Origin: Salipiger mucosus DSM 16094
GTDB lineage: Bacteria > Pseudomonadota > Alphaproteobacteria > Rhodobacterales > Rhodobacteraceae
Assembly: GCF_000442255.1 (NCBI RefSeq)
Contig: NZ_KE557280.1
Location: 1-64,000, forward strand
Length of the DNA: 64,000 nucleotides
Reading direction: 5' to 3'
The notes under the pieces were generated by a model. That model ran no database searches, was not told where the DNA came from, and saw only the letters and a list, made by a program, of their open reading frames with translations. Position numbers and translations under genes: made by a program. This document shows positions 1 through 64,000 of this stretch, piece by piece; positions within the stretch are counted from its first letter, which is position 1, and every line of letters begins with the position of its first letter.

Positions 1-197
1 CGGGGCTGGAGGCGCTGGCGCGGGACGCGGGGCTCGCCGGAGAGGCGCAAGCGCTTGTGGCGCTGGTCCGCGCGGTGCAGGATCGCCTCGCGGCCCGGCC
101 GGGCACGCTGGAGGTGGCGCCGCTCTACCTCGGGCCCGGCGAGACGGCCGCGGGAGAGCTGCACCTCGGGACCCCGGGGGCGGCGAAACACGCCTGA
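1..197 (+). CDS. 3' end of an unidentified gene
   Basis: An open frame enters from the left edge and stops at TGA 195-197, leaving 64 residues rich in Ala, Leu and Gly with no motif I recognise. It ends 12 bases before the glycerate kinase start, so the two are probably co-transcribed. The high third-position GC matches real genes nearby. The function cannot be given from this fragment; the part to the left of the window would decide it. Confidence 0.5.
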   Translation, partial: GLEALARDAGLAGEAQALVALVRAVQDRLAARPGTLEVAPLYLGPGETAAGELHLGTPGAAKHA

Positions 198-209
198 CCG
201 GGAGAGGGA

Positions 210-1481
210 ATGACCGAGGAAAAACGCTTTCTGACCAGCCTGTTCACCGAGGCCGTCGCGGCCGCGGACCCCGAGCGCGCGCTGCGCGCCGCGCTGCCCG
301 AAAAGCCGAAGGGCCGGACCGTGGTCATCGGGCTGGGCAAGGGGGCGGCGCAGCTTGCGGCGGCCTTCGAGACGCTCTGGGGCGATCCGGTCGAGGGGCT
401 GGTGGTGACGCGCTACGGCTATGCCGCGCCCTGCAAGCACCTGCCCGTCATGGAGGCCGCGCACCCGGTGCCCGACGCGGCGGGGCTCGAGGCGAGCGAG
501 GCGATGTTCCGCGCGCTGGAGGGGCTGACCGAGGATGACCTCGTGGTCGCGCTGGTCTGCGGCGGCGGCTCGGCCCTGCTGCCGGCGCCGCCGGAGGGGC
601 TGACGCTGGCGGACGAGCAGGCGCTGAACCGCGCGCTGCTGGCCTCGGGGGCGCCCATCGGGGTGATGAACGCGATCCGCAAGCATGCGAGCCGGATCAA
701 GGGCGGGCGGCTGGCCGCGGCGGCGGCGCCCGCGAAGGTGGTGAGCCTCGTGGTCTCGGACGTGCCGGGGGACGACCCGGCGCAGGTGGCCTCGGGGCCG
801 ACGGTGCCCGACCGGGTGGACGGGCAGGCCGCGCTGAAGCTGATCGAGAGCTACGGCGTCCGGCTGCCGGACAACATCATGGCGCATATCCGGAGCGCGG
901 CCTCGGCGGCGCCGCACCCGGACGACGCCTGTTTCGCGCGCAACGAGGTGCACGTCGTGGCCTCGGCGCGGATCTCGCTCGAGGCGGCGGCGGCGAAGGC
1001 CGAGGCCGAGGGCGTGCCGGCGGTGATCCTGTCGGATGCGATCGAGGGCGAGGCGCGCGAGGTCGGGCTGGTCCATGCCGCCATCGCGCGCGAGGTCGCG
1101 GCGCGGAACCGGCCCTTCGCGGCGCCGGTGGTCATGCTCTCGGGGGGCGAGACCACGGTGACGCTGCGCGGCGAGGGCGGCCGGGGCGGGCGCAACACCG
1201 AGTTCCTGCTGGGGCTGGCGCACGGCCTTGACGGCGCGGGCGACATCCACGCCATCGCGGCGGATACCGACGGCATCGACGGGTCCGAGGACAACGCGGG
1301 CGCCTTCGTCGACGGCAGCAGCGGGGCGCGGCTGCGCGCGGCGGGCGGCGACGTGATGGAGGCGCTGTCGCGCAACGACGCCTGGGGCGCCTTCGAGATG
1401 CTGGGGGATCTTTTCGTGCCGGGGCCCACCGGCACCAACGTCAACGACTTCCGGGCGATCTGGGTGCGGGGCGGCGGCTGA
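210..1481 (+). CDS. gckA: Glycerate kinase, DUF4147/MOFRL family
   Basis: This 423-residue cytosolic protein matches the MOFRL/DUF4147 glycerate 2-kinase family in length and order. The N-terminal part carries a nucleotide-binding-like stretch ([13 protein letters not shown] near residue 40) and the glycine-rich [10 protein letters not shown] near residue 115. The C-terminal MOFRL part holds [35 protein letters not shown] and the closing TGTNVND. The family phosphorylates glycerate to 2-phosphoglycerate in glyoxylate, serine-cycle or tartrate degradation routes; which applies here is not visible. The ATG at 210 follows a GGGAGAGGGA ribosome-binding site. The symbol follows methylotroph usage; ttuD is used for the same family. 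Confidence 0.9.
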
Positions 1482-1494
1482 GCGCTGCGCCCGA

Positions 1495-1878
1495 CTAGCA
1501 GAGCGCGCCGAGGAAGCGGGTCAGCGTTTCCGTCGAGAAGGGCTTGGGGCAGAACTTGGCGCCGGGATACTGCGCCTGGATCTCGTGGCTGAGCGCGTGG
1601 CCCGAGTGGAAGATCAGCGCGACGCCCTTTTCCTGGAGTTCGGTGGCGAGGGGGAAGACCTCGCCATCCTGCAGGCGCACGTCGAGGATCGCGGCGTGCA
1701 CCGTCTCGGTCGCGGCGATGCGCCGCGCGTCCTCGATCCGGGCAACCGGCCCGAGGACGTCGAAGCCCAGGTCCTGGACGATGAGCTCGAGGTCGAGGGC
1801 CACGATGGCCTCGTCCTCGCAGATAAGTATGTTGCGGGCGCCTGTCGCGGTGTCCGCCTCAGAGTTCGCGGGGGTCAT
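1495..1878 (-). CDS. Receiver-only response regulator
   Basis: A single REC domain of 127 residues with no output domain. The acidic pair after the first strand is seen in ICEDEAIVALDLELI, the phospho-acceptor Asp in AAILDVRLQDGE, and the conserved Lys in FCPKPFS. Such proteins act by protein contact or phosphotransfer, not DNA binding. The start overlaps the last 20 bases of the CheB/CheR/HWE kinase gene, so it is the third gene of the LOV signalling operon and the natural phosphorylation partner of that kinase. HWE/HisKA_2 kinases are often paired with such stand-alone receivers. The output of the system is not in the window. Confidence 0.9.
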   Translation of the reverse strand: MTPANSEADTATGARNILICEDEAIVALDLELIVQDLGFDVLGPVARIEDARRIAATETVHAAILDVRLQDGEVFPLATELQEKGVALIFHSGHALSHEIQAQYPGAKFCPKPFSTETLTRFLGALC

Positions 1879-4800
1879 AGGTCAACCTCGTCGTGCGTTG
1901 CTCGACGCTGCTGTCCACGGTCACCTCTCCGCCAAGCTGCGTCGCGGCAAGGCGGACGAGCGTGGAGCCGAACCCGGCCTTGCCTTGCGTCACTTCACCA
2001 AGTGCTTCGGCGTAGATTTCGTTCCAGACGAGAGTCACCTTTCCGTCCTGCGCGTAGGCCCAGTGCACCTCGAGGCGGCCCTCGACCGGGCCAAGCACGC
2101 CGTATTTCGCGGCATTGGTGGCCCATTCGTGCAGCAGCAGCGAGAGCGCGGTCAGGTCCTTGGCCGCGATCAGGACCTGGGGGCCCTCGACCTCGGTCTC
2201 GGCGCTGTCGGTATAGGGTTCGAGCGCGGCGCCCACGGCGTCGGTCATGGTGACCGGCCCGCGTTCGGCCGGGCGTTGGGTCATGTCGTGGGACCGGGCG
2301 AGCGCGTTGACGCGGCTTTCGATGCCCTGGACGAGGTCGGGAACCGACTCCGAGGTGCGGCCGGCGACGCGGACCATGCCCGAGATGATGGAGAAGAAGT
2401 TCTTCACCCGGTGGTTCATCTCGCGGATCATGACCTCGCGCACGCGGCGGGCCTCGATCTCGGCGGTGACGTCGAAGACCACGCCGAGGAAGCGTGTCTC
2501 GCGGCCGTGGTCGGTCTGGTTGCCCACGAAGCGCAGCGAGCGGCCGTTGTGGCGCTCGGTCAGGGTGAAGGTCTCGTCCACCGGGGCGCCGTCGGAGGTG
2601 GCTTGCAGGGCCGCTTCGAGGCGCTCGCGGTCGCCTTCGCAGAGGGTGGCGAGGATGTCGGGAACGCGCGGCTCGGCACCGTCGGGGGCAAACTCGAAAA
2701 GCTCGCGGCCCTTGGAGTCGAGCATGAGCGTGCCCTTGCTCGGGTCGAGTTCCCAGACGCCCATCTCGGCGACCTCGAGGGCGAGCTGCAGGCGCTCGCG
2801 CTCGCGGTCGAGTTCGGCCTGCAGGTAGAGCGCGCGGGTCAGCTCGGTGAAGACGAGCGTCGCCCCCTCGCGCGAGCCGTCGCGCGACAGGTAGGGCGTG
2901 ATCGCCAGCGTCCAGGTGCGGTCGCCCTCGATCTCGGTCACGCGCATGTTGCGCAGCTCGCTGGTGGCCATGACCTCCTCGATGGCGCCGATGACCTCGC
3001 GCGACTCGTTGAGCGCGCTGGTGACCTCGGCGAGCGGGCGGCCGCGGTCGGTCTTGCGCAGCGGGTAGATCGAGTTGATCGCCTCGGTGAAGTTGCGGAT
3101 CTTGCCCTTGGCGTCGACCACCACCAGCGGCAGCGTGGTGGAGGCGAAGAAGTTCGACAGGTCGGCGTTGGCGACGGAAAGCTCGTCGACCTTGGTCTTG
3201 AGTTCGTCGTTGACGGTGGCGAGCTCCTCGTTCGTCGACTGGAGCTCCTCGTTCATCGACATCATTTCTTCGTTGGAGCTTTTCAGCTCCTCGTTCGCGG
3301 TCTCGAGTTCCTCGACCGTGGTGTGCAGCCGCGCGCGGGTCGAGCGCAGCTCGTCCTCGAGGCTCTGCACGTGGCTGTCGGAGGGCTCGACCTCTTCGAC
3401 GTCGTCCTCGTCGTGCGCCTCGAAGCGGTCGCGGTCGCGGAAGACCAGGAGCAGGGTCCCGTCGGGCAGCGGATCGGCCACGAGGTCGAGTTGCTGGCGG
3501 CCGAACTCGGACTGCGCGACGAGATCGCGGGTGACCGACTTGTGGCTGACGCGGCCGGCCTTGCGGATCAGCGCAGAGACCGCCTCGCGCAGGCCGGGGC
3601 GGGCGATGGACTGCACGTGCTGATCCTCGACCTGGCCGGGCTGCAGTTCGACGTATTTGCCGAGGCGCCCGGTGGAAGCGAGGATCTGGCCGCTGGGGGT
3701 CAGGTGCAGCGTGGCGGGCGCGTAGCTTTGCAGCACGCGTTCGGCCACGTCGGTGTTCTCGAGCGTGTTGCGCGCCGCCTCGCGGCTGCCGCCGCCGAGC
3801 GCGCTGCGCCGGGGCGAGGGCAGCCGGTTGCTGGGCATGGTGCGCAGGTGCAGCGGGTATTCCGTGCGCGCGTTGTTGCGGCGGAAGATGCGCGCCTGCT
3901 GGTTGATGGGCGGGAACAGCTCGTCGAAGCGGCCGACCGTCTCGGAGGGGCCGAGAAAGAGGATGCCGCCGGGCTTGAGCGAGTAATGGAAGATCGGCAG
4001 GGCCTGGGTCTGCAGCTTTTCGCCGAAGTAGATCAGCAGGTTGCGGCAGGACAGCAGGTCGATGTTGGAGAACGGCGGATCGCGCACGACGCTGTGCACC
4101 GAGAACCGGATCATGTCGCGGATCTGCGCCGGGATCTGAAAGCTGCCCTCGCGCGCGATGGTGTAGCGGTCGCGCAGTTCCTCGGGCACGTCGGCCAGCG
4201 CGGCATGCGGGTAGACGCCCTCGCGGGCGATGCGCAGCATCTGCTCGTCGATGTCGGTGGCGAAGACCTGCACCTTGAAGGAGCGGCGCTGCTCGTGCAG
4301 CTCGTGGGCGAAGATCATGGCCATGGTATAGGCCTCTTCGCCGCTGGAGCAGCCCGGCACCCAGACGCGCAGTTCCTCGCCCTCGAAGTCGCGGACGAGA
4401 TCGGGCACCACCTCGCGGCGGAGCGCCTCGAAATGCTCGGGGTCGCGGAAGAAGCGGGTGACGTTGATCAGCAGCTCGCGGAAGAGCACCTCGCACTCGT
4501 CGGAATCCGTGCGCACGCGGCGCAGGTAGTCCTCGGCGTCGCGCAGGTCGAGCACCTGGATGCGGCGCTGGATCCGGCGGACGAGCGTGGATTTCTTGTA
4601 GCCCGAGAAGTCGTGGCCGACGGTCTTTTTCAGTACCGCGCAGATGTCGTCGACGCTGTCCTCGATGGTGCGCGCGAGCTTTTCGTCGCTGATGCGGTAG
4701 ACGGTGCGGGCGTAATACTGGTGGATGCTCTCGATGATGCGCGAGGGGCGGCGGACGAAATCCACCATGCCCGTGTTCTGCGCCGAGACCGGCATGCCGT

Positions 4801-5323
4801 CGTATTTCGCGGTGTCGGGGTCCTGCACGAGGCAGAGCCCGCCGTGTTCCTTGATCGCGCGCAGGCCCGCGCTGCCGTCGGCGCCGGTGCCCGACAGGAT
4901 CACGCAGGCGGCGAAGCGGCCCTGGTCCTCGGCGAGGCTTTCGAAGAAGTCGTCGATGGGCCGGCGCAGCCCGCGCGGCTGTTCGAAGTCGGTGAGGGTG
5001 AGCTCGCCGTCGCGGACCAGAAGCCCGTGGCCGGGCGGGATGATGTAGACGCGGCCGCGCTGGATGCGCTCGCCGCCGGCGGCCTGCAGCACCTCGAGAT
5101 CGGTGTGCCGGCCCAGGAGCTCGGCCAGCAGGCTTTCGTGGTTGGGGTCCAGGTGCTGGACCACGACATAGGCGAAGTTGCTGGAGGCGTCGGCCTCGCT
5201 CAGCATCTCGCGGATGGCCTCGAGCCCGCCGGCGGAGGCGCCGACGCCGACGATGCAGGTGCGTTCGCTGGCGGTTTCCGCCTCGGAGATGAGGCTTTCG
5301 TCAGGTCTGTCGTCGTGGCTCAC
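1859..5323 (-). CDS. CheB-CheR-PAS-HWE histidine kinase fusion
   Basis: An 1154-residue hybrid chemotaxis-like sensor. Residues about 22-200 are a CheB methylesterase domain with the Ser-His-Asp set visible (GASAGG Ser30, QHLDP His57, GTGADG Asp149). Next comes a CheR methyltransferase domain with the SAM motif GCSSGEEAYTMAM. A long heptad coiled coil (ELETANEELKSSNEEM and following) leads to PAS domains, and the C-terminus is an HWE/HisKA_2 kinase (EMNHRVKNFFSII; N-box HEWATNAAKYG). I choose the GTG at 5323 because it forms a GTGA overlap with the LOV gene stop, which implies translational coupling. An upstream frame extension to 5377 would lie inside the LOV gene. CheB/CheR fusions of this kind sit outside normal chemotaxis and no mcp or cheA is nearby. 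Confidence 0.9.
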   Translation of the reverse strand: MSHDDRPDESLISEAETASERTCIVGVGASAGGLEAIREMLSEADASSNFAYVVVQHLDPNHESLLAELLGRHTDLEVLQAAGGERIQRGRVYIIPPGHGLLVRDGELTLTDFEQPRGLRRPIDDFFESLAEDQGRFAACVILSGTGADGSAGLRAIKEHGGLCLVQDPDTAKYDGMPVSAQNTGMVDFVRRPSRIIESIHQYYARTVYRISDEKLARTIEDSVDDICAVLKKTVGHDFSGYKKSTLVRRIQRRIQVLDLRDAEDYLRRVRTDSDECEVLFRELLINVTRFFRDPEHFEALRREVVPDLVRDFEGEELRVWVPGCSSGEEAYTMAMIFAHELHEQRRSFKVQVFATDIDEQMLRIAREGVYPHAALADVPEELRDRYTIAREGSFQIPAQIRDMIRFSVHSVVRDPPFSNIDLLSCRNLLIYFGEKLQTQALPIFHYSLKPGGILFLGPSETVGRFDELFPPINQQARIFRRNNARTEYPLHLRTMPSNRLPSPRRSALGGGSREAARNTLENTDVAERVLQSYAPATLHLTPSGQILASTGRLGKYVELQPGQVEDQHVQSIARPGLREAVSALIRKAGRVSHKSVTRDLVAQSEFGRQQLDLVADPLPDGTLLLVFRDRDRFEAHDEDDVEEVEPSDSHVQSLEDELRSTRARLHTTVEELETANEELKSSNEEMMSMNEELQSTNEELATVNDELKTKVDELSVANADLSNFFASTTLPLVVVDAKGKIRNFTEAINSIYPLRKTDRGRPLAEVTSALNESREVIGAIEEVMATSELRNMRVTEIEGDRTWTLAITPYLSRDGSREGATLVFTELTRALYLQAELDRERERLQLALEVAEMGVWELDPSKGTLMLDSKGRELFEFAPDGAEPRVPDILATLCEGDRERLEAALQATSDGAPVDETFTLTERHNGRSLRFVGNQTDHGRETRFLGVVFDVTAEIEARRVREVMIREMNHRVKNFFSIISGMVRVAGRTSESVPDLVQGIESRVNALARSHDMTQRPAERGPVTMTDAVGAALEPYTDSAETEVEGPQVLIAAKDLTALSLLLHEWATNAAKYGVLGPVEGRLEVHWAYAQDGKVTLVWNEIYAEALGEVTQGKAGFGSTLVRLAATQLGGEVTVDSSVEQRTTRLTYDPREL

Positions 5324-5868
5324 CGGTCGTCGTCCATCGCAAGTTTGGCGATCATCGCCACCGAATCCGCAAGGCACTCGGCCGAGCCCTCCATCGCGAG
5401 GCCGTACTCCCGGCCAAGGGTTTGCACGTCCTCGAGGTGACGGTTGAGCTTCACGTCGTTCTCCTCGAGCCGCTGGCGGCGGCGCGCGGCCGTCATGTCG
5501 AACTGCGACGCGAGGATGAACTGCGTGTGGCCGAAACGGTCGCGCAGGCGCGACATGAAGACGAGGTTGAGGAAGGTCGAGCCGTCCTTGCGGTAGTTCA
5601 GCACGGCGAAGCGGCCGTCATCCTGGCTGTCGTCGTGGATGAAGTCGTGCAGTTCCTGGTGCGAGGCGGCGGCGGTTTCCTCGCCCTGCAGGAAGCGGCA
5701 GTTGCGGCCGATGACCTCGTCCTCGGAATAGCCGGTGAGACGGCAGAAGCCGTCGTTGACAAGCACGAGGGGCGTGTCGCCTCCGGTCTCGGACAGCGCG
5801 AGCGCGATGCTCGACGTCTCGAAATAGGCCGCGAGGGCCCTGGGCAGTTCCGCGGTGGTGGCACTCAT
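5320..5868 (-). CDS. Short LOV blue-light photoreceptor protein
   Basis: A 182-residue protein consisting of a PAS/LOV core and a C-terminal helix. The photoactive motif GRNCRFLQG is intact (Cys57), as are the flavin-contacting residues in NYRKDG (Asn91), LNL (Asn101) and ASQFDM (Gln122). A bound FMN forming a cysteinyl adduct in blue light is therefore expected from family knowledge. Residues about 127-180 form an Arg/Glu-rich helix, likely a coiled coil that couples to a partner. There is no kinase or DNA-binding domain. It is the first gene of an operon with the CheB/CheR/HWE kinase (GTGA overlap) and a receiver protein, so it probably feeds light state into that kinase. Confidence 0.92.
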   Translation of the reverse strand: MSATTAELPRALAAYFETSSIALALSETGGDTPLVLVNDGFCRLTGYSEDEVIGRNCRFLQGEETAAASHQELHDFIHDDSQDDGRFAVLNYRKDGSTFLNLVFMSRLRDRFGHTQFILASQFDMTAARRRQRLEENDVKLNRHLEDVQTLGREYGLAMEGSAECLADSVAMIAKLAMDDDR

Positions 5869-5919
5869 GTAGGGATATTCGCTTTGGGGGTCTGCGCAGA
5901 AAAAAGACGTATCTTGCCT

Positions 5920-5949
5920 GTCATATGCGCCGGAATGGCCAGATGACAA
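5920..5949 (-). promoter_or_regulatory. Candidate promoter of the LOV operon
   Basis: On the minus strand TTGTCA (5949-5944) is followed after 18 bases by TATGAC (5925-5920), about 50 bases before the LOV start. This fits a housekeeping-type promoter only loosely. The rest of 5869-6156, between the divergent LOV operon and the PAP2 gene, shows no other convincing element. Confidence 0.35.
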
Positions 5950-6156
5950 GCCGATTGCGTTGCCTCGCGGTGCGTTGACCGGGGCTCGTGACGTAAGCGG
6001 CCGCGGGGTCGGCGACCGCGGGGCGCTTCTGCGCGCCCTTGGCACGGTGAACGCGGATACCCGGAATGTGGTTCCGGCCCGCGTTCGGGGCGGGGCCCGC
6101 GCGGTCCGGCGTGCGGTTGCAGGGAACGATCCGCGCGCCCGCGGTGTTGGCTGCGC

Positions 6157-6915
6157 ATGGACCGGGACAGCCTGACAGCCAGAACCATCGCCATCGCGCG
6201 TTCCGTCGAACTGCAGATGCTCGCGATCAGCACCGGGATCATCGTCGGTGTCTGGGGCTTTGCGGAGCTTGCCGACGAGGTGATCGAGGGCGAGACGCAG
6301 GGCATCGACCGGCAGCTGCTGCTGCTGCTGCGCACGCCGGGCGACCTCGCGGACCCGCTGGGCCCGCCGGTGGCCGAGGAGATCGGCCGCGACCTGACGG
6401 CGCTTGGCGGGATCATCGCGCTGACGCTGGCCACGCTGGCGACCTGCGGCTTCTTCCTGCTGCTGCGGCGCTACGGCTCGGCCTTCTACATGGGCGCGAC
6501 GGTCGGCGGGGGCATCCTGCTGTCGAGCGTCGCGAAGGGGCTGTTCGATCGCGCGCGGCCCGATCTCGTGCCGCACGGCTCGATCGTGCACACGGCGAGC
6601 TTTCCCTCGGGCCACTCGACCATGGCGGCGATCACCTACCTGACGCTGGCGGTGCTGATCGCGCGGGTGCTGCCGCAGCGACGGCTCAAGGTCTACGTGA
6701 TGACCGTGGCTGTGCTGCTGACGGTGCTGGTCGGCGTGAGCCGCGTCTACCTTGGCGTGCACTGGCCGACGGACGTGCTGTCGGGCTGGCTGGTGGGGCT
6801 GGCCTGGGCGATGCTCTGCCTCCTCGGCGCGCGTCTGCTGGCGCGGCATGGCCGGGTCGAGCCCGATGCCGACGAGGGCGATCCGGAGACGGGCGCGCCG
6901 GGGCAGGGGCCCTGA
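6157..6915 (+). CDS. PAP2-family membrane phosphatase
   Basis: 252 residues with several hydrophobic segments and the three phosphatase motifs in order: KGLFDRARPD, PSGHSTMAA and SRVYLGVHWPTDV. This is the type 2 phosphatidic acid phosphatase/undecaprenyl-pyrophosphatase superfamily, acting on lipid phosphates at the outer face of the inner membrane. The exact substrate is not determined by the motifs. It is the first gene of a plus-strand pair with the EEP-family gene that starts 97 bases downstream, and both may act on membrane phosphoesters. Confidence 0.88.
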   Translation: MDRDSLTARTIAIARSVELQMLAISTGIIVGVWGFAELADEVIEGETQGIDRQLLLLLRTPGDLADPLGPPVAEEIGRDLTALGGIIALTLATLATCGFFLLLRRYGSAFYMGATVGGGILLSSVAKGLFDRARPDLVPHGSIVHTASFPSGHSTMAAITYLTLAVLIARVLPQRRLKVYVMTVAVLLTVLVGVSRVYLGVHWPTDVLSGWLVGLAWAMLCLLGARLLARHGRVEPDADEGDPETGAPGQGP

Positions 6916-7012
6916 GCGCCTGGCGGCGTGCCAGGGACATCCCGAAACGCCCGACCGCCCGCGCGCGCCGATGCCGCCCGGACGCAAGACAACAAGAAAC
7001 GGAACAGACACC

Positions 7013-8107
7013 ATGCGCCTGCTGATCACCATCGTTCTCGTCCTCGTCACCGGGATCCTGACCCTCGGCTCCTTCCTGCACCTGGCCGAGACCGATGTGT
7101 GGTGGGTGCGCACGACCGACTTCCCCCGCCTGCAATACGGCGCCGCGCTGCTGGTGCTGCTGGTGCTTCTGGCGCTGCTGGCACGGTGGGTCTCGCGCCC
7201 TGTGCGGGTGGTGCTGGTGGTCCTGGCGCTGGTCTCGCTGGGCTACAACGTGTTCAAGCTGGCGCCCTACATGCCGATCGGCGGGCGCGACGATGTGGCC
7301 AGCTGCGACGCGGAGGACAGCCTGACGGTGCTGGTGGCCAACGTGCAGATGGAGAACCGCGAAAGCGCGGGGCTGCTGGAGCTGGTGCAGGCGCGCGAGC
7401 CCGACCTCTTCCTCGCGCTCGAGACCGACGCGTGGTGGGACACCGAGCTCTCGCCCCTGGGCGAGGCGATGCCGCAGACCGTCTCGCACATCGACGACGA
7501 TTTCTACGGCATGCATCTCTTCTCGCGCCTGCCGCTGAGCGAGACGCGGGTGATGTTCCCGGTCGAGACCGACACGCCCTCGATCCTGGCCAAGGTCGAG
7601 CTGCCCTCGGGCAACGAGGTGCAGTTCATGGGCCTGCACCCGCGGCCGCCGCACCCGGGGCAAAGCTCGGTCGGGCGCGACGCGGCGCTGATGTGGGCGG
7701 GGCTGCGGGCCTGGAACTCGAAGGTGCCGGTCGTGGCGGCGGGGGATCTGAACGCCGTCCCCTGGGAGCGCAGCGCCATGCGGATGCAGCGCATCGGCCA
7801 GTTCCTCGACCCACGCCGCAGCGAGGGCTTCAAGGCGAGCTTCAACTCAAGTTCGTGGTGGATGATCTGGCCACTGGACCAGGTGCTGCACCAGGCCGAG
7901 CTGAGCCTCGTGTCGCTGGACATCCTGTCGAGCTTCGGCTCGGACCACTACCCGGTCGAGGCGACGCTCTGCGACCGCCCCTCGGAGCACCGGCCGCCGT
8001 CGATCGTGGACGGCGACATGGACGAAGCCGAGGAGACCATCCGCGCGGTGCTGGACATGCAGCGGGAGAGCGAGGAGCGCGACCGCCGCGAAGCCTCGGA
8101 CAGTTGA
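7013..8107 (+). CDS. Membrane-anchored endonuclease/exonuclease/phosphatase-family protein
   Basis: 364 residues. The first ~85 residues hold three hydrophobic segments, placing the remainder on the periplasmic side. The catalytic part has the EEP fold signature: VLVANVQMEN near the start, LFLALETDAWW, GLHPRP, AAGDLNAVPW and a final GSDHYPV. These are the Asn, Glu, His, Asp-Asn and Asp-His metal and catalytic positions of the family. Substrates of bacterial membrane EEP proteins vary (phospholipid head groups, nucleic acid), so none is assigned. The ATG at 7013 opens directly on the first membrane segment; longer upstream frames lack sense. The C-terminal ~40 residues are highly charged. Confidence 0.85.
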   Translation: MRLLITIVLVLVTGILTLGSFLHLAETDVWWVRTTDFPRLQYGAALLVLLVLLALLARWVSRPVRVVLVVLALVSLGYNVFKLAPYMPIGGRDDVASCDAEDSLTVLVANVQMENRESAGLLELVQAREPDLFLALETDAWWDTELSPLGEAMPQTVSHIDDDFYGMHLFSRLPLSETRVMFPVETDTPSILAKVELPSGNEVQFMGLHPRPPHPGQSSVGRDAALMWAGLRAWNSKVPVVAAGDLNAVPWERSAMRMQRIGQFLDPRRSEGFKASFNSSSWWMIWPLDQVLHQAELSLVSLDILSSFGSDHYPVEATLCDRPSEHRPPSIVDGDMDEAEETIRAVLDMQRESEERDRREASDS

Positions 8108-8233
8108 CCGCGTGCGCGCGGGCGCACGCGCGCGCGAGGCTCAGGTGCGTTGAGCCGCGTCAATGATCCGCGGGCGGAGTTGCTCCACCCTCGTTCCGGG
8201 ACGCCGGTGTCCCGCAACGAGGGGGAGATCACC

Positions 8234-8638
8234 ATGACACGTTCCGGACCACTCGCGACGCTCGCCGTCGCAATCGCCCTGGCACTGGGCGGAGCCGCGG
8301 CCCTTGCCGACAGCGCGGGCGAAGAGGAATACCGTGTCGCCTGCGCGGGCTGCCACGGCGAGAGCGCAATGGGCGACGGGCCGCTCGCGGGGCTGCTGAA
8401 CATCTCGCCCCCGAGCCTCGTGGGTCTGTCGCAGGCCAACGAGGGCAGCTTTCCCTTCGAGGCGGTGCTGAGCACCATCGACGGCCGCGACGGCGTCCGG
8501 GCACATGGCAGCCAGATGCCGGTCTGGGGCGAACGCTTCCAGGCCTCGGCGACAAGCCAGCGCGGCGAGACCGCCGACATGGTGGCGCGGGGGCGCATCC
8601 TGTCGCTGGTCTACTACCTGCAATCGATCCAGGAGTGA
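8234..8638 (+). CDS. Small periplasmic cytochrome c
   Basis: 134 residues with a signal peptide (TRSGPLATLAVAIALALGG, cleavage near Ala-Leu-Ala-Asp) and one haem c motif CAGCH (Cys37, Cys40, His41). A likely axial Met lies in GSQMPVWGERF. It resembles class I monohaem cytochromes that accept electrons in the periplasm. The ATG at 8234 follows GGGGGAGATC; an upstream in-frame start at 8150 would put about 28 non-signal residues in front and is less likely. The redox partner is not visible. The gene lies just outside the left end of the integrated element. Confidence 0.85.
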   Translation: MTRSGPLATLAVAIALALGGAAALADSAGEEEYRVACAGCHGESAMGDGPLAGLLNISPPSLVGLSQANEGSFPFEAVLSTIDGRDGVRAHGSQMPVWGERFQASATSQRGETADMVARGRILSLVYYLQSIQE

Positions 8639-8905
8639 TCCGGGCCGGGCGTGCGTGACGGCGACCCGCGGGGTGTCTTCACCTTCGGGTGAGCAGCGGG
8701 CGCCGGTTGCGGGTCTTTTCGGCGAGTCGCGGGGCAGGTGCCGGCTGTTCACGACAGGACGCGGGCCCGCCGGGTGCGGGGCTGCGGTGGCGCGCGCCGC
8801 GACTGCGTGGCAGCGACGCGGGCTGCACGCGGGGACGAAAGCCTGCACGGGCCCGCCCGTGGCGGGCTCGCGCGTTTTCCCGTGATTTTTCAGCTGCTTG
8901 GGAAA
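8639..8905. other. Non-coding flank between cytochrome gene and element
   Basis: 267 bases of host-like, very GC-rich DNA with no supported gene. Its only clear structure is the hairpin near 8851. Before insertion of the element this DNA would have followed the 3' end of the tRNA-Ser gene. Confidence 0.5.
8851..8878 (+). terminator. Hairpin with short T run
   Basis: GCCCGCC and GGCGGGC form a 7-bp stem with a 3-base loop (8851-8867), followed by CGCGCG and TTTT. It could end the cytochrome transcript. The gap before the T run makes it a weak intrinsic terminator. Confidence 0.4.
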
Positions 8906-8919
8906 TGGCGGAGAGACAG
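8906..8919. repeat. Distal attachment site (att) of the element
   Basis: TGGCGGAGAGACAG here is identical to 16344-16357, the last 14 bases of the tRNA-Ser gene read from its CCA end. Identity stops at both ends of the 14-mer. Its position at the change from host-like DNA to a phage-like gene block, with an integrase next to the tRNA, marks it as the distal direct repeat left by site-specific integration into the tRNA 3' end. Confidence 0.8.
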
Positions 8920-8988
8920 TCCGTCCGTCCGCGAACCGCATCCTGGATTATTGTGATAAAACAGTATCTTGTGAATCTACGTTGTCAG

Positions 8989-9000
8989 AAATGTGGACAA
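8989..9000 (+). promoter_or_regulatory. Candidate integrase arm site, left end
   Basis: AAATGTGGACAA is identical to 16241-16252 near the other end of the element. Here it is preceded by TTGTC (8982-8986), and at the other end it is followed by TTGTC (16265-16269). Repeated 12-mers close to both ends of an integrative element are expected for arm-type integrase or excisionase sites; this role is inferred. Confidence 0.4.
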
Positions 9001-9049
9001 GAACATCTGCGAACGCCCCTGAGCATAGCGAATCGAACCCCCAAATGGA

Positions 9050-9082
9050 AAGCCCCCCGCCGGGACCAACGGCAGGGGGCTT
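9050..9082. other. Strong hairpin inside the left end of the element
   Basis: AAGCCCCCCGCC (9050-9061) pairs with GGCAGGGGGCTT (9071-9082) in a 12-bp stem with one C-A mismatch and a 9-base loop. No T run follows. It may end transcription entering from the host or fold in the leader of the primase mRNA. Confidence 0.5.
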
Positions 9083-9142
9083 GGGCAGGATTCCCAGCAG
9101 GGGAAGAACAGGAAGCCCCCTCATCACAAAGGACCTCTCAAC

Positions 9143-9187
9143 ATGAACAACCCTCAACACAAAGGCAGATCACATGAGGAACACTAA
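9143..9187 (+). CDS. Possible 14-codon upstream ORF overlapping the primase start
   Basis: ATG 9143 follows AAAGGACC at good spacing and reads MNNPQHKGRSHEEH to TAA 9185-9187, crossing the primase ATG at 9174 in another frame. It could couple or restrain primase translation. It is too short for coding statistics; the ribosome-binding site is the only support. Confidence 0.3.
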   Translation: MNNPQHKGRSHEEH

Positions 9188-10034
9188 TAATCTTTCGGCG
9201 GAATTGCAAGGCAATCTGGACGTGGCGCTGGCGTGGGCAGAGGCCGGGATTCCGATCTTCCCGGCGCTGGCTGAAAGCAAGCGGCCCCATGTCACCGGCT
9301 GGCAGGACAAGGCCACGACCGACCCGGATCAGCTCCGCCGCTGGTGGCGCAAGTGGCCCGACGCCATGCCCGCCATTCCGACCGGCAGCCGCTCCGGCGT
9401 GGCCGTGCTGGACCTTGACCGGAAGAATGGCAAGGACGGCTTCCAGACCTTGCGCGAGCTGGGGCACGACCCGGACGCGCTGAGCCCGCATGTCATCACC
9501 ACGCCTTCTGGCGGGCAGCACCTCTATTTCCGGCACATGGAGGGCTTGAAGCAATCGGCTGGTCAGATTGGCCCCGGCGTGGACGTGCGGGCAGCGGGCA
9601 GCCTTGTCATTGCCCCGGGCGCGATCAACGGCAAGGGCAGCTATGGGCGTCTCAGCGGCCCGCTGAAGCGCGTCTTGGCTGATCTGAAGCCTTGGCCCAC
9701 GACGGTCCAGCCGCCTGCTCGTGAGCCGCGCCAGAGCTCCGGCGACGTGACCGGGCTGCCCTTTGAAGAGTTCCGGGACGCGCTCATGGCGGTGCCCAAC
9801 GACGACACCAACCCGGACGCCGATGGCCGGGACTGGTGGGTCAAGATGCTGGCGGCGGTCCACCACGAAACCGGCGGCTCCGAAGAGGGCTTGGATCTGG
9901 CGCAGGACTGGTCCGCTCAGCACGGCTCCTATGACCCGGAAGAGACCGACTCCGTCTGGCGGTCCTTCCTCCGCGACGATGGCGCGACCGGGGCCACGGT
10001 GCTGCGCGAAGCCCGCAAGCGGGGCTGGGCCTGA
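9174..10034 (+). CDS. Prim-pol type DNA primase/polymerase of the element
   Basis: 286 residues. The N-terminal ~190 are an archaeo-eukaryotic primase (prim-pol) domain: a short-chain start (ALAWAEAGIPIFPALAESKRP), a catalytic-type DLD in VAVLDLDRKNGKDG, and the TTPSGGQHLYF motif. The C-terminal ~90 residues (LPFEEFRDALMAVPNDD through WRSF) fit a PriCT-2 primase C-terminal domain. No helicase domain follows, so this is the short form. It would prime or replicate the excised element. The start is the ATG after AAAGGCAG. It is the first full gene inside the left att site and the only replication gene in the element. Confidence 0.85.
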   Translation: MRNTNNLSAELQGNLDVALAWAEAGIPIFPALAESKRPHVTGWQDKATTDPDQLRRWWRKWPDAMPAIPTGSRSGVAVLDLDRKNGKDGFQTLRELGHDPDALSPHVITTPSGGQHLYFRHMEGLKQSAGQIGPGVDVRAAGSLVIAPGAINGKGSYGRLSGPLKRVLADLKPWPTTVQPPAREPRQSSGDVTGLPFEEFRDALMAVPNDDTNPDADGRDWWVKMLAAVHHETGGSEEGLDLAQDWSAQHGSYDPEETDSVWRSFLRDDGATGATVLREARKRGWA

Positions 10035-10454
10035 GCGGGCATAGCCTCCACCGTCCCCCATTTCCTGATGGCCGCCGCAATCAAGGCGCTCTGCTTCTTG
10101 TCGAACGCCCGGCGACGGCTCCGCTGCGAGCGGATGTGCCGGTCTTGTTTCGTCTTGCGGCCCCCAGCGCCCTGAATGGCGATTCCGAGGGGATACAGCG
10201 GCGCGGTCATGGTCCGTCCTGTCTGCTGGGGGTGGTGGGGGCCGCCCACCCAAAAGGCAGCCCCCGGGAGTGAGCCTCCCCGACATGGCCGTGAGGCTAG
10301 GAGAAAACGGGGCGGCGAATCCTCTATACCCTGAGCTGGCCTCCGAGTCGATGGTCAACGGAAAGTTTACTTTCAATAACAGTTGCTTAGGTAATTAACC
10401 AGTGAGGGCGACTCAGGGTGTGCCAAGGCATCCCGCAATGAGGAGTCCTGACAG
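10035..10454. other. Intergenic control region of the element
   Basis: 420 bases without a firm gene. A minus-strand frame from ATG 10210 (after AGGACGGACC) to 9929 would give a basic 93-residue protein, but its last third is antisense to the primase and it has no recognised motif. The stretch 10340-10400 is unusually AT-rich for this window and holds the palindrome at 10361. It is the likely promoter region for the capsid operon beginning at 10455. Confidence 0.4.
10361..10374. promoter_or_regulatory. Palindromic operator candidate before the capsid operon
   Basis: GAAAGTTTACTTTC is a perfect inverted repeat with 6-base arms and a 2-base centre, in the most AT-rich part of the region and about 80 bases before the next gene. 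It could bind a dimeric regulator of the element or of a helper phage. No repressor gene is recognised nearby. Confidence 0.4.
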
Positions 10455-11084
10455 ATGGAAGATGCAGAAGAGTGGTATGGGGGCTTCACTGTCCCGAAGA
10501 AAATCCGCCGCCACACGGGCAAATATTCCGGCCTCATGACCGTTGCCGAGCTGGCGCGGGCTGTGACCCCGCCGGGCAAGGACAAGACCAAGGTTGCCGA
10601 TCAACTCCGTTGGTATCTCCGGCAAGGCTACCTCACTCCCGTTGCCCGAGAGGAAGAGGGCCGCAAAGCCTTCCTGTTCCTTCCCGACCAAGCTCTTGTG
10701 GCCGAAGTCCTGTTCCGCATGGCTGAGTTCGGTATTGCTGAGACCGAAGCCGGGCTGGCGGCGAACCAAGCTTTCAACGTCTGGCGCGAAGACGACTTGC
10801 CCGAAGGCAAGCCGCCGCACCCGACTCCCGGGCTGATGGTCATCCGCGACTATGAGGCTGGGCACCGCGATTGGTCCTTTGAGCTCTGGTGCTTCATCGA
10901 AGTGTCCACTGGCCAGAAGCGTTTCCATGCCCGTCTGGCCGCAAATCAGCGCCGCATCGGCACCAGCCTGCGGTGGGGCAAGGAAAACGGGCATGACCCC
11001 CGGGCGGTCTTCGCGGTTGATCTGGTGGACGTGCTGGACCCCATCCACCCGCGCAACCGCAAGAAGCGGGAAGGCATGAACTAA
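10455..11084 (+). CDS. Winged-helix-like protein in the small-terminase position
   Basis: 209 residues, not recognised with certainty. Residues about 25-90 look like a winged-helix DNA-binding fold: LMTVAELARAVTPP, then KVADQLRWYLRQGYLTPV, then a charged wing and KAFLFLPDQALVAEVLF. The second half (WSFELWCFIEVSTGQKRF, KENGHDPRAVFAVDLVDVL) is of unknown type. It follows GAGGAG and its TAA overlaps the portal ATG as TAATG, so it is the first gene of the capsid operon. In tailed phages that place belongs to the terminase genes. A packaging-specificity or regulatory role is possible but is inferred from position only. Confidence 0.6.
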   Translation: MEDAEEWYGGFTVPKKIRRHTGKYSGLMTVAELARAVTPPGKDKTKVADQLRWYLRQGYLTPVAREEEGRKAFLFLPDQALVAEVLFRMAEFGIAETEAGLAANQAFNVWREDDLPEGKPPHPTPGLMVIRDYEAGHRDWSFELWCFIEVSTGQKRFHARLAANQRRIGTSLRWGKENGHDPRAVFAVDLVDVLDPIHPRNRKKREGMN

Positions 11085-12463
11085 TGGCGTTCCCCTTCCT
11101 GCCCAAGCTCTTCCGCCGTGCCGCGAAGCCCACCCATGTCCGTCGTTTCGACGGGGCAGCCGGGGGACGGCGCGGCTGGGGCATGGGCACGATGGGGCGC
11201 ATTAACCCGGAAGTCTCCGCCGCTGGTGCGTCTCTTCGGAGCCGCGCCCGCTACCTAGCCGCTAACAACCCTTGGCTGGCGCAAGCCGTCGCCAACTGGG
11301 CCGGGGCTCTAGTGGGGCCGGGCATCGTGCCCGCGCCGAAGCACCCTGACGCGGACACCCGGGCGGAGCTCACCGCCCATTTCAACCTCTGGGCTGACGA
11401 AGCCGACGCCGATGGGCGGACGGACTTCTGGGGTCTGCAATCCGACATTGGCCGTGGGCTGGTCATCGACGGCGAGTCCTTCGTCCAGCTCATCACAACG
11501 GAAGCCGGGCCGAAGCTCCGGTTGATCCCGCCCGAGCTGGTGGACGAGTCCCTGACCCGTGAGCTGGCGGACGGGGCCTGCATCGTGCAGGGCGTGGAAT
11601 TTGATGCGGACGGCAACCGGGTGGCCTATCACGTCCTCCCGAGCCGCCCGCATGACCAGTTCGCCAACTATGCCCCGCCTGTCCGGGTCCCGGCGGATGA
11701 CATTCTCCATGTGATGAAGCCGCTGGCGGCGGGGCAGGTTCGGGGTGTCTCTTGGCTGGCCCCCGTGATCCTGCCCGCTTCCGAATTTGACCAGCTCTGT
11801 GACGCGCTCTTGGTGGGCGTGAAGGTCGCGGCGATGCACTCCGCCTTCCTTGTGGACATGAACGGCACGGCGGGCGAGCCCTATGACGGCACGGAGACGG
11901 GCGGCATCATGGAGACCGGCCTTGAGCCCGGCACCATGAAGCGGCTGCCCACCGGCTATGACGTGAAGTTCAACACGCCCGGGCAGACGCAAGAGATTGG
12001 CGCGTTCCTCCGCCTCAACCTGCAACAGCTTGCCGCCGGTCTGGGGCTGCCCGAGCATCTGCTTTCCGGCGATCTGACCGGGGCCAACTATTCCAGCCTT
12101 CGGGCCGGGCTGCTGCCGTTCCGGCAGCGGGTTGAACAGGTGCAGTATGGCACCCTTGTTCCCCAGCTTCTCCGCCCGATCTGGCGGCGCGTCGTCACTT
12201 TTGGCGTCCTGTCCGGTGAGCTGGCGGCCCCGGACTTCGAGTCCAATCCCCGGGCCTATCTGGCCTGCGAATGGCTGCCCCCGAAGCCCATGCAGGTGGA
12301 CCCGCTCAAGGATGTGCAAGCGACCGTGGCGGAGCTGGAAGCCGGGCTGACCAGCCGCCGCAAGGCCGTCGCCGAACGGGGCTGGGCTCTGGAAGACCTG
12401 GACTCGGAGATTGCCGCCGATCCGCACACCCCCAAGCCCAAGGAGTCCGACAATGCCGCTTGA
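11084..12463 (+). CDS. Phage portal protein (lambda-type)
   Basis: 459 residues matching the lambda-family portal protein. After a basic N-terminus come RSRARYLAANNPWLAQAVANWAGALVGPGI, then EADADGRTDFWGLQSDIGRGLVIDGESFVQ, then the crown-region stretch LNLQQLAAGLGLPEHLLSGDLTGANYSSLRAG, which is a hallmark of this family. Portals form the dodecameric ring at one capsid vertex through which DNA is pumped. The ATG overlaps the stop of the upstream gene and the 3' end overlaps the capsid gene by 11 bases. The length is normal and the frame intact, which argues against decay. The terminase that must dock on this ring is not encoded in the element. Confidence 0.9.
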   Translation: MAFPFLPKLFRRAAKPTHVRRFDGAAGGRRGWGMGTMGRINPEVSAAGASLRSRARYLAANNPWLAQAVANWAGALVGPGIVPAPKHPDADTRAELTAHFNLWADEADADGRTDFWGLQSDIGRGLVIDGESFVQLITTEAGPKLRLIPPELVDESLTRELADGACIVQGVEFDADGNRVAYHVLPSRPHDQFANYAPPVRVPADDILHVMKPLAAGQVRGVSWLAPVILPASEFDQLCDALLVGVKVAAMHSAFLVDMNGTAGEPYDGTETGGIMETGLEPGTMKRLPTGYDVKFNTPGQTQEIGAFLRLNLQQLAAGLGLPEHLLSGDLTGANYSSLRAGLLPFRQRVEQVQYGTLVPQLLRPIWRRVVTFGVLSGELAAPDFESNPRAYLACEWLPPKPMQVDPLKDVQATVAELEAGLTSRRKAVAERGWALEDLDSEIAADPHTPKPKESDNAA

Positions 12464-14207
12464 CCTCTTCACCCGCCGGGCGGCCTTCCGTCCGACGACG
12501 CTTGACCGCGAAAACCGCACCGTCCGCGTCACCGTCTCGACCGGGGCCGCCGTCCAGCGGCGCGGCTATATCGAACGGCTGACGCTGCCAGACCCGCAGA
12601 GCATCGTAGGGCTGCCCGTGCTCAACTCGCACCGGCAAGACGGGCTGGACAATCTGCTGGGCCGCGTGGTGGCGGCTGGCGTGGATGACGCGGGCCTCTG
12701 GGCAGACGTGCAAATCTCGCAGCGGGCCGAATGGCTCTTGGGCGAGATCGAAGCCGGAATCGTGACCAGCGCGAGCATCGGCTACCGCCAAGGGGCCGCG
12801 ACCCGCTCCACCGATCCCGCCACCGGGCAGCCGGTGCGCACCATCGTCCCCGAAATCTCGGAAATCTCTTTCGTCCCCGTGCCCGCCGACAAGGGTGCCA
12901 CAATCAGGAGTAACCAAGTGGAAAACGACGAAATCACGGTGGATGAAAACGCCACCGAAACCCGCGAAGATGACCGGGCGCAGACCCGTGCCGCAATCCG
13001 TCAGATTGCCCGTTCCGCTGGCATGACCAGCGAACAGGCCGACGACATGGTGGACCGTGAGCTGTCCATCAGCGAAGCCCGGGCGGAAGCCTTTGAGGCA
13101 ATGCAGGACCGTGGCCGCACCACGCCGCGCATCCGCACGGCGACCCGCGAGGCAGACAACCCCGCCACGGTCCTGCAACTCCGCTCCGACGCGCTCTATG
13201 CGCGGACCTCTGGCGAAGCCCCGTCCGACGCGGCGCGGCCCTACATGGGCGAGACGCTGCGCGACATGGCGCGGGCTTGCGTGGAGGCCACCGGCACCAG
13301 CACCCGCGCGATGGACGCTGACCAGCTCTTCCGGGCTGCGATGCACACCACGTCCGACTTCCCCCAGCTTCTCACCAGCACCGGCAACCGAACGCTGGTG
13401 GCAGCCTATCAGGCGGCTCAGAGCCCGGTGAAGACGACGCTGGCGCGGCAATCGACCTTGGCCGACTTCCGGCCCGGGACGCGGCTCAAGCTCAGCGACA
13501 TTGGCACTCTGGGCAAGGTGAGCGAGTCGGGTGAGATCAAGCACACCAGCCGGGCGGAAGCGTCCGAATCCTATGCGCTCGACACCTACGCCACGCAGTT
13601 CGCTATCAGCCGCAACGCGCTCATCAACGACGATCTGGGCGCGTTCCGCGACTGGGGCGCGACGGCGGGCCGGATGGCGGCGGAAACGGAAGCCAACCTG
13701 CTGCTGTCGCTGCTGCTGAGCAACCCGACGATGGGCGAAGACGCCACCGCGCTCTTCCATGCCGATCACGGCAACCTTGCCGCCGGGTCCGCTCTGGAAG
13801 TCGCGGCGCTGGATGCAGCCCGGAAGGCCATGCGCGGCATGAAGGCTCTGGACGGTGTGACCCCCATCAACGCCACGCCCAAATACCTGCTGGTGGGGCC
13901 GGAGCTGGAAACCACGGCGGAGCAAATCCTTGCTGCGATCTACGCCGCTACCGTGGCCGACGCCAACCCGTTCACGGGCCGTCTGACGCTGCTGGTGGAA
14001 CCGCGCATCACGGACTCGTCCTTCTACATCTTCGCGGACCCCGCCGTCCTGCCCGTGCTCGAATACAGCTACCTGAGCTCCGCTCAGGGGCCGCAGATGG
14101 CGTCCCGCGAAGGCTGGGACGTGCTGGGCATGGAGTTCCGCGTGGTGCTGGACTTCGGCTGCGGTGCCGTCGACTGGCGCGGCGCTTACCTCAACCCGGG
14201 CGAGTGA
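12453..14207 (+). CDS. Prohead protease-major capsid protein fusion
   Basis: 584 residues. The first ~150 are an S78-type prohead protease: LPVLNSHRQ carries the catalytic His and VTSASIGYRQ the Ser. An acidic, Glu-rich linker or scaffold region follows (about 155-240). The rest is an HK97-fold major capsid protein ending in FRVVLDFGCGAVDWRGAYLNPGE. Fusing protease, scaffold and capsid in one chain is known in some alphaproteobacterial phages. The start at ATG 12453 overlaps the portal gene by 11 bases and begins the clear family sequence PLDLFTRRAAF. The protein would give a self-processing procapsid. Both active-site motifs are present, so it is probably functional. Confidence 0.88.
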   Translation: MPLDLFTRRAAFRPTTLDRENRTVRVTVSTGAAVQRRGYIERLTLPDPQSIVGLPVLNSHRQDGLDNLLGRVVAAGVDDAGLWADVQISQRAEWLLGEIEAGIVTSASIGYRQGAATRSTDPATGQPVRTIVPEISEISFVPVPADKGATIRSNQVENDEITVDENATETREDDRAQTRAAIRQIARSAGMTSEQADDMVDRELSISEARAEAFEAMQDRGRTTPRIRTATREADNPATVLQLRSDALYARTSGEAPSDAARPYMGETLRDMARACVEATGTSTRAMDADQLFRAAMHTTSDFPQLLTSTGNRTLVAAYQAAQSPVKTTLARQSTLADFRPGTRLKLSDIGTLGKVSESGEIKHTSRAEASESYALDTYATQFAISRNALINDDLGAFRDWGATAGRMAAETEANLLLSLLLSNPTMGEDATALFHADHGNLAAGSALEVAALDAARKAMRGMKALDGVTPINATPKYLLVGPELETTAEQILAAIYAATVADANPFTGRLTLLVEPRITDSSFYIFADPAVLPVLEYSYLSSAQGPQMASREGWDVLGMEFRVVLDFGCGAVDWRGAYLNPGE

Positions 14208-14209
14208 GC

Positions 14210-14425
14210 ATGGCGACCGTGGCTGAGCTGACCAAGATGCGGGCGGACCTCCATGCCGCCCGCATGACCGGGGCACGGGAGTATCAGGACCAGAACGGCG
14301 AAACCGTCGTCTACAAGTCCGACTCCGAGATGGCCCGGGCGCTGGCGGCGCTCGACGCCGAGATTGCGGCGGCTCAGTCCAAGCCGCCGTCCACCATCCT
14401 CTTCAAAACGAGCAAAGGACTCTGA
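14210..14425 (+). CDS. Small head-tail joining protein (gpW-like)
   Basis: 71 residues, mostly helical and charged (ATVAELTKMRADLHAARMTG), with the pattern of small gpW-type head completion proteins that sit next to portal and capsid genes. This family plugs the portal after packaging and provides the tail attachment surface. A GTG at 14204 forming a GTGA overlap with the capsid stop is an alternative start. Its presence suggests that filled heads are meant to receive tails, although no tail gene is in the element. Confidence 0.65.
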   Translation: MATVAELTKMRADLHAARMTGAREYQDQNGETVVYKSDSEMARALAALDAEIAAAQSKPPSTILFKTSKGL

Positions 14426-14427
14426 CG

Positions 14428-14757
14428 ATGAAGAACTATGTGCAGAAGGGTGAGAACATCACCGTGACCGCGACCGCCGCCGCCAGTTCGGGCGAAGGCG
14501 TCCTTGTGGGCAGCCTCTTCGGCATCGCCGCCGGGGACGCCGCCATTGGCGAAGACCTCGACCTTGTGACGGTGGGCGTCTTCACCATGCCCAAGGTGAG
14601 CACCGACGCCTTCACCGTGGGGGCCGTCGTCTACTGGGACGACTCCGCCGGGCTGGTCACGACCGACGACGACACCGGCTCCAACCCGGAAATCGGGCTG
14701 GCCGTGACCGCCGCCGCCAACCCCAGCGGCACCGTCAACGTGCGGCTCAACGGCTGA
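14428..14757 (+). CDS. DUF2190 capsid decoration protein
   Basis: 109 residues of mostly small and beta-branched amino acids: KNYVQKGENITVTATAAASS, GEGVLVGSLFGIAAGD, then VVYWDDSAGLVTT and IGLAVTAAANPSGTVNVRLNG. This matches DUF2190, which includes capsid cement or decoration proteins of HK97-fold phages and gene transfer agents. It lies two bases after the connector-like gene in the same operon. It would stabilise the expanded head. Confidence 0.85.
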   Translation: MKNYVQKGENITVTATAAASSGEGVLVGSLFGIAAGDAAIGEDLDLVTVGVFTMPKVSTDAFTVGAVVYWDDSAGLVTTDDDTGSNPEIGLAVTAAANPSGTVNVRLNG

Positions 14758-14761
14758 GACG

Positions 14762-14971
14762 ATGAACGCCCCGGCCACCATCACCTCCGACCTGCTGCGC
14801 CTCCACAGGGCGCGGGACAAGGTTGCGCGGCTGGTGGTGGCCGATCCGGTCTATGCGCCGATCTTCCAGCGCCTTGAAGCTGAGATTGCCGAAGCTGAGG
14901 CCGCCGAAGACATCGTGGCCCGCGCCCGGGCCGTCGCTCAGAAGGCCAGAGGCGACAAGACTTCGCGCTGA
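14762..14971 (+). CDS. Small helical protein of unknown function
   Basis: 69 residues with a single helical, Glu/Ala-rich character (RLEAEIAEAEAAEDIVARARAVAQ) and a basic tail. It starts four bases after the DUF2190 gene and ends 34 bases inside the convergent integrase gene. It sits where a further head-completion or scaffolding protein would be expected. No family is recognised. Confidence 0.55.
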   Translation: MNAPATITSDLLRLHRARDKVARLVVADPVYAPIFQRLEAEIAEAEAAEDIVARARAVAQKARGDKTSR

Positions 14972-16209
14972 TATTCCAGCGTGGCACCGTCGCCATACTC
15001 TTCCCGGGTGAGGCGATGACCCATCAAATCCCGCCGCACCCGCTCATCAACCTTGGCCGCAAGCAAGCGGTCCTCAAAAGCGTGTCGCAACGAGTAGAGC
15101 GAATGACTGTCAGTTTGCAGCAACCCGTTTTCCCGCAGGAACTTGTTCACGACACCGGACAGGCTGGCAGAGCTGTCGCGGTAGCGCGGGAAGCCGGCCG
15201 GGAAGCCGCGCATGGCTTCCAAGCTCACCCCGGTCAAGGCGATCTTCCGACGCGCCCGGCGGCTCTTGAGCTGGCGGCCTACGGGCTCAATCGAGATGTG
15301 GGGCACGTTGGCCTTGAGGTGAATCGTCTCGGGCGTCAGGGCGGCAATCTCCGAGGGCCTGCATCCGGTGTTGACCATCACCAGCAAGATGGCCCGGGCC
15401 TCATCGTTCAAGCCGTCCAGAGCCCCCGGAGCCAAGAGCCTTTCCCGAATCCACGTCTCCGAGAAGGGCGGGCGCTTTTTCTTCTCGCCTTCCTTCAAGG
15501 ACAGGTCCGAGAGGGGCAAGACCAGCCCCAGCCGCTTCATGCGGTTCACCGTCTTGAGCACGTCGCCAAGGTGGATCAGGTCCTTGTTCGCGCTGTTGGG
15601 CGTCATGTCCTCTTCGGCGATGCGGTCAATCCACCAGTCCCGGAAGGCCAGCATGTCGTCTCCGGTTATCTCGGGCAGGGGCCTGTCGCCCACCACGTCC
15701 ACGAAATTCTTCACCGCCTTCTTGCGCGGATTCTGCCAGCGCCGAAGCTGGTCTTCGCTCTTGCCCAAGGTCTTGTCCTTGGCGAGCCCCCAGTAGAGTT
15801 CCAGCGCCCGCGTCACCGTGATGGGCGGCTCAGAGACGCCACCCAAGAGGGCAGCGGCTTCCACCATGTTCGGTTCGCCCTTGTGCTCTGGCACGGCTTC
15901 TATGCGGTCCAGAAGGGCCGTGGTGGGCAGCTCCGCCACCTTGGCGGCGGGCATGAACCGGAAGCCCCGGCGCTCTGCCAGCTCCCGGGCCGCCTCAAAG
16001 CGGCGTTCCGCGTCCTCTGTGTCTCCCGCCAGCCGTGCTTCCCAAGCCTCTATCAGCTCCGCCCATGCGGCTTCCGCCTTGAGCTTGGCGAGCTGAGCCG
16101 AGTCAGTGTGAAGGCTCTGGGAGATCAGCTCACGCGGCTCAATGGGCGCGAACCGCTTGGGCACCCGGCGGCGCAGATGGTAGGTGTTTCCGATCTTCTT
16201 GAGAGACAT
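14938..16209 (-). CDS. Tyrosine recombinase (integrase) of the element
   Basis: 423 residues. The N-terminus (SLKKIGNTYHLRRRVPKRF) is an arm-binding type domain, followed by a core-binding domain, and the catalytic domain shows Arg in NTGCRPSEIAAL, the second Arg in YSLRHAFEDRL (the usual His of HxxR is Tyr here), His in LMGHR and a Tyr within REEYGDG. I start at ATG 16209; the frame stays open to 16275 but that part would encode a Cys-rich, unlikely extension across the att-side DNA. It is transcribed away from the tRNA it uses as target and overlaps the last gene of the capsid operon by 34 bases tail to tail. Confidence 0.9.
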   Translation of the reverse strand: MSLKKIGNTYHLRRRVPKRFAPIEPRELISQSLHTDSAQLAKLKAEAAWAELIEAWEARLAGDTEDAERRFEAARELAERRGFRFMPAAKVAELPTTALLDRIEAVPEHKGEPNMVEAAALLGGVSEPPITVTRALELYWGLAKDKTLGKSEDQLRRWQNPRKKAVKNFVDVVGDRPLPEITGDDMLAFRDWWIDRIAEEDMTPNSANKDLIHLGDVLKTVNRMKRLGLVLPLSDLSLKEGEKKKRPPFSETWIRERLLAPGALDGLNDEARAILLVMVNTGCRPSEIAALTPETIHLKANVPHISIEPVGRQLKSRRARRKIALTGVSLEAMRGFPAGFPRYRDSSASLSGVVNKFLRENGLLQTDSHSLYSLRHAFEDRLLAAKVDERVRRDLMGHRLTREEYGDGATLEYQREVLSPLAF

Positions 16210-16240
16210 GGGCAGGCCCCAGCGGCGGACAATGTAGCAA

Positions 16241-16252
16241 AAATGTGGACAA
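16241..16252 (+). promoter_or_regulatory. Candidate integrase arm site, right end
   Basis: AAATGTGGACAA repeats the 12-mer at 8989-9000. A second GACAA lies at 16228-16232 and TTGTC at 16265-16269, giving a cluster between the integrase start and the tRNA. It also overlaps the likely integrase promoter, so integrase could repress its own gene by binding here. Confidence 0.4.
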
Positions 16253-16343
16253 AAAAGTGGACCATTGTCAACCACGGGTTTACGATGACTTCGGCTAAGC
16301 GACTGAAATCACTCGTAAACTTGCTCATTTCTGGGAGGAAAAG

Positions 16344-16357
16344 TGGCGGAGAGACAG
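16344..16357. repeat. Proximal attachment site (att) inside tRNA-Ser
   Basis: TGGCGGAGAGACAG is the last 14 bases of the tRNA-Ser gene including its CCA. The tRNA is complete on this side, so the element restored the gene on insertion. The matching copy is at 8906-8919. Confidence 0.8.
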
Positions 16358-16433
16358 GGATTCGAACCCTGGGACCCCGTGAAGGGTCAACGGTTTTCGA
16401 GACCGCCCCGTTCGACCGCTCCGGCACCTCTCC
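16344..16433 (-). tRNA. tRNA-Ser(CGA)
   Basis: A 90-nt type II tRNA on the minus strand. The acceptor arm is GGAGAGG against TCTCTCC, with G73 and an encoded CCA. The anticodon loop CTCGAAA gives CGA, which reads UCG. A long variable arm (TTGACCCTTCACGGGGTC) and the T arm CAGGGTTCGAATCCCTG are clear. It is the integration target of the element to its left. Upstream DNA at 16434-16634 is the likely tRNA promoter and the leader of the divergent DUF2059 gene. Confidence 0.95.
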
Positions 16434-16634
16434 GCGGGGGTCGTCGTGGGGGGCCGTTTAGCGTCCTGCGTCGGGCTGTGCAACCGGGAAAATGTCAGGA
16501 AATGTTCATCTGCGCATCGAGCGCCCGAGGCTGCGGCACGCGGCGCGTCGTGACTGGCGACTTCCCGCTTCCCCGGCTTGGAAAGCGGCGCCGCAGCGCC
16601 TAGGTTCCCGGCCAGCCGACAACGGAGATTCCCG

Positions 16635-17456
16635 ATGCACCTGCGCCTTGCCGCCTGCCTTGCCGCCTGCCTTGCCGCCGCCACCCTGAGCGGCCCGGTC
16701 GCGGCGGACCCCACGGACGACCTGCTCGATGCGCTCGGCCTGGCCGAGATCGTGGAGATCATGCGCGAGGAGGGGATCGACTACGGCGGCGAGATGGCGG
16801 GCGACCTGATGCCCGGCAACTCGGCCTCGGGCTGGGATTCGGACGTCGAGCGAATCTACGACACCGAGGCGATGGAGGCCTCGGTGCGCGAGAATTTCCG
16901 CGCCAGCTTCGACGCGGAGCACGCGGCGCCGCTGCTGGAGTACTTCACCTCGGAGACCGGCGAGCGGGTGGTCGACCTCGAGCTCTCGGCCCGCCGGGCG
17001 ATGATCGACGACGACGTCGAGACCACCGCGCGCGAGATGTTCCGCGACCTCGACGGCACCAGCGATCCGCGGCTCGACCTGCTGCACGATTTCGTCGACG
17101 CCAACGACCTGGTGGAGGCCAATGTCACCGGCGCGATGAACGCGAGCTACCAGTTCTACATGGGCCTGGTGGATGGCGGGGCGCTGGAGATGTCCGAGAC
17201 CGAGATCCTGTCCGAAGTCTGGTCGCAGGAGGACGAGACGCGCCACGACACGCGCGAATGGCTCTATGCCTTCCTGCTGATGTCCTACCGGCCGCTCGAG
17301 GACGAAACGCTGGAGGACTATGTCGAGGTCTCGGCCACCGAGGAAGGGCAGGCGATGAACCGCGCGCTTTTTGCCGGGTTCAACGCCATGTACGACGACA
17401 TCTCCTACGCGCTCGGGCTGGCGGCCGCACAGCAGATGCGCGGGCGCGATCTCTGA
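16635..17456 (+). CDS. Secreted DUF2059-domain protein
   Basis: 273 residues with a signal peptide (HLRLAACLAACLAAATLSG, then PVAADP). The mature part is acidic and helical, with the repeated pattern of DUF2059 proteins (ENFRASFDAEHAAPLLEYFTS followed by GERVVDLELSARRAM). The role of this periplasmic family is not established. The signal peptide contains a small in-frame DNA repeat (LAAC twice), probably slippage. ATG 16635 follows GGAGATTCCCG. It stands alone between the tRNA gene and the ribosomal protein pair. Confidence 0.75.
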   Translation: MHLRLAACLAACLAAATLSGPVAADPTDDLLDALGLAEIVEIMREEGIDYGGEMAGDLMPGNSASGWDSDVERIYDTEAMEASVRENFRASFDAEHAAPLLEYFTSETGERVVDLELSARRAMIDDDVETTAREMFRDLDGTSDPRLDLLHDFVDANDLVEANVTGAMNASYQFYMGLVDGGALEMSETEILSEVWSQEDETRHDTREWLYAFLLMSYRPLEDETLEDYVEVSATEEGQAMNRALFAGFNAMYDDISYALGLAAAQQMRGRDL

Positions 17457-17665
17457 GGCGCGATTGCCCCTGGCGGGGCGCGCACAAGGCTTGACAAGCG
17501 GGGCGATCACGGGGATAAGCGCGCACTCGACCCGGGTTCGCCGAACGCCGGGACGATACCATTGACACCACAGCCCGGAAAGGGCGCGCCGTTCGAGGCG
17601 GGCGCGAGGCCCGGAAGACCCGCAAGTCGGGCGCCGAAGGACGCGGAAGACGAAGGAAGACGCAG

Positions 17666-18292
17666 ATGTTCGCGGTGATGAAAACCGGCGGCAAGCAGTA
17701 CAAGGTCCAGCCGGGCGATACGCTCCGGGTGGAGAAGCTGGCCGCAGACGCGGGTGAGACCGTGCAGTTCAACGAGATCCTCATGCTCGGCGGCGACAGC
17801 ACCGTCGTGGGCGCGCCGCTCGTGGCAGGTGCCGCGGTGCAGGCCGAGGTGATCGACCAGATCAAGGGTGACAAGGTCATCCACTTCGTCAAGCGTCGCC
17901 GCAAGCACAGCTCGCAGCGCACCAAGGGCCACCGTCAGCACCTGACGCTGCTGCGCGTGACCGAGATCCTGTCGGACGGCGGCGACAAGACCGGCGTGAA
18001 GGCCGCGATCGGCGCGGGCGCCGCGGGTCTGCCGGGCACCGGCACCGACCGCTACGCCGAGAACCGTGACGACCAGTCCGAGATGATCGCACAGGTCAGG
18101 AACGACGAGGCGAAGGCGATGTCGGCCGGCGACGACCTGACCGCAATCACCGGCGTCGGCCCCGCAGCCGCCGCCAAGCTGAACGAAGCCGGCATCACGA
18201 CCTACGCCGAGCTTGCCGCAGTGGATCCCGAGACCTTCGAGGGCACCAAGGTGAAGCCCGAGTGGGTCGAACAGGCCAAGACGCTGGCCTGA
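17666..18292 (+). CDS. rplU: 50S ribosomal protein L21 with C-terminal HhH-like extension
   Basis: 208 residues, about twice the usual L21. Residues 1-103 are L21 (FAVMKTGGKQYKVQPGD through RQHLTLLRVTEIL). A low-complexity linker of about 50 residues leads to a helix-hairpin-helix-like module, DDLTAITGVGPAAAAKLNEA and GITTYAELAAVDPE, at residues about 155-208. Such extensions are common in alphaproteobacterial L21; their role is unclear, though HhH modules usually contact nucleic acid. It heads the L21-L27 operon; rpmA begins 19 bases later. Confidence 0.95.
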   Translation: MFAVMKTGGKQYKVQPGDTLRVEKLAADAGETVQFNEILMLGGDSTVVGAPLVAGAAVQAEVIDQIKGDKVIHFVKRRRKHSSQRTKGHRQHLTLLRVTEILSDGGDKTGVKAAIGAGAAGLPGTGTDRYAENRDDQSEMIAQVRNDEAKAMSAGDDLTAITGVGPAAAAKLNEAGITTYAELAAVDPETFEGTKVKPEWVEQAKTLA

Positions 18293-18311
18293 AGGTTAAG
18301 GAGAGAGAGTT

Positions 18312-18581
18312 ATGGCACACAAGAAAGCAGGCGGTTCCTCCCGTAACGGGCGCGACTCCGCGGGTCGCCGCCTTGGCGTGAAGCTCTACGGCGGCCAGTC
18401 GGCCATCCCGGGCAACATCATCATCCGTCAGCGCGGCACCAAGTTCTGGCCGGGCGAAGGCGTCGGCATGGGCAAGGATCACACGATCTTCGCGACCGAA
18501 GAAGGCGCCGTGAGCTTCCACAAGGGGCTCAAGGGACGCACCTTCGTATCCGTGCTTCCCGTGGCGGAAGCCGCCGAGTAA
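18312..18581 (+). CDS. rpmA: 50S ribosomal protein L27
   Basis: 89 residues, full length, beginning [23 protein letters not shown], the basic N-terminus that reaches the peptidyl transferase centre. There is no cleavable N-terminal extension of the Firmicute type. A GGAGAGAG ribosome-binding site precedes it, and the hairpin at 18606 closes the operon. Confidence 0.97.
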
Positions 18582-18605
18582 GCCGATCTCGCAAACAGAC
18601 ATCTG

Positions 18606-18640
18606 AGGGGGATCGGCGGACCGCCGGTCCCCCTCGGTTT
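18606..18640 (+). terminator. Intrinsic terminator after rpmA
   Basis: A GC-rich inverted repeat (GGGGGATCGGCGG and CCGCCGGTCCCCC) followed by TCGGTTTT, 25 bases after the rpmA stop. The position and form fit the end of the L21-L27 transcript. Confidence 0.7.
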
Positions 18641-18746
18641 TCGGGGCCTGGCGGTCCTGATCCGCGGGGCGGGCGGCCCACCCGGCCGTCCCGCATCCCC
18701 CGGCGCGCGTGCTCCGGGGTCTCAGGTGCATAGGAGGAGAGTGCAC

Positions 18747-19295
18747 ATGAGCGTCGACCAGATCGATACCACCAACGCGCAACCCGTGATCGAGGCGGGG
18801 CGCTTTGTGCTGCGCCCGGTGCGCCGCTCGGACGCCGGGCTGATCTCGCACTACACCGCCGACGAGCGGCTGGCGCGGATGACCACTTCGATTCCCCATC
18901 CCCTGCCGCCCGGGTCGACCGAGGCCTTCATCGCGCGCGCCATCGCGGCCGACCGGGTCGAGGATATCTGGGCGATGGATGCCACGGGCCACAACGGCGA
19001 CGAGCTGATGGGGGTGATCTCGCTCGAGCAGGTCGACGACGGCCGGGTGGAAATCGGCTACTGGGTGGCGCCGCCGTTCTGGAACACCGGCCATGCCTCC
19101 GAGGCGGTCGGCGCGCTGGTGGAGGCCAACCCGACGGGGGCCGAGACCATGTTCGCGAGCGTCTTCCAGGACAACCCGGCCTCGGCCAGGGTTCTTGTGA
19201 ACCAAGGGTTCGAATACATCGGCGATGCCGAGGCCTTTTCGGTCGCGCGCAACGCCACCGTGCCGACCTGGACCTACCTGCGGCGGATGCGCTGA
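18747..19295 (+). CDS. GNAT-family N-acetyltransferase
   Basis: 182 residues of the RimJ/RimL-like acetyltransferase type: it begins near FVLRPVRRSDAGLISHY and has ISLEQVDDGRVEIGYWVAPPFWNTGHASEAVGAL, the acetyl-CoA-binding region, and DNPASARVLVNQGFEYIGD near the end. The acceptor is not predictable. ATG 18747 follows TAGGAGGAGAG; a GTG at 18726 is a weaker choice. Many Rhodobacteraceae carry an acetyltransferase after the L21-L27 pair, which suggests ribosomal protein modification, but that is inference. Confidence 0.8.
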   Translation: MSVDQIDTTNAQPVIEAGRFVLRPVRRSDAGLISHYTADERLARMTTSIPHPLPPGSTEAFIARAIAADRVEDIWAMDATGHNGDELMGVISLEQVDDGRVEIGYWVAPPFWNTGHASEAVGALVEANPTGAETMFASVFQDNPASARVLVNQGFEYIGDAEAFSVARNATVPTWTYLRRMR

Positions 19296-19303
19296 GGCGC
19301 GCT

Positions 19304-19340
19304 CTGTGCGCTGACGGCGTCCGGCCTGTGCGCTGACGGC
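19304..19340. repeat. Two 15-bp direct repeats, 22-bp period
   Basis: CTGTGCGCTGACGGC occurs at 19304-19318 and again at 19326-19340, between the acetyltransferase stop and the MFS gene. The period is close to two helical turns. It may be a regulator site or a small duplication. Confidence 0.6.
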
Positions 19341-19364
19341 CTTTGATTGGCCACCGGATCGGTT

Positions 19365-19400
19365 ATGTCCTGACAATTAGAACACGAACTGTCAGGACAT
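19365..19400. promoter_or_regulatory. Perfect 11-bp inverted repeat covering the MFS ribosome-binding site
   Basis: ATGTCCTGACA (19365-19375) and TGTCAGGACAT (19390-19400) are exact inverse copies separated by an AT-rich 14 bases. The right arm ends 3 bases before the ATG at 19404 and contains the AGGA of the ribosome-binding site. It can work as an operator for a dimeric repressor or as an mRNA hairpin that hides the ribosome-binding site. Confidence 0.65.
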
Positions 19401-19403
19401 TCG

Positions 19404-20615
19404 ATGCTGAGTTTTTTCCGCGACCGCCGCGCGGTGGCGCTGCTCATGGCAGCGTCCCTTACCGTGCTTTCGAACATGATCATCAGCCCGGCGCTGCCCG
19501 GTCTGCAGGCCAGCTTCGAGGGCACGGACAATGCCGAGCTTCTGACGCGGATGCTGGTCACCGCGCCGTCGCTGCTCGTGGCGATCTGCGCGCCCTTCGC
19601 GGGCATGAGCGCCGACCGCTTCGGGCGAAGGCGCCAGCTGCTGGCCGGCGCGCTGCTGTTCTCGATCGCGGGCTGCGCCGGGGCGGTGCTGCCCAGCCTC
19701 GAGCTGATCCTGGCAAGCCGGCTGCTGCTGGGCCTTGCCGTCGCGCTGGTGATGACCAGCCAGGCGGCGCTGATCGGCGACTACTTCTCGGGCGAGAGCA
19801 GGGGCCGCTTCATGGGGCTGCAGATCGCGGCGGTGAACTTCAGCGGTTTCGCCTTCGTGGGGCTGGCGGGCTGGCTGGCGGGGATCTCGCCGCGGCTGCC
19901 CTTCGGGATCTATGGGCTTGGGGCGCTGATCCTGCCGTTCCTGGTCATCGCCATCGTCGAGCCGCTGCGCGGGGCGCGCGCGGGGACCGCGTCGCCCGAG
20001 GCGCACCAGGCGCAGATCACCAGCGGGACCGATGGCGAATCCGACTGGGTCCTGACGCTGTCGGTCGTGGTGGTGCTTTCGGCGCTGAGCTTCGTGCTGT
20101 TCTACATGATCCCGACGCAGATGCCCTTCTACCTCGCCGAGCTGGGCCATTCCGAGCCCTCGGCCCCGGCGCAGGTGCTGGCCATGGTGACGCTGGCCGG
20201 CGGCGCCGCGGCGCTGGTCTTTGGCCCGGTGCGCGCGCGGCTGGGGCGCGGCATGACCCCGGCGCTGGGATATCTCTTGATGGCCGCGGGCTTTGCGGTG
20301 CTGGACTGGGCGCACGACATGACCTTCATCAGCATCGCGGCGATGCTGGTGGGCGGGGGATTCGGCTTCACCATGCCGACCTTCTTCTCGCTGGCGCTGG
20401 ACGTCGCGCCGGCGGCGCGGCGCGGGCTGGCCTCCGGGGCGATCACCACGAGCATCTTCGTGGGGCAGTTCATCTCGCCCTTCTACAGCACGCCGCTGAT
20501 CTCGGCCGTGGGCTACGAGGCGAGCTTTGCCGTCGGCGCGGTGATCCTGGTCATCATGGCCGTGGTGGTGATGCTGAAGTTCCACCGCCGCGGCGGGGCG
20601 CCCGTGCTGGCCTGA
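19404..20615 (+). CDS. MFS transporter, drug-exporter type
   Basis: 403 residues with about twelve membrane segments. The loop 2-3 signature of the major facilitator superfamily is present as GMSADRFGRRRQL, and RLLLGLAVALVMTSQAALIGDYF resembles motif C-like stretches of exporters. Topology and length fit a 12-segment proton antiporter. The substrate is unknown. Its start region lies inside a perfect inverted repeat, so expression is probably tightly controlled. A bidirectional terminator follows. Confidence 0.85.
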   Translation: MLSFFRDRRAVALLMAASLTVLSNMIISPALPGLQASFEGTDNAELLTRMLVTAPSLLVAICAPFAGMSADRFGRRRQLLAGALLFSIAGCAGAVLPSLELILASRLLLGLAVALVMTSQAALIGDYFSGESRGRFMGLQIAAVNFSGFAFVGLAGWLAGISPRLPFGIYGLGALILPFLVIAIVEPLRGARAGTASPEAHQAQITSGTDGESDWVLTLSVVVVLSALSFVLFYMIPTQMPFYLAELGHSEPSAPAQVLAMVTLAGGAAALVFGPVRARLGRGMTPALGYLLMAAGFAVLDWAHDMTFISIAAMLVGGGFGFTMPTFFSLALDVAPAARRGLASGAITTSIFVGQFISPFYSTPLISAVGYEASFAVGAVILVIMAVVVMLKFHRRGGAPVLA

Positions 20616-20639
20616 GGGCCGGCCGGGCAGGGCCCACAC

Positions 20640-20669
20640 GAAAAAGGCGCCCCGCGGGGCGCCTTTTCC
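20640..20669. terminator. Bidirectional terminator
   Basis: AAAAAGGCGCCCC and GGGGCGCCTTTT form a strong stem with A and T runs on the two sides. It lies between the convergent MFS and DUF882 genes and can serve both. Confidence 0.85.
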
Positions 20670-20701
20670 GATTCTCACTGTCCTGTAACGTCGGGCGCTG
20701 T

Positions 20702-21271
20702 TCAGCTGCCCCAGCTGCGGACCGGGCCGCAGTCCATGTGCACGAAGTCCGAGCCCGAGTAGCGGCCGACGCCGCCGGCGCGGCAGGCCTGGGCCGCGCG
20801 CGCCATCTGGTTGACCGAGCGCGAGCCGAGGTGCAGGTCGGCCGCCTCGCCGCGCAGGTGGCGCGAGTTCTTGGCCACGCCCGACGAGCGGCGACGCAGC
20901 ATCGCGTTGGTCTTGGGGCTGCGGTAGCCCGAGATCAGCATGTAGGGTTCGCTGACGTCGAGAAGATTGTGCGCGGCGGTCATGATGTCGATCGTGCGCG
21001 CATCGATGTTCTTGACGTCATCGGTGCGCCAGTCGCGCATGAAGTAGTTGATTTCATTGAGGGCGTCGGTGATGTACTGCCCCTCGACCCAGTAGATCAT
21101 GTCGAGTTTTTCGCCCGTGCGGGCCGAGTACATCTTGATCCGGCGAATATCTCCGCCTCCGCGAAGGAACCCTGCAGCATTTGCGTACGTTGGTGCTGCG
21201 GAAACCATGGTGGCGGCGAACGCGCCAAGAAGTCCGCGGCGCGTGAGGCCGCTTGCCGAGTTTTCAGTCAT
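20702..21271 (-). CDS. Tat-exported DUF882 (YcbK-type) murein peptidase
   Basis: 189 residues. The N-terminus has a twin-arginine signal (LTRRGLLGAFAATMVSAA). The mature part matches the DUF882/M15-like family: SGYRSPKTNAMLRRRSSGVAKNS, then HLRGEAADLHL with metal-binding His and Asp, and GGVGRYSGSDFVHMDCG with the second His. These are zinc-dependent murein peptidases or binding proteins in the periplasm. It is divergent from the L,D-transpeptidase gene, and the same pairing (YcbK next to YcbB) occurs in E. coli, so a joint role in peptidoglycan cross-link remodelling is likely. Confidence 0.88.
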   Translation of the reverse strand: MTENSASGLTRRGLLGAFAATMVSAAPTYANAAGFLRGGGDIRRIKMYSARTGEKLDMIYWVEGQYITDALNEINYFMRDWRTDDVKNIDARTIDIMTAAHNLLDVSEPYMLISGYRSPKTNAMLRRRSSGVAKNSRHLRGEAADLHLGSRSVNQMARAAQACRAGGVGRYSGSDFVHMDCGPVRSWGS

Positions 21272-21605
21272 ATCGAGCGCCTGTCCCGTATAGTCGCTTT
21301 ACCTGTTCACCCGCCTCGTTGGGCGGGCCTGCCATCTCTCCCCAGATGCAGGTAGTGTATGCCATACCTTGTGGATCGTCGGAAGGCGCAGATGATGAGA
21401 ATCCAAACTATCAAGAGTTTTCGGCAAGTTTCTGCGCAAACCGCGGGAAGCGTGGCACGATTGCGTCCGCAGGGCGTTGTGCGATGCACGCATGCCGCAC
21501 AGTGATCTCCGATCCGCCTCTGGCGCAAAAGTGAGTAGACAGTTCAGAGGCTTGGTCGGATCATTTCACGAATACCGGACCCGTTTTGACAAGAGTTTGA
21601 CCGCG
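21272..21605. other. Divergent promoter region of two cell-wall genes
   Basis: 334 bases between the divergent DUF882 and L,D-transpeptidase genes. It contains a CCCGCC/GGCGGG hairpin at about 21308-21324 and, at 21585-21600, GTTTTGACAAGAGTTTGA just before the transpeptidase ATG. Short frames here show no sign of being genes. Confidence 0.4.
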
Positions 21606-23231
21606 ATGAGAATTATGCCGACCCCGCGTCCCCTCCGCCTTGCCATGACCGCGCTCGGTGCCGCCTGCTTCCTGAGCCTGACGGCGCCGCTGCCAGCGGG
21701 CGCCCAGGGGCTGGGGCTGACCGCCTACAAGCAGGCGGTGGCGGAGACCCTCGACGACGACAGCATCGCGAGCTTCTACCGGGGACGTGACTTCGCGCCG
21801 CTCTGGACCGGGCCCGATGCCGCCTCGACCGCCCGGCGCGCGGCGCTGATCGAGGCGCTGCAGAAGGCGCCGCTGCACGGCCTGCCGGCGCGGCGCTACG
21901 ACGTGCCGGGACTGATGCGCGCCATGCAGCGGGTGGAAGGCGAACGCGCGCGCGGCGAGCTGGAGGTGCGGCTGAGCCGGGCCTTCATCGATTTCGCGAA
22001 TGACCTGCAGAGCGGGGCGCTGGAGCCCCGGCGCGTGGATTCGGGCATCAAGCGCGAGGCGCCGCGTCGCGACAGCGAGACGCTGCTGCGCATGCTGGCG
22101 GGCGGCGACGCCCGCGCGGCGATGCAGCAGCTTGCACCGCGCACGCCGGAATACGCGCGACTGATGCGTGCCAAGCTGATGCTGGAGCGCGACGTGGCCC
22201 GTGGCGGCTGGGGCGAGCCCATCCGCACCGGCGCGATCGAACCCGGCGAGAGCGGTGACGCGGTGGTGCGCCTGCGCGACCGGCTGATCGCGATGCACTA
22301 CCTCAAGCCCACGCTTTCGGCGAGTTACGACGAACCGATGCAGGATGCCGTGGCGACCTTCCAGGAGGACCACGGCCTCAAGGTCGATGGGGTCGCGGGC
22401 TCCTCGACCCTGAGCGCGATCAACGTCTCGGCGCGGGACCGACTGAAATCGGTCATCGTGGCGATGGAGCGCGAGCGCTGGATGAACCTGCCCGACGGGC
22501 TGGGCAAGCGCCACATCAAGGTCAACCTGACCGACTTCCACGCGCAGATCATCGACGACGGCAAGGTGACCTTCCGCACGCGGTCGGTCGTGGGGCACCA
22601 AGACCCGGACCGGCGCACGCCCGAGTTCTCGGACGAGATGGACCACATGGTCATCAATCCGTCGTGGTACGTGCCGCGCTCGATCGTGGTGAACGAGTAC
22701 CTGCCGCTGCTGCGCCGCAACCCCGGCGCGGTGAGCCATCTTCTGATCACCGACAGCCAGGGGCGTCGGGTGAACCGGGCGCGGGGCTTCTCGCAGTACT
22801 CGGCCTCGAGCTTTCCGTTCTCGATGCGCCAGCCGCCGGGGCCGAAGAACGCGCTCGGGCAGGTGAAGTTCATGTTCCCGAACAAGTACAACATCTACCT
22901 GCACGACACGCCCTCGAAGCATCTCTTCGACCGTCAGCAGCGAACTTACAGCCACGGCTGCGTGCGGCTGAGCGACCCCAAGGACTTCGCCTACGCGCTG
23001 CTTGCGCGGCAGACGGACGATCCGCAGGGTTTCTTCCAGTCGCGCCTGCGCACCGGGTCGGAAAGCCGGGTGAACCTGGACAAGCCGGTGCCGGTGCACC
23101 TGATCTACCGCACGGCCTACACCACGCCCAAGGGGCAGGTGCAGTTCCGTGACGACATCTACGGCCGCGACGCGCGCATTTGGAATGCGCTCGAGGCGGC
23201 GGGGGTGGCGCTCCTGCCTGTGCAGAGTTAA
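21606..23231 (+). CDS. L,D-transpeptidase (YcbB-like)
   Basis: 541 residues with a signal peptide ending near GAQG. A helical N-terminal region (about 40-200) carries the [15 protein letters not shown] motif typical of YcbB-type enzymes. A peptidoglycan-binding domain follows ([14 protein letters not shown] to [14 protein letters not shown]), then a YkuD catalytic domain with [10 protein letters not shown], the nucleophile being Cys452. It would form 3-3 cross-links in peptidoglycan. The ATG at 21606 opens directly on the signal peptide. It is divergent from the DUF882 gene and 29 bases upstream of lpxD. Confidence 0.9.
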
Positions 23232-23260
23232 GCCTTCGGGGAGCGATCCCGGAGGTTTCC

Positions 23261-24352
23261 ATGTCCCATACCATCGCAGAGATCGCCGCCGCGCTCGGGC
23301 TCGAGGCGGCCGGCGACAGCGGTCTGCGCGTCACCGGCGTGGCCGAGCCCGCGATGGCGGGGCCGGACGAGCTGGCCATGGCGATGAAGCCCGAGTTCGC
23401 GGCGCAGCTGGGCGAGGGCCGGGCGCGCGCGGCGATGCTCTGGAGCGGCGCCGACTGGCGGGAGATGGGGCTGGAGGCGGCGCTGCTGGCGCCGCGTCCG
23501 CGCTACGCCATGGCGGGCCTTTCGGCGATGATGGACCCGGGGCAGGGGCATGCGCCGGGCATCCACCCCTCGGCGGTGATCGACCCCTCGGCCGAGCTGG
23601 GCGAGGGCGTGAGCGTCGGGCCGCTGGCGGTCATCGGCCCCGAGGCGCTCATCGGCGCGGGCTCGGTCATCGGGCCGCAGTGCCACGTCGGCTGGCAGGC
23701 CGAGCTGGGCGCGGGCGCGCTGCTGCAGGCGGGCGTGCGGATCGGCGCGCGGGTGCGCATCGGCGCGCGCTTCATCGCGCAGCCGGGTGCGGTGGTTGGC
23801 GGCGACGGCTTTTCCTTCGTCACGCCGGAACCCTCGGGCGCCGAGCGGGCGCGCGGCTCGCTGGGACAGGAAGGCACCGAGAGCGAACAGGCCTGGGCGC
23901 GCATTCACTCGCTGGGCGCGGTGACGCTGGGCGACGACGTCGAGATCGGGGCCAACTCCTGCATCGACCGCGGGACGGTGCGCGACACGGCGATCGGCGA
24001 CGGCACCAAGCTCGACAACCTCGTGCAGGTCGGCCACAACGTGGTCGTGGGCCGCAACTGCCTGCTCTGCGCGCAGGTGGGTATCGCGGGCTCGACCCGG
24101 GTGGGCGACAACGTGGTGATGGGCGGCCAGTCCGGCGTCTCGGACAACCTTTTCGTCGGCGACAACGTGGTTCTGGGCGGCGCCTCGGTCGTGCTGTCGA
24201 ACGTGCCGGCGGGGCGCATGATGCTGGGCTACCCGGCCGTGAAGATGGACAGCCACGTGGAAACCTACAAGGCGATGCGCCGCCTTCCGCGCCTGCTCCG
24301 TGATGTCGCGGCTCTCAAGAAAGCGGTTTCCAAGCTGGGCGGGAATGAGTAG
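23261..24352 (+). CDS. lpxD: UDP-3-O-acylglucosamine N-acyltransferase
   Basis: 363 residues, full length for LpxD. It has an N-terminal uridine-binding-like domain ([18 protein letters not shown]) and a left-handed beta helix built of hexapeptide repeats ([20 protein letters not shown] onward). The LpxD-type stretch [11 protein letters not shown] and the catalytic-His-type stretch [14 protein letters not shown] are present. The enzyme adds the second hydroxyacyl chain in lipid A synthesis. It is followed within 42 bases by a dedicated ACP and ketoacyl synthase, not by the usual fabZ-lpxA, which suggests special acyl-chain supply. Confidence 0.93.
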
Positions 24353-24394
24353 ATCGGCGGCATCATCCGTGCGACGAAGAGGGAGCGCCGCGCC

Positions 24395-24655
24395 ATGAGT
24401 GTCAAGGACAGGGTCATCGCGATCATCGCGGAACAGGCCGTGCTGGAGCCGTCCGACGTGACGATGGACAGCACCCTCGAGGACCTGGGGATCGACAGCC
24501 TCGGTCTCGTGGAGAGCATCTTCGCCATCGAGGAAGAATTCGACATCTCGGTTCCCTTCAACGCCAACGAGCCCGAGCAGAGCGATTTCGACATCTCGTC
24601 GGTCGCCAGCATCGTGGCCGGCATCGAGAAGCTGATCTCCGAGCAGGCGTCGTGA
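24395..24655 (+). CDS. Acyl carrier protein, specialised
   Basis: 86 residues with the phosphopantetheine site LGIDSLGLVE (Ser35). It differs from housekeeping ACP, which would have DSLDTVE, and its acidic helix II is altered. It carries acyl chains for the ketoacyl synthase encoded next, with which it overlaps by GTGA. The neighbouring lpxD suggests a long or modified hydroxyacyl chain for lipid A, comparable in idea to rhizobial AcpXL but not demonstrated. Confidence 0.88.
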   Translation: MSVKDRVIAIIAEQAVLEPSDVTMDSTLEDLGIDSLGLVESIFAIEEEFDISVPFNANEPEQSDFDISSVASIVAGIEKLISEQAS

Positions 24656-25863
24656 AACGGGTCGTCATCACCGGCGCGGGAACCATCAACGCGTTGGGAC
24701 GGGGCGTTCCGGACACGCTCGAGGCCATGCGCGAGGGGCGCTGCGGCATCGGCGAGCTGGAATTCCGCGACGTCGAGCGCCTGGCGATCCGCATCGGCGG
24801 GCAGATCAAGGGCTACGTCCCCGAAGATACCTTCAACCGCCAGCAGCTCGCGCTATACGACCGCTTCACCCAGTTCGCGCTGATTTCGGCCCGCGAGGCC
24901 ATCGGCCAGTCGGGCCTGAGCTTCAGCAACGGGCTGGCGGAGCGCACCGGCGTGGTCTTCGGCACCTCCGGCGGCGGTCTGAACACGCAGGACGAAAATT
25001 ACCGTTCGGTCTACGAGGAGGGGAAGAACCGCGTTCATCCCTTCGTGGTGCCGAAGCTGATGAACAACGCGGCCGCGAGCCATGTCAGCATGGAGTTCGA
25101 CCTCAAGGGCCCGACCTTCACGGTGGCGACGGCCTGTGCCAGCTCGAACCACGCCATGGGGCTCGCCTTCCAGATGGTGCGCTCGGGGGCCTGCCCGGCG
25201 ATGATCACCGGCGGCACCGAGTCGATGCTGTGCTTCGGCGGGGTGAAGGCCTGGGAAGGCCTGCGCGTCATGTCGCGCGATGCCTGCCGGCCGTTCTCGG
25301 CCAATCGCAACGGCATGGTGCAGGGCGAGGGCGCCGGCGTTTTCGTCTTCGAGGACTACGACTACGCCCGCGCGCGCGGGGCCGAGATCCTGGCCGAGGT
25401 GGTGGGCTTTGCCATGACCTCGGACGCGTCGGACATCGTCATGCCCTCGAAGCAGGGCGCGGCCCGGGCGATCACCGGCGCGCTGGCCGACGCCGGGATC
25501 GACGCGGGCGAGGTGGGCTACATCAACGCGCACGGCACCGGCACGGCGGCCAACGACAAGACGGAATGCGCCGCCGTGGCCGACGCCATGGGCCAGCAGG
25601 CGGACCGGCTGATGATCTCCTCGACCAAGGCGATGCACGGCCACTGCATCGGCGGCACCGGCGCGGTCGAGCTGCTGGCCTGCATCATGGCGCTGCGCGA
25701 CGGCATCGTGGCGCCGACCATCGGCTACGAGGAACCCGACGCGGAATGCGCGCTGGACGTGGTCCCCAACGAGGCGCGCGAGGCCGAGGTGGGCGTCGCG
25801 CTGTCGAACGCCTTCGCCTTCGGCGGGCTGAACGCCGTGCTGGCCCTGCGCAAGGCTGGATGA
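24652..25863 (+). CDS. Beta-ketoacyl-ACP synthase, KAS II (FabF) type
   Basis: 403 residues with the catalytic triad of condensing enzymes: Cys162 in ATACASSNHAMG, His in NAHGTGT, and His in KAMHGHCIGGTGAVE. The GTG start overlaps the ACP stop (GTGA), so the two are coupled. It is a second FabF-like enzyme rather than the housekeeping one, which normally accompanies acpP and fabG. It is likely to extend the chain carried by the adjacent ACP. Confidence 0.9.
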   Translation: MKRVVITGAGTINALGRGVPDTLEAMREGRCGIGELEFRDVERLAIRIGGQIKGYVPEDTFNRQQLALYDRFTQFALISAREAIGQSGLSFSNGLAERTGVVFGTSGGGLNTQDENYRSVYEEGKNRVHPFVVPKLMNNAAASHVSMEFDLKGPTFTVATACASSNHAMGLAFQMVRSGACPAMITGGTESMLCFGGVKAWEGLRVMSRDACRPFSANRNGMVQGEGAGVFVFEDYDYARARGAEILAEVVGFAMTSDASDIVMPSKQGAARAITGALADAGIDAGEVGYINAHGTGTAANDKTECAAVADAMGQQADRLMISSTKAMHGHCIGGTGAVELLACIMALRDGIVAPTIGYEEPDAECALDVVPNEAREAEVGVALSNAFAFGGLNAVLALRKAG

Positions 25864-26013
25864 CGGACGTCGCGGTCGCTGCCGCGCGGACCCGCGAGAG
25901 TGTTTCCCCGTTGCAAGGGCGACGAAGGTCTTCCCCGGCCGGGGCTGTTTGACGTTGAGTTCCGGGCCTTGCCCTGCAAACTCGGCCGCGAGGCAGACGG
26001 AGGGTGATCCTGC

Positions 26014-26289
26014 ATGAACCACATCGATATCCTGGTCGGACGCCGAATCGCCGAGGCCCGCTCAAGACAGGGGCTGGCACGCGAGGCACTCGCGCGTGAG
26101 CTGAATATCGCTCCGTGGTTAATCGGTGAAATCGAGGATGGGCGCCGCAGGGCCTCCGCTCGGCAGCTTTTTGCCATCGGCGACCTTTTGGGGGTTGCCG
26201 TCACGAGATTCTTTATGGGAACCAAAGGGGGACAAGTGCAGAGTCTGTGCCCGGCCACATTGTTCAGACCCGGCCGGTGCAACCTCTGA
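26014..26289 (+). CDS. Small XRE-type helix-turn-helix regulator
   Basis: 91 residues. Residues 5-65 are a Cro/CI-type HTH (LVGRRIAEARSRQGLAREAL followed by ELNIAPWLIGEIEDGRRR). The tail is short and contains two Cys. It stands directly upstream of luxR in the same orientation, 139 bases before my chosen luxR start. It may control the quorum-sensing genes; there is no other visible target. Confidence 0.8.
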   Translation: MNHIDILVGRRIAEARSRQGLAREALARELNIAPWLIGEIEDGRRRASARQLFAIGDLLGVAVTRFFMGTKGGQVQSLCPATLFRPGRCNL

Positions 26290-26428
26290 GCCACTTTGGC
26301 GCGTTTTCCAGGTCGCATCCGGATGCGGTCTTTGCGTTTTTGGTTGCCTGCTGCCACAATCAGCACGAGACTCCGGACGAGACGTCCTGACCATCAGGGT
26401 TGGTCGCTCCGATATTGAAAGGCCTGTC

Positions 26429-27130
26429 TTGTCCGTTATTGACCTGAGCAAACTTCCGTTTCCGGAAAACGACCTCAAGTCTTTCCTCGACCAGGTTTGC
26501 GAGGCGAACGAGCTCGACTACGCGGCATACGCGGGGATCAACCCGATTGCCCAGACGGTGCACGGTTTCGTCAACTACCCGGACGAATGGCAGACGCTCT
26601 ACGTCGACCAGGGATTTCAGAACAGGGACCCGGCGCTGCTGGCGGCGAGCCGCAGCATCGCGCCGGTCGATTGGCAGCGCCTGCGCGGCGAGCAGAGCTT
26701 CAAGTCGATCTTTCGCGCGGCGCATGATTTCGGCATCTCCGAGCAGGGGATGACCATCCCGGTACGCGGGCCCTATGGCGACATGGGCATGTTCAGCGTC
26801 ACGCGCGACTGCCCGGACGAGGAATGGCGGCTGCTCAAGCGCAAGGTGCTGGGCGAGCTGCAGACCGCCGCCGTTCACCTGCATGACCATGTCATCAGTT
26901 CGCAGGCGCTCACGCGCGTGCTGCATCATCCGGCGCTGTCCAAGCGGGAAATCGAGATCCTGCAATGGATCGCGGCCGGAAAGACGCAGCAGGACGTGGC
27001 CGACATCTTGACGATTTCCAACCGTACGGTAGAAGTTCACCTTCGGTCAGGACGGAGCAAGCTGGGTGCGCTCACCACATCGCAAGCCGTCGGACGCGCA
27101 ATCGGCCTTGGGTTGATTCACCCCCTGTGA
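26429..27130 (+). CDS. luxR: LuxR-family quorum-sensing regulator
   Basis: 233 residues from a TTG at 26429 after GAAAGGCC. No ATG fits in frame, and this start gives the normal family length, whereas the frame open upstream to 26126 is not LuxR-like. The acyl-homoserine-lactone pocket residues are all present: Trp54, Tyr58, Asp67-Pro68, Trp82 and Gly102. The C-terminal GerE-type HTH spans about 168-228 (LSKREIEILQWIAAGKTQQD, ISNRTVEVHL). It should bind the signal made by the adjacent LuxI and act at the lux-box-like site before luxI. Confidence 0.9.
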   Translation: MSVIDLSKLPFPENDLKSFLDQVCEANELDYAAYAGINPIAQTVHGFVNYPDEWQTLYVDQGFQNRDPALLAASRSIAPVDWQRLRGEQSFKSIFRAAHDFGISEQGMTIPVRGPYGDMGMFSVTRDCPDEEWRLLKRKVLGELQTAAVHLHDHVISSQALTRVLHHPALSKREIEILQWIAAGKTQQDVADILTISNRTVEVHLRSGRSKLGALTTSQAVGRAIGLGLIHPL

Positions 27131-27136
27131 ACCATC

Positions 27137-27156
27137 CTACGGGATTTCCCCAATAG
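27137..27156. promoter_or_regulatory. Candidate lux box upstream of luxI
   Basis: CTACGGGATTTCCCCAATAG is a 20-bp imperfect palindrome with outer CTA/TAG and an inner perfect GGGATTTCCC. It starts 6 bases after the luxR stop and lies about 60 bases before the luxI start, where a LuxR activator site would be expected. The two halves are out of register by one base, so the assignment is moderate. Confidence 0.5.
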
Positions 27157-27213
27157 AAACATTCGCCGGTCCGAAGGAATATCTCCGTACAAACACGCTT
27201 ACGGAGAGGCACC

Positions 27214-28074
27214 ATGATCCTTGTTGTAGACGGGCTCAATCGACACCGATACACGAAACTGCTCGACCAGATGTTCGAACTGCGCGCGCGGGTTTTCCGC
27301 GATCGTCTTGGGTGGGACGTCAAGGTCGAGGACGGGAAGGAAATCGACGAGTTCGATGCCCTGGACCCGGCGTATATCCTCGGACTGAATGACGAAGGCC
27401 GCGTCGTGGCCTGCGTTCGCGCCCTGCAGACCACCGGTCCGCACATGCTGTCCGACGTCTTCTCGGCAATCCTCGACGGCGAGCCGCCGCTGCGCAGCGC
27501 GACGATCTGGGAATCGACCCGGTTCTGCGTCGACACCGACGTGCTCGACCGCGGCACATCGCGCCACTCGGTCAGCTTCGCGACCTGCGAGCTGATGGTC
27601 GGCGCCCTGGAGTACTCGCGAGACGCGGGCATCACGGACATCGTGACGGTCATCGACCCGATCATGAACCGCGTGCTCAAGCGCTCGGACTGCGCGCCCT
27701 ACGACTATCTCGGCTCGACCACGCCGATGGGCAAGACCTCGGCCATGGCCGCGCTGCTCGACTGCACGGACGAGCGCATCGACCGGGTCCGGGCCTTTGC
27801 CGGGATCGAGGGCGACGTCTTTGCCGACGCCGAGACCGAGGCCGCGCTGGCCGACGATGCGCCCGCGCAGGGCGGCGGCGCGGACATGGGCTCGCTGTTC
27901 GACCTGGTGCAGGCTCAGCCGGAGCCGCAACCCACCGAGCTCGAGCAGTACTGCCTCGACCAGGTGGCGGCGGCCGAGACCGACGAGGAGCGTGACGCGG
28001 CGCGCCGCCTGGCGGCCGAGCTGTGCCGCGCCGGCATGGTGAGCGACCGGGCGCTGGCAGCCATCAACTGCTGA
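27214..28074 (+). CDS. luxI: Acyl-homoserine lactone synthase with long C-terminal extension
   Basis: 286 residues; most LuxI proteins have 200-220. The conserved positions are present: Arg24, Phe28, Trp34, Asp46, Asp48, Arg69, Glu100 and Arg103 (ELRARVF, GWDV, EFDALDPAYI, ATIWESTRF). It makes an acyl-homoserine lactone from SAM and acyl-ACP. After about residue 210 comes an acidic linker and a helical tail (ELEQYCLDQVAAAETDEERD) of unknown role. It starts 83 bases after luxR in the same direction. The specialised ACP genes upstream may or may not supply its acyl donor. Confidence 0.93.
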   Translation: MILVVDGLNRHRYTKLLDQMFELRARVFRDRLGWDVKVEDGKEIDEFDALDPAYILGLNDEGRVVACVRALQTTGPHMLSDVFSAILDGEPPLRSATIWESTRFCVDTDVLDRGTSRHSVSFATCELMVGALEYSRDAGITDIVTVIDPIMNRVLKRSDCAPYDYLGSTTPMGKTSAMAALLDCTDERIDRVRAFAGIEGDVFADAETEAALADDAPAQGGGADMGSLFDLVQAQPEPQPTELEQYCLDQVAAAETDEERDAARRLAAELCRAGMVSDRALAAINC

Positions 28075-28160
28075 GCTCGGGGCCGGCCGGATAGCCCGGC
28101 CTTGCCAATCGATGCCGTGCGCGCCAGCGTGCGCGGACAGGACAAGACTGTTGCAGGTTG

Positions 28161-28196
28161 GATTTGCCTCTCCGCCTGCGGCAGGATTGCACGCGT
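28161..28196. ncRNA. Putative small RNA unit, copy 1
   Basis: Begins GATTTGCCTCTCCGCC and ends ATTGCACGCGT. It contains CCTG-CGG-CAGG, a 4-bp hairpin (28175-28185). Copy 2 keeps the same hairpin through paired substitutions (T-A to C-G). The CCTCTCC just before the hairpin is complementary to Shine-Dalgarno sequences, a common seed in regulatory RNAs. Transcription, strand and ends are not known. Confidence 0.35.
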
Positions 28197-28352
28197 ATGT
28201 CCGGCTCTTGCGGGCGGCGCGCTGCGATCGTGACGAGGCAACCGACCCCTGCCGCCTTCGACCGTCATCGTCGGGGGCGTGATACCCGCGCGACTCCGGC
28301 TCTGCCCGGCGTCGGCCTGTTTTGGTGTGCACATGCAAACCGCCACGGTGCA

Positions 28353-28388
28353 GATGTGCCTCTCTGCCCGCGGCGGGATTGCAGACGT
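28353..28388. ncRNA. Putative small RNA unit, copy 2
   Basis: Begins GATGTGCCTCTCTGCC and ends ATTGCAGACGT, identical to copy 1 at 30 of 36 positions. The hairpin is CCCG-CGG-CGGG (28367-28377). The two differences inside the stem compensate each other. A strong GC stem follows within 20 bases. Confidence 0.35.
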
Positions 28389-28438
28389 GCCATCAGATGC
28401 CGGCCGGCGCGACCCGCGCCGCGCCGGCTCTGGCCGGG

Positions 28439-29446
28439 CTAGCGCTGCTGCACGCGTCCCAGGCAGCCGGCGACATCCGCCATGCGTGCCGAGAAGCCCC
28501 ACTCGTTGTCGTACCAGGCCAGCACGCGCACGGTGCGCTTGCCCACGACCTTGGTCTGGTCGGGCGCGAAGATCGAGCTGGCCGTGGTATGGTTGAAATC
28601 GACCGAGACCTTGGGCTCGGGATCGTAGTCCATCACCATGCCCATGTGGCCCGCCACCGCCTCGCGCACCACTTCGTTCACGTCCTCGACCGTCACGTCC
28701 TTGGAGGCCTGGAAGGTCAGGTCCACGGCGCTCACGTTGGGCGTGGGCACGCGCATGGCCGAGCCGTCGAGCTTGCCCCTGAGGTTGGGCAGCACCTCGC
28801 CGATGGCCTTCGCGGCGCCGGTCGAGGTCGGGATCATCGCCATGGCCGCCGCCCGTGCGCGGTAGAGATCGTTGTGCCGCCGGTCCAGCGTGGGCTGGTC
28901 GCCGGTGTAGGAGTGGATCGTGGTCATGATGCCGCTCTCGATGCCGATGGCCTCGTCCAGCACCTTGGCCAGCGGGGCGAGCCCGTTGGTGGTGCAGGAG
29001 CCGTTCGAGATCATCACGTCGCCCTCGACCAGATCGCGGTGGTTCACGCCATAGACCACGGTCTTCTGCACGTTCTTCGCGGGCGCCGAGATCAGCACCG
29101 ACTTCGCGCCCTGGCGGACGTGCTGCATGGCCTTGTCGCCGTCGTTGAACTGGCCCGTGCACTCCAGCACCACGTCGCAGCCCGTCCAGTCGAGCGCGGT
29201 CATGTCGTAGGTCGACATCACCTCCATCGGGCCGCGGCCGAGGTCGAGCGTGCCGTCGCCCACGCGCACCTCTCCGCCGAAGCGGCCGTGCACGCTGTCG
29301 TAGCGCAGCAGGTGCGCCGCGGTCTCGAGCGGGCCGGTGGCGTTGATCTTGACCACCTGCACGTCGTTGCGCGCGCTCTCGGCGATATGGGCGAGGGTGC
29401 AGCGGCCGATGCGGCCGAATCCGTTGATGCCGACGGTGACGGTCAT
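28439..29446 (-). CDS. gap: Glyceraldehyde-3-phosphate dehydrogenase
   Basis: 335 residues, full length. NAD-binding TVTVGINGFGRIGR opens the protein; the catalytic Cys151 lies in ISNGSCTTNGLAP, and HSYTGDQPTLD, NEWGFSARM close the catalytic domain. It interconverts glyceraldehyde-3-phosphate and 1,3-bisphosphoglycerate in glycolysis or gluconeogenesis. No pgk follows. The two LacI-type palindromes at 29540 and 29560 lie about 95-125 bases upstream of the start, and a similar pair lies upstream of eno. Confidence 0.95.
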   Translation of the reverse strand: MTVTVGINGFGRIGRCTLAHIAESARNDVQVVKINATGPLETAAHLLRYDSVHGRFGGEVRVGDGTLDLGRGPMEVMSTYDMTALDWTGCDVVLECTGQFNDGDKAMQHVRQGAKSVLISAPAKNVQKTVVYGVNHRDLVEGDVMISNGSCTTNGLAPLAKVLDEAIGIESGIMTTIHSYTGDQPTLDRRHNDLYRARAAAMAMIPTSTGAAKAIGEVLPNLRGKLDGSAMRVPTPNVSAVDLTFQASKDVTVEDVNEVVREAVAGHMGMVMDYDPEPKVSVDFNHTTASSIFAPDQTKVVGKRTVRVLAWYDNEWGFSARMADVAGCLGRVQQR

Positions 29447-29539
29447 GGGGCGGGGTCTCCTTGCGCGGTCCGGGTTTCGGGGGTTCGTATACGGCTGTAT
29501 GCCAGTCGGTGAAATGGAAAAAATCGATTTATGGCAATA

Positions 29540-29573
29540 TGTTAGCGATAAACTCGGGGTTTGGGCGCTAACG
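29540..29573. promoter_or_regulatory. Paired LacI-type operators upstream of gap
   Basis: TGTTAGCGATAAAC (29540-29553) and TTTGGGCGCTAACG (29560-29573) match TGTTAGCGCTAACA at 11 and 10 of 14 positions, with centres 20 bases apart. The centre TAGCG/CGCTA is that of LacI-family sites. In Rhodobacter sphaeroides the LacI-family regulator CceR controls glycolytic genes, which makes a CceR orthologue the first candidate. Confidence 0.5.
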
Positions 29574-29668
29574 GTGCCGCGCTTCCGGGCCATGCCCGCG
29601 CGGTGCAGCTCCCTTGCGCCCGTCGCCGCGCCCGCTAGGTTGGCGGGAAACCGGAACGGGAGACGGGC

Positions 29669-30643
29669 ATGAGCGGGCTTCTGGCGCTACTCGACGACGT
29701 GGCGGGCATCGCCAAGATCGCGGCCGCCTCGGTCGACGACATCTCGGCCCATGCGGCCAAGGCGGGCTCCAAGGCTGCCGGCGTGGTGATCGACGACGCG
29801 GCGGTGACGCCGAAGTACATGCAGGGCTTCGCGCCCGCGCGCGAGCTGCCCATCGTCTGGCGCATCGCCCGCGGCTCGGTCGTCAACAAGCTGCTGATCC
29901 TGCTGCCCGCCGCGCTGCTGCTGGCGGCCTTCGCGCCCTGGGCGATCCCGGTGCTGCTGATCGCCGGCGGCTCCTACCTCTGCTTCGAGGGCGCCGAGAA
30001 GGTGCTGCACGTGCTGCTGCCGAAGGGCGAGCACTCCGGCGGCCCGGACGGCAGCCACGACGTTGGCGATCCGGCGCATCTCGAGGAAAAGCGGGTGAAG
30101 GGCGCGATCAAGACCGACTTCATCCTCTCGGCCGAGATCATGACGATCTCGCTCTCGACCATCGAGGCGCCCGAGATCTGGATCCAGGCCCTGGTGCTGG
30201 CCCTGGTGGCCGTGGGCATCACCGCGCTCGTCTACGGCGCGGTGGCGCTCATCGTGAAGATGGACGACATCGGCCTCTGGCTCAGCCGGGTCGGCCGCCT
30301 CGGCGCCACCCGCGCGCTTGGGCGCGGCATCGTCAAGGGCATGCCCTGGGTGATGAAACTCATCGCCTTCGTGGGCACCATCGCCATGCTCTGGGTCGGC
30401 GGCTCGATCATCGTGCACTCGCTGGCGCAGATGGGCTGGCACTGGCCCGAGGAGATGATCCACCACGCCGCCGAGGCGGCCGCCCATGCCGCGGGCGAGG
30501 ATCTCGCCGCCAGCGCCACCTGGACCGTGACCGCGCTGATCGACGGCCTGCTCGGCCTGCTCTGGGGCGCCATTCTCGTGCCCGTGGTCACGAAACTCGT
30601 CCTGCCGCTCTTCCCCGGCAAGGCCGGCGCCGCCGGTCACTGA
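29669..30643 (+). CDS. DUF808 inner-membrane protein
   Basis: 324 residues. The N-terminus matches DUF808 (SGLLALLDDVAGIAKIAAASVDDISAHA), followed by AGVVIDDAAVTPKYM and several hydrophobic segments (LLILLPAALLLAAFAPWAIPVLLI; later pairs near 160-190 and 225-250). The E. coli member is YedI. The function of the family is not known. It is divergent from gap, sharing its 222-base upstream region, and convergent with tkt. Confidence 0.88.
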   Translation: MSGLLALLDDVAGIAKIAAASVDDISAHAAKAGSKAAGVVIDDAAVTPKYMQGFAPARELPIVWRIARGSVVNKLLILLPAALLLAAFAPWAIPVLLIAGGSYLCFEGAEKVLHVLLPKGEHSGGPDGSHDVGDPAHLEEKRVKGAIKTDFILSAEIMTISLSTIEAPEIWIQALVLALVAVGITALVYGAVALIVKMDDIGLWLSRVGRLGATRALGRGIVKGMPWVMKLIAFVGTIAMLWVGGSIIVHSLAQMGWHWPEEMIHHAAEAAAHAAGEDLAASATWTVTALIDGLLGLLWGAILVPVVTKLVLPLFPGKAGAAGH

Positions 30644-30654
30644 GCCTCGCCACG

Positions 30655-30687
30655 AAAAGGGGCGCGGCCCATCGGCCCGCGCCCCCG
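30655..30687. terminator. Bidirectional terminator between DUF808 and tkt
   Basis: GGGGCGCGGCCCATCGGCCCGCGCCCC forms a strong stem; on the minus strand it is followed by TTTTCG. It is preceded on that strand by copy A of the RIWNKKK motif, so it may end the tkt transcript. Confidence 0.7.
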
Positions 30688-30688
30688 T

Positions 30689-30712
30689 GCTTCTTCTTGT
30701 TCCAAATACGCA
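30689..30712 (-). repeat. RIWNKKK motif, copy A
   Basis: A 24-base sequence (minus strand TGCGTATTTGGAACAAGAAG plus AAGC) identical to copies at 56186-56209 and 57078-57101. Here it lies 40 bases after the tkt stop. A TTG precedes CGT ATT TGG but there is no ribosome-binding site and no early stop, so this copy is probably not translated. Confidence 0.8.
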
Positions 30713-30751
30713 AATCGCGCCGCCGCAGGCGGCGCGGCCCGCGCTTGCGGC

Positions 30752-32767
30752 TCAGAGCAGCCCCTTGACCTTCGCCGCCACGTTCTCGGCGGTGATGCCG
30801 AACTTCTCGAAGAGCTCGCCCGCCGGCGCCGAGGCGCCGAAGCTGTCCATGCCGACGAAGCCGGCCTTGGCCTCGCGGCCGCGCTCGCCCAGCAGCCAGC
30901 GGTCCCAGCCCATGCGGACCGCCGCCTCGACGCCGACGCGGACCGGGCCCGCGGGCAGCACGCGCTTGCGGTAGGCCTCGTCCTGCTCGGCGAAGAGCTC
31001 CCAGCAGGGCATGGAGACGACGCGGGTGCCGATGCCCTCGGCCTGCAGCGCCTCGCGCGCCGCGAGCGCCAGCGAGACCTCCGAGCCCGTCGCGAGCAGG
31101 ATGGCCTGTCGCTTGCCCTCGGCCTCGGCCAGCACGTAGGCGCCGCGCTCCACGAGGTTGCCGGTCTTGTGCTCGGTCCGCACGGTGGGCAGCCCCTGGC
31201 GCGTCAGCGAGAGCACCGAGGGGCGCGAACCCTGGCGCAGGGCGATCTCCCAGCTCTCGGCGGTCTCGACCGCGTCCGCGGGGCGGAAGACCAGCGTGTT
31301 GGGCGTGGCCCGGCTGATCGCCAGGTGCTCGACCGGCTGGTGCGTCGGGCCGTCCTCGCCGAGGCCGATGCTGTCGTGGGTCATCACGTAGACCGTGGGA
31401 ACCTGCATCAGCGCCGAGAGGCGCATCGCGGGGCGCGCGTAGTCGGTGAAGCACATGAAGGTGCCGCCGTAGGGCCGGATGCCGCCGTGCAGCGCCATGC
31501 CGTTCATCGCCGCGGCCATGCCGTGTTCGCGGATGCCCCAGCGCACGTAGCGGCCCTTGCGGTTGGTCTCGTCGAAATCGCCGAGGTCCGCGGTCAGCGT
31601 GTTGTTCGAGCCGGTGAGGTCGGCCGAGCCGCCCACGGTCTCGGGCATGATCGGGTTCACCACCTCGAGCACCATCTCGGAGGCCTTGCGCGTGGCGACC
31701 TTGGGCTGGGTCTCGGAGACCTGCTTCTTCAGCGCCTTGATGGTGGCCGAGAGCTTTTTCGGGGCCTCGCCGGACATGACGCGGTCGAACTCGGCGCGGC
31801 GGCGCTCGGAGAGCTCGCCCATGCGCGCCTCCCAGGCCTCGCGGTCGGCGGCGCCGCGGCTGCCGACGCCTTCCCACCAGGACTTGATCTCGGCGGGCAC
31901 GTCGAAGGGCCCGGCGGTCCAGCCCCAGCCCTGCTTGGCGGTGGCGTTGGCCTCGTCGTCGGTCAGCGCGCCGTGGCCCTTGGCGGTGTCCTGCGCGGCG
32001 TGGCCGAGCGCGATATGCGTCTTGCAGGCGATCATCGAGGGCTTGCGCGACTTCTTCGCGGCGGTGATGGCGGCGTCGATGGCCTCGGGATCGTGGCCGT
32101 CGATCTCCTGCACGTGCCAGCCCGCGGCCTTGAAGCGCTGCACCTGGTTGGTGCGGTCGGCCATCGAGACCTTGCCGTCGATGGTGATGTCGTTGTTGTC
32201 CCAGAAGACCACCATCTTGCCCAGCTGGTAGCGGCCGGCCAGCGAGATCGCCTCGTGGCTGATGCCCTCCATCAGGCAGCCGTCGCCGGCAAAGACGTAG
32301 GTCATGTGATCCACGGCCTTCTTGCCGAAGCGGGCGCGCAGCATCTCCTCGGCCATGGCGAAGCCCACCGCGTTGCTGATGCCCTGGCCGAGCGGGCCGG
32401 TCGTGGTCTCGATGGCGTCGGCGTGGAAGTTCTCGGGGTGGCCGGCGGTGCGGGCGCCCCACTGGCGGAAGTTCTTCACCTCCTCCAGCGTGATCTGCGG
32501 ATCGCCCGAGAGGTAGAGCAGCGCGTAGAGCAGCATCGAGCCGTGGCCGTTCGACAGGATGAACCGGTCGCGGTCGGGCCAGGTGGGATTGGCCGCGTCG
32601 AATTTCATGTGCTTCGACCAGAGCACCGTCGCGATGTCGGCCATGCCGATGGGCATGCCGGAGTGGCCGGAGTTGGCTTCGGCGACCGCGTCGAGTGCGA
32701 GCGCGCGGATCGCGGTGGCGCGCATCCAGTGATCGGGGTGGGCGTTGCGCAGGGCGTCGATATCCAC
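30752..32767 (-). CDS. tkt: Transketolase
   Basis: 671 residues, full length. The thiamine diphosphate motif is [10 protein letters not shown] followed after about 27 residues by [10 protein letters not shown]; the start region [21 protein letters not shown] and [19 protein letters not shown] are family hallmarks. It transfers two-carbon units in the pentose phosphate and Calvin-type pathways. I choose the GTG at 32767, preceded by AGAGAGGA; an ATG at 32809 would add 14 residues. There are no Calvin-cycle genes nearby. Confidence 0.94.
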
Positions 32768-32992
32768 GGGGTGCGTCCTCTCTGTCCCGGAACTGTTGGC
32801 CGGGTGCATAGCAGCGTGGCGTTAAAGTGCAAGCTTGGCCGGCAGCTCGCCGGCAGGATGAAGCCCGCCGCGTAAGGCCTTGGAACATATGGGGCGCAAT
32901 TTGCCGCGGCGCTTGGTAGACTTGTCCCCAAAGGGGCGGAGCCGATTCGTCAGGCCAGACAGCCCCGTCAGGCAAGGCATGAAAGGGGCAAG

Positions 32993-33574
32993 ATGACCCA
33001 GATCGACGAGTTTCAGTCGAGGATCTCGCGGGCCCTCGACCGCATCGCGCAGGGCGTGGAGGGGCTGAGCCAGCGCCCCGCCGAGGCGCCCGCGCCGGAG
33101 CCCGAGGCGCTGGAGGCGGAGCCGCAGCCGGCTGCCGTGGCAGAGCCGGCCCCGGCGGACGACGAGGAGATCGCCGCGCTGCGCGAGGCGCTCGACGAGG
33201 AGCGGCTGGCGAACGCCCAGCTCGAGGAACGCAACAAGGTGCTGAACGCGCGGCTGACGGAACAGGCCGAGCCCGCGCCGGACGCCGCCCAGCAGGAGCA
33301 GCTGGCCGCGCAGCGCGAGATGCTGGCCGATCTCGACGCCGAGCTGCAGCGCCTGCGCGCCTCGAACGACATGCTGCGAGAGACCAACCAGGAGATGCGC
33401 GCGGCGCTCGAGGCGGGCGTCGGCGAGCCGCATCTCATCAACCAGGCGATGCTGGCCGAGCTCGAGGGCCTGCGCGCCACGCGCGCGGCCGAAAGCTCGG
33501 AGGCGCGCGCCGTGCTGAGCGCGATCGAGCCGCTGCTGGCGGCCAACGAGGGCGCGACCGGGGAGGCGATGTGA
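32993..33574 (+). CDS. Coiled-coil protein encoded with ZapA
   Basis: 193 residues, acidic and mostly helical. A Pro/Ala/Glu-rich linker (about 28-55) precedes a long coiled coil (EEIAALREALDEERLANAQL; QREMLADLDAELQRLRASND). No known domain. Its stop overlaps the zapA ATG (TGATG), so the two proteins are made together and may act together at the division site. This arrangement is inference from overlap; no localisation signal is visible. Confidence 0.7.
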   Translation: MTQIDEFQSRISRALDRIAQGVEGLSQRPAEAPAPEPEALEAEPQPAAVAEPAPADDEEIAALREALDEERLANAQLEERNKVLNARLTEQAEPAPDAAQQEQLAAQREMLADLDAELQRLRASNDMLRETNQEMRAALEAGVGEPHLINQAMLAELEGLRATRAAESSEARAVLSAIEPLLAANEGATGEAM

Positions 33575-33975
33575 TGGCGCAGACCGAGATCGGAATCACC
33601 ATTGGCGGCCGCACCTTCGACGTGGCCTGCCAGGAGGGCGAGGAACAGTTCCTGCTGACCGCCGCGCGGATGCTCGACACCGAGGCGCAGGTGCTGGTCG
33701 AGCAGATCGGCCGGATGCCGGAGTCGCGCATGCTGCTGATGTCGGGGCTGATGCTGGCCGACAAGACCGCCGGGCTCGAGGACCGGCTGCGCGAGGCCGA
33801 GGAGCGGCTGACGCGGATGTCCGAGGAGCTCAAGGCGCTGCGCGAGCGTCCGGCGCCGGCGCCGGAGCAGGTCGAGGTGCCGGTCATTCCCGCCGGCGTG
33901 AGCGAGGCCATGGCCGAGATCGCCGCCCGCGCCGAGGCGCTGGCCGACGAGGTCGAGGAAAAGGCCGCGGGCTGA
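33574..33975 (+). CDS. zapA: Cell division protein ZapA
   Basis: 133 residues. The ZapA N-terminal globular domain is clear (EIGITIGGRTFDVACQEGEE, then LLTAARMLDTEA) and a helical tail follows (KTAGLEDRLREAEERLTRMS). ZapA cross-links FtsZ filaments in the cytoplasm. The ATG at 33574 overlaps the upstream stop and lies at good distance from GGGGAGG; GTG 33571 is an alternative. It is longer than E. coli ZapA by a Pro-rich C-terminal segment. Confidence 0.88.
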   Translation: MAQTEIGITIGGRTFDVACQEGEEQFLLTAARMLDTEAQVLVEQIGRMPESRMLLMSGLMLADKTAGLEDRLREAEERLTRMSEELKALRERPAPAPEQVEVPVIPAGVSEAMAEIAARAEALADEVEEKAAG

Positions 33976-34028
33976 CGCGGGCCGGGCAGGGCGCAGCGAC
34001 CGCCCTGCGCGTGACCCCGGAACGAGAC

Positions 34029-34061
34029 GGCGCGCCCCCTCGAGGACGCGCCTGATTTTTT
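34029..34061 (+). terminator. Intrinsic terminator after zapA
   Basis: GGCGCG (34029-34034) and CGCGCC (34047-34052) form a stem followed by TGATTTTTT. It ends the coiled-coil/zapA transcript before the convergent eno gene. Confidence 0.75.
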
Positions 34062-34082
34062 GGTCGAGTGTCCGCAGGTGCC

Positions 34083-35426
<1,344 letters not shown>

Positions 35427-35429
35427 TCA

Positions 35430-35472
35430 TGCTAACGCTAACACCCATGCCGGTCAGGGGGTTGCGCTAACA
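35430..35472. promoter_or_regulatory. Paired LacI-type operators upstream of eno
   Basis: The plus-strand sequences TGCTAACGCTAACA (35430-35443) and GGGTTGCGCTAACA (35459-35472) match TGTTAGCGCTAACA or its complement at 12 and 11 of 14 positions, centres 29 bases apart. They lie in the only gap between trpE and eno and resemble the pair before gap. Confidence 0.55.
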
Positions 35473-35512
35473 AAGGGCAGGCGGGCCGGAGGGATGCCGG
35501 CCCGGGCGGACT

Positions 35513-37027
35513 TCAGCCGTTGCCGGTGCCCGTGAAGCGCGCCGCGTCCGCCGCCGCGCGCCGGATGGCGTTCGACTTGTGGACGGTCTCCTGGTACTCG
35601 GCCTCGGGGTCGCTGTCGTAGACCACGCCGCCGCCGGCCTGGATGTAGAGCTTCTCGTCCTTCACGATGGCGGTGCGCAGGGCGATGCACATGTCCATGT
35701 CGCCGCCCGCCGAGAAATAGCCCACGCCGCCGCCGTAGACGCCGCGCTTTTCCGGTTCCAGCTCGTCGATGATCTCCATCGCGCGAACCTTGGGGGCGCC
35801 CGAGACGGTGCCCGCGGGCATCCCAGCGAAGAAGGCCGAGAGCGCGTCCTCGTCCTCGCGCAGCTCGCCCACGACGTTCGAGACGATGTGCATGACGTGG
35901 CTGTAGCGCTCGACGATGAACTTCTCGGTCGGACGCACGGTGCCGGTTTTCGACACGCGGCCCACGTCGTTGCGGCCGAGGTCGAGCAGCATGAGGTGCT
36001 CGGCCAGTTCCTTCTTGTCGGCCAGCAGGTCGGCCTCGAGCTCGCGGTCGGCCTCGGGCGTGGCGCCGCGCGGCCGGGTGCCGGCGATGGGCCGGATCGT
36101 GACCTCGTTGCCGAAGACCCGCACGAGGATCTCGGGGCTGGCGCCGATGACCTGGAAGCCGCCGAAGTTGAAGAAGAACATGAAGGGCGAGGGGTTCGTG
36201 CGCCGCAGCGAGCGGTAGAGCGCGAAGGGCGGCAGGGGGAAGTCCTGCGTCCAGCGTTGCGCGGGCACCACCTGGAAGATGTCGCCGGCGCGGATGTATT
36301 CCTTGGCCGCCTCGACCGCCGCCTTGTAGCCCTCGTGGGTGAAGTTCGACACCGGCGGCGCCACTTCGCGGGCCTCGCCCAGCTCGCGCCCGGCCTGCGG
36401 CAGCGCGCGTTCGAGGTCGCGGACCGCGTCCATGACGCGCTCGGCCGCGCGGGCATAGGCCGCGCGGGCCGACTCGCCGTCCTGCACCCAGGCGGGCGAG
36501 ACCACCGTGACCTCGCCCTTCACGCCGTCGAGCACCGCCACGACCGAGGGGCGCATCATCACCGCGTCGGGCAGGCCGAGCGGATCGGGGTTGGCCTCGG
36601 GCAGACGCTCGACAAGGCGGATCATGTCGTAGCCGAGATAGCCGAAGAGCCCGGCGGAGGACTGCGGCAGGTCGTCGGGCAGGTCGATGCGGCTTTCCGC
36701 GATGAGCGCGCGCAGCGCCTCGAGCGGCGGCATCTCCTGCGTCTCGAAGCCCTCGGGATCGAAGCGCGCCTGCCGGTTGATGCGGCTGCTCTCGCCGTGG
36801 CACTGCCAGACGAGGTCGGGCTTCATGCCGATGATCGAGTAGCGGCCGCGGACCTCGCCGCCGGTCACCGATTCCAGCATGAAGGCGTCCTTGGCCGCCC
36901 CCGTGAGCTTGAGCATCAGCGAGACAGGCGTGTCGAGATCGGCGGCAAGCCGGGCGTAGACGACCTGGTTCTGCCCGGCCTCGTAGCCGGGCGCGAAGTC
37001 TTCGAAGGAGGGCGTGAGCACGGCCAT
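35513..37027 (-). CDS. trpE: Anthranilate synthase component I
   Basis: 504 residues with the feedback-inhibition motif in FMLESVTGGEVRGRYSIIG and the chorismate-binding domain: IRPIAGTRPRGATPEAD, ELAEHLMLLDLGRNDVGRVS, AGTVSGAPKVRAMEII and GGGVVYDSDPEAEYQE. It makes anthranilate from chorismate with ammonia delivered by TrpG, which is not in the window. It starts four bases after the PpiD-like gene stop, in the same direction, so the foldase and trpE appear co-transcribed, an arrangement common in Rhodobacteraceae. Confidence 0.95.
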   Translation of the reverse strand: MAVLTPSFEDFAPGYEAGQNQVVYARLAADLDTPVSLMLKLTGAAKDAFMLESVTGGEVRGRYSIIGMKPDLVWQCHGESSRINRQARFDPEGFETQEMPPLEALRALIAESRIDLPDDLPQSSAGLFGYLGYDMIRLVERLPEANPDPLGLPDAVMMRPSVVAVLDGVKGEVTVVSPAWVQDGESARAAYARAAERVMDAVRDLERALPQAGRELGEAREVAPPVSNFTHEGYKAAVEAAKEYIRAGDIFQVVPAQRWTQDFPLPPFALYRSLRRTNPSPFMFFFNFGGFQVIGASPEILVRVFGNEVTIRPIAGTRPRGATPEADRELEADLLADKKELAEHLMLLDLGRNDVGRVSKTGTVRPTEKFIVERYSHVMHIVSNVVGELREDEDALSAFFAGMPAGTVSGAPKVRAMEIIDELEPEKRGVYGGGVGYFSAGGDMDMCIALRTAIVKDEKLYIQAGGGVVYDSDPEAEYQETVHKSNAIRRAAADAARFTGTGNG

Positions 37028-37031
37028 GGCG

Positions 37032-38876
37032 TTACTGGAAGTTGGCCAGCACGGCGTTCACCGCCTGCTGGTCGATCTCGATGCCCAGACGCCGGCGGAT
37101 GTCCGTGTTGAGCGCGGTGTAGAGATCCTGCGACAGGCTCTCGGTGGTCCGCTCGCGCAGGGCCTGCGTCAGCTGTGCGCTGCGCTCGTCCTGCATGTCG
37201 GCGGCGTTGACCGCGTCGATGCGCAGCACGATCGCGGCGCCCGAGGCGGGCACGGCCTGCACGGCGCCCTCGGCCATGTCGAAGGCCTGGCCGCTCACCT
37301 GCGAGGGCACGCCCTCGCGCTGGCCGTTGCGGGTCAGGGCATCCATGCTCTGCGGGGCGAGGCCCAGCTCCTCGAAGCTCGCGCCGCCCTCGATGCGCTG
37401 CGCGAGATCCTCGGCCTGGGCGACAAGCGCCTCGGTGGCCTGTGCCTGCTCCCAGCCGGCCTCGACCTCGGCGCGCACCTCGGCGAAGGGGCGCGGCTCG
37501 GGCGGGCGGACCTCGTCGAGGCGCAGCGCGAAGAGGCCGCCGTCGCCCAGCGTCTCGATCTCGGGATAGTCCTCGACGGTGACGCTGCGCGCGGCCTCGT
37601 CGAAGGTGGCGTAGCCGGCGATGCCGCTGTTGCTCTGCTCGGTCCAGTCGATCTGGCCAAGCTCGAGGTCGGTGCCCTCGGCCAGCTCCTCGAGCGTGGC
37701 ACCGGCGGCAAGCTCGTCGTCGAGGCTCTGGGCCAGACCCTCGATCACGCGGCGGGCGCGGTCGAGCGCGAGGGCGTCCATCAGCGCCGGGCGGGCCTCC
37801 TCGAACGTGGTTTCCTGCGCGTCGAGCACGCCGTTCACGCGGAAGAGCGCGGGTCCGAGCGGCGACTCGGCGGGGCCCACGACCTCGCCCGTTTCGGCAA
37901 AGAAGACGGCCTCGCCTGCGGCGCCGAGATCGTCCTTGGCCACGTCGCCCATGTCGGCGTCGGCCAGCTGCAGGCCGCGCTCCTCGACCAGGGTCTCGAA
38001 GTCGGTGTCCCCGGCGCGGATGGCGCTCATGGCCTCCTGCGCGGCGGTATCGTTCTCGAAGACCAGCCGCTCGACGAGGCGCCGCTCGGGCTGGTTGAAC
38101 TCGTCGAACCGCTCGTCATAGGCGGCGCGCAGGCGCTCGGGGTCGACCTCGACGCTGTCCACGATCATGTCCGGCGTCACCCAGGCGTAGGTGATCGCGC
38201 GGGTCTCGGGACGGGTGAAACGGTCGATGTTCTCGTCGTACCAGGCGCGCAGGTCCTCGTCGGTGGGGACCGGCAGACCGGTGTTCAGCGCATCGCGCCC
38301 GAGCCGCGCCCAGGTCACGTCGCGCGTCTCTGCGGCGAAGGAGACCAGCGTCTCGGTGTAGGTGTCGGGCAGGGCGGTGCCGCTGAGAACGGCGGCCTGC
38401 AGCAGGGACCGGGCGGCGCCGGCGCGGATGTCGGCCTCGAAGTCGGCCTCGTCGAGGCCGGCGTTCTGCAGCGCGAAGGCATAGGCCTCGCGGTCGAAGT
38501 TGCGGTCGGGGCCCTGGAAGGCCTGGATGGCGCGCAGCTCCTCGGCGACGCGTTCGTCGCCGACCGAGAGGCCCATGCGGCGCGCTTCCTCGTCGAGGGC
38601 GGCCTCGGTCACCAGCCGCGCGAGCACCTGGTCGGTGATGCCGAACTGGCGCAGCTGCTCGAGCGTCACGGCCTGGCCGGTCTGCTGCTGCAGGCGCTGC
38701 ATCTCGTTCTGCAGGGCGCGGGCATAGTCGTTGGCGGTGATCTCGGTATCGCCGACGTTGCCGATCCGGGCGGTGCCGCCCGAGAAGTTGACCGCGCCGA
38801 AGCCGCCGAAGCCGATGATCGCCAGCAGCGGGATCACCCAGATCAGCGCTTTCTTACTGCTCTTGCCGGTAGCCAT
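37032..38876 (-). CDS. PpiD/SurA-like periplasmic foldase
   Basis: 614 residues. It has an N-terminal membrane anchor (KALIWVIPLLAIIGFGGFGAVNF) and a SurA_N chaperone region (ITANDYARALQNEMQRLQQQ). The middle parvulin-like domain is recognisable only by outline (RRLVERLVFENDTAAQEAMS to PALFRVNGVLDAQ) and appears degenerate. The family helps fold outer-membrane proteins leaving the Sec translocon. It is the first gene of the unit ending in trpE. Confidence 0.85.
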   Translation of the reverse strand: MATGKSSKKALIWVIPLLAIIGFGGFGAVNFSGGTARIGNVGDTEITANDYARALQNEMQRLQQQTGQAVTLEQLRQFGITDQVLARLVTEAALDEEARRMGLSVGDERVAEELRAIQAFQGPDRNFDREAYAFALQNAGLDEADFEADIRAGAARSLLQAAVLSGTALPDTYTETLVSFAAETRDVTWARLGRDALNTGLPVPTDEDLRAWYDENIDRFTRPETRAITYAWVTPDMIVDSVEVDPERLRAAYDERFDEFNQPERRLVERLVFENDTAAQEAMSAIRAGDTDFETLVEERGLQLADADMGDVAKDDLGAAGEAVFFAETGEVVGPAESPLGPALFRVNGVLDAQETTFEEARPALMDALALDRARRVIEGLAQSLDDELAAGATLEELAEGTDLELGQIDWTEQSNSGIAGYATFDEAARSVTVEDYPEIETLGDGGLFALRLDEVRPPEPRPFAEVRAEVEAGWEQAQATEALVAQAEDLAQRIEGGASFEELGLAPQSMDALTRNGQREGVPSQVSGQAFDMAEGAVQAVPASGAAIVLRIDAVNAADMQDERSAQLTQALRERTTESLSQDLYTALNTDIRRRLGIEIDQQAVNAVLANFQ

Positions 38877-38908
38877 GGCCTCTCTTTCCGCATGTTCCGC
38901 GCGGCTGT

Positions 38909-40114
38909 CTACGCCGGGCGAGGGTCCCCCGCAAGGGGCCAGTCCAGAGCCGCGAGCCGCTCGAAGAGCTGGCCGATGGTGGCCCGGTCCACATTGGCGA
39001 AGGCGAGCCGCAGGCAGCGCTCGCCGCTGGCGTCGTCCTCGGGCACGAACATGGTCGCGGGCAGGGCCATCACGCCCGCCTCGCGCACCAGCCGCGGGGC
39101 AAGGGTCGAGGCGCCCTCGGCGAAGGGATGCTCGAGGTAGGCGAAGAAGGCGCCGAGCCCGCGCAGGCGCCAGCCCCGGGGCTCGATCAGCGCCATGCCC
39201 TCGGCGATGGCGGCGCGGCGGTCGAGGATCTCGGCGCGTTCGCCGGCGACCCACTGCGCGAGGTTCTCCAGCCCCCAGAGCGCGGCGCGCTGGCCGAGCT
39301 GGGGCGCGCAGATCTGCACGGTGTCCTGGAATTTCTCGATCTCGGCCAGCAGGCCTGGGGCGCCGATCACCGCGCCGACGCGGTGGCCGGTGAGGCGGTA
39401 GGCCTTGGAAAAGCTGTAGAGCTGGACCAGCGTCTCGTCGTGCCCCTCGCGTTTCAGCAGGTCGTGCGGCGCGCCGGGGCGGCTGTCGAAGTCCTTGTAG
39501 GTCTCGTCGACGATGAGCTTCAGCCCCGCCTCGCGCGCGAGGTCGTGGAAGCCGTGCAGCACCTCGGCGGGGTATTCGGTGCCGCAGGGGTTGTTGGGCG
39601 AGACCAGCACGATGGCGCGGGTGCGCGGTCCGATGAGGGCGCGGGCGGTCTCGGGGCGCGGGATCATCTCGTCGTCGGTGCCGAGCGGGACGGCCGTCAC
39701 GCCCTGCATGTCGAGCCACATCTTGTTGTTGAAGTACCAAGGGGTTGGCAGGAGAACTTCATCCCCTTCGGTACAGATCGCGGCGAGGGTGGCGGCGAAG
39801 GCCTGGTTGCAGCCGGCGGTGATCGCGACGCTCTCGGCGCCGATCCTGCCGCCGTAGTGCGCCGACCAATGCTCCGCGAGCCGCTCGCGCAGCGCGGGCA
39901 GGCCCAGCACGGGACCGTAGAGATGGGTCGACGGGTCGTCGAGCATGCCGGCCATGGCGCGCCGCAGCGGCTCGGGCGGTGCCTCGACCGGGGCGGCCTG
40001 GCTCACGTTGATGAGCGGGCGCTCGGGCGGAAACGTCACCCCCTCGAGCCAGCGCTGCGCGGCCGGAATGGGCGGCGGAAAGGTGGATTCGGTGCGGCTG
40101 GTGTGTCGGGTCAT
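38909..40114 (-). CDS. Pyridoxal-phosphate aminotransferase, class I/II
   Basis: 401 residues. The PLP lysine is in LYSFSKAYRLTGHRVG; VSPNNPCGTEYP and VDETYKDF carry the cofactor-contacting Asn and Asp, and the C-terminal Arg lies in CLRLAFAN. The fold is that of aspartate-type aminotransferases; the substrate is not identifiable. It is 32 bases upstream of the foldase gene in the same direction and may share its transcript. Confidence 0.87.
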   Translation of the reverse strand: MTRHTSRTESTFPPPIPAAQRWLEGVTFPPERPLINVSQAAPVEAPPEPLRRAMAGMLDDPSTHLYGPVLGLPALRERLAEHWSAHYGGRIGAESVAITAGCNQAFAATLAAICTEGDEVLLPTPWYFNNKMWLDMQGVTAVPLGTDDEMIPRPETARALIGPRTRAIVLVSPNNPCGTEYPAEVLHGFHDLAREAGLKLIVDETYKDFDSRPGAPHDLLKREGHDETLVQLYSFSKAYRLTGHRVGAVIGAPGLLAEIEKFQDTVQICAPQLGQRAALWGLENLAQWVAGERAEILDRRAAIAEGMALIEPRGWRLRGLGAFFAYLEHPFAEGASTLAPRLVREAGVMALPATMFVPEDDASGERCLRLAFANVDRATIGQLFERLAALDWPLAGDPRPA

Positions 40115-40176
40115 GCGGTCTCCGTCGCGATCCGCAGGACGCTACCGCCCGCGCGGGGAAAGGAAAAGCCCGGGGC

Positions 40177-40599
40177 TCAGCCTTCCGCCGCGTCGTAGGC
40201 CGCGCGGGCGTCGCGAATCCGGTCGTGGTGCGTCTCGGCCCAGTCCATGAGCGCCGCGATGGGCGCCAGCGCCGAGCGGCCCAGCGGCGTCAGCGCGTAT
40301 TCGACCGAGGGCGGCTTGGTCGGAAAGACCTCGCGCGAGATCAGCCCGTCGCGTTCGAGCTGGCGCAGCGTCTGCGTGAGCATCCGCTTGGAGATGTCGC
40401 CGACCGCCCGTTGCAGCGCCGAGAAGCGCGCCGGGCCGGTTTCGAGCCCGGCGAGGATCAGCAGCGTCCATTTCTGCCCGACGCGGTCGAGCACGTCGCG
40501 CACCGGGCAGGCGCCCGGCGGTGGTGCGCCGCGGTAGCCCGCGATGCGCTGCAGCACCGCGTGGCTGTCGTCGTGGTTACCCGGCTGTGCCCTGGTCAT
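40177..40599 (-). CDS. HxlR-family transcriptional regulator
   Basis: 140 residues, a winged-helix HxlR protein ([42 protein letters not shown]). Cys31 sits at the position used for redox or electrophile sensing in YodB/QsrR/HypR-type members. It is divergent from the quinone-reductase-like gene, the same pairing as ytfH and qorB in E. coli, and probably represses it. Confidence 0.9.
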
Positions 40600-40632
40600 G
40601 GGAAAGTGCCTCCTTCACGGGGAATGGGATGC

Positions 40633-40649
40633 GGTCTACATCTGAGACC
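40633..40649. promoter_or_regulatory. Operator candidate between hxlR-type gene and qorB-like gene
   Basis: GGTCTACATCTGAGACC has perfect 5-base inverted arms with a 7-base centre, and a second GAGAC lies at 40661-40665. It is in the 88-base divergent gap, where the HxlR protein would be expected to bind both promoters. Confidence 0.4.
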
Positions 40650-40687
40650 ATATCACGATTCGAGACTTATGGCAGGAGATACGGACA

Positions 40688-41548
<861 letters not shown>

Positions 41549-41614
41549 GCGGCGGGCGCGTCGCCGTCCATGGAGGGCGGCGCGCAGATTTTCCGAAAAG
41601 GTCCGGGCTGGCGC

Positions 41615-42121
41615 TCAGTCGAGGCCGCGGTAGGGTTTGACGTATTGCAGCGCCATGTCCCAGGGGAAGAAAATCCAGGTGTCCTGGCTGACCTCGGTGA
41701 CATAGGTGTCGACCATCGGCTTGCCCTTGGGCTTGGCGTAGACGGTCGCCACATGCGCTTTCGGCAGGTGCGCGCGCACCACCTCGAGCGTCTTGCCCGT
41801 GTCGACGAGGTCGTCGACGATCAGCACGCCGGTGCCGTCGCCCATGACCTCCATGTCGGGGAACTTGATGACATGTGGCTCGCTCTGGGTCTGGTGGTCG
41901 TAGCTCTTGACCGAGATCGTGTCGACGAGGCGGATGTTCAGCTCGCGCGCGACGATCATCGCGGGGGCCATGCCGCCGCGGGTGATGGCCACGACGGCAC
42001 GCCAGCCGCCCTCGGCGGGCCCGTGTCCCTGCAGCCGCCAGGCGAGGGCCCGGGCATCGCGGTGAAGCTGGTCCCAGCTGACGTGGAATCCCTTTTCGTG
42101 CGGCAGGCGGTCGTCGGACAT
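41615..42121 (-). CDS. gpt: Xanthine phosphoribosyltransferase
   Basis: 168 residues, close to E. coli Gpt. The PRPP-binding motif is [17 protein letters not shown], the N-terminal part [18 protein letters not shown] and [21 protein letters not shown] are typical, and WIFFPWDM ends the protein. It salvages xanthine and guanine at the membrane face. It is nine bases downstream of the LysE-type gene. Confidence 0.93.
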
Positions 42122-42130
42122 CGGGGTCTC

Positions 42131-42733
42131 CTAGCGGTCGAGTAGCAGGCGCAGCCCCAGCGCGCCCAGAACGGCGGCGGCCACGCGGTCGAGAACGGGT
42201 TTCAGGCGCAGGTAGCCCGCCCGCGCCGGGGGCGCGGCGAGCAGAGCGGCGAAGGCGGTGTAGACGCAGAGCTCGATGACGAAATGGTCGAGCACGATCA
42301 GGGCCTTGTCGGCCAGCGTCATGTCCTGCGGAAAGATCACCGCGAGGACCGAGGCGGCGAACAGCACCGACTTCGGGTTCGAGAGGTTCACCAGCACGCC
42401 GCCGAGGAAGGCGCGGGCGCCGGGATGGGCGCTGTCGGCGACCGGGGCGTAGGCATCGCGCCAGAGCGTCCAGGCCACGCGCATCAGGTAGAGCGCGCCC
42501 GTGATCTTGAGCGCGAGGTAGGCCCAGGGCACCAGCGCGAAGAGCGCGCCGAGCCCCAGCAGCGCCGCCGCGGTCCAGCCCGCGGCCACGAGGCCCAGCC
42601 CCGCCCCGGTGGCGACCCCGGTGCGGAAGCCGCCCGCGATGGACTGGCGCAGCGCGAAGAGCAGCGCGGGCCCGGGCGCGGCCATCGCGGCCAGCAGGGC
42701 CGCGTTGAAGGCCAGCAGGTGCGCCCAGCCCAT
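42131..42733 (-). CDS. LysE-family amino-acid exporter
   Basis: 200 residues and about six membrane segments, with the LysE/RhtB N-terminal motif AAPGPALLFALRQSIAGGFRTGVATGAGLGL and GGVLVNLSNPKSVLF. These exporters release amino acids or derivatives; the substrate is unknown. It is four bases after fabI and nine before gpt, so the three are one transcript. Confidence 0.88.
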   Translation of the reverse strand: MGWAHLLAFNAALLAAMAAPGPALLFALRQSIAGGFRTGVATGAGLGLVAAGWTAAALLGLGALFALVPWAYLALKITGALYLMRVAWTLWRDAYAPVADSAHPGARAFLGGVLVNLSNPKSVLFAASVLAVIFPQDMTLADKALIVLDHFVIELCVYTAFAALLAAPPARAGYLRLKPVLDRVAAAVLGALGLRLLLDR

Positions 42734-42737
42734 AGTC

Positions 42738-43544
42738 TCAGGCCTTGGTGATGTCGGGAGCGTCCACGGCCTTCATGCCGACGACGTGATAGCCCGCGTC
42801 AACGTGGTGCGTCTCGCCTGTGACGCCGCTGCCGAGGTCCGACAGCAGGTAGAGCGCCGAGCCGCCGACGTCCTCGGTGGTCACGTTGCGGCGCAGCGGC
42901 GAATTGAACTCGTTCCACTTCATGATGTAGCGGAAATCGCCGATGCCCGAGGCCGCGAGCGTCTTGATCGGGCCGGCGCTGATCGCGTTGACGCGGATGC
43001 CGTCCTTGCCGAGATCCTCCGCGAGGTAGCGCACCGATGCCTCGAGCGCGGCCTTGGCCACACCCATGACGTTGTAGTGCGGCATGATGCGTTCGGCGCC
43101 GTAGTAGGTGAGCGTGAGCGCCGATCCGCCCTCGGTCATCATCTTCTCGGCGCGCTGCATCACGGCGGTGAAGGAATAGACCGAGATGTCCATCGTGGTC
43201 GCGAAGTTTCCGCGCGAGGTGTCGACGTAGCGGCCGCGCAGCTCGGACTTGTCCGAGAAGCCGATGGCATGAACCACGAAGTCGATCTTGTCCCAGCGTT
43301 CCTTCAGGCCATCGAAGAGCGCGTCGATCGAGTCCTCGTCGCCCACGTCGCAGGGCAGGACGATGTCCGAGCCCAGCTGTGCGGCCAGCGGCCCCACGCG
43401 TTTCTTCAGGGCCTCGCCCTGGTACGAGAAGGCCAGCTCGGCCCCGGCATCGGCAAGCGCCTTCGCGATGCCCCAGGCGATCGACTTGTCGTTCGCGAGG
43501 CCCATGATGAGGCCCCGTTTGCCCGCCATCAGAGTGTTTGACAT
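42738..43544 (-). CDS. fabI: Enoyl-ACP reductase
   Basis: 268 residues. The NAD site is GLIMGLANDKSIAWGIAKAL, and the active-site Tyr-x6-Lys is in HYNVMGVAKAALE; LTYYGAERIMP and RVNAISAGPIKTLAASGI are typical of FabI. It performs the last reduction of fatty-acid elongation. It is the first gene of the fabI-lysE-gpt unit. Confidence 0.95.
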   Translation of the reverse strand: MSNTLMAGKRGLIMGLANDKSIAWGIAKALADAGAELAFSYQGEALKKRVGPLAAQLGSDIVLPCDVGDEDSIDALFDGLKERWDKIDFVVHAIGFSDKSELRGRYVDTSRGNFATTMDISVYSFTAVMQRAEKMMTEGGSALTLTYYGAERIMPHYNVMGVAKAALEASVRYLAEDLGKDGIRVNAISAGPIKTLAASGIGDFRYIMKWNEFNSPLRRNVTTEDVGGSALYLLSDLGSGVTGETHHVDAGYHVVGMKAVDAPDITKA

Positions 43545-43697
43545 ACCCGTCCTCCGCCCGACATTGGTTTTGTCCGTGTCCTTTAGGCGATCGCCAAGGG
43601 GGCATCAAGAGATCGTGCCCGCTGCATGGACGACAATATGAAGCCGCGTCCGGCACGACACTCTCCGTCCCGCTGTCCCGGGGGACGGATCGCGCCG

Positions 43698-43707
43698 TTC
43701 ACGTGAA
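43698..43707. promoter_or_regulatory. TTCACGTGAA palindrome
   Basis: A perfect 10-base palindrome in the 276-base gap between fabI and pdxH. The related sequence TTTCACGTCACGTGAAA follows pdxH at 44428. The shared CACGTGAAAT core suggests one DNA-binding protein. Confidence 0.35.
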
Positions 43708-43719
43708 ATTAACATGGAA

Positions 43720-43798
43720 GCGCGCGTTGGCGCGCCAGTTTACCGAACGAGCGCGCGCAGGCGCGCGGATTTACAGCAAGAGGCGCGCGCAGGCGCGC
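43720..43798. repeat. Tandem 31/32-bp repeats upstream of pdxH
   Basis: GCGCGCGTTGGCGCGC (43720), GCGCGCGCAGGCGCGC (43751) and the same again (43783) recur at 31- and 32-base steps. The DNA between them is also related (CAGTTTACCGAACGA against GGATTTACAGCAAGA). The last unit ends 22 bases before the pdxH ATG, so the repeats form its leader and can fold into GC stems. Confidence 0.7.
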
Positions 43799-43820
43799 AA
43801 CGCAGCGCAGGAGAATATGC

Positions 43821-44426
43821 ATGACCGACCGCACCGGAATCTTTGCCGGAGACGATCCCTTCGAGATCGCCCGCCGGTGGCTGGGCGAGGCCGAGGAGAG
43901 CGAGATCAACGATCCCAACGCCATCGCGCTGGCGACCGTGGACGAAACCGGCATGCCCAACGCCCGCATGGTGCTGCTCAAGGAGATCGAGGCCGGGGCC
44001 TTTGTCTTCTACACCAACTACGAGAGCGCGAAGGCCCGGGAGATCGGTGCCTCGGGGACGGCGGCCTTCGTGATGCACTGGAAATCGCTGCGCCGCCAGA
44101 TTCGCGTCCGGGGCACCGTGGAACGCGAGGACGGGCCGCAGGCCGACGACTACTACAATTCGCGGTCGCTGAAGTCGCGGCTGGGCGCCTGGGCGTCGCT
44201 GCAGTCGCAGCCGCTCGACAGCCGCGCGTCTCTCATGGCCGAGGTCGCCAAGGTGACCGCGACCAAGGGCACGAACCCGTCCCGGCCGCCGTTCTGGGGA
44301 GGCTTCCGTATTCAACCTATAGAGATAGAGTTTTGGGCCGATGGTGCCTTCAGGTTGCACGACCGGTTCCGCTGGCGTCGGCAGGACACCGCCGACGACT
44401 GGGTCGTACAGCGGTTGAATCCGTGA
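43821..44426 (+). CDS. pdxH: Pyridoxamine 5'-phosphate oxidase
   Basis: 201 residues, full length. FMN- and substrate-contacting stretches are [12 protein letters not shown]-type (here [23 protein letters not shown]), [25 protein letters not shown], and the C-terminal [17 protein letters not shown] and WVVQRLNP. It makes pyridoxal phosphate from pyridoxamine or pyridoxine phosphate. ATG 43821 follows GCAGGAGAAT just after the tandem repeats. Confidence 0.95.
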
Positions 44427-44427
44427 A

Positions 44428-44444
44428 TTTCACGTCACGTGAAA
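44428..44444. promoter_or_regulatory. Perfect inverted repeat TTTCACGTCACGTGAAA
   Basis: Seven-base arms with a TCA centre, two bases after the pdxH stop and 103 bases before the cold-shock gene start. It may be an operator for the cold-shock gene; it lacks the T run of a terminator. Confidence 0.5.
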
Positions 44445-44547
44445 TGCAACCCGACACAAATTACAGGTGCGATCCTCTTGCAATGTCGGCATTCTCTGGC
44501 GCAAGACACAACAGGGAAACGCGATATAACCAGTGGAACCACATTTG

Positions 44548-45069
44548 ATGCACAAGGACAGCGACGTGCAGCGTGTGCGCGGAAGGGTGAAATGGTTCGA
44601 TCCGGCCAAGGGGTTCGGTTTCGTCATTGCAGACGAGGGTGGGCCGGACATCCTTCTGCACGCCAACGTGTTGCGCAACTTCGGACAGAGTTCCGTTGCC
44701 GATGGCGCGTGCGTCGAGATCGGGGTGCAGCGGACAGAACGCGGCATGCAGGCCGTCGAGGTCTATTCCATCGAGCCGCCGGAGGCCCCCACGGGCGCGC
44801 CGCTCGCGGACTTCGAGGATATCGATCCCGATGTCTTGAAGTCCGCGCCTCTTGAACCGGCGCGGGTCAAGTGGTTTGACAAGGGCAAGGGGTTCGGCTT
44901 CGCCAACGTGTTCGGCCGGCCCGAGGACGTGTTCGTCCATATCGAGGTTCTGCGCCGCTCTGGCCTTGCCGACCTGCAGCCCGGCGAGGCGCTGGCGATC
45001 CGGGTGATCGACGGCAAGCGCGGCAAGATGGCGACGGAGGTCTGCGCATGGGAAGCCGCTCTGCCCTGA
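44548..45069 (+). CDS. Cold-shock protein with two CSD domains
   Basis: 173 residues with two cold-shock domains, each with RNP1-type motifs: [12 protein letters not shown] near residue 15 and [12 protein letters not shown] near 108, joined by an acidic linker. Single-domain CspA proteins have about 70 residues; the double form is common in alphaproteobacteria and binds single-stranded RNA or DNA. I use ATG 44548; a GTG at 44533 is possible. The 3' end overlaps the DUF192 gene by 22 bases. Confidence 0.9.
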
Positions 45070-45512
45070 TCGGCCTGTTGATGGCTCTTGCGGCGGCACC
45101 GGCCTGGGCCGCCTGCCGCGACGATACCGTCTCGCTGAGGGGGGACTGGGGCAGTGCGCGGTTTCGCGTGGTCGTGGCCGACGAGGCCGCAGAACGCGCG
45201 CGGGGGCTCATGCATGTCGAGCAGATGCCCGCCGGAGCGGGCATGCTTTTCGTCTACGAGCAGGAGCGGCCGGTCGCCTTCTGGATGAAGAACACGCTGA
45301 TCCCGCTCGACATGATCTTCGCCGACGAGACGGGCCGCGTGGTCAAGGTCCACGAAGAGGCGGTCCCGCACGACGAGACGCCGATTCCGAGCGACGCGCC
45401 CGCGCGCTACGTACTCGAGATCAACGGCGGACTCGCGGCGCGGATGGGCATCGAGCCCGGCAGCGAGATGCAGCATCCCGCCATCGTCGATCCCGCCTGG
45501 CCCTGCGAGTGA
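45048..45512 (+). CDS. Secreted DUF192 protein
   Basis: 154 residues with a signal peptide ([17 protein letters not shown]) and the DUF192 core: [40 protein letters not shown], and [19 protein letters not shown]. The family role is not established. It is translationally coupled to the cold-shock gene by a 22-base overlap, an association seen in related genomes, though a secreted partner for a cytosolic RNA-binding protein makes no obvious pathway. Confidence 0.88.
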
Positions 45513-45558
45513 TTGGGCCTTTTCAAACCTTCGTGCAGCAAGTATTGGCGTCGCACGT

Positions 45559-45635
45559 CGGGGCGTAGCGCAGCCTGGTAGCGCGTCTGTTTTGGGTACA
45601 GAAGGTCGTGAGTTCGAATCTCGCCGCCCCGACCA
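45559..45635 (+). tRNA. tRNA-Pro(TGG)
   Basis: A 77-nt tRNA. The acceptor stem is CGGGGCG with CGCCCCG, followed by A and an encoded CCA. The anticodon stem-loop TCTGTTTTGGGTACAGA gives TGG, and the T arm is CGTGAGTTCGAATCTCGC-like. D-arm GCGCAGCCTGGTAGCGC is canonical. Confidence 0.96.
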
Positions 45636-45801
45636 CTTCCATGACCATCGCCGGATTGCCGCGGAGCGCCACAAGATGTGGGGCCCGATCGGCCAAGCAC
45701 GGGCCAGTGCCCGATTTTTCGGCGTTGACCTGTGGCATCGCTGCACAGGGTCTGCGGCAAGAGCCGCATGACACCCCGGGTTGAACCTTTTCATCAACAG
45801 C

Positions 45802-45810
45802 TGTGGATAA
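45802..45810 (-). promoter_or_regulatory. DnaA-box-like site upstream of nrdJ
   Basis: The minus strand reads TTATCCACA, the exact strong DnaA box. A single box before a ribonucleotide reductase gene is consistent with cell-cycle control; DnaA controls nrdAB in E. coli. Confidence 0.5.
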
Positions 45811-45921
45811 CTGCGCGCCGAACGGGGCCTTTTCGCAGGATTCATTCGCGGACCGGGCAGGGGGGCTGTGTGGACGACTCGCGGACAAGTCATAGCCCTA
45901 GTGGGGGCCATCATGGTCAAC

Positions 45922-45937
45922 ACAAAATATATGGCGT
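45922..45937. promoter_or_regulatory. NrdR-box-like site 1
   Basis: ACAAAATATATGGCGT matches the NrdR palindrome ACACTATATATAGTGT at 12 of 16 positions. NrdR represses ribonucleotide reductase genes when dATP is high. Confidence 0.5.
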
Positions 45938-46003
45938 GCTCGCGAATAATGGCGTTGACCAGTGACGGCGTTTTGCGTCAGTTTGTGCAGGCCGGGTGAC
46001 ACA

Positions 46004-46019
46004 CCACTAGATGTAGTGA
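46004..46019. promoter_or_regulatory. NrdR-box-like site 2
   Basis: The core CACTAGATGTAGTG (46005-46018) has perfect CACTA/TAGTG arms identical to those of the NrdR consensus; only the centre differs. Its centre is 82 bases from that of site 1, wider than the usual paired spacing. Confidence 0.55.
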
Positions 46020-46143
46020 CCCAGGCGGGGACAGAGACCATCATCGCAGCATGTCGGGCAGACGCGGATTGGGCCGCGCTGCATCGGTCTTTCTGTCCCT
46101 GCCGCCCGGCGCGCGACGTGACACAAGCTCGGAAGAGGCAGCG

Positions 46144-49100
46144 ATGAAGATCGAGAGAAAATACACCACCGCGGGACAGGACGCCTACGCAGGCATCGAG
46201 TTCGTCACCACGACCTCGGAGATCCGCAACCCGGACGGCAGCACGGTCTTCAAGCTCGAGAACCTCGAGGTTCCGGCAAGCTGGAGCCAGGTGGCAAGCG
46301 ACGTCATCGCGCAGAAATACTTCCGCAAGGCGGGCGTTCCGGCCGAGCTGGCGCCGGTTTCCGAAGACGATGTGCCCGAGTTCCTGTGGCGCCGCACCGC
46401 CGCGGCCAAGGACACGCCGCGCACCGGCGAGACCAGCGCCAAGCAGGTCTTCGACCGTCTGGCCGGCGCCTGGGCCTACTGGGGCTGGAAGGGTGGCTAC
46501 TTCACCACCGAAGACGACGCGCGCGCCTACTACGACGAAATGCGCCACATGCTGGCCACACAGACCGCGGCGCCCAACTCGCCGCAGTGGTTCAACACGG
46601 GCCTGCACTGGGCCTACGGCATCGACGGCCCCTCGCAGGGGCACCACTACGTCGACCACGTCACCGGCAAGGTGACCAAGTCGAAGTCGGCCTACGAGCA
46701 CCCGCAGCCGCACGCCTGCTTCATCCAGTCGGTTCAGGACGACCTCGTCAACGAGGGCGGCATCATGGATCTCTGGGTCCGCGAGGCGCGCCTCTTCAAA
46801 TACGGCTCGGGCACCGGCACCAACTTCTCGTCGCTGCGCGGCGAGGGCGAGCCGCTTTCCGGCGGGGGCAAGTCCTCGGGCCTGATGGGCTTCCTCAAGA
46901 TCGGCGACCGTGCCGCGGGCTCGATCAAGTCGGGCGGCACCACGCGCCGCGCGGCCAAGATGGTGATCTGCGACGCCGATCACCCCGACATCGAGGAATT
47001 CATCAGCTGGAAGGTGCGCGAGGAGCAGAAGGTCGCGAGCATTGTCGCGGGCTCCAAGATGCACGAGAAGATGCTCAACGAGATCTTCGCGGCGATCCGC
47101 AACTGGGACGGGCTGGAGTCCGACGCCTACGAGGCCAACGCGAACCTCGGCCTGAAAAAGGCGATCCGCGAGGCCAAGAAGGTCGCGATCCCCGAGACCT
47201 ACATCAAGCGCGTGCTGGACTACGCCAAGCAGGGCTATGCCTCGATCGAGTTCCCGACCTATGACACCGACTGGGACTCCGAGGCCTATGCGACCGTGTC
47301 CGGCCAGAACTCGAACAACTCGATCCGCGTGACCGACGCCTTCCTCGAGGCGGTCCGCGAGGGCAAGCCCTGGGAGCTGATCCGCCGCACCGACGGCTCG
47401 GTCGCCAAGACCGTGGACGCCAAGGAGCTTTGGGAGCAGATCGGCCACGCGGCCTGGGCCTGCGCCGATCCGGGCATCCAGTTCCACGACACCGTGAACG
47501 CCTGGCACACCTGCCCGGAGGACGGGCAGATCCGCGGCTCGAACCCCTGCTCGGAGTACATGTTCCTCGACGACACGGCCTGCAACCTCGCGTCGATGAA
47601 CCTGCTGACCTTCCTGCACGACGGCAAGTTCGACGCCGAGGGCTACATGCATGCCACGCGTCTGTGGACCCTGACGCTGGAAATCTCGGTGCTCATGGCG
47701 CAGTTCCCGTCCAGGGAAATCGCCAAGCTGTCCTACGACTTCCGCACGCTGGGCCTGGGCTATGCCAACATCGGCGGCCTGCTGATGAACATGGGCTACA
47801 GCTACGACTCGGCCGAGGGCCGGGCGCTCTGCGGCGCGCTGACCGCGATCATGACCGGCGTGTCCTACGCCACTTCGGCCGAGATCGCCGGCGAGCTGGG
47901 CGCCTTCCCGGGCTACAAGCGCAACGCCGACCACATGCTGCGCGTGATCCGCAACCACCGCACCGCCGCGCACGGCAAGGCCGAGGGCTACGAGGACCTC
48001 GCGGTCAAGCCGGTGCCGCTGGATCACGCCAACTGCCCCGACGCGGAGCTGGTGGCGCTGGCCGCCTCGACCTGGGACGAGGCGCTGCGCCTCGGCGAGA
48101 CCCACGGCTACCGCAACGCGCAGGTTTCGGTCATCGCGCCGACGGGCACCATCGGCCTTGTCATGGACTGCGACACCACCGGCATCGAGCCCGACTTCGC
48201 GCTGGTGAAGTTCAAGAAGCTCGCGGGCGGCGGCTACTTCAAGATCATCAACCGCTCGGTTCCGGGCGCGCTCGAGAAGCTGGGCTACAGCTCGGCCCAG
48301 ATCGAGGAGATCGTCAGCTACGCGGTGGGTCACGGCTCGCTCGGCAACGCGCCGGGGATCAACCACACGGCGCTGATCGGCCACGGCTTCGGCCCCGCGC
48401 AGATCCAGAAGGTCGAGCAGGCGCTCGCCACCGCCTTCGACATCCGCTTCGTGTTCAACCAGTGGACGCTGGGCGAGGAGTTCTGCCGCGAGACGCTGGG
48501 CATCCCGGCCGAGAAGCTGAACGACCCGACCTTCGACCTGCTGCGTCACCTCGGGTTCTCGAAGACCGAGATCGACGCGGCCAACGACCACGTCTGCGGG
48601 ACCATGACGCTGGAGGGCGCGCCGCACCTGAAGGACGAGCACCTGCCGATTTTCGACTGCGCCAACCCCTGCGGCAAGAAGGGCAAGCGCTACCTGTCGG
48701 TCGACAGCCACATCCGCATGATGGCGGCGGCGCAGAGCTTCATCTCGGGCGCGATCTCGAAGACGATCAACATGCCCAACGACGCCACCATCGAGGACTG
48801 CCAGAAGGCCTATGAACTCTCGTGGTCGCTGGGCGTGAAGGCCAACGCGCTCTACCGCGACGGCTCGAAGCTGAGCCAGCCGCTGGCCGCCGCGCTCGTC
48901 GAGGACGACGAGGAGGCCGCAGAGGTGCTGGAGACGGGCTCGACCCATGAGAAGGCGCAGGTGCTGGCCGAGAAGATCGTCGAGAAGGTCGTCGTCAAGG
49001 AGGTGGTCCGGGCCGGCCGCACCAAGATGCCGGAGCGGCGCAAGGGCTACACCCAGAAGGCCATCGTCGGCGGGCACAAGGTCTACCTGCGCACCGGCGA

Positions 49101-49785
49101 ATACGAGGACGGCAATCTCGGCGAGATCTTCATCGACATGCACAAGGAAGGCGCCGGCTTCCGTGCGATGATGAACAACTTCGCCATCGCCGTCTCGGTC
49201 GGCCTGCAGTACGGCGTGCCGCTCGAGGAGTTCGTGGATGCCTTCACCTTCACCAAGTTCGAGCCCGCGGGCATGGTGCAGGGCAACGACAGCATCAAGA
49301 ACGCGACCTCGATCCTCGACTACATCTTCCGCGAGCTGGCGGTGAGCTACCTCGATCGGACGGACCTGGCGCATGTGAAGCCCGAGGGCGCGTCCTTCGA
49401 CGATCTCGGCCGCGGCGAGGACGAGGGCGTGTCGAACCTGCGCGAGCTTTCCGACACCGGCGCCTCGCGCTCGCTGGAGGTGCTCAAGCAGATCAGCTCG
49501 ACGGGCTACCTGCGCAAGCGGCTCCCGCAGGAGCTGGTGGTGCTGCAGGGCGGCCAGGACGGCGTGACCATGCGCGGCACCGACACGGGCACCGCGACCG
49601 AGACAAGCGCCTCGGTGGCCACGATTACGGCCTCGACCTCGTCGCTGGCGATGGATGCGCGCACCAAGGCGCGAATGCAGGGCTTCGAGGGCGACCCCTG
49701 CGGCGAGTGCGGCAACTACACGCTGGTGCGCAACGGCACCTGCATGAAGTGCAACACCTGCGGCGGCACCTCGGGCTGCAGCTGA
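46144..49785 (+). CDS. nrdJ: Vitamin B12-dependent ribonucleotide reductase
   Basis: 1213 residues. This is a class II enzyme reducing ribonucleoside diphosphates with adenosylcobalamin. [11 protein letters not shown] near the N-terminus, [22 protein letters not shown], the active-site loop [18 protein letters not shown] and the C-terminal [20 protein letters not shown] region fit. An NrdJ-type extension follows with [21 protein letters not shown] and a Cys-rich end ([20 protein letters not shown], then CGG) that delivers electrons or binds metal. ATG 46144 is chosen for the conserved [14 protein letters not shown] start. It is a single-gene unit between a control region and a terminator. Confidence 0.96.
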
Positions 49786-49840
49786 GCTGACCGTCCCGGA
49801 CCGGCCGGGGGCGCCACGCGCCCGGCTTCCGAGACTGGAA

Positions 49841-49868
49841 AGGCCTCCCCACCGGGGAGGCCTTTTTT
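49841..49868 (+). terminator. Intrinsic terminator after nrdJ
   Basis: AGGCCTCCCC and GGGGAGGCCT form a 10-bp stem with a short loop, followed by TTTTTT. It ends the nrdJ transcript two bases before the convergent small secreted-protein gene. Confidence 0.92.
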
Positions 49869-49870
49869 CG

Positions 49871-50215
49871 TCAGTAGATCGTCAGCCGGAGGCGGAATTC
49901 CTCGTAGCTGGGACTGCGCAGCAGCTGGTAAACGCCGATGCGGTAGGTCTGGCGGTTGGTGGTGAAGCGGTACTCGGCCCGGCAGTCGACCACGCCCGCG
50001 ATGGTGAAACAGGCGTTGCCGGTGCTGAAAAGCTCGACCGTGGCGGTCTGGCCGGCGCCCGAGCCGAAGGTGTAGCAGCGCGGTTCGCCGTCGATTGTGT
50101 AGCCCGAGACCTCGCCCGAGCTGGCGCCGCGGGCAAAGCGGATCTCGGAGCAGCTTTGGGCGGCGGAGGCCTGGGCCACGAATCCGAGGCCGATGGCAAG
50201 AAGAATGGCACGCAT
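49871..50215 (-). CDS. Small secreted beta-rich protein, PPC-like
   Basis: 114 residues with a signal peptide (RAILLAIGLGFVAQASA). The mature part starts QSCSEIRFARGASSGEVSG and has four Cys (SCSE, RCYTF, NACFT, DCRAE), probably two disulfides. The stretch GAGQTATVELFSTGNACFTI followed by YRIGVYQLL resembles a bacterial pre-peptidase C-terminal (PPC) beta sandwich. The role is unknown. It is a single gene in the minus direction. Confidence 0.7.
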   Translation of the reverse strand: MRAILLAIGLGFVAQASAAQSCSEIRFARGASSGEVSGYTIDGEPRCYTFGSGAGQTATVELFSTGNACFTIAGVVDCRAEYRFTTNRQTYRIGVYQLLRSPSYEEFRLRLTIY

Positions 50216-50368
50216 GGAAATGACCTTTCGAAAACGAGCGCGACGCTGGCGCGCCCCGGCAAAAGGCTAGCGCAGGAGCCCACGTCCGGTCCAGCTGCGT
50301 CAGGCCGGCGCGGTCTTTCCATCCGCCGGACGCGGGGCTAAGGCTTGGCCCGTCCAAGGGGAGGCCCC

Positions 50369-51304
50369 ATGCTCGCACCGCTCATCCAGCTTCTGCCGAT
50401 CTACCTGCTGATCCTGCTGGGATTCGGCATGATCCGTTCCGGCCTCGTCTCGGCCGAGGCGCTGCCGCAGCTCGGGCGCTTCACGCTGATCGTCTGCATC
50501 CCGGTGCTGGTCTTCTCGGCGGTGTCGGGGTCCGGGGACCTCACGAGCTTCGACTGGCGCTTCATCGGCGCCTACGCGGGGGCCTCGGGCATGGTGCTCT
50601 GGGCGACGCAGCTGACGCTGCGCCACCTGTTCAAGCTGCGCCGGGGGCAGAGCTGGGTCGTCGCGCTGGGGGGCGTGGTGCCGAACACGATCTTCCTGGG
50701 CTATCCCGTGGCCTCGGTGGTCTTTCCCGAGGATGCCGAGCGGCTCTTTGCCTGGATCATGACGGTCGAGAACATGATCCTGATCCCGCTCGCGGTGACG
50801 CTGGCCGACGTCGTGGCACGGCAGGGCGGCCAGCCACTGGGCGCCTCGCTTCGGAGCACGGCGCACAGCACCTTCAGCAACCCCACGGTGCTGGGGCTGG
50901 TCGCGGGGCTCGCATTCGCCGCGACGGGCTGGATCATGCCGGGGCCGCTCGACAAGACGCTGGGCATGATCATCGCCGCAGCCCCGGTGCTCTCGCTGGT
51001 GCTGGTGGGCGGCAACGTCGCGCGCACGCCGCTGACCGAAGTCGACGTGCCGGTCTTCTTCATGGCCTTCGTGAAGCTGGTGATGCACCCGGCCGCGATG
51101 TTCGCGGTCCTGAGCCTGGTGCCGGGCGTGGGCCACGACATCGCGGTGGTGGCGACGCTTTTCGCGGCGATGCCGATGTTCTCGATCTGGGTGATCTTCG
51201 CCGGCCGCCACGCGGGCGAGCGGCTGGCCTCCTCGGCGCTGGTGGTGACCACGCTGCTGGGCGCGGTGACCGTGGGCGGGCTGGTGCTGCTGATCTCGAG
51301 CTAG
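50369..51304 (+). CDS. AEC-family transporter
   Basis: 311 residues and about ten membrane segments of the auxin efflux carrier type: IQLLPIYLLILLGFGMIRSG at the start, GVVPNTIFLGYPVA with the conserved Asn-Pro-like crossover, STFSNPTVLGLVAG, and a hydrophobic end. The substrate (often malate or other organic acids) cannot be told. The gene is convergent with the acyl-CoA synthetase; the two stops are eight bases apart. Confidence 0.87.
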   Translation: MLAPLIQLLPIYLLILLGFGMIRSGLVSAEALPQLGRFTLIVCIPVLVFSAVSGSGDLTSFDWRFIGAYAGASGMVLWATQLTLRHLFKLRRGQSWVVALGGVVPNTIFLGYPVASVVFPEDAERLFAWIMTVENMILIPLAVTLADVVARQGGQPLGASLRSTAHSTFSNPTVLGLVAGLAFAATGWIMPGPLDKTLGMIIAAAPVLSLVLVGGNVARTPLTEVDVPVFFMAFVKLVMHPAAMFAVLSLVPGVGHDIAVVATLFAAMPMFSIWVIFAGRHAGERLASSALVVTTLLGAVTVGGLVLLISS

Positions 51305-51311
51305 GCCGCGA

Positions 51312-52823
51312 TCACGAAATGGCGTGATCCTTCAGTGCCTTGCGGATCATCTTTCCGTTGGGATTGCGGGGCAGGGCATCGACGCGCACCCAGGCGCGCG
51401 GCTGCTTGTAGCGTGCGAGGCGTTCGGCGGCCTCGGCCATGAGCGCCTCTTCGTCCAGCTCGCTGTCGGAGACGTAGAAGGCCGCGATCACGCGCACGCC
51501 TTCTTTGACCTCGACATCGGTGACGCCGATCTCGGCGATGCCGGGCAGGTCGGCCAGCGCCGCCTCGACCTCGAGCGGCGAGACGCGGTAGCCGCCGGCA
51601 TTCATCATGTCGTCGTCGCGGCCGAGATAGTCGATCTGCCCGTCCTCGCGCATCGCGCCCTGGTCGCCCGTCACGAACCAGTCGCCGGCGAATTTCGCAG
51701 CCGTCTCCTCGGGCGCGTGGAGGTATTCCAGCATGAGGCCCGGGTCGGTCCGGTGCACGGCGATGGTGCCCGGCGTGCCGCGTTCGACCGGCGTGCCCTC
51801 GGGGTCGATGATCGCGACACGGCGGCCCTCCTGAGGTGCGCCGATGGCGCCAGAGGCGGCCGGGCGCGACGGGGCCGAGGAGATGAAGGTCGAGCATTCC
51901 GACATCCCGTAGGCCTCGTAGATCTCGGTGCCCGTGGCCTCGCGCCAGGCGTCGCGGATCGGTGCGGCGAGCTTTTCGCCCGCCGCGAGGCCGTGGCGCA
52001 GCTTGGGCAGCGGCGGCACGGGATACTTCAGGACATTGCGATAAACGCCCGGGGCCGCTGCGAAAATCGTCGCGTCGTTGCGCTTCATCAGGAGCGAAAG
52101 CTGCGCCGGGTCGGTGCCGGCGGTGGGGATGAGCGCGGTCGCGCCCATGGTCCAGGGGTCCATGAGCCCGGTGCCCAGCGTGTAGGTCCAGTTGAAGGCC
52201 CCGGCGTGCAGCAGCCGGTCCTCGGGGCGCAGATCGTACCAGCCCTGCATCATCATCTGCCGTGCCCAGATGGCGCGATGCGCATGCCCCACGGCGCGCG
52301 GGCGTCCGGAGGTGCCCGAGGTGTAGACGACATAGGCCAATCGTTCGGGATCGCCCATGTCGTAGTCTGCGGGCGGCAGGTCACGCCAGGCGCGGAAGCT
52401 TGCCTCGCCGAGAACGGGCGTTGCAGTTCCGGGGCAGGCCACGCCGTCGCCCCGCAGGATGGCCTTGGGCGACAGGTGATCGAGGATGCCCGCGACCTCT
52501 TTTTCGGTCAGCTGCGAGGAGGTCGGCACCGGAACGATGCCCGCCGCGATGGCGCCGAGGTAGGCGATGGGGAAATCCACCGTGTTGCCCAGCCGCAGGA
52601 GCAGCAGGTCGCCCGGCACCAGCCCTTCACGCAGAAGCCCCGTCGCGGTGCCGCGCACCGCCGCCGTGAGCCGTGCGTAGGACCAGCGCTCGGCCCCGGT
52701 GGGCTTGACGATCGAGAGCGCGATCTTGTCCGGCACCGCGGCGCCGGCTCTCAGCACATGGGCGGCGAGGTTGAAAGGTGCGGGGCATGGGGCGAAGGCG
52801 CCCTCGTCGAAAACGGAATGCAT
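51312..52823 (-). CDS. AMP-dependent acyl/aryl-CoA synthetase
   Basis: 503 residues of the adenylate-forming superfamily: P-loop YVVYTSGTSGRPRAVGHAHRA, EAYGMSEC, DWFVTGDQGAMREDG, IDYLGRDDDMMNAGGYRVSP and the catalytic Lys in NPNGKMIRK. The pattern is nearest to benzoate- or medium-chain acyl-CoA ligases. The divergent XRE-cupin regulator, 65 bases away, is a type often controlling aromatic or organic-acid degradation, which hints at an aryl substrate. Confidence 0.87.
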   Translation of the reverse strand: MHSVFDEGAFAPCPAPFNLAAHVLRAGAAVPDKIALSIVKPTGAERWSYARLTAAVRGTATGLLREGLVPGDLLLLRLGNTVDFPIAYLGAIAAGIVPVPTSSQLTEKEVAGILDHLSPKAILRGDGVACPGTATPVLGEASFRAWRDLPPADYDMGDPERLAYVVYTSGTSGRPRAVGHAHRAIWARQMMMQGWYDLRPEDRLLHAGAFNWTYTLGTGLMDPWTMGATALIPTAGTDPAQLSLLMKRNDATIFAAAPGVYRNVLKYPVPPLPKLRHGLAAGEKLAAPIRDAWREATGTEIYEAYGMSECSTFISSAPSRPAASGAIGAPQEGRRVAIIDPEGTPVERGTPGTIAVHRTDPGLMLEYLHAPEETAAKFAGDWFVTGDQGAMREDGQIDYLGRDDDMMNAGGYRVSPLEVEAALADLPGIAEIGVTDVEVKEGVRVIAAFYVSDSELDEEALMAEAAERLARYKQPRAWVRVDALPRNPNGKMIRKALKDHAIS

Positions 52824-52888
52824 GACCCGGGATTAGGGCGCCGCAGCCCGTGTTGCAAGCGGCGGGACGCGGGCCTATAGCATGGCCC

Positions 52889-53509
52889 ATGACGCGCGAT
52901 CCCCGGTCCCTGATCCGCCTCGCCCGGGAAACCGGCGAGGACGCCCAGCCCGAGCCCCTCGACCTGGGCGCGCGGGTGCGCGACCTGCGCAAGGAACGCG
53001 ACTGGACGCTGGAGCAGGCCGCGAAACAGGCCGGACTTGCCCGGTCGACGCTGTCGAAGATCGAGAACGGGCAGATGTCGCCCACCTACGACGCGCTGCG
53101 CAAGCTGGCGGTGGGCCTCGGGATTTCGGTGCCGCAGCTCTTCACGCCGCCCAAGCGCGAGCAGGTCTCGGGCCGCATGGTGCATCTGCGCGACGGCGAG
53201 GCGCCCAAGCAGGTGACGCCCACCTACGAGCACGAGCTTCTGGCCGAGGCCCTGACACGCAAGAAGATGCTGCCCTACAGGGCGCGGGTGCGGGCGCGCT
53301 CGATGGAGGAGTTCGACGGCTGGGTGCGTCACGACGGCGAGGAGTTCCTCTACGTCCTGACCGGCATCATCCGGCTCTACACCGAGTTCTACGAGCCCAT
53401 CGAGATGAAGCGCGGCGACAGCGCCTATTACGACGCGACCATGGGGCACAATGTCGTGTCCGTCAGCCCCGAGGATGCCACGATCCTCTGGGTCACCTCG
53501 CTTGGCTGA
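52889..53509 (+). CDS. XRE-cupin transcriptional regulator
   Basis: 206 residues. An N-terminal XRE HTH (LGARVRDLRKERDWTLEQAA, ARSTLSKIENGQMSPTYDAL) is joined to a C-terminal cupin barrel (HDGEEFLYVLTGIIRLYTEF; KRGDSAYYDATMGHNVVSV). The cupin pocket would sense a small metabolite. It is divergent from the acyl-CoA synthetase and its likely target is that shared promoter. Confidence 0.88.
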   Translation: MTRDPRSLIRLARETGEDAQPEPLDLGARVRDLRKERDWTLEQAAKQAGLARSTLSKIENGQMSPTYDALRKLAVGLGISVPQLFTPPKREQVSGRMVHLRDGEAPKQVTPTYEHELLAEALTRKKMLPYRARVRARSMEEFDGWVRHDGEEFLYVLTGIIRLYTEFYEPIEMKRGDSAYYDATMGHNVVSVSPEDATILWVTSLG

Positions 53510-53518
53510 GGGCGGGAC

Positions 53519-53752
53519 CTAGCCGGCGAGCTGCTCCTGCCGCGTCTCGAGACTCTGGAACATCAGCCAGTCGTCGAGCGCCTCGCGCGCCTCGGACTGG
53601 GTGAGATCGTGCCGCTCGGCGATATGGGCGGTGACGACCTCCTTGTCCGTGCGCTGCGCGAGGGCGCCGCGATCGAGATGGGGGAAGCGGCGCTGCAGAC
53701 GCTCGAGCGTCTGCGGCCATGTGCGGGTGAGGGCTGTCCAGGTCATCGTCAT
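53519..53752 (-). CDS. Small conserved-looking protein of unknown function
   Basis: 77 residues: TWTALTRTWPQTLERLQRRF, then a helical part ending LTQSEAREALDDWLMFQS. The repeated Trp and the rFPhLD stretch suggest a small helical domain, possibly a stress-associated protein, but no family is recognised. It stands alone between the XRE-cupin gene and livM, convergent with the former. The start may be ATG 53746 instead. Confidence 0.55.
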   Translation of the reverse strand: MTMTWTALTRTWPQTLERLQRRFPHLDRGALAQRTDKEVVTAHIAERHDLTQSEAREALDDWLMFQSLETRQEQLAG

Positions 53753-53866
53753 AACTCCCGAACCGCGCGGATTGCGCGGAGTTCCATGCCGCCGGGACGT
53801 CGCGCGGAAATCCGCGCAGGCGGCACGTCCGGGACAGAATGGCGCCCGCGTTTTAAGGAAGCGTTA

Positions 53867-55162
53867 TCAGCGCTCCGGCAGGAGCCCGCGCGGGGCAAAG
53901 CGCAGCACCACCAGCAGCACCAGCCCCATGGTCAGGAGCCGCATGTGCTGCACGCTGCCCAGCAGGTGGTCGCGCAGCGCCGAATCCTCTGCCATGCCCG
54001 CGGTCACGAAGCCCATGATCGCCTGTCCTATTGGCTCGACCTGGACCCAGAGGAACCAGATCAGGAAGCCGCCCAGCACCGCGCCGAGGTTGTTGCCCGA
54101 GCCGCCCACGATCACCATCACCCAGATCAGGAAGGTGTAGCGCAGCGGCTGGTAGGTCGTCGGCACGAGCTGCCCGTCGAGCGTGGTCATCATGGCACCC
54201 GCCAGCCCGCAGAGTGCCGAGCCCAGGATGAAGACCTGCAGGTGCCGGCCGGTGACGTCCTTGCCCATGGCCTCGGCCGCCTCCTCGTTGTCGCGGATCG
54301 CGCGCATCATGCGGCCCCAGGGCGAGTTCAGCGCCAGCTGCGCCAGCACCAGCAGCACGATCAGAACGGCGGCAAAGAGCAGCCCGTAGCCCAGCTTGAC
54401 CGTCAGCGTCGAGGCGGTGGTGGGATCGAGCCCCAGCCCGGCGGCACGTTCGACGAAGGCGGCGTCGTTCTGCAGGTCGATCTCGTAGGGCACGGGGCGG
54501 GGCAGGCCGATCACGTTCTTGACGCCCCGCGCCAGCCAGTCCTCGTTCTTGAGCACGGCGATGATGATCTCGGCGATCCCCAGCGTGGCGATGGCCAGGT
54601 AGTCCGAGCGCAGCCCCAGCGCGGTCTTGCCGATGACCCAGGCCACGCCGGCGGCCAGCAGCCCGCCCACCGGCCAGGCCAGCAGCACGGGCAGGCCCAG
54701 CCCGCCGAGATAGCCCGTCGCGGCCGGGTTCACGTCCTCGACCGCGCCCACGGCCGGGTCCAGCACCGCGCGGTAGACGAAGAATCCCGCCAGCAGGATC
54801 GCCGCCAGCGCCCAGCCGCGCCACCCGCGCGGCAGCCGCTTCCAGGCGGCCACGCCCGCCGCGATCACGGCCATGCCCAGCACCAGCGCGCCGATCAGCC
54901 GCGCGCCGCCGGCCGACCAGGCCTCGGGCACCGGCGGCATCGAGACCAGCACCACCGCCAGACCGCCGGTCGCGACAAAGCCCATGACGCCCACGTTGAA
55001 GAGCCCGGCGAGCCCCCATTGCAGGTTCACGCCCAGCGACATCACGGCGCTCACCAGCCCCATGTTGAGGATCACCAGCGCGGTGTTCCAGCTCTGCAGG
55101 ACCCCGGTGCCCAGGATCAGCAGCGCCACCAGCGCGAAGAGAAGGACGGTGCGCATGGTCAT
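53867..55162 (-). CDS. livM: Branched-chain amino-acid-type ABC permease LivM
   Basis: 431 residues and about ten membrane segments. The EAA-like cytoplasmic motif is RMMRAIRDNEEAAEAMGKDV, followed by VFILGSALCGLAGAMMTTLDGQLVP, both typical of LivM. The family takes up branched-chain amino acids, amides or related acids. ATG 55162 overlaps the livH stop as ATGA. It is the last gene of the liv unit. Confidence 0.92.
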   Translation of the reverse strand: MTMRTVLLFALVALLILGTGVLQSWNTALVILNMGLVSAVMSLGVNLQWGLAGLFNVGVMGFVATGGLAVVLVSMPPVPEAWSAGGARLIGALVLGMAVIAAGVAAWKRLPRGWRGWALAAILLAGFFVYRAVLDPAVGAVEDVNPAATGYLGGLGLPVLLAWPVGGLLAAGVAWVIGKTALGLRSDYLAIATLGIAEIIIAVLKNEDWLARGVKNVIGLPRPVPYEIDLQNDAAFVERAAGLGLDPTTASTLTVKLGYGLLFAAVLIVLLVLAQLALNSPWGRMMRAIRDNEEAAEAMGKDVTGRHLQVFILGSALCGLAGAMMTTLDGQLVPTTYQPLRYTFLIWVMVIVGGSGNNLGAVLGGFLIWFLWVQVEPIGQAIMGFVTAGMAEDSALRDHLLGSVQHMRLLTMGLVLLVVLRFAPRGLLPER

Positions 55163-56169
55163 ACCGATTTCCCCCGGAAGAGCCCCGTCGGCCGGAACAG
55201 CAACACGATCACCAGGATCACGAAACTGACGGCGAACTTGTAGTCGGTCGAGAGCAGCTGCACGAGCCCCGAGGGTTCGAGGCTCTCGGGCAGAAGATGG
55301 CCCAGCACCTTCTTCCAGGCATAGGTGATCCCGACCTCGGAGAAGGCAATGATGTAGCCGCCCGCGATGGCCCCGAGGGGCGAGCCCATGCCCCCCACGA
55401 TGGCGCTGGCGAAGATCGGCAGCAGCAGCTGGAAATAGGTGAAGGGCTTGAAACTCTTGTCGAGGCCGTAGAGCACGCCCGCGATGGTCGCCAGTGCCGC
55501 GACGAAGAGCCAGGTCACCAGCACGACGCGCTCGGGGTTGATGCCCGAGAGCAGGGCGAGGTCCTCGTTGTCGGAGTAGGCCCGCATCGACTTGCCGGTG
55601 CGGGTGTGGGTGAGGAACCAGAAGAGGAAGGCAACCACCAGGACGGCCACCACCACCGTGATGCCCTGCGTGGTCTTGATCGCCAGGCCCTCGTCGAGCC
55701 CCGTCATGGCGCGGAAGTCCAGCGCGCTGATGATGAAGCGCTCGCCGTCGGCGAAGCGCTGGTCGTCGGGCCCGATGACGAAGCGGGTCAGCCCGTTGTA
55801 GACGAACATCACCCCCATCGACACGATCACGAGGATCACGGGCTTGGCCTTCTGAGCCCTGTAGAAGCGATAGACCACCCGGTCGGTCGCCAGCAGCAGC
55901 GCCGCCGCGCCCAGGATGCCCGCCGGGATCGCCAGAAGCGCGGTCGGCAGCGGCCCGAGGCTCACGCCCATGCCCTGCAGACCCCAGGTGGCCAGCACGG
56001 CGCACATCGTGCCCCAGGCCATGGAATCGCCGTGCGCGAAGTTCGAGAACCGCAGGATCCCGTAGATCAGCGTCACCCCCAGCGCCCCCAGCGCCAGCTG
56101 GCTGCCGTAGGCCACGGCCGGGATCAGCACGAAATTCGCCAGCGCCACCAGCGCGTTCACGATATCCAT
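55159..56169 (-). CDS. livH: Branched-chain amino-acid-type ABC permease LivH
   Basis: 336 residues and about eight membrane segments. GALGVTLIYGILRFSNFAHGDSMAWG and MRAYSDNEDLALLSGINPERV carry the family signatures. The ATG at 56169 shares its A with the stop of the RIWNKKK mini-ORF (TGATG), so its translation may depend on reading that peptide. A longer frame from 56265 is not used in homologues. Confidence 0.92.
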   Translation of the reverse strand: MDIVNALVALANFVLIPAVAYGSQLALGALGVTLIYGILRFSNFAHGDSMAWGTMCAVLATWGLQGMGVSLGPLPTALLAIPAGILGAAALLLATDRVVYRFYRAQKAKPVILVIVSMGVMFVYNGLTRFVIGPDDQRFADGERFIISALDFRAMTGLDEGLAIKTTQGITVVVAVLVVAFLFWFLTHTRTGKSMRAYSDNEDLALLSGINPERVVLVTWLFVAALATIAGVLYGLDKSFKPFTYFQLLLPIFASAIVGGMGSPLGAIAGGYIIAFSEVGITYAWKKVLGHLLPESLEPSGLVQLLSTDYKFAVSFVILVIVLLFRPTGLFRGKSV

Positions 56170-56210
56170 CAGACCCGCCCCCCGGGCTTCTTCTTGTTCC
56201 AAATACGCAC
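56169..56210 (-). CDS. Mini-ORF RIWNKKK, copy B, coupled to livH
   Basis: GTG-started 13-residue frame (RIWNKKKPGGRV after the start) behind GGAGAGGG, ending TGA that overlaps the livH ATG. The DNA of codons 2-8 is identical to copy C. The conserved start signal, frame and overlap at two genes support translation; product function is unknown. Confidence 0.45.
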   Translation of the reverse strand: MRIWNKKKPGGRV

Positions 56211-56230
56211 GTCCGGCCCTCTCCGCCTCG

Positions 56231-57064
56231 TCATCCGCCCAGGAAGCTGCGCCGCACCTCGGCATCGGCCAGAAGCTCGCGCCCCGTCCCGGTATGCGCG
56301 TTGCGCCCCTGCACCAGCACGTAGCCCCGGTCGGCGATCTCCAGCGCCTGCCGTGCGTTCTGCTCCACCATGAGCACCGGCAGCCCGGTGCGCGCCACCT
56401 CGATGATCCGGTCGAAGAGCTCGTCCATCACGATGGGGCTCACCCCGGCCGTGGGCTCGTCCAGCATCAGCACCTTCGGCTGCGTCATCAGCGCCCGGCC
56501 CACCGCCACCTGCTGGCGCTGCCCGCCGGAAAGCTCGCCCGCCGCCTGCCGCCGCTTGTCGCGCAGCACGGGAAACAGGTCGTAGACCTGCTCCATGGTC
56601 CCGCGGAAATCGTCGCGACGCAGGAAGGCGCCCATCTCGAGGTTTTCCTCCACCGTCATCGAGGTGAAGATGTTGCCGTTCTGCGGCACGAAGCCCATGC
56701 CGCGCGCCACCCGCGCCTGCGGCGCCAGTTCGGTGATCTCCTCGCCGGCGAGCGTCACCGCGCCCTCGCGGAGGCTCAGCATGCCGAAGAGCGCCTTCAT
56801 CGCCGTGGACTTGCCCGCGCCGTTGGGGCCCACGATCACGGCGATCTCGCCGCGCTCGACCGCGATGGTGCAGCCGTGCAGGATGTCCGCCCCGCGCCCG
56901 TAGCCGCCGGTCATCGCCTCGCCCACGAGGTAGGGCCCGCCGGGCGCCGCATGCGCCTCGCCGCCACCGGCCACCGGCTGCGCCGTGCCCGCGCCCGCGC
57001 CCGCAGGGTTGGCGATCGAGCGATCCCGGTTGCTGCGATCGTCGGAATAGGGCCCGCCGCTCAT
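56231..57064 (-). CDS. livF: Branched-chain amino-acid-type ABC ATPase LivF with N-terminal extension
   Basis: 277 residues. Walker A is VGPNGAGKST, the signature LSGGQRQQVAVGRALM and Walker B VLMLDEPTAGVSP. Compared with usual LivF (about 235 residues) there is an extra N-terminal segment of about 50, Gly/Ala/Asp-rich and probably disordered. The ATG at 57064 overlaps the stop of mini-ORF copy C (ATGA). An internal ATG just before TGGYGRGADILHG would give the usual length, but the overlap favours the longer form. Confidence 0.9.
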   Translation of the reverse strand: MSGGPYSDDRSNRDRSIANPAGAGAGTAQPVAGGGEAHAAPGGPYLVGEAMTGGYGRGADILHGCTIAVERGEIAVIVGPNGAGKSTAMKALFGMLSLREGAVTLAGEEITELAPQARVARGMGFVPQNGNIFTSMTVEENLEMGAFLRRDDFRGTMEQVYDLFPVLRDKRRQAAGELSGGQRQQVAVGRALMTQPKVLMLDEPTAGVSPIVMDELFDRIIEVARTGLPVLMVEQNARQALEIADRGYVLVQGRNAHTGTGRELLADAEVRRSFLGG

Positions 57065-57102
57065 GCCCCGGCCCCGTGCTTCTTCTTGTTCCAAATACGC
57101 AT
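57061..57102 (-). CDS. Mini-ORF RIWNKKK, copy C, coupled to livF
   Basis: ATG-started 13-residue frame MRIWNKKKHGAGA behind GAGAGGG, with its TGA overlapping the livF ATG. It lies 60 bases after the livG stop. The nucleotide core at 57078-57101 is identical to copies A and B. Confidence 0.5.
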   Translation of the reverse strand: MRIWNKKKHGAGA

Positions 57103-57161
57103 CCGCGCCCTCTCGTCCGGGCGCCCCGCGAGGGCAGGCGCCCGCAGATCGTCATGGCCCC

Positions 57162-57947
57162 TCATGCCGGCTCCCGGTTCTTCAGCCCGGTGCCGAGATA
57201 GGCCTCGATCACCGCCTCGTCGGCCTTGATCTCGTCGATGGTGCCCTCGGCCAGTACCTTGCCCTCGGCCATGACGATGACCGGATCGCAGAGGCGGCCG
57301 ATGAAATCCATGTCGTGCTCGATCATGCAGAAGGTATAGCCGCGCTCCTCGTTGAGCCGCCGGATCGCGTCGCCGATGGTGTTGAGCAGCGTGCGGTTCA
57401 CGCCCGCGCCGACCTCGTCGAGAAACACGATCTTGGCGTCCACCATCATCGTGCGCCCCAGCTCGAGCAGCTTCTTCTGTCCGCCCGAGAGGTTGCCGGC
57501 CTTCTCGTCCTTGAGGTGCGAGATCGTCAGGAACTCCAGCACCTCGTCGGCCTTCTTGAGCAGCGCGGCTTCTTCCTGTGCGATGCGGCCGCGCCCGAAC
57601 CAGGCGTTCCAGATCGATTCCCCCGCCTGGCTGCCCGGCACCATCATGAGGTTCTCGCGGCAGCTCATGGAGGAGAACTCGTGCGCGATCTGGAAGGTGC
57701 GCAGCAGCCCGCGGTGGAACAGCTCGTGCGGCGCAAGGCCGGTGATGTCCTGCCCGTCCATCACGACGCGCCCGGAGGTCGGCGGCAGCGCGCCCGCGAT
57801 CACGTTGAAGAGCGTCGACTTGCCCGCCCCGTTCGGGCCCACAAGCCCGGTGATCGTGCCGTCGGCGATCTCGAGGCTCGCCCCGTCGACCGCATGGAAC
57901 CCGCCGAAGTGGCGGTGAAGGTTCTCGACCCGGATCACTGCATGCAC
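57162..57947 (-). CDS. livG: Branched-chain amino-acid-type ABC ATPase LivG
   Basis: 261 residues: Walker A LVGPNGAGKST, Q-loop LLRTFQIAHEFSSM, signature LSGGQKKLLELGRTMM, Walker B IVFLDEVGAGV, and HDMDFIGRLCDPVIVM. It energises uptake with LivF, forming a heterodimer under LivH and LivM. It starts 78 bases after livK, past a strong hairpin, so it is probably made at lower level than livK. Confidence 0.92.
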   Translation of the reverse strand: MHAVIRVENLHRHFGGFHAVDGASLEIADGTITGLVGPNGAGKSTLFNVIAGALPPTSGRVVMDGQDITGLAPHELFHRGLLRTFQIAHEFSSMSCRENLMMVPGSQAGESIWNAWFGRGRIAQEEAALLKKADEVLEFLTISHLKDEKAGNLSGGQKKLLELGRTMMVDAKIVFLDEVGAGVNRTLLNTIGDAIRRLNEERGYTFCMIEHDMDFIGRLCDPVIVMAEGKVLAEGTIDEIKADEAVIEAYLGTGLKNREPA

Positions 57948-57974
57948 TCCCCTTGCTCGGGCTCCGACATTACG

Positions 57975-58001
57975 AAAAGGCCCGGGGGCATGCCCCGGGC
58001 C
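57975..58001 (-). terminator. Attenuating hairpin between livK and livG
   Basis: On the minus strand GGCCCGGGGCATGCCCCCGG and GCC form a strong stem followed by TTTT. It lies within the operon after livK and would stop part of transcription, leaving more binding protein than membrane components, a common arrangement for ABC uptake systems. Confidence 0.75.
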
Positions 58002-58024
58002 ACGCGTCGCCGGGCGGGCCCGGC

Positions 58025-59221
58025 TTACTTGAAGGAGACGGTCTCGAAGGCGCCGTCCTTGATCTCGTAGTAGCGGTAGGTGCCGGCGGCCTCGCCGGGG
58101 CCGATCAGCTCGACGTTGGTCGCGCCGACGTAGTCGACCTCGCCGCCGTCGGCCAGGATCTCGAGCGCCTTGCCCAGCTCGCCCGGCAGGATCTTCTCGC
58201 CCGGGGCGTTGGCCACGTCCATGACGTTGGCCGCCACGGCCGCCGAGGAGGCCTCGCCGCCCTTCATCATCGCGAGCGCGATCAGCGCCGCCGCGTCGTA
58301 GCTTTCGCGGGTGTAGGAGCTCTCGGCGTTGATGCCGGCCTCGGTCGCCACCTCGGTGAAGGCCTCGGTGCCGTCGCCCTCGGCCCAGGGGACCGAGCCG
58401 AAGGAGCCGTCGAGGTAGTCGCCCAGGTCCGCCAGCAGCGAGTCGGCATACATGCCGTCACCCAGCATGAAGGTGTCGAAGGCGCCGGTGTCGAGCGCCG
58501 AGCGGATCATGCCCTTGCCGCCCGAGTCGGCGTAGCCCAGCACCGCCAGAACCTCGCCGCCGGCCGAGGCCAGCGCGCCGATCTCGGCCGAGTAGTCGGC
58601 CTTGTTGTCCTCGTGCGGGGCCGAGAGGGTGATCGTGCCGCCCATCTCCTCGAAGGAGGCCGCGAAGGCATCCGCGAGACCCTTGCCGTAGTCGTTGTTG
58701 GTGTAGGTGACCGCCACCTCGGAGATGCCGCGCTCGTCGAGGATGCCGGCGAGCACTTCGCCCTGGCGCGCATCCGACGGCGAGGTGCGGAAGAAGAGGC
58801 CGTTGTCCTCGGTGGTCGACAGGCCGGGCGAGGTCGCCGCGGGCGAGATCATCGGCACGCCGTTGGGCACGGCCACGTTGGTCAGGATCGCCCCGGTCAC
58901 GCCCGAGCAGTCGGCGCCCATGATGGCGACCACGCCGTCGGTGGTCACGAGCCGTTCCGCGGCTGCGGTGGCGGCCGAGCTGTCGACGCAGGTCGCGTCG
59001 CCCCGTTCGGGCACGAGCGTCACGCCGTCGAGGAAGTTGCCGCTCTCGTTGACCTCGGTCAGCGCCAGCTCGGCGGACTCGCCCATGGGCGGGGTGAGGG
59101 ATTCGATCGGACCGGTGAAGCTCAGGATGACGCCGATGCGGGCGTCCATCGCGTGGCTTTCCGCGTGTGCGGTGCCGGCTGCGATCAGGGTGGCGGCGGA
59201 TGCCATCAGCCACTTCTTCAT
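58025..59221 (-). CDS. livK: Periplasmic substrate-binding protein LivK-like
   Basis: 398 residues with a signal peptide (KKWLMASAATLIAAGTAHA). The mature Peripla_BP_6 fold begins ARIGVILSFTGPIESLTPPM, with GADCSGVTGAILTNVAVPNG, FRTSPSDARQGEVLAG and TYTNNDYGKGLADAF. It captures an amino acid or amide for LivHMGF. The ligand is not predictable. The ATG at 59221 opens on the signal peptide. Confidence 0.92.
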   Translation of the reverse strand: MKKWLMASAATLIAAGTAHAESHAMDARIGVILSFTGPIESLTPPMGESAELALTEVNESGNFLDGVTLVPERGDATCVDSSAATAAAERLVTTDGVVAIMGADCSGVTGAILTNVAVPNGVPMISPAATSPGLSTTEDNGLFFRTSPSDARQGEVLAGILDERGISEVAVTYTNNDYGKGLADAFAASFEEMGGTITLSAPHEDNKADYSAEIGALASAGGEVLAVLGYADSGGKGMIRSALDTGAFDTFMLGDGMYADSLLADLGDYLDGSFGSVPWAEGDGTEAFTEVATEAGINAESSYTRESYDAAALIALAMMKGGEASSAAVAANVMDVANAPGEKILPGELGKALEILADGGEVDYVGATNVELIGPGEAAGTYRYYEIKDGAFETVSFK

Positions 59222-59321
59222 GTCATCAGTCTCCCGTGTTGAAAACTCTTGGTTTTGGCCCGACCCTAAGCAGCCCCCGCGCAAAAGAAAAGCCCGCAGC
59301 CGGCGCACGCTGCGTCAGCGC

Positions 59322-60113
59322 TCAGCGCCGCCTGCGGATCAGCCCGCGCGCCGGGTCGTAGCCCCGAAGCGCCAGCGCGAGGAAGCCGAGGGTGGCGAGC
59401 GCCGTCCATCCCAGCGCCGGGAGATTCCATTCGAGGTAGAGCGCGAAGCGGATCAGCTCGACCGCGTGGGTGAAGGGGTTCACCGCGCAGATGTCGCGCA
59501 GCAGCGGCGAGGATTCGGCCATCTTCCAGAGCGGGTAGAGCGCCGAGCTTAGAAAGAACATCGGGAAGATGACGAAGTTCATCACGCCCGCGAAGTTCTC
59601 GAGCTGCTTGATGAAGCTCGAGAGCGCCAGCCCCAGCGCCCCCAGCATGAGCCCGGCGAGCAGCAGCGCGGGCAGGGCGGCAAGGTATCCCCCCGGGGCC
59701 ATGTCGATGCCGAAGGCCGCGGCGATGGCGAGGAAGGCATAGACCTGAAGGATCGAGATGAAGGTCGCGCCGAAGAGCTTGGAGACCAGCAGGAACCAGC
59801 GTGGCAGCGGCGCGGTCAGCAGCAGGCGCATCGAGCCCATCTCGCGGTCGTAGACGAGGCTGAGCGAGCTCTGCATCCCGTTGAAGAGCAGGATCATGCC
59901 GCAGAGGCCCGGCACGATGTAGGTCTCGTAGGTGATGTAGGTCTGGTAGGGCGGGATGATCGAGAGCCCCAGCGCCGCGCGGAAGCCCGCCGCGAAGACG
60001 AGAAGCCAGACCAGCGGGCGCACCAGCGCGGCGAGGAAGCGCTCGCGCTGATGGATGAAGCGCAGGGCCTCGCGGGCGACGATGGCTGCGAAGGCGGTGA
60101 CCCAGGGCCTCAT
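59322..60113 (-). CDS. ABC-2 permease of PQQ/alcohol-dehydrogenase-associated type
   Basis: 263 residues and six membrane segments. FIHQRERFLAALVRPLVWLL, GLCGMILLFNGMQSSLSLVYD and REMGSMRLLLTAPLPRWFLL match the permease linked to PQQ-dependent alcohol dehydrogenase clusters (PedC-like). The ATG overlaps the ATPase stop (ATGA). The transported substance is not known for the family. No PQQ dehydrogenase is in the window, though it might lie beyond it. Confidence 0.82.
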   Translation of the reverse strand: MRPWVTAFAAIVAREALRFIHQRERFLAALVRPLVWLLVFAAGFRAALGLSIIPPYQTYITYETYIVPGLCGMILLFNGMQSSLSLVYDREMGSMRLLLTAPLPRWFLLVSKLFGATFISILQVYAFLAIAAAFGIDMAPGGYLAALPALLLAGLMLGALGLALSSFIKQLENFAGVMNFVIFPMFFLSSALYPLWKMAESSPLLRDICAVNPFTHAVELIRFALYLEWNLPALGWTALATLGFLALALRGYDPARGLIRRRR

Positions 60114-60826
60114 GCCTCGGCTCCCGTGCGGGCGAGGAACCACTCGCGCAGGGGCGTGGCGCCGTGCAGCTCGTGCGCGGTGCCGTCGGCGAGGATGCGG
60201 CCCTGGTGGAGCAGGATCAGCTGGTCGTCGTTCGCGACCTCGTCGGTCAGATGCGTGGCCCATAGCACGGTGAGCCCTTCGTCGCGGGCGAGCGCGTGGA
60301 CGTGGTCGGTGATCGCGGTGCGGGCGGCCGCGTCGAGGCCCACGGTGGGCTCGTCGAGCAGCAGCACCGAAGGGCGGTGCAGCAGGGCGCGCGCGATCTC
60401 GGTGCGCCTGCGGTGGCCGCCGTTCAGGTCCCGTGTCTTCTCGGAGGCACGCTCGCGCATCCAGAGCCGGTCGAGGGCGGCGTCGATGCGGCTGCGGGCC
60501 TCGCGGCCGGCGAGGCCGTGCAGCGCGGCGAAATAGGCGAGGTTCTGGCGCACGGTGAGATCGAGGTCGAGCGTGGGCTGCTGGAAGACCACGCCCATGC
60601 GCGCCAGCGCGCCGCGCGGGCTGCGCGCCATGTCGTGCCCCGCGATCGCGATCCGGCCCGAGGGCGCCGTGAAGAGCCGCGTCAGCAGCCCGAACAGCGT
60701 GGATTTGCCCGCGCCGTTGGGCCCCAGAAGCGCGGCGAAGCGGCCCGGCGGCACGATGAAACCCACGGCGTCGAGGGCCGTCTTCGACCCGTAGCGGAAC
60801 GTCAGGTCCGCGACCTCAAGGCTCAT
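60110..60826 (-). CDS. ABC ATPase of PQQ/alcohol-dehydrogenase-associated type
   Basis: 238 residues: Walker A LLGPNGAGKST, the unusual signature LNGGHRRRTEIARALL, Walker B VLLLDEPTVGLD, and WATHLTDEV. The NGGHRRR form of the signature (in place of LSGGQ) marks the subfamily linked with PQQ-dependent alcohol oxidation. It is made with the following permease. ATG 60826 follows GGGGAGGACATCAC. The 277-base gap to the divergent CoxG-family gene contains the likely promoters and no other gene. Confidence 0.85.
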   Translation of the reverse strand: MSLEVADLTFRYGSKTALDAVGFIVPPGRFAALLGPNGAGKSTLFGLLTRLFTAPSGRIAIAGHDMARSPRGALARMGVVFQQPTLDLDLTVRQNLAYFAALHGLAGREARSRIDAALDRLWMRERASEKTRDLNGGHRRRTEIARALLHRPSVLLLDEPTVGLDAAARTAITDHVHALARDEGLTVLWATHLTDEVANDDQLILLHQGRILADGTAHELHGATPLREWFLARTGAEA

Positions 60827-61103
60827 GTGATGTCCTCCCCGGGGCCACGGTAACAGAGCGGGCGGCCGGCGCCAGTGCTCCGGAAGGCGGTGTTGTCGAG
60901 GCATCGCGCAAAGATTTTTCGGACGAAAAATCTTGGGTCTGCGACGAAGGTTGCGGTGCTGCGGGCTTGCAGGCGCGCGCAATCGGCGCAATCCTCGCGC
61001 CCGGGGACCGGCTCGGCGGCACCGGGCGGCTAGGCCATTGGTCCCGATTTGCGCCGCGCGGCGACGTGACTACTGTGGACCCGGCAAGAAGAGGAACACC
61101 CAC

Positions 61104-61637
61104 ATGCACATGAGCGACACCCGCGATATCGAGGCCCCGCGCGAGGTGGTCTGGGCGGCGATCACCGACCCCGAGGTCCTGAAGCAATGCGTGCCCGGCT
61201 GCACCGAGATGACCGGCAGCCCCGAGGAGGGTTTCCAGGCGACCGTGGTGCAGAAAGTCGGCCCGGTGAAGGCCACCTTCAAGGGACAGGTGACCCTGTC
61301 CGAGATGAACGAGCCCGAGAGCCTGACGCTCAGCGGCGAGGGCAAGGGCGGGGCCGCGGGCTTTGCCAAGGGCGGCGCCGACGTCACGCTCACCGACAAG
61401 GGCGACGGCGTGACCGAACTGCACTACGAGGTCGAGGCCAAGGTCGGCGGCAAGCTCGCGCAGCTGGGCAGCCGCATCATCGACGGATTCGCCAAGAAGA
61501 TGGCGGACCAGTTCTTCACCAACCTCCAGGACGCGGTCGAGGGGCCCGAGGATCCCGATGCCGCCCCCGAGGCCGACGGCGAGGCCGCAGAGGATGGCAA
61601 GAAGAAGGGCTGGTTCAAGCGGATGGTTTCGGGCTGA
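61104..61637 (+). CDS. coxG: CoxG-family (SRPBCC) carbon-monoxide-dehydrogenase-associated protein
   Basis: 177 residues. Residues 5-150 are a CoxG/SRPBCC domain (DTRDIEAPREVVWAAITDPEVL, CVPGCTEM, VQKVGPVKATFKG, GGKLAQLGSRIIDGFAKKMA). An acidic linker and a basic GWFKRMVSG tail follow; CoxG of Oligotropha helps recruit CO dehydrogenase to the membrane. ATG 61104 after AAGAGGA is preferred to ATG 61110. It precedes the small-subunit gene in the same direction. Confidence 0.88.
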   Translation: MHMSDTRDIEAPREVVWAAITDPEVLKQCVPGCTEMTGSPEEGFQATVVQKVGPVKATFKGQVTLSEMNEPESLTLSGEGKGGAAGFAKGGADVTLTDKGDGVTELHYEVEAKVGGKLAQLGSRIIDGFAKKMADQFFTNLQDAVEGPEDPDAAPEADGEAAEDGKKKGWFKRMVSG

Positions 61638-61724
61638 TCGGCCCGCAGCGCCATGCCGCGGTTGACGCGCGGCGCGGCGCGGGAAAGGATTTCAATGACA
61701 ACAGGATACCCAGGGAGGGATTGA

Positions 61725-62210
61725 ATGACCAAGGTAACGATGACGGTGAACGGCAAGACGGTCGCGAAGGAGGTCCGGGGCAACATGCTCATGACCGAGT
61801 TCCTGCGCGACGAGTTGCATCTCACCGGCACCCACGTGGGCTGCGACACGAGCCAGTGCGGCGCCTGCGTGATCCACGTCAACGGCCAGGACGTGAAGGC
61901 CTGCACCATGTTCGCCGGCGAGGCCGAGGGCGCAGAGGTCGCCACGATCGAGGGCATGGCCAATGCCGACGGCTCGCTCAACACGATCCAGCAGGCGTTC
62001 CAGGACTACCACGGGCTGCAGTGCGGCTTCTGCACGCCGGGCATGGTGATGACCGCGGCGGCATTGCTGCGCGACAATCCCAAGCCCAGCGAGACCGAGA
62101 TCCGGGACTACCTCGAGGGCAACATCTGCCGCTGCACGGGCTACCACAACATCGTCAAGGCGATCATGGCGGCCAGCGGTCAGGACGTGAGCGCCATCGC
62201 GGCCGAGTGA
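61725..62210 (+). CDS. coxS: Molybdenum hydroxylase small [2Fe-2S] subunit, CoxS-type
   Basis: 161 residues with two 2Fe-2S domains. The plant-ferredoxin-type site is [15 protein letters not shown] with a later KACTMF Cys, and the second site is [11 protein letters not shown] and [10 protein letters not shown]. It passes electrons from the molybdenum centre to the flavin subunit. Gene order coxG-coxS-coxL without coxM between is seen; coxM may follow beyond the window. Confidence 0.94.
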
Positions 62211-62288
62211 CGAGGTCGGCGTGCGTCGCGTGACGCGCGCCGGGAGGCAACGTGCGCCCGAGGCGCACCGCATAGGGAGGAGGACCCC

Positions 62289-64000
62289 ATGCCCAAGGAT
62301 CATGGAATCGGAGCGGCTCCGAAGCGCCGGGAGGACGTGCGCTTTCTGACCGGCACCGGACAGTACACTGACGATATCAACGTCTACGGACAGACCTATT
62401 GCCACTTCCTGCGCTCGGACGTGGCGCACGGCAAGATCACCTCGATAGACACCAGCGAGGCCGAGAAGATGCCCGGCGTGGTGCGCATCTTCACCGGCAA
62501 GGATTTCGAAGGTCTGGGCGGTCTGCCCTGCGGCTGGCAGGTGACCGACAAGCACGGCGCGCCGATGAAGGAGCCCGGACACCCGGTGCTCGCGCAGGGC
62601 AAGGTGCGCCACGTGGGCGACCCGATCGCCGCGGTGGTGGCCGACAGCCTCGAGGAGGCGCGCGACGCCGCCGAGGCGATCATGGTCGAGATCGAGGACC
62701 TGCCGGCGGTGGTCGACATGAAGGCCGCGCTGGAATCCGGTGCCGCCAAGGTGCACGACGATCTCGACGACAACCTCTGCTACGACTGGCAGTTCGGCTC
62801 GGAGCAGGAGGCGGTGGACAAGGCCTTTGCCGAGGCCGCGCATGTCTCCACGCTGGAGCTGGTGAACAACCGCCTCGTGGCGAACCCGATGGAGCCGCGC
62901 GTCGCGGTGGGCGAATACAACCGCGCCAACGACGAATCGACGCTCTACACCACCAGCCAGAACCCGCACGTGATCCGGCTGCTGATGGGCGCTTTCGTGC
63001 TCAACATCCCCGAGCACAAGCTGCGAGTGGTGGCGCCCGACGTGGGCGGCGGCTTCGGCACGAAGATCTTCCACTACGCGGAAGAGGCCTTCGTCACCTG
63101 GGCCTCGCGGCAGATCAACCGGCCGGTGAAATGGACCTCGACCCGGTCCGAGGCCTTCATGTCCGACGCCCACGGGCGCGACCACGTCACCAAGATCGAA
63201 CTGGCGCTGGACAAGGACAACAACTTCACCGGGCTGCGGACCGACACCTACGCCAACATGGGCGCGTATCTGTCGACCTTCTCGAGCTCGGTACCGACCT
63301 GGCTGCACGGCACGCTGATGGCGGGCAACTACAAGACGCCGGCGGTGCAGGTGAACGTGAAGGCCGTCTTCACCAACACGGTGCCGGTGGATGCCTACCG
63401 TGGGGCCGGGCGCCCCGAGGCGACCTTCCAGCTGGAACGGGTGGTCGACAAGGCCGCGCGCGAGCTGGGCGTGGACCCGATCGCGCTGCGCCGGCAGAAC
63501 TTCATCACCGAGTTCCCCTACGCGACCCCGGTGGCCGTCGAGTACGACACCGGCGACTACGTGGCGACCATGGACAAGCTCGAGGAGATGATCGACCGCG
63601 CGGGTTTCGAAGCGCGCCGCAAGGAGAGCGAGTCGCGTGGCAAGCTGCGCGGGCTCGGCATCAACTGTTACATCGAGGCCTGCGGCATCGCGCCGTCGAA
63701 CCTCGTGGGGCAACTGGGCGCGCGCGCGGGCCTCTACGACGCCGCGACCGTGCGGGTGAACGCCACCGGCTCGATCAGCGTCATGGTCGGCGCGCACAGC
63801 CACGGGCAGGGGCACGAGACGGCCTTCCCGCAGGTGGTCGCCGAGATGCTGGGCATCGACGAGAGCATGATCGACATCGTGCACGGCGACAGCAGCAAGA
63901 TCCCCTTCGGCATGGGCACCTACGGCTCGCGCAGCCTCGCGGTCTGCGGTTCGGCGATGGTTCGCGCGACCGAGAAGATCATCAACAAGGCCAAGAAGAT
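62289..64000 (+). CDS. Molybdenum hydroxylase large subunit, form II CoxL-like (5' part)
   Basis: The first 570 residues; the frame runs off the right edge. [41 protein letters not shown] and the active-site loop [16 protein letters not shown] (from residue 369) identify the xanthine-oxidase-family large subunit. Form I CO dehydrogenase has AYXCSFR here, so this is form II, whose members are not proven to oxidise CO physiologically. It binds the Mo-cytosine-dinucleotide cofactor. Substrate is therefore left open. Confidence 0.92.

What the first reader, a model, noticed from the sequence alone, without database searches (positions are those of the whole stretch)
8906..16357. Compact element with capsid genes but no terminase or tail: candidate capsid-forming satellite
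The 7.45-kb block between tRNA-Ser copies encodes a primase, portal, protease-capsid fusion, connector-like and decoration proteins and an integrase. All frames are intact and overlap tightly, so this is not obviously a decayed prophage. Head genes without terminase, tail or lysis genes match the logic of capsid-forming phage-inducible islands, which use tails of a helper. Those islands normally keep their own terminase; this one does not, so it would also need the helper's packaging motor or a new one. I do not know of a described family with exactly this layout in Rhodobacteraceae.
Basis: partly seen in the sequence, partly recalled or inferred. Interest (0 to 1): 0.85.

Follow-up and report, generated by a model that had tools for sequence, protein, structure and literature searches.

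The report
Truncated capsid-encoding phage satellite
This is a known kind of phage satellite, one that builds its own virus heads and probably borrows tails, in a copy that has lost the stretch holding its DNA-packaging motor and replication origin, so it is most likely crippled rather than a new motor-less design.

Summary
The gene list is largely right. The element spans 8906-16357, with 14-bp att repeats and an integrase beside tRNA-Ser. It carries a Prim-Pol fragment, a MerR-like regulator, portal, protease-capsid fusion, head-tail adaptor, cement protein and integrase, and no detectable terminase or tail gene.

Relatives are mostly compact head-encoding elements that keep their own terminase: TerL is intact in 50 of 55 assessable loci. 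The two closest, in a congener (11.7 kb) and a Lutimaribacter (12.5 kb), match the window's portal-to-integrase part at 88-90% DNA identity. They carry a full-length primase, iteron repeats, TerS and TerL where the window's primase stops mid-gene, and no recognised tail genes. A conserved cos-like motif lies upstream of TerS in this family.

So the window copy is best read as an internal deletion derivative, about 4.3-5.1 kb shorter: it lacks the VapE half of the primase, the iterons, the cos-like region, TerS and TerL. Its head and integrase genes show no relaxed constraint, so the loss is probably recent or the head genes still serve something. It descends from a capsid-forming-PICI-like satellite and is probably unable to replicate or package itself.

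The parts
8906..8919 (+). left att core TGGCGGAGAGACAG
   Evidence: identical to 16344-16357; L105 has the same core at both ends, L049 a variant (TGGCGGAGACGAAG) at both ends, each matching its own tRNA-Ser
9174..10034 (+). truncated primase: Prim-Pol + PriCT_2, 286 aa, lacking the VapE-like part
   Evidence: Pfam PF09250, PF08707; homologue of 735 aa with PF05272 in L049; DNA homology ends at 10032
10032..10454 (.). presumed deletion junction and 420 bp of unmatched sequence
   Evidence: no convincing match in the held loci or in viral contigs other than the same element; no Pfam match for the minus-strand reading
10455..11084 (+). 209-aa MerR-like DNA-binding protein, probable regulator
   Evidence: no Pfam/PHROG match; AlphaFold2 mean pLDDT 84.9; best PDB match the MerR-type regulator CvkR, E 8.9e-4; a divergent relative precedes the portal in other loci
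11084..12463 (+). portal protein, lambda family
   Evidence: PF05136 E 4e-84; phrog_21
12411..14207 (+). prohead protease (S78)-major capsid fusion
   Evidence: phrog_4523 E 3.3e-157; PF25209, PF10124, PF04586
14204..14425 (+). head-tail adaptor, Ad1 type
   Evidence: phrog_2545 E 1.9e-10
14428..14757 (+). capsid cement/decoration protein
   Evidence: PF09956 E 4.3e-28; phrog_122
14762..14971 (+). 69-aa conserved ORF, function unknown
   Evidence: kept in L049 and L105
14938..16275 (-). tyrosine integrase
   Evidence: PF00589, PF20172 (DUF6538), phrog_1
16344..16357 (+). right att core, 3' end of the tRNA-Ser
16344..16433 (-). tRNA-Ser (CGA), integration target
   Evidence: ARAGORN; tRNA-Ser and right flank matched in 20 of 20 genomes of the genus

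Best explanation
The block is an internally deleted copy of a cfPICI-like satellite: an integrative element that makes its own phage head, packages its DNA with its own cos-type terminase and, having no tail genes, presumably takes tails from a helper phage. The intact relatives have the order att - PrimPol-VapE primase - iterons and cos-like region - TerS - TerL - small accessory genes - MerR-like regulator - portal - protease-capsid - adaptor - cement - small ORF - integrase - att. In the window copy a deletion runs from inside the primase gene through the VapE part, iterons, cos-like region, TerS and TerL into the accessory region. Shown: gene content, att repeats, primase truncation, absence of terminase, iterons and cos-like core in the window, presence of the block in relatives. 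Inferred: that one event caused the loss, that the iterons are the origin and the motif the cos site, that tails come from a helper, and that this copy can no longer replicate or package itself although its integrase and head genes look intact.
For: L049 (congener) matches 8991-10032 (82.9%) and 11078-16370 (88.5%); between these L049 holds 5.3 kb, the window 1.0 kb. L105 (Lutimaribacter) matches 11063-16439 (89.7%) and 8900-9210 (76%). Att-to-att lengths: 7,438 in the window, 11,736 in L049, 12,506 in L105. L049's extra block encodes VapE (PF05272), TerS (phrog_57) and GpA TerL (PF05876, PF20454); L105 has a primase-homologous ORF of 846 aa and TerL 93% identical to L049's. TerL covers >=480 residues in 50 of 55 assessable loci; 3 partial, 2 none (window, L061). 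A primase-homologous ORF of 657-937 aa is found in 34 of 68 other loci, many of the rest being cut by contig ends. Iteron TGTGGACCGT: 7 exact copies in L049, 6 in L105, 0 in the window element. Cos-like core GGGTCCTTCC upstream of TerS: 26 of 43 loci within one mismatch, 21 exact, against 1.04 and 0.01 in shuffles; no exact copy in the 64-kb window. L024, a 12.3-kb virome-type contig, has the integrase end joined to the primase end across an att-like core without a tRNA, and an exact cos-like core about 100 bp from its end: an intact relative in an excised, rearranged form.
Against: No intact allele at this tRNA in S. mucosus was seen, and the 420-bp filler matches nothing, so the right breakpoint cannot be aligned. 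No empty site was found: the left flank matched none of 17 fetched congener regions. Head and integrase genes on the window branch show no relaxed constraint (0.115 against 0.167 and 0.198), as expected for a recent loss but also for a copy still in use. L049 itself lacks the cos-like core within one mismatch. Some of the 50 TerL-bearing loci may be tailed prophages; in L052 the terminase lies downstream of the capsid gene.
Confidence: 0.88

Rival explanations
1. A functional terminase-less capsid-forming satellite that is packaged by a helper's motor.
For: Head and integrase genes are intact and constrained. A resident prophage-like region on contig C4 has a GpA-type TerL, TerS, head and tail genes and the same cos-like core 155 bp before its TerS.
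Against: The window element has no exact cos-like core; its single one-mismatch hit lies inside the primase coding sequence. It lacks the iterons and the VapE part of the primase. The primase stops mid-gene. L061 and the three partial-TerL loci (L062, L109, L119) are broken in different ways, so no shared terminase-less lineage was seen. The prophage TerL is 29% identical to the satellite TerL of L049.
Confidence: 0.05
2. Remnant of a full tailed prophage that lost terminase, tail and lysis genes.
For: Phages with related capsid fusions exist; best matches 33-34% identity.
Against: The closest homologues, L049 and L105, pass from cement gene to integrase and att site without tail genes.
Confidence: 0.04
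3. Assembly artefact: the ori/terminase block was lost or collapsed in assembly.
For: The published genome is a draft, 84 contigs in 30 scaffolds (PMC4148975, passages).
Against: The window contains no N. IMG/VR record L021 shows the same layout, though probably from the same assembly. The only GpA terminase found in the genome is the prophage's.
Confidence: 0.03

Closest known systems
L049 (congener G006) and L105 (Lutimaribacter sp. EGI FJ00013): full-length relatives
   Same: Same att logic and gene order from portal to integrase; 88-90% DNA identity there.
   Different: They keep a full-length primase, iterons, TerS and TerL; 11.7 and 12.5 kb against 7.4 kb. Their gene before the portal differs.
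Capsid-forming PICIs (cfPICI), e.g. EcCIEDL933
   Same: Own capsid genes, integrase, primase, no tails (definition from passages of PMC11389934, and recall).
   Different: Known cfPICIs carry their own terminase (signature genes listed in a passage of PMC10448857); this copy does not. No AlpA was recognised here.
Putative E. coli capsid-encoding satellites without terminase genes (PMC10448857)
   Same: Capsid and decoration genes, integrase beside tRNA, no terminase (passage).
   Different: They carry tape-measure and baseplate genes and RepA_N, and lack the prohead protease and adaptors; no homology was tested.

Membership tests
cfPICI | own capsid module (portal, protease, major capsid, adaptor) | tested here: met
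cfPICI | own terminase (TerS/TerL) | tested here: not met
   absent from the window; present in the close relatives L049 and L105
cfPICI | complete primase-replication protein (Pri-Rep type) | tested here: not met
   286 of about 735 aa; VapE part absent
cfPICI | integrase and att sites | tested here: met
cfPICI | AlpA-type regulator | tested here: inconclusive
   no AlpA match among nine scanned ORFs; a MerR-like protein may take that role
cfPICI | no tail or lysis genes | tested here: met
   no tail or lysis match among the element's ORFs
cfPICI | induction and transfer with tails of a helper phage | not testable with these tools
   needs experiment
defective full prophage | closest homologues carry tail genes between the same att sites | tested here: not met
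   L049 and L105

The most novel reading that the evidence does not exclude
The surviving head module is still useful. Its portal, capsid, cement and adaptor proteins form heads without element DNA that compete for the tails or terminase of incoming phages or satellites, so a deleted satellite persists as a decoy-type defence; or the 7.4-kb element still moves using a helper's motor and an unrecognised packaging site, perhaps in the unmatched 420 bp. Low nonsynonymous change on its branch excludes neither.
Probability: 0.07. Interest if true: 0.65.

Novelty: new member of a known kind. Interest (0 to 1): 0.22.

Why it matters
It corrects a reading that would otherwise suggest a new packaging strategy. 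As a by-product it outlines a head-encoding satellite family common in Rhodobacteraceae, with a compact block of iterons, cos-like site and terminase, and a cos-like core shared with a resident prophage, which makes helper matching in this group testable.

Tried and rejected
Empty-site test: tRNA-Ser and right flank are matched in 20 of 20 genomes of the genus, own included, but the left flank matched none of the 17 congener regions fetched (17 of 19 congeners); pieces of it match scattered places in congeners. The att sites therefore rest on the repeats in three elements.

Is the 209-aa ORF a hidden terminase subunit? No family match; the fold is MerR-like. Rejected. Is the 420-bp filler a known accessory gene? 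No convincing match. Further relatives of the 209-aa protein in viral contigs: only the same element. Phage records similar in DNA to the element: only two matches, both at the tRNA.

A tblastn count of the primase C-terminal half was set aside: only 15 of 55 loci match the single-sequence queries, so it cannot tell loss from divergence; ORF lengths were used instead. A first constraint run with the integrase in a wrong frame is replaced. The literature search for GGGTCCTTCC gave 34 papers; the 8 listed titles have no phage subject.

Papers: PMC11389934, PMC10448857, PMC8224337 and PMC4148975 were seen as passages; PMC12324425 (Charybdis elements, which lack virus hallmark genes and so differ) as abstract and section list; others only as search listings; PMC10085698 is not held. 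The original cfPICI papers were not read; what I say of them is recalled or second-hand. The listings (the best 20, 7, 20, 20 and 12 shown) showed no paper on capsid-encoding satellites of Rhodobacteraceae; this covers only the held library and the rows shown.
Full report
Anatomy. The window belongs to a genome of 5,689,389 bases in 30 contigs, the size and scaffold number published for Salipiger mucosus DSM 16094 (PMC4148975, passages). The element runs from 8906 to 16357. Its ends are a 14-bp repeat, TGGCGGAGAGACAG; the right copy is the 3' end of a complete tRNA-Ser(CGA). Eight ORFs were kept: Prim-Pol/PriCT_2 (286 aa), a 209-aa protein, portal, S78 protease-capsid fusion, Ad1-type adaptor, cement protein, a 69-aa ORF and, on the other strand, a tyrosine integrase. 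No terminase or tail gene was found.

Relatives. The capsid fusion matched 41 of 195 relatives' genomes, the own genome included, 28 IMG/VR loci (one, L021, is this element) and 5 loci of other species' genomes. The portal matched 142 of 394 genomes of the family; many of those are weaker matches and may be ordinary prophages. I fetched larger stretches for 20 places and 18 more, one of them the window's own, and called genes by length and codon-position GC. The recurring order is primase - TerS - TerL - variable small genes - regulator-like ORF - portal - protease-capsid - adaptor - cement - integrase. A primase-homologous ORF of 657-937 aa is present in 34 of 68 other loci. I located the capsid gene in 69 loci, window included. 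In 14 the sequence upstream was too short. Of the other 55, 50 have TerL over at least 480 residues, 3 have part of it (L062, L109, L119) and 2 have none (window, L061). L061 has a short portal and its downstream side is masked. TerS was found in 43 of 50 loci by one query. I did not check all 50 for tails, so some may be prophages; in L052 the terminase is downstream of the capsid gene.

The deletion. L049, in a congener, matches the window over 8991-10032 at 82.9% and 11078-16370 at 88.5%; between these stretches L049 holds 5.3 kb and the window 1.0 kb. L105, in Lutimaribacter, matches 11063-16439 at 89.7% and 8900-9210 at 76%. Both have the same kind of att repeats, each matching its own tRNA-Ser: att-to-att lengths 11,736 and 12,506 against 7,438 in the window. 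L049's extra block encodes the VapE-like part of the primase (PF05272), TerS (phrog_57) and a GpA-type TerL (PF05876, PF20454). In L105 the primase-homologous ORF has 846 aa and TerL is 93% identical to L049's. The window's homology ends at 10032, the first base of the fragment's stop codon, well inside the relative's gene. The next 420 bp match nothing convincingly. The 209-aa ORF after them belongs to a fast-diverging set of proteins placed just before the portal; its model (mean pLDDT 84.9) is closest to the MerR-type regulator CvkR. It is not a terminase.

Cis sites. In L049 and L105 the primase-TerS interval holds direct and inverted copies of TGTGGACCGT (7 and 6 exact); the window element has none. 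Several other loci, not all, have repeats of their own there. Upstream of TerS the core GGGTCCTTCC occurs within one mismatch in 26 of 43 loci (shuffled mean 1.04, maximum 4) and exactly in 21 (shuffled mean 0.01); both strands of all these loci together hold 26 exact copies. Its position suggests a cos site; that is inference, and L049 itself lacks the core within one mismatch. The 64-kb window has no exact copy; the one-mismatch hit in the element lies in the primase coding sequence.

An excised relative. L024 is a 12.3-kb IMG/VR contig, without a tRNA gene, whose order is TerL ... integrase - primase. The integrase and primase ends are joined across TGGCGGACAGAGAGGGATTCG, which resembles a tRNA 3' end. 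Its last 102 bases begin with an exact cos-like core and its start lies in the TerS region. It has no exact terminal repeat. I read this as an intact relative in excised, circular or packaged form, opened near the cos-like site. The first bases of the contig look like an amplification primer (recalled), so its end may be technical.

Is the window copy still working? On three-way alignments with L105 and L049, changes specific to the window in portal, capsid, adaptor, cement, 69-aa ORF and integrase are 102 synonymous and 34 nonsynonymous (normalised ratio 0.115); the other two branches give 0.167 and 0.198 (Fisher p 0.036, window lower). The adaptor alone (4 S, 7 N) has too few changes to judge. 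There is no sign of decay. This fits a recent deletion and does not exclude remaining function. For self-transfer the copy would need a foreign helicase, origin, packaging site and motor. The genome search found one GpA terminase, in a prophage-like region of contig C4 with tail genes, whose cos-like core lies 155 bp before its TerS; its TerL is 29% identical to L049's. No second capsid-fusion element was found in the genome. I judge the copy crippled for replication and packaging (about 0.8), possibly still able to excise.

Place among known systems. By descent and by its head-plus-integrase logic it belongs with capsid-forming PICIs, but two features tested here are not met (terminase, complete primase) and no AlpA was recognised, so I do not file this copy as a working cfPICI. 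Capsid-encoding putative satellites without terminase have been described in E. coli (PMC10448857, passage), so even the layout has a precedent of a kind. I rate it a deletion variant of a known kind, of low to moderate interest. The relatives, more than the window copy, merit further work.

Noticed in passing
L024 (IMG/VR contig, 12,347 bp): An intact relative with the integrase end joined to the primase end across an att-like core, and an exact cos-like core about 100 bp from the contig end: probably an excised, circular or packaged satellite.
   Followed up: partly
43 loci, within about 16-181 bp upstream of TerS; L071:9416: Core GGGTCCTTCC, often followed by a CGCGGAGCCCC-like box, upstream of TerS in satellites and in the resident S. 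mucosus prophage: a probable shared cos core.
   Followed up: partly
window 10455-11084; L049:8225-8857; L105:8034-8621: The MerR-like gene before the portal differs strongly between elements whose neighbouring genes are about 90% identical, as if exchanged as an allele; perhaps a specificity or immunity determinant.
   Followed up: partly
L062 and L119: Other elements with a truncated TerL next to the portal: further deletions around this block.
   Followed up: no
G000:C4:308804 and following (L073, L074): A Terminase_6-type gene followed by head and tail-like ORFs in an order that recalls the RcGTA gene transfer agent cluster (resemblance recalled).
   Followed up: no
window 7733-7820, minus: ARAGORN reports a tRNA-Cys lying antisense inside the long ORF 6752-8107; possibly a false call.
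   Followed up: no
window 6100-8900: The DNA left of the element is not next to this tRNA-Ser in the 17 congener regions fetched, so the left side of the site has been rearranged or replaced.
   Followed up: partly
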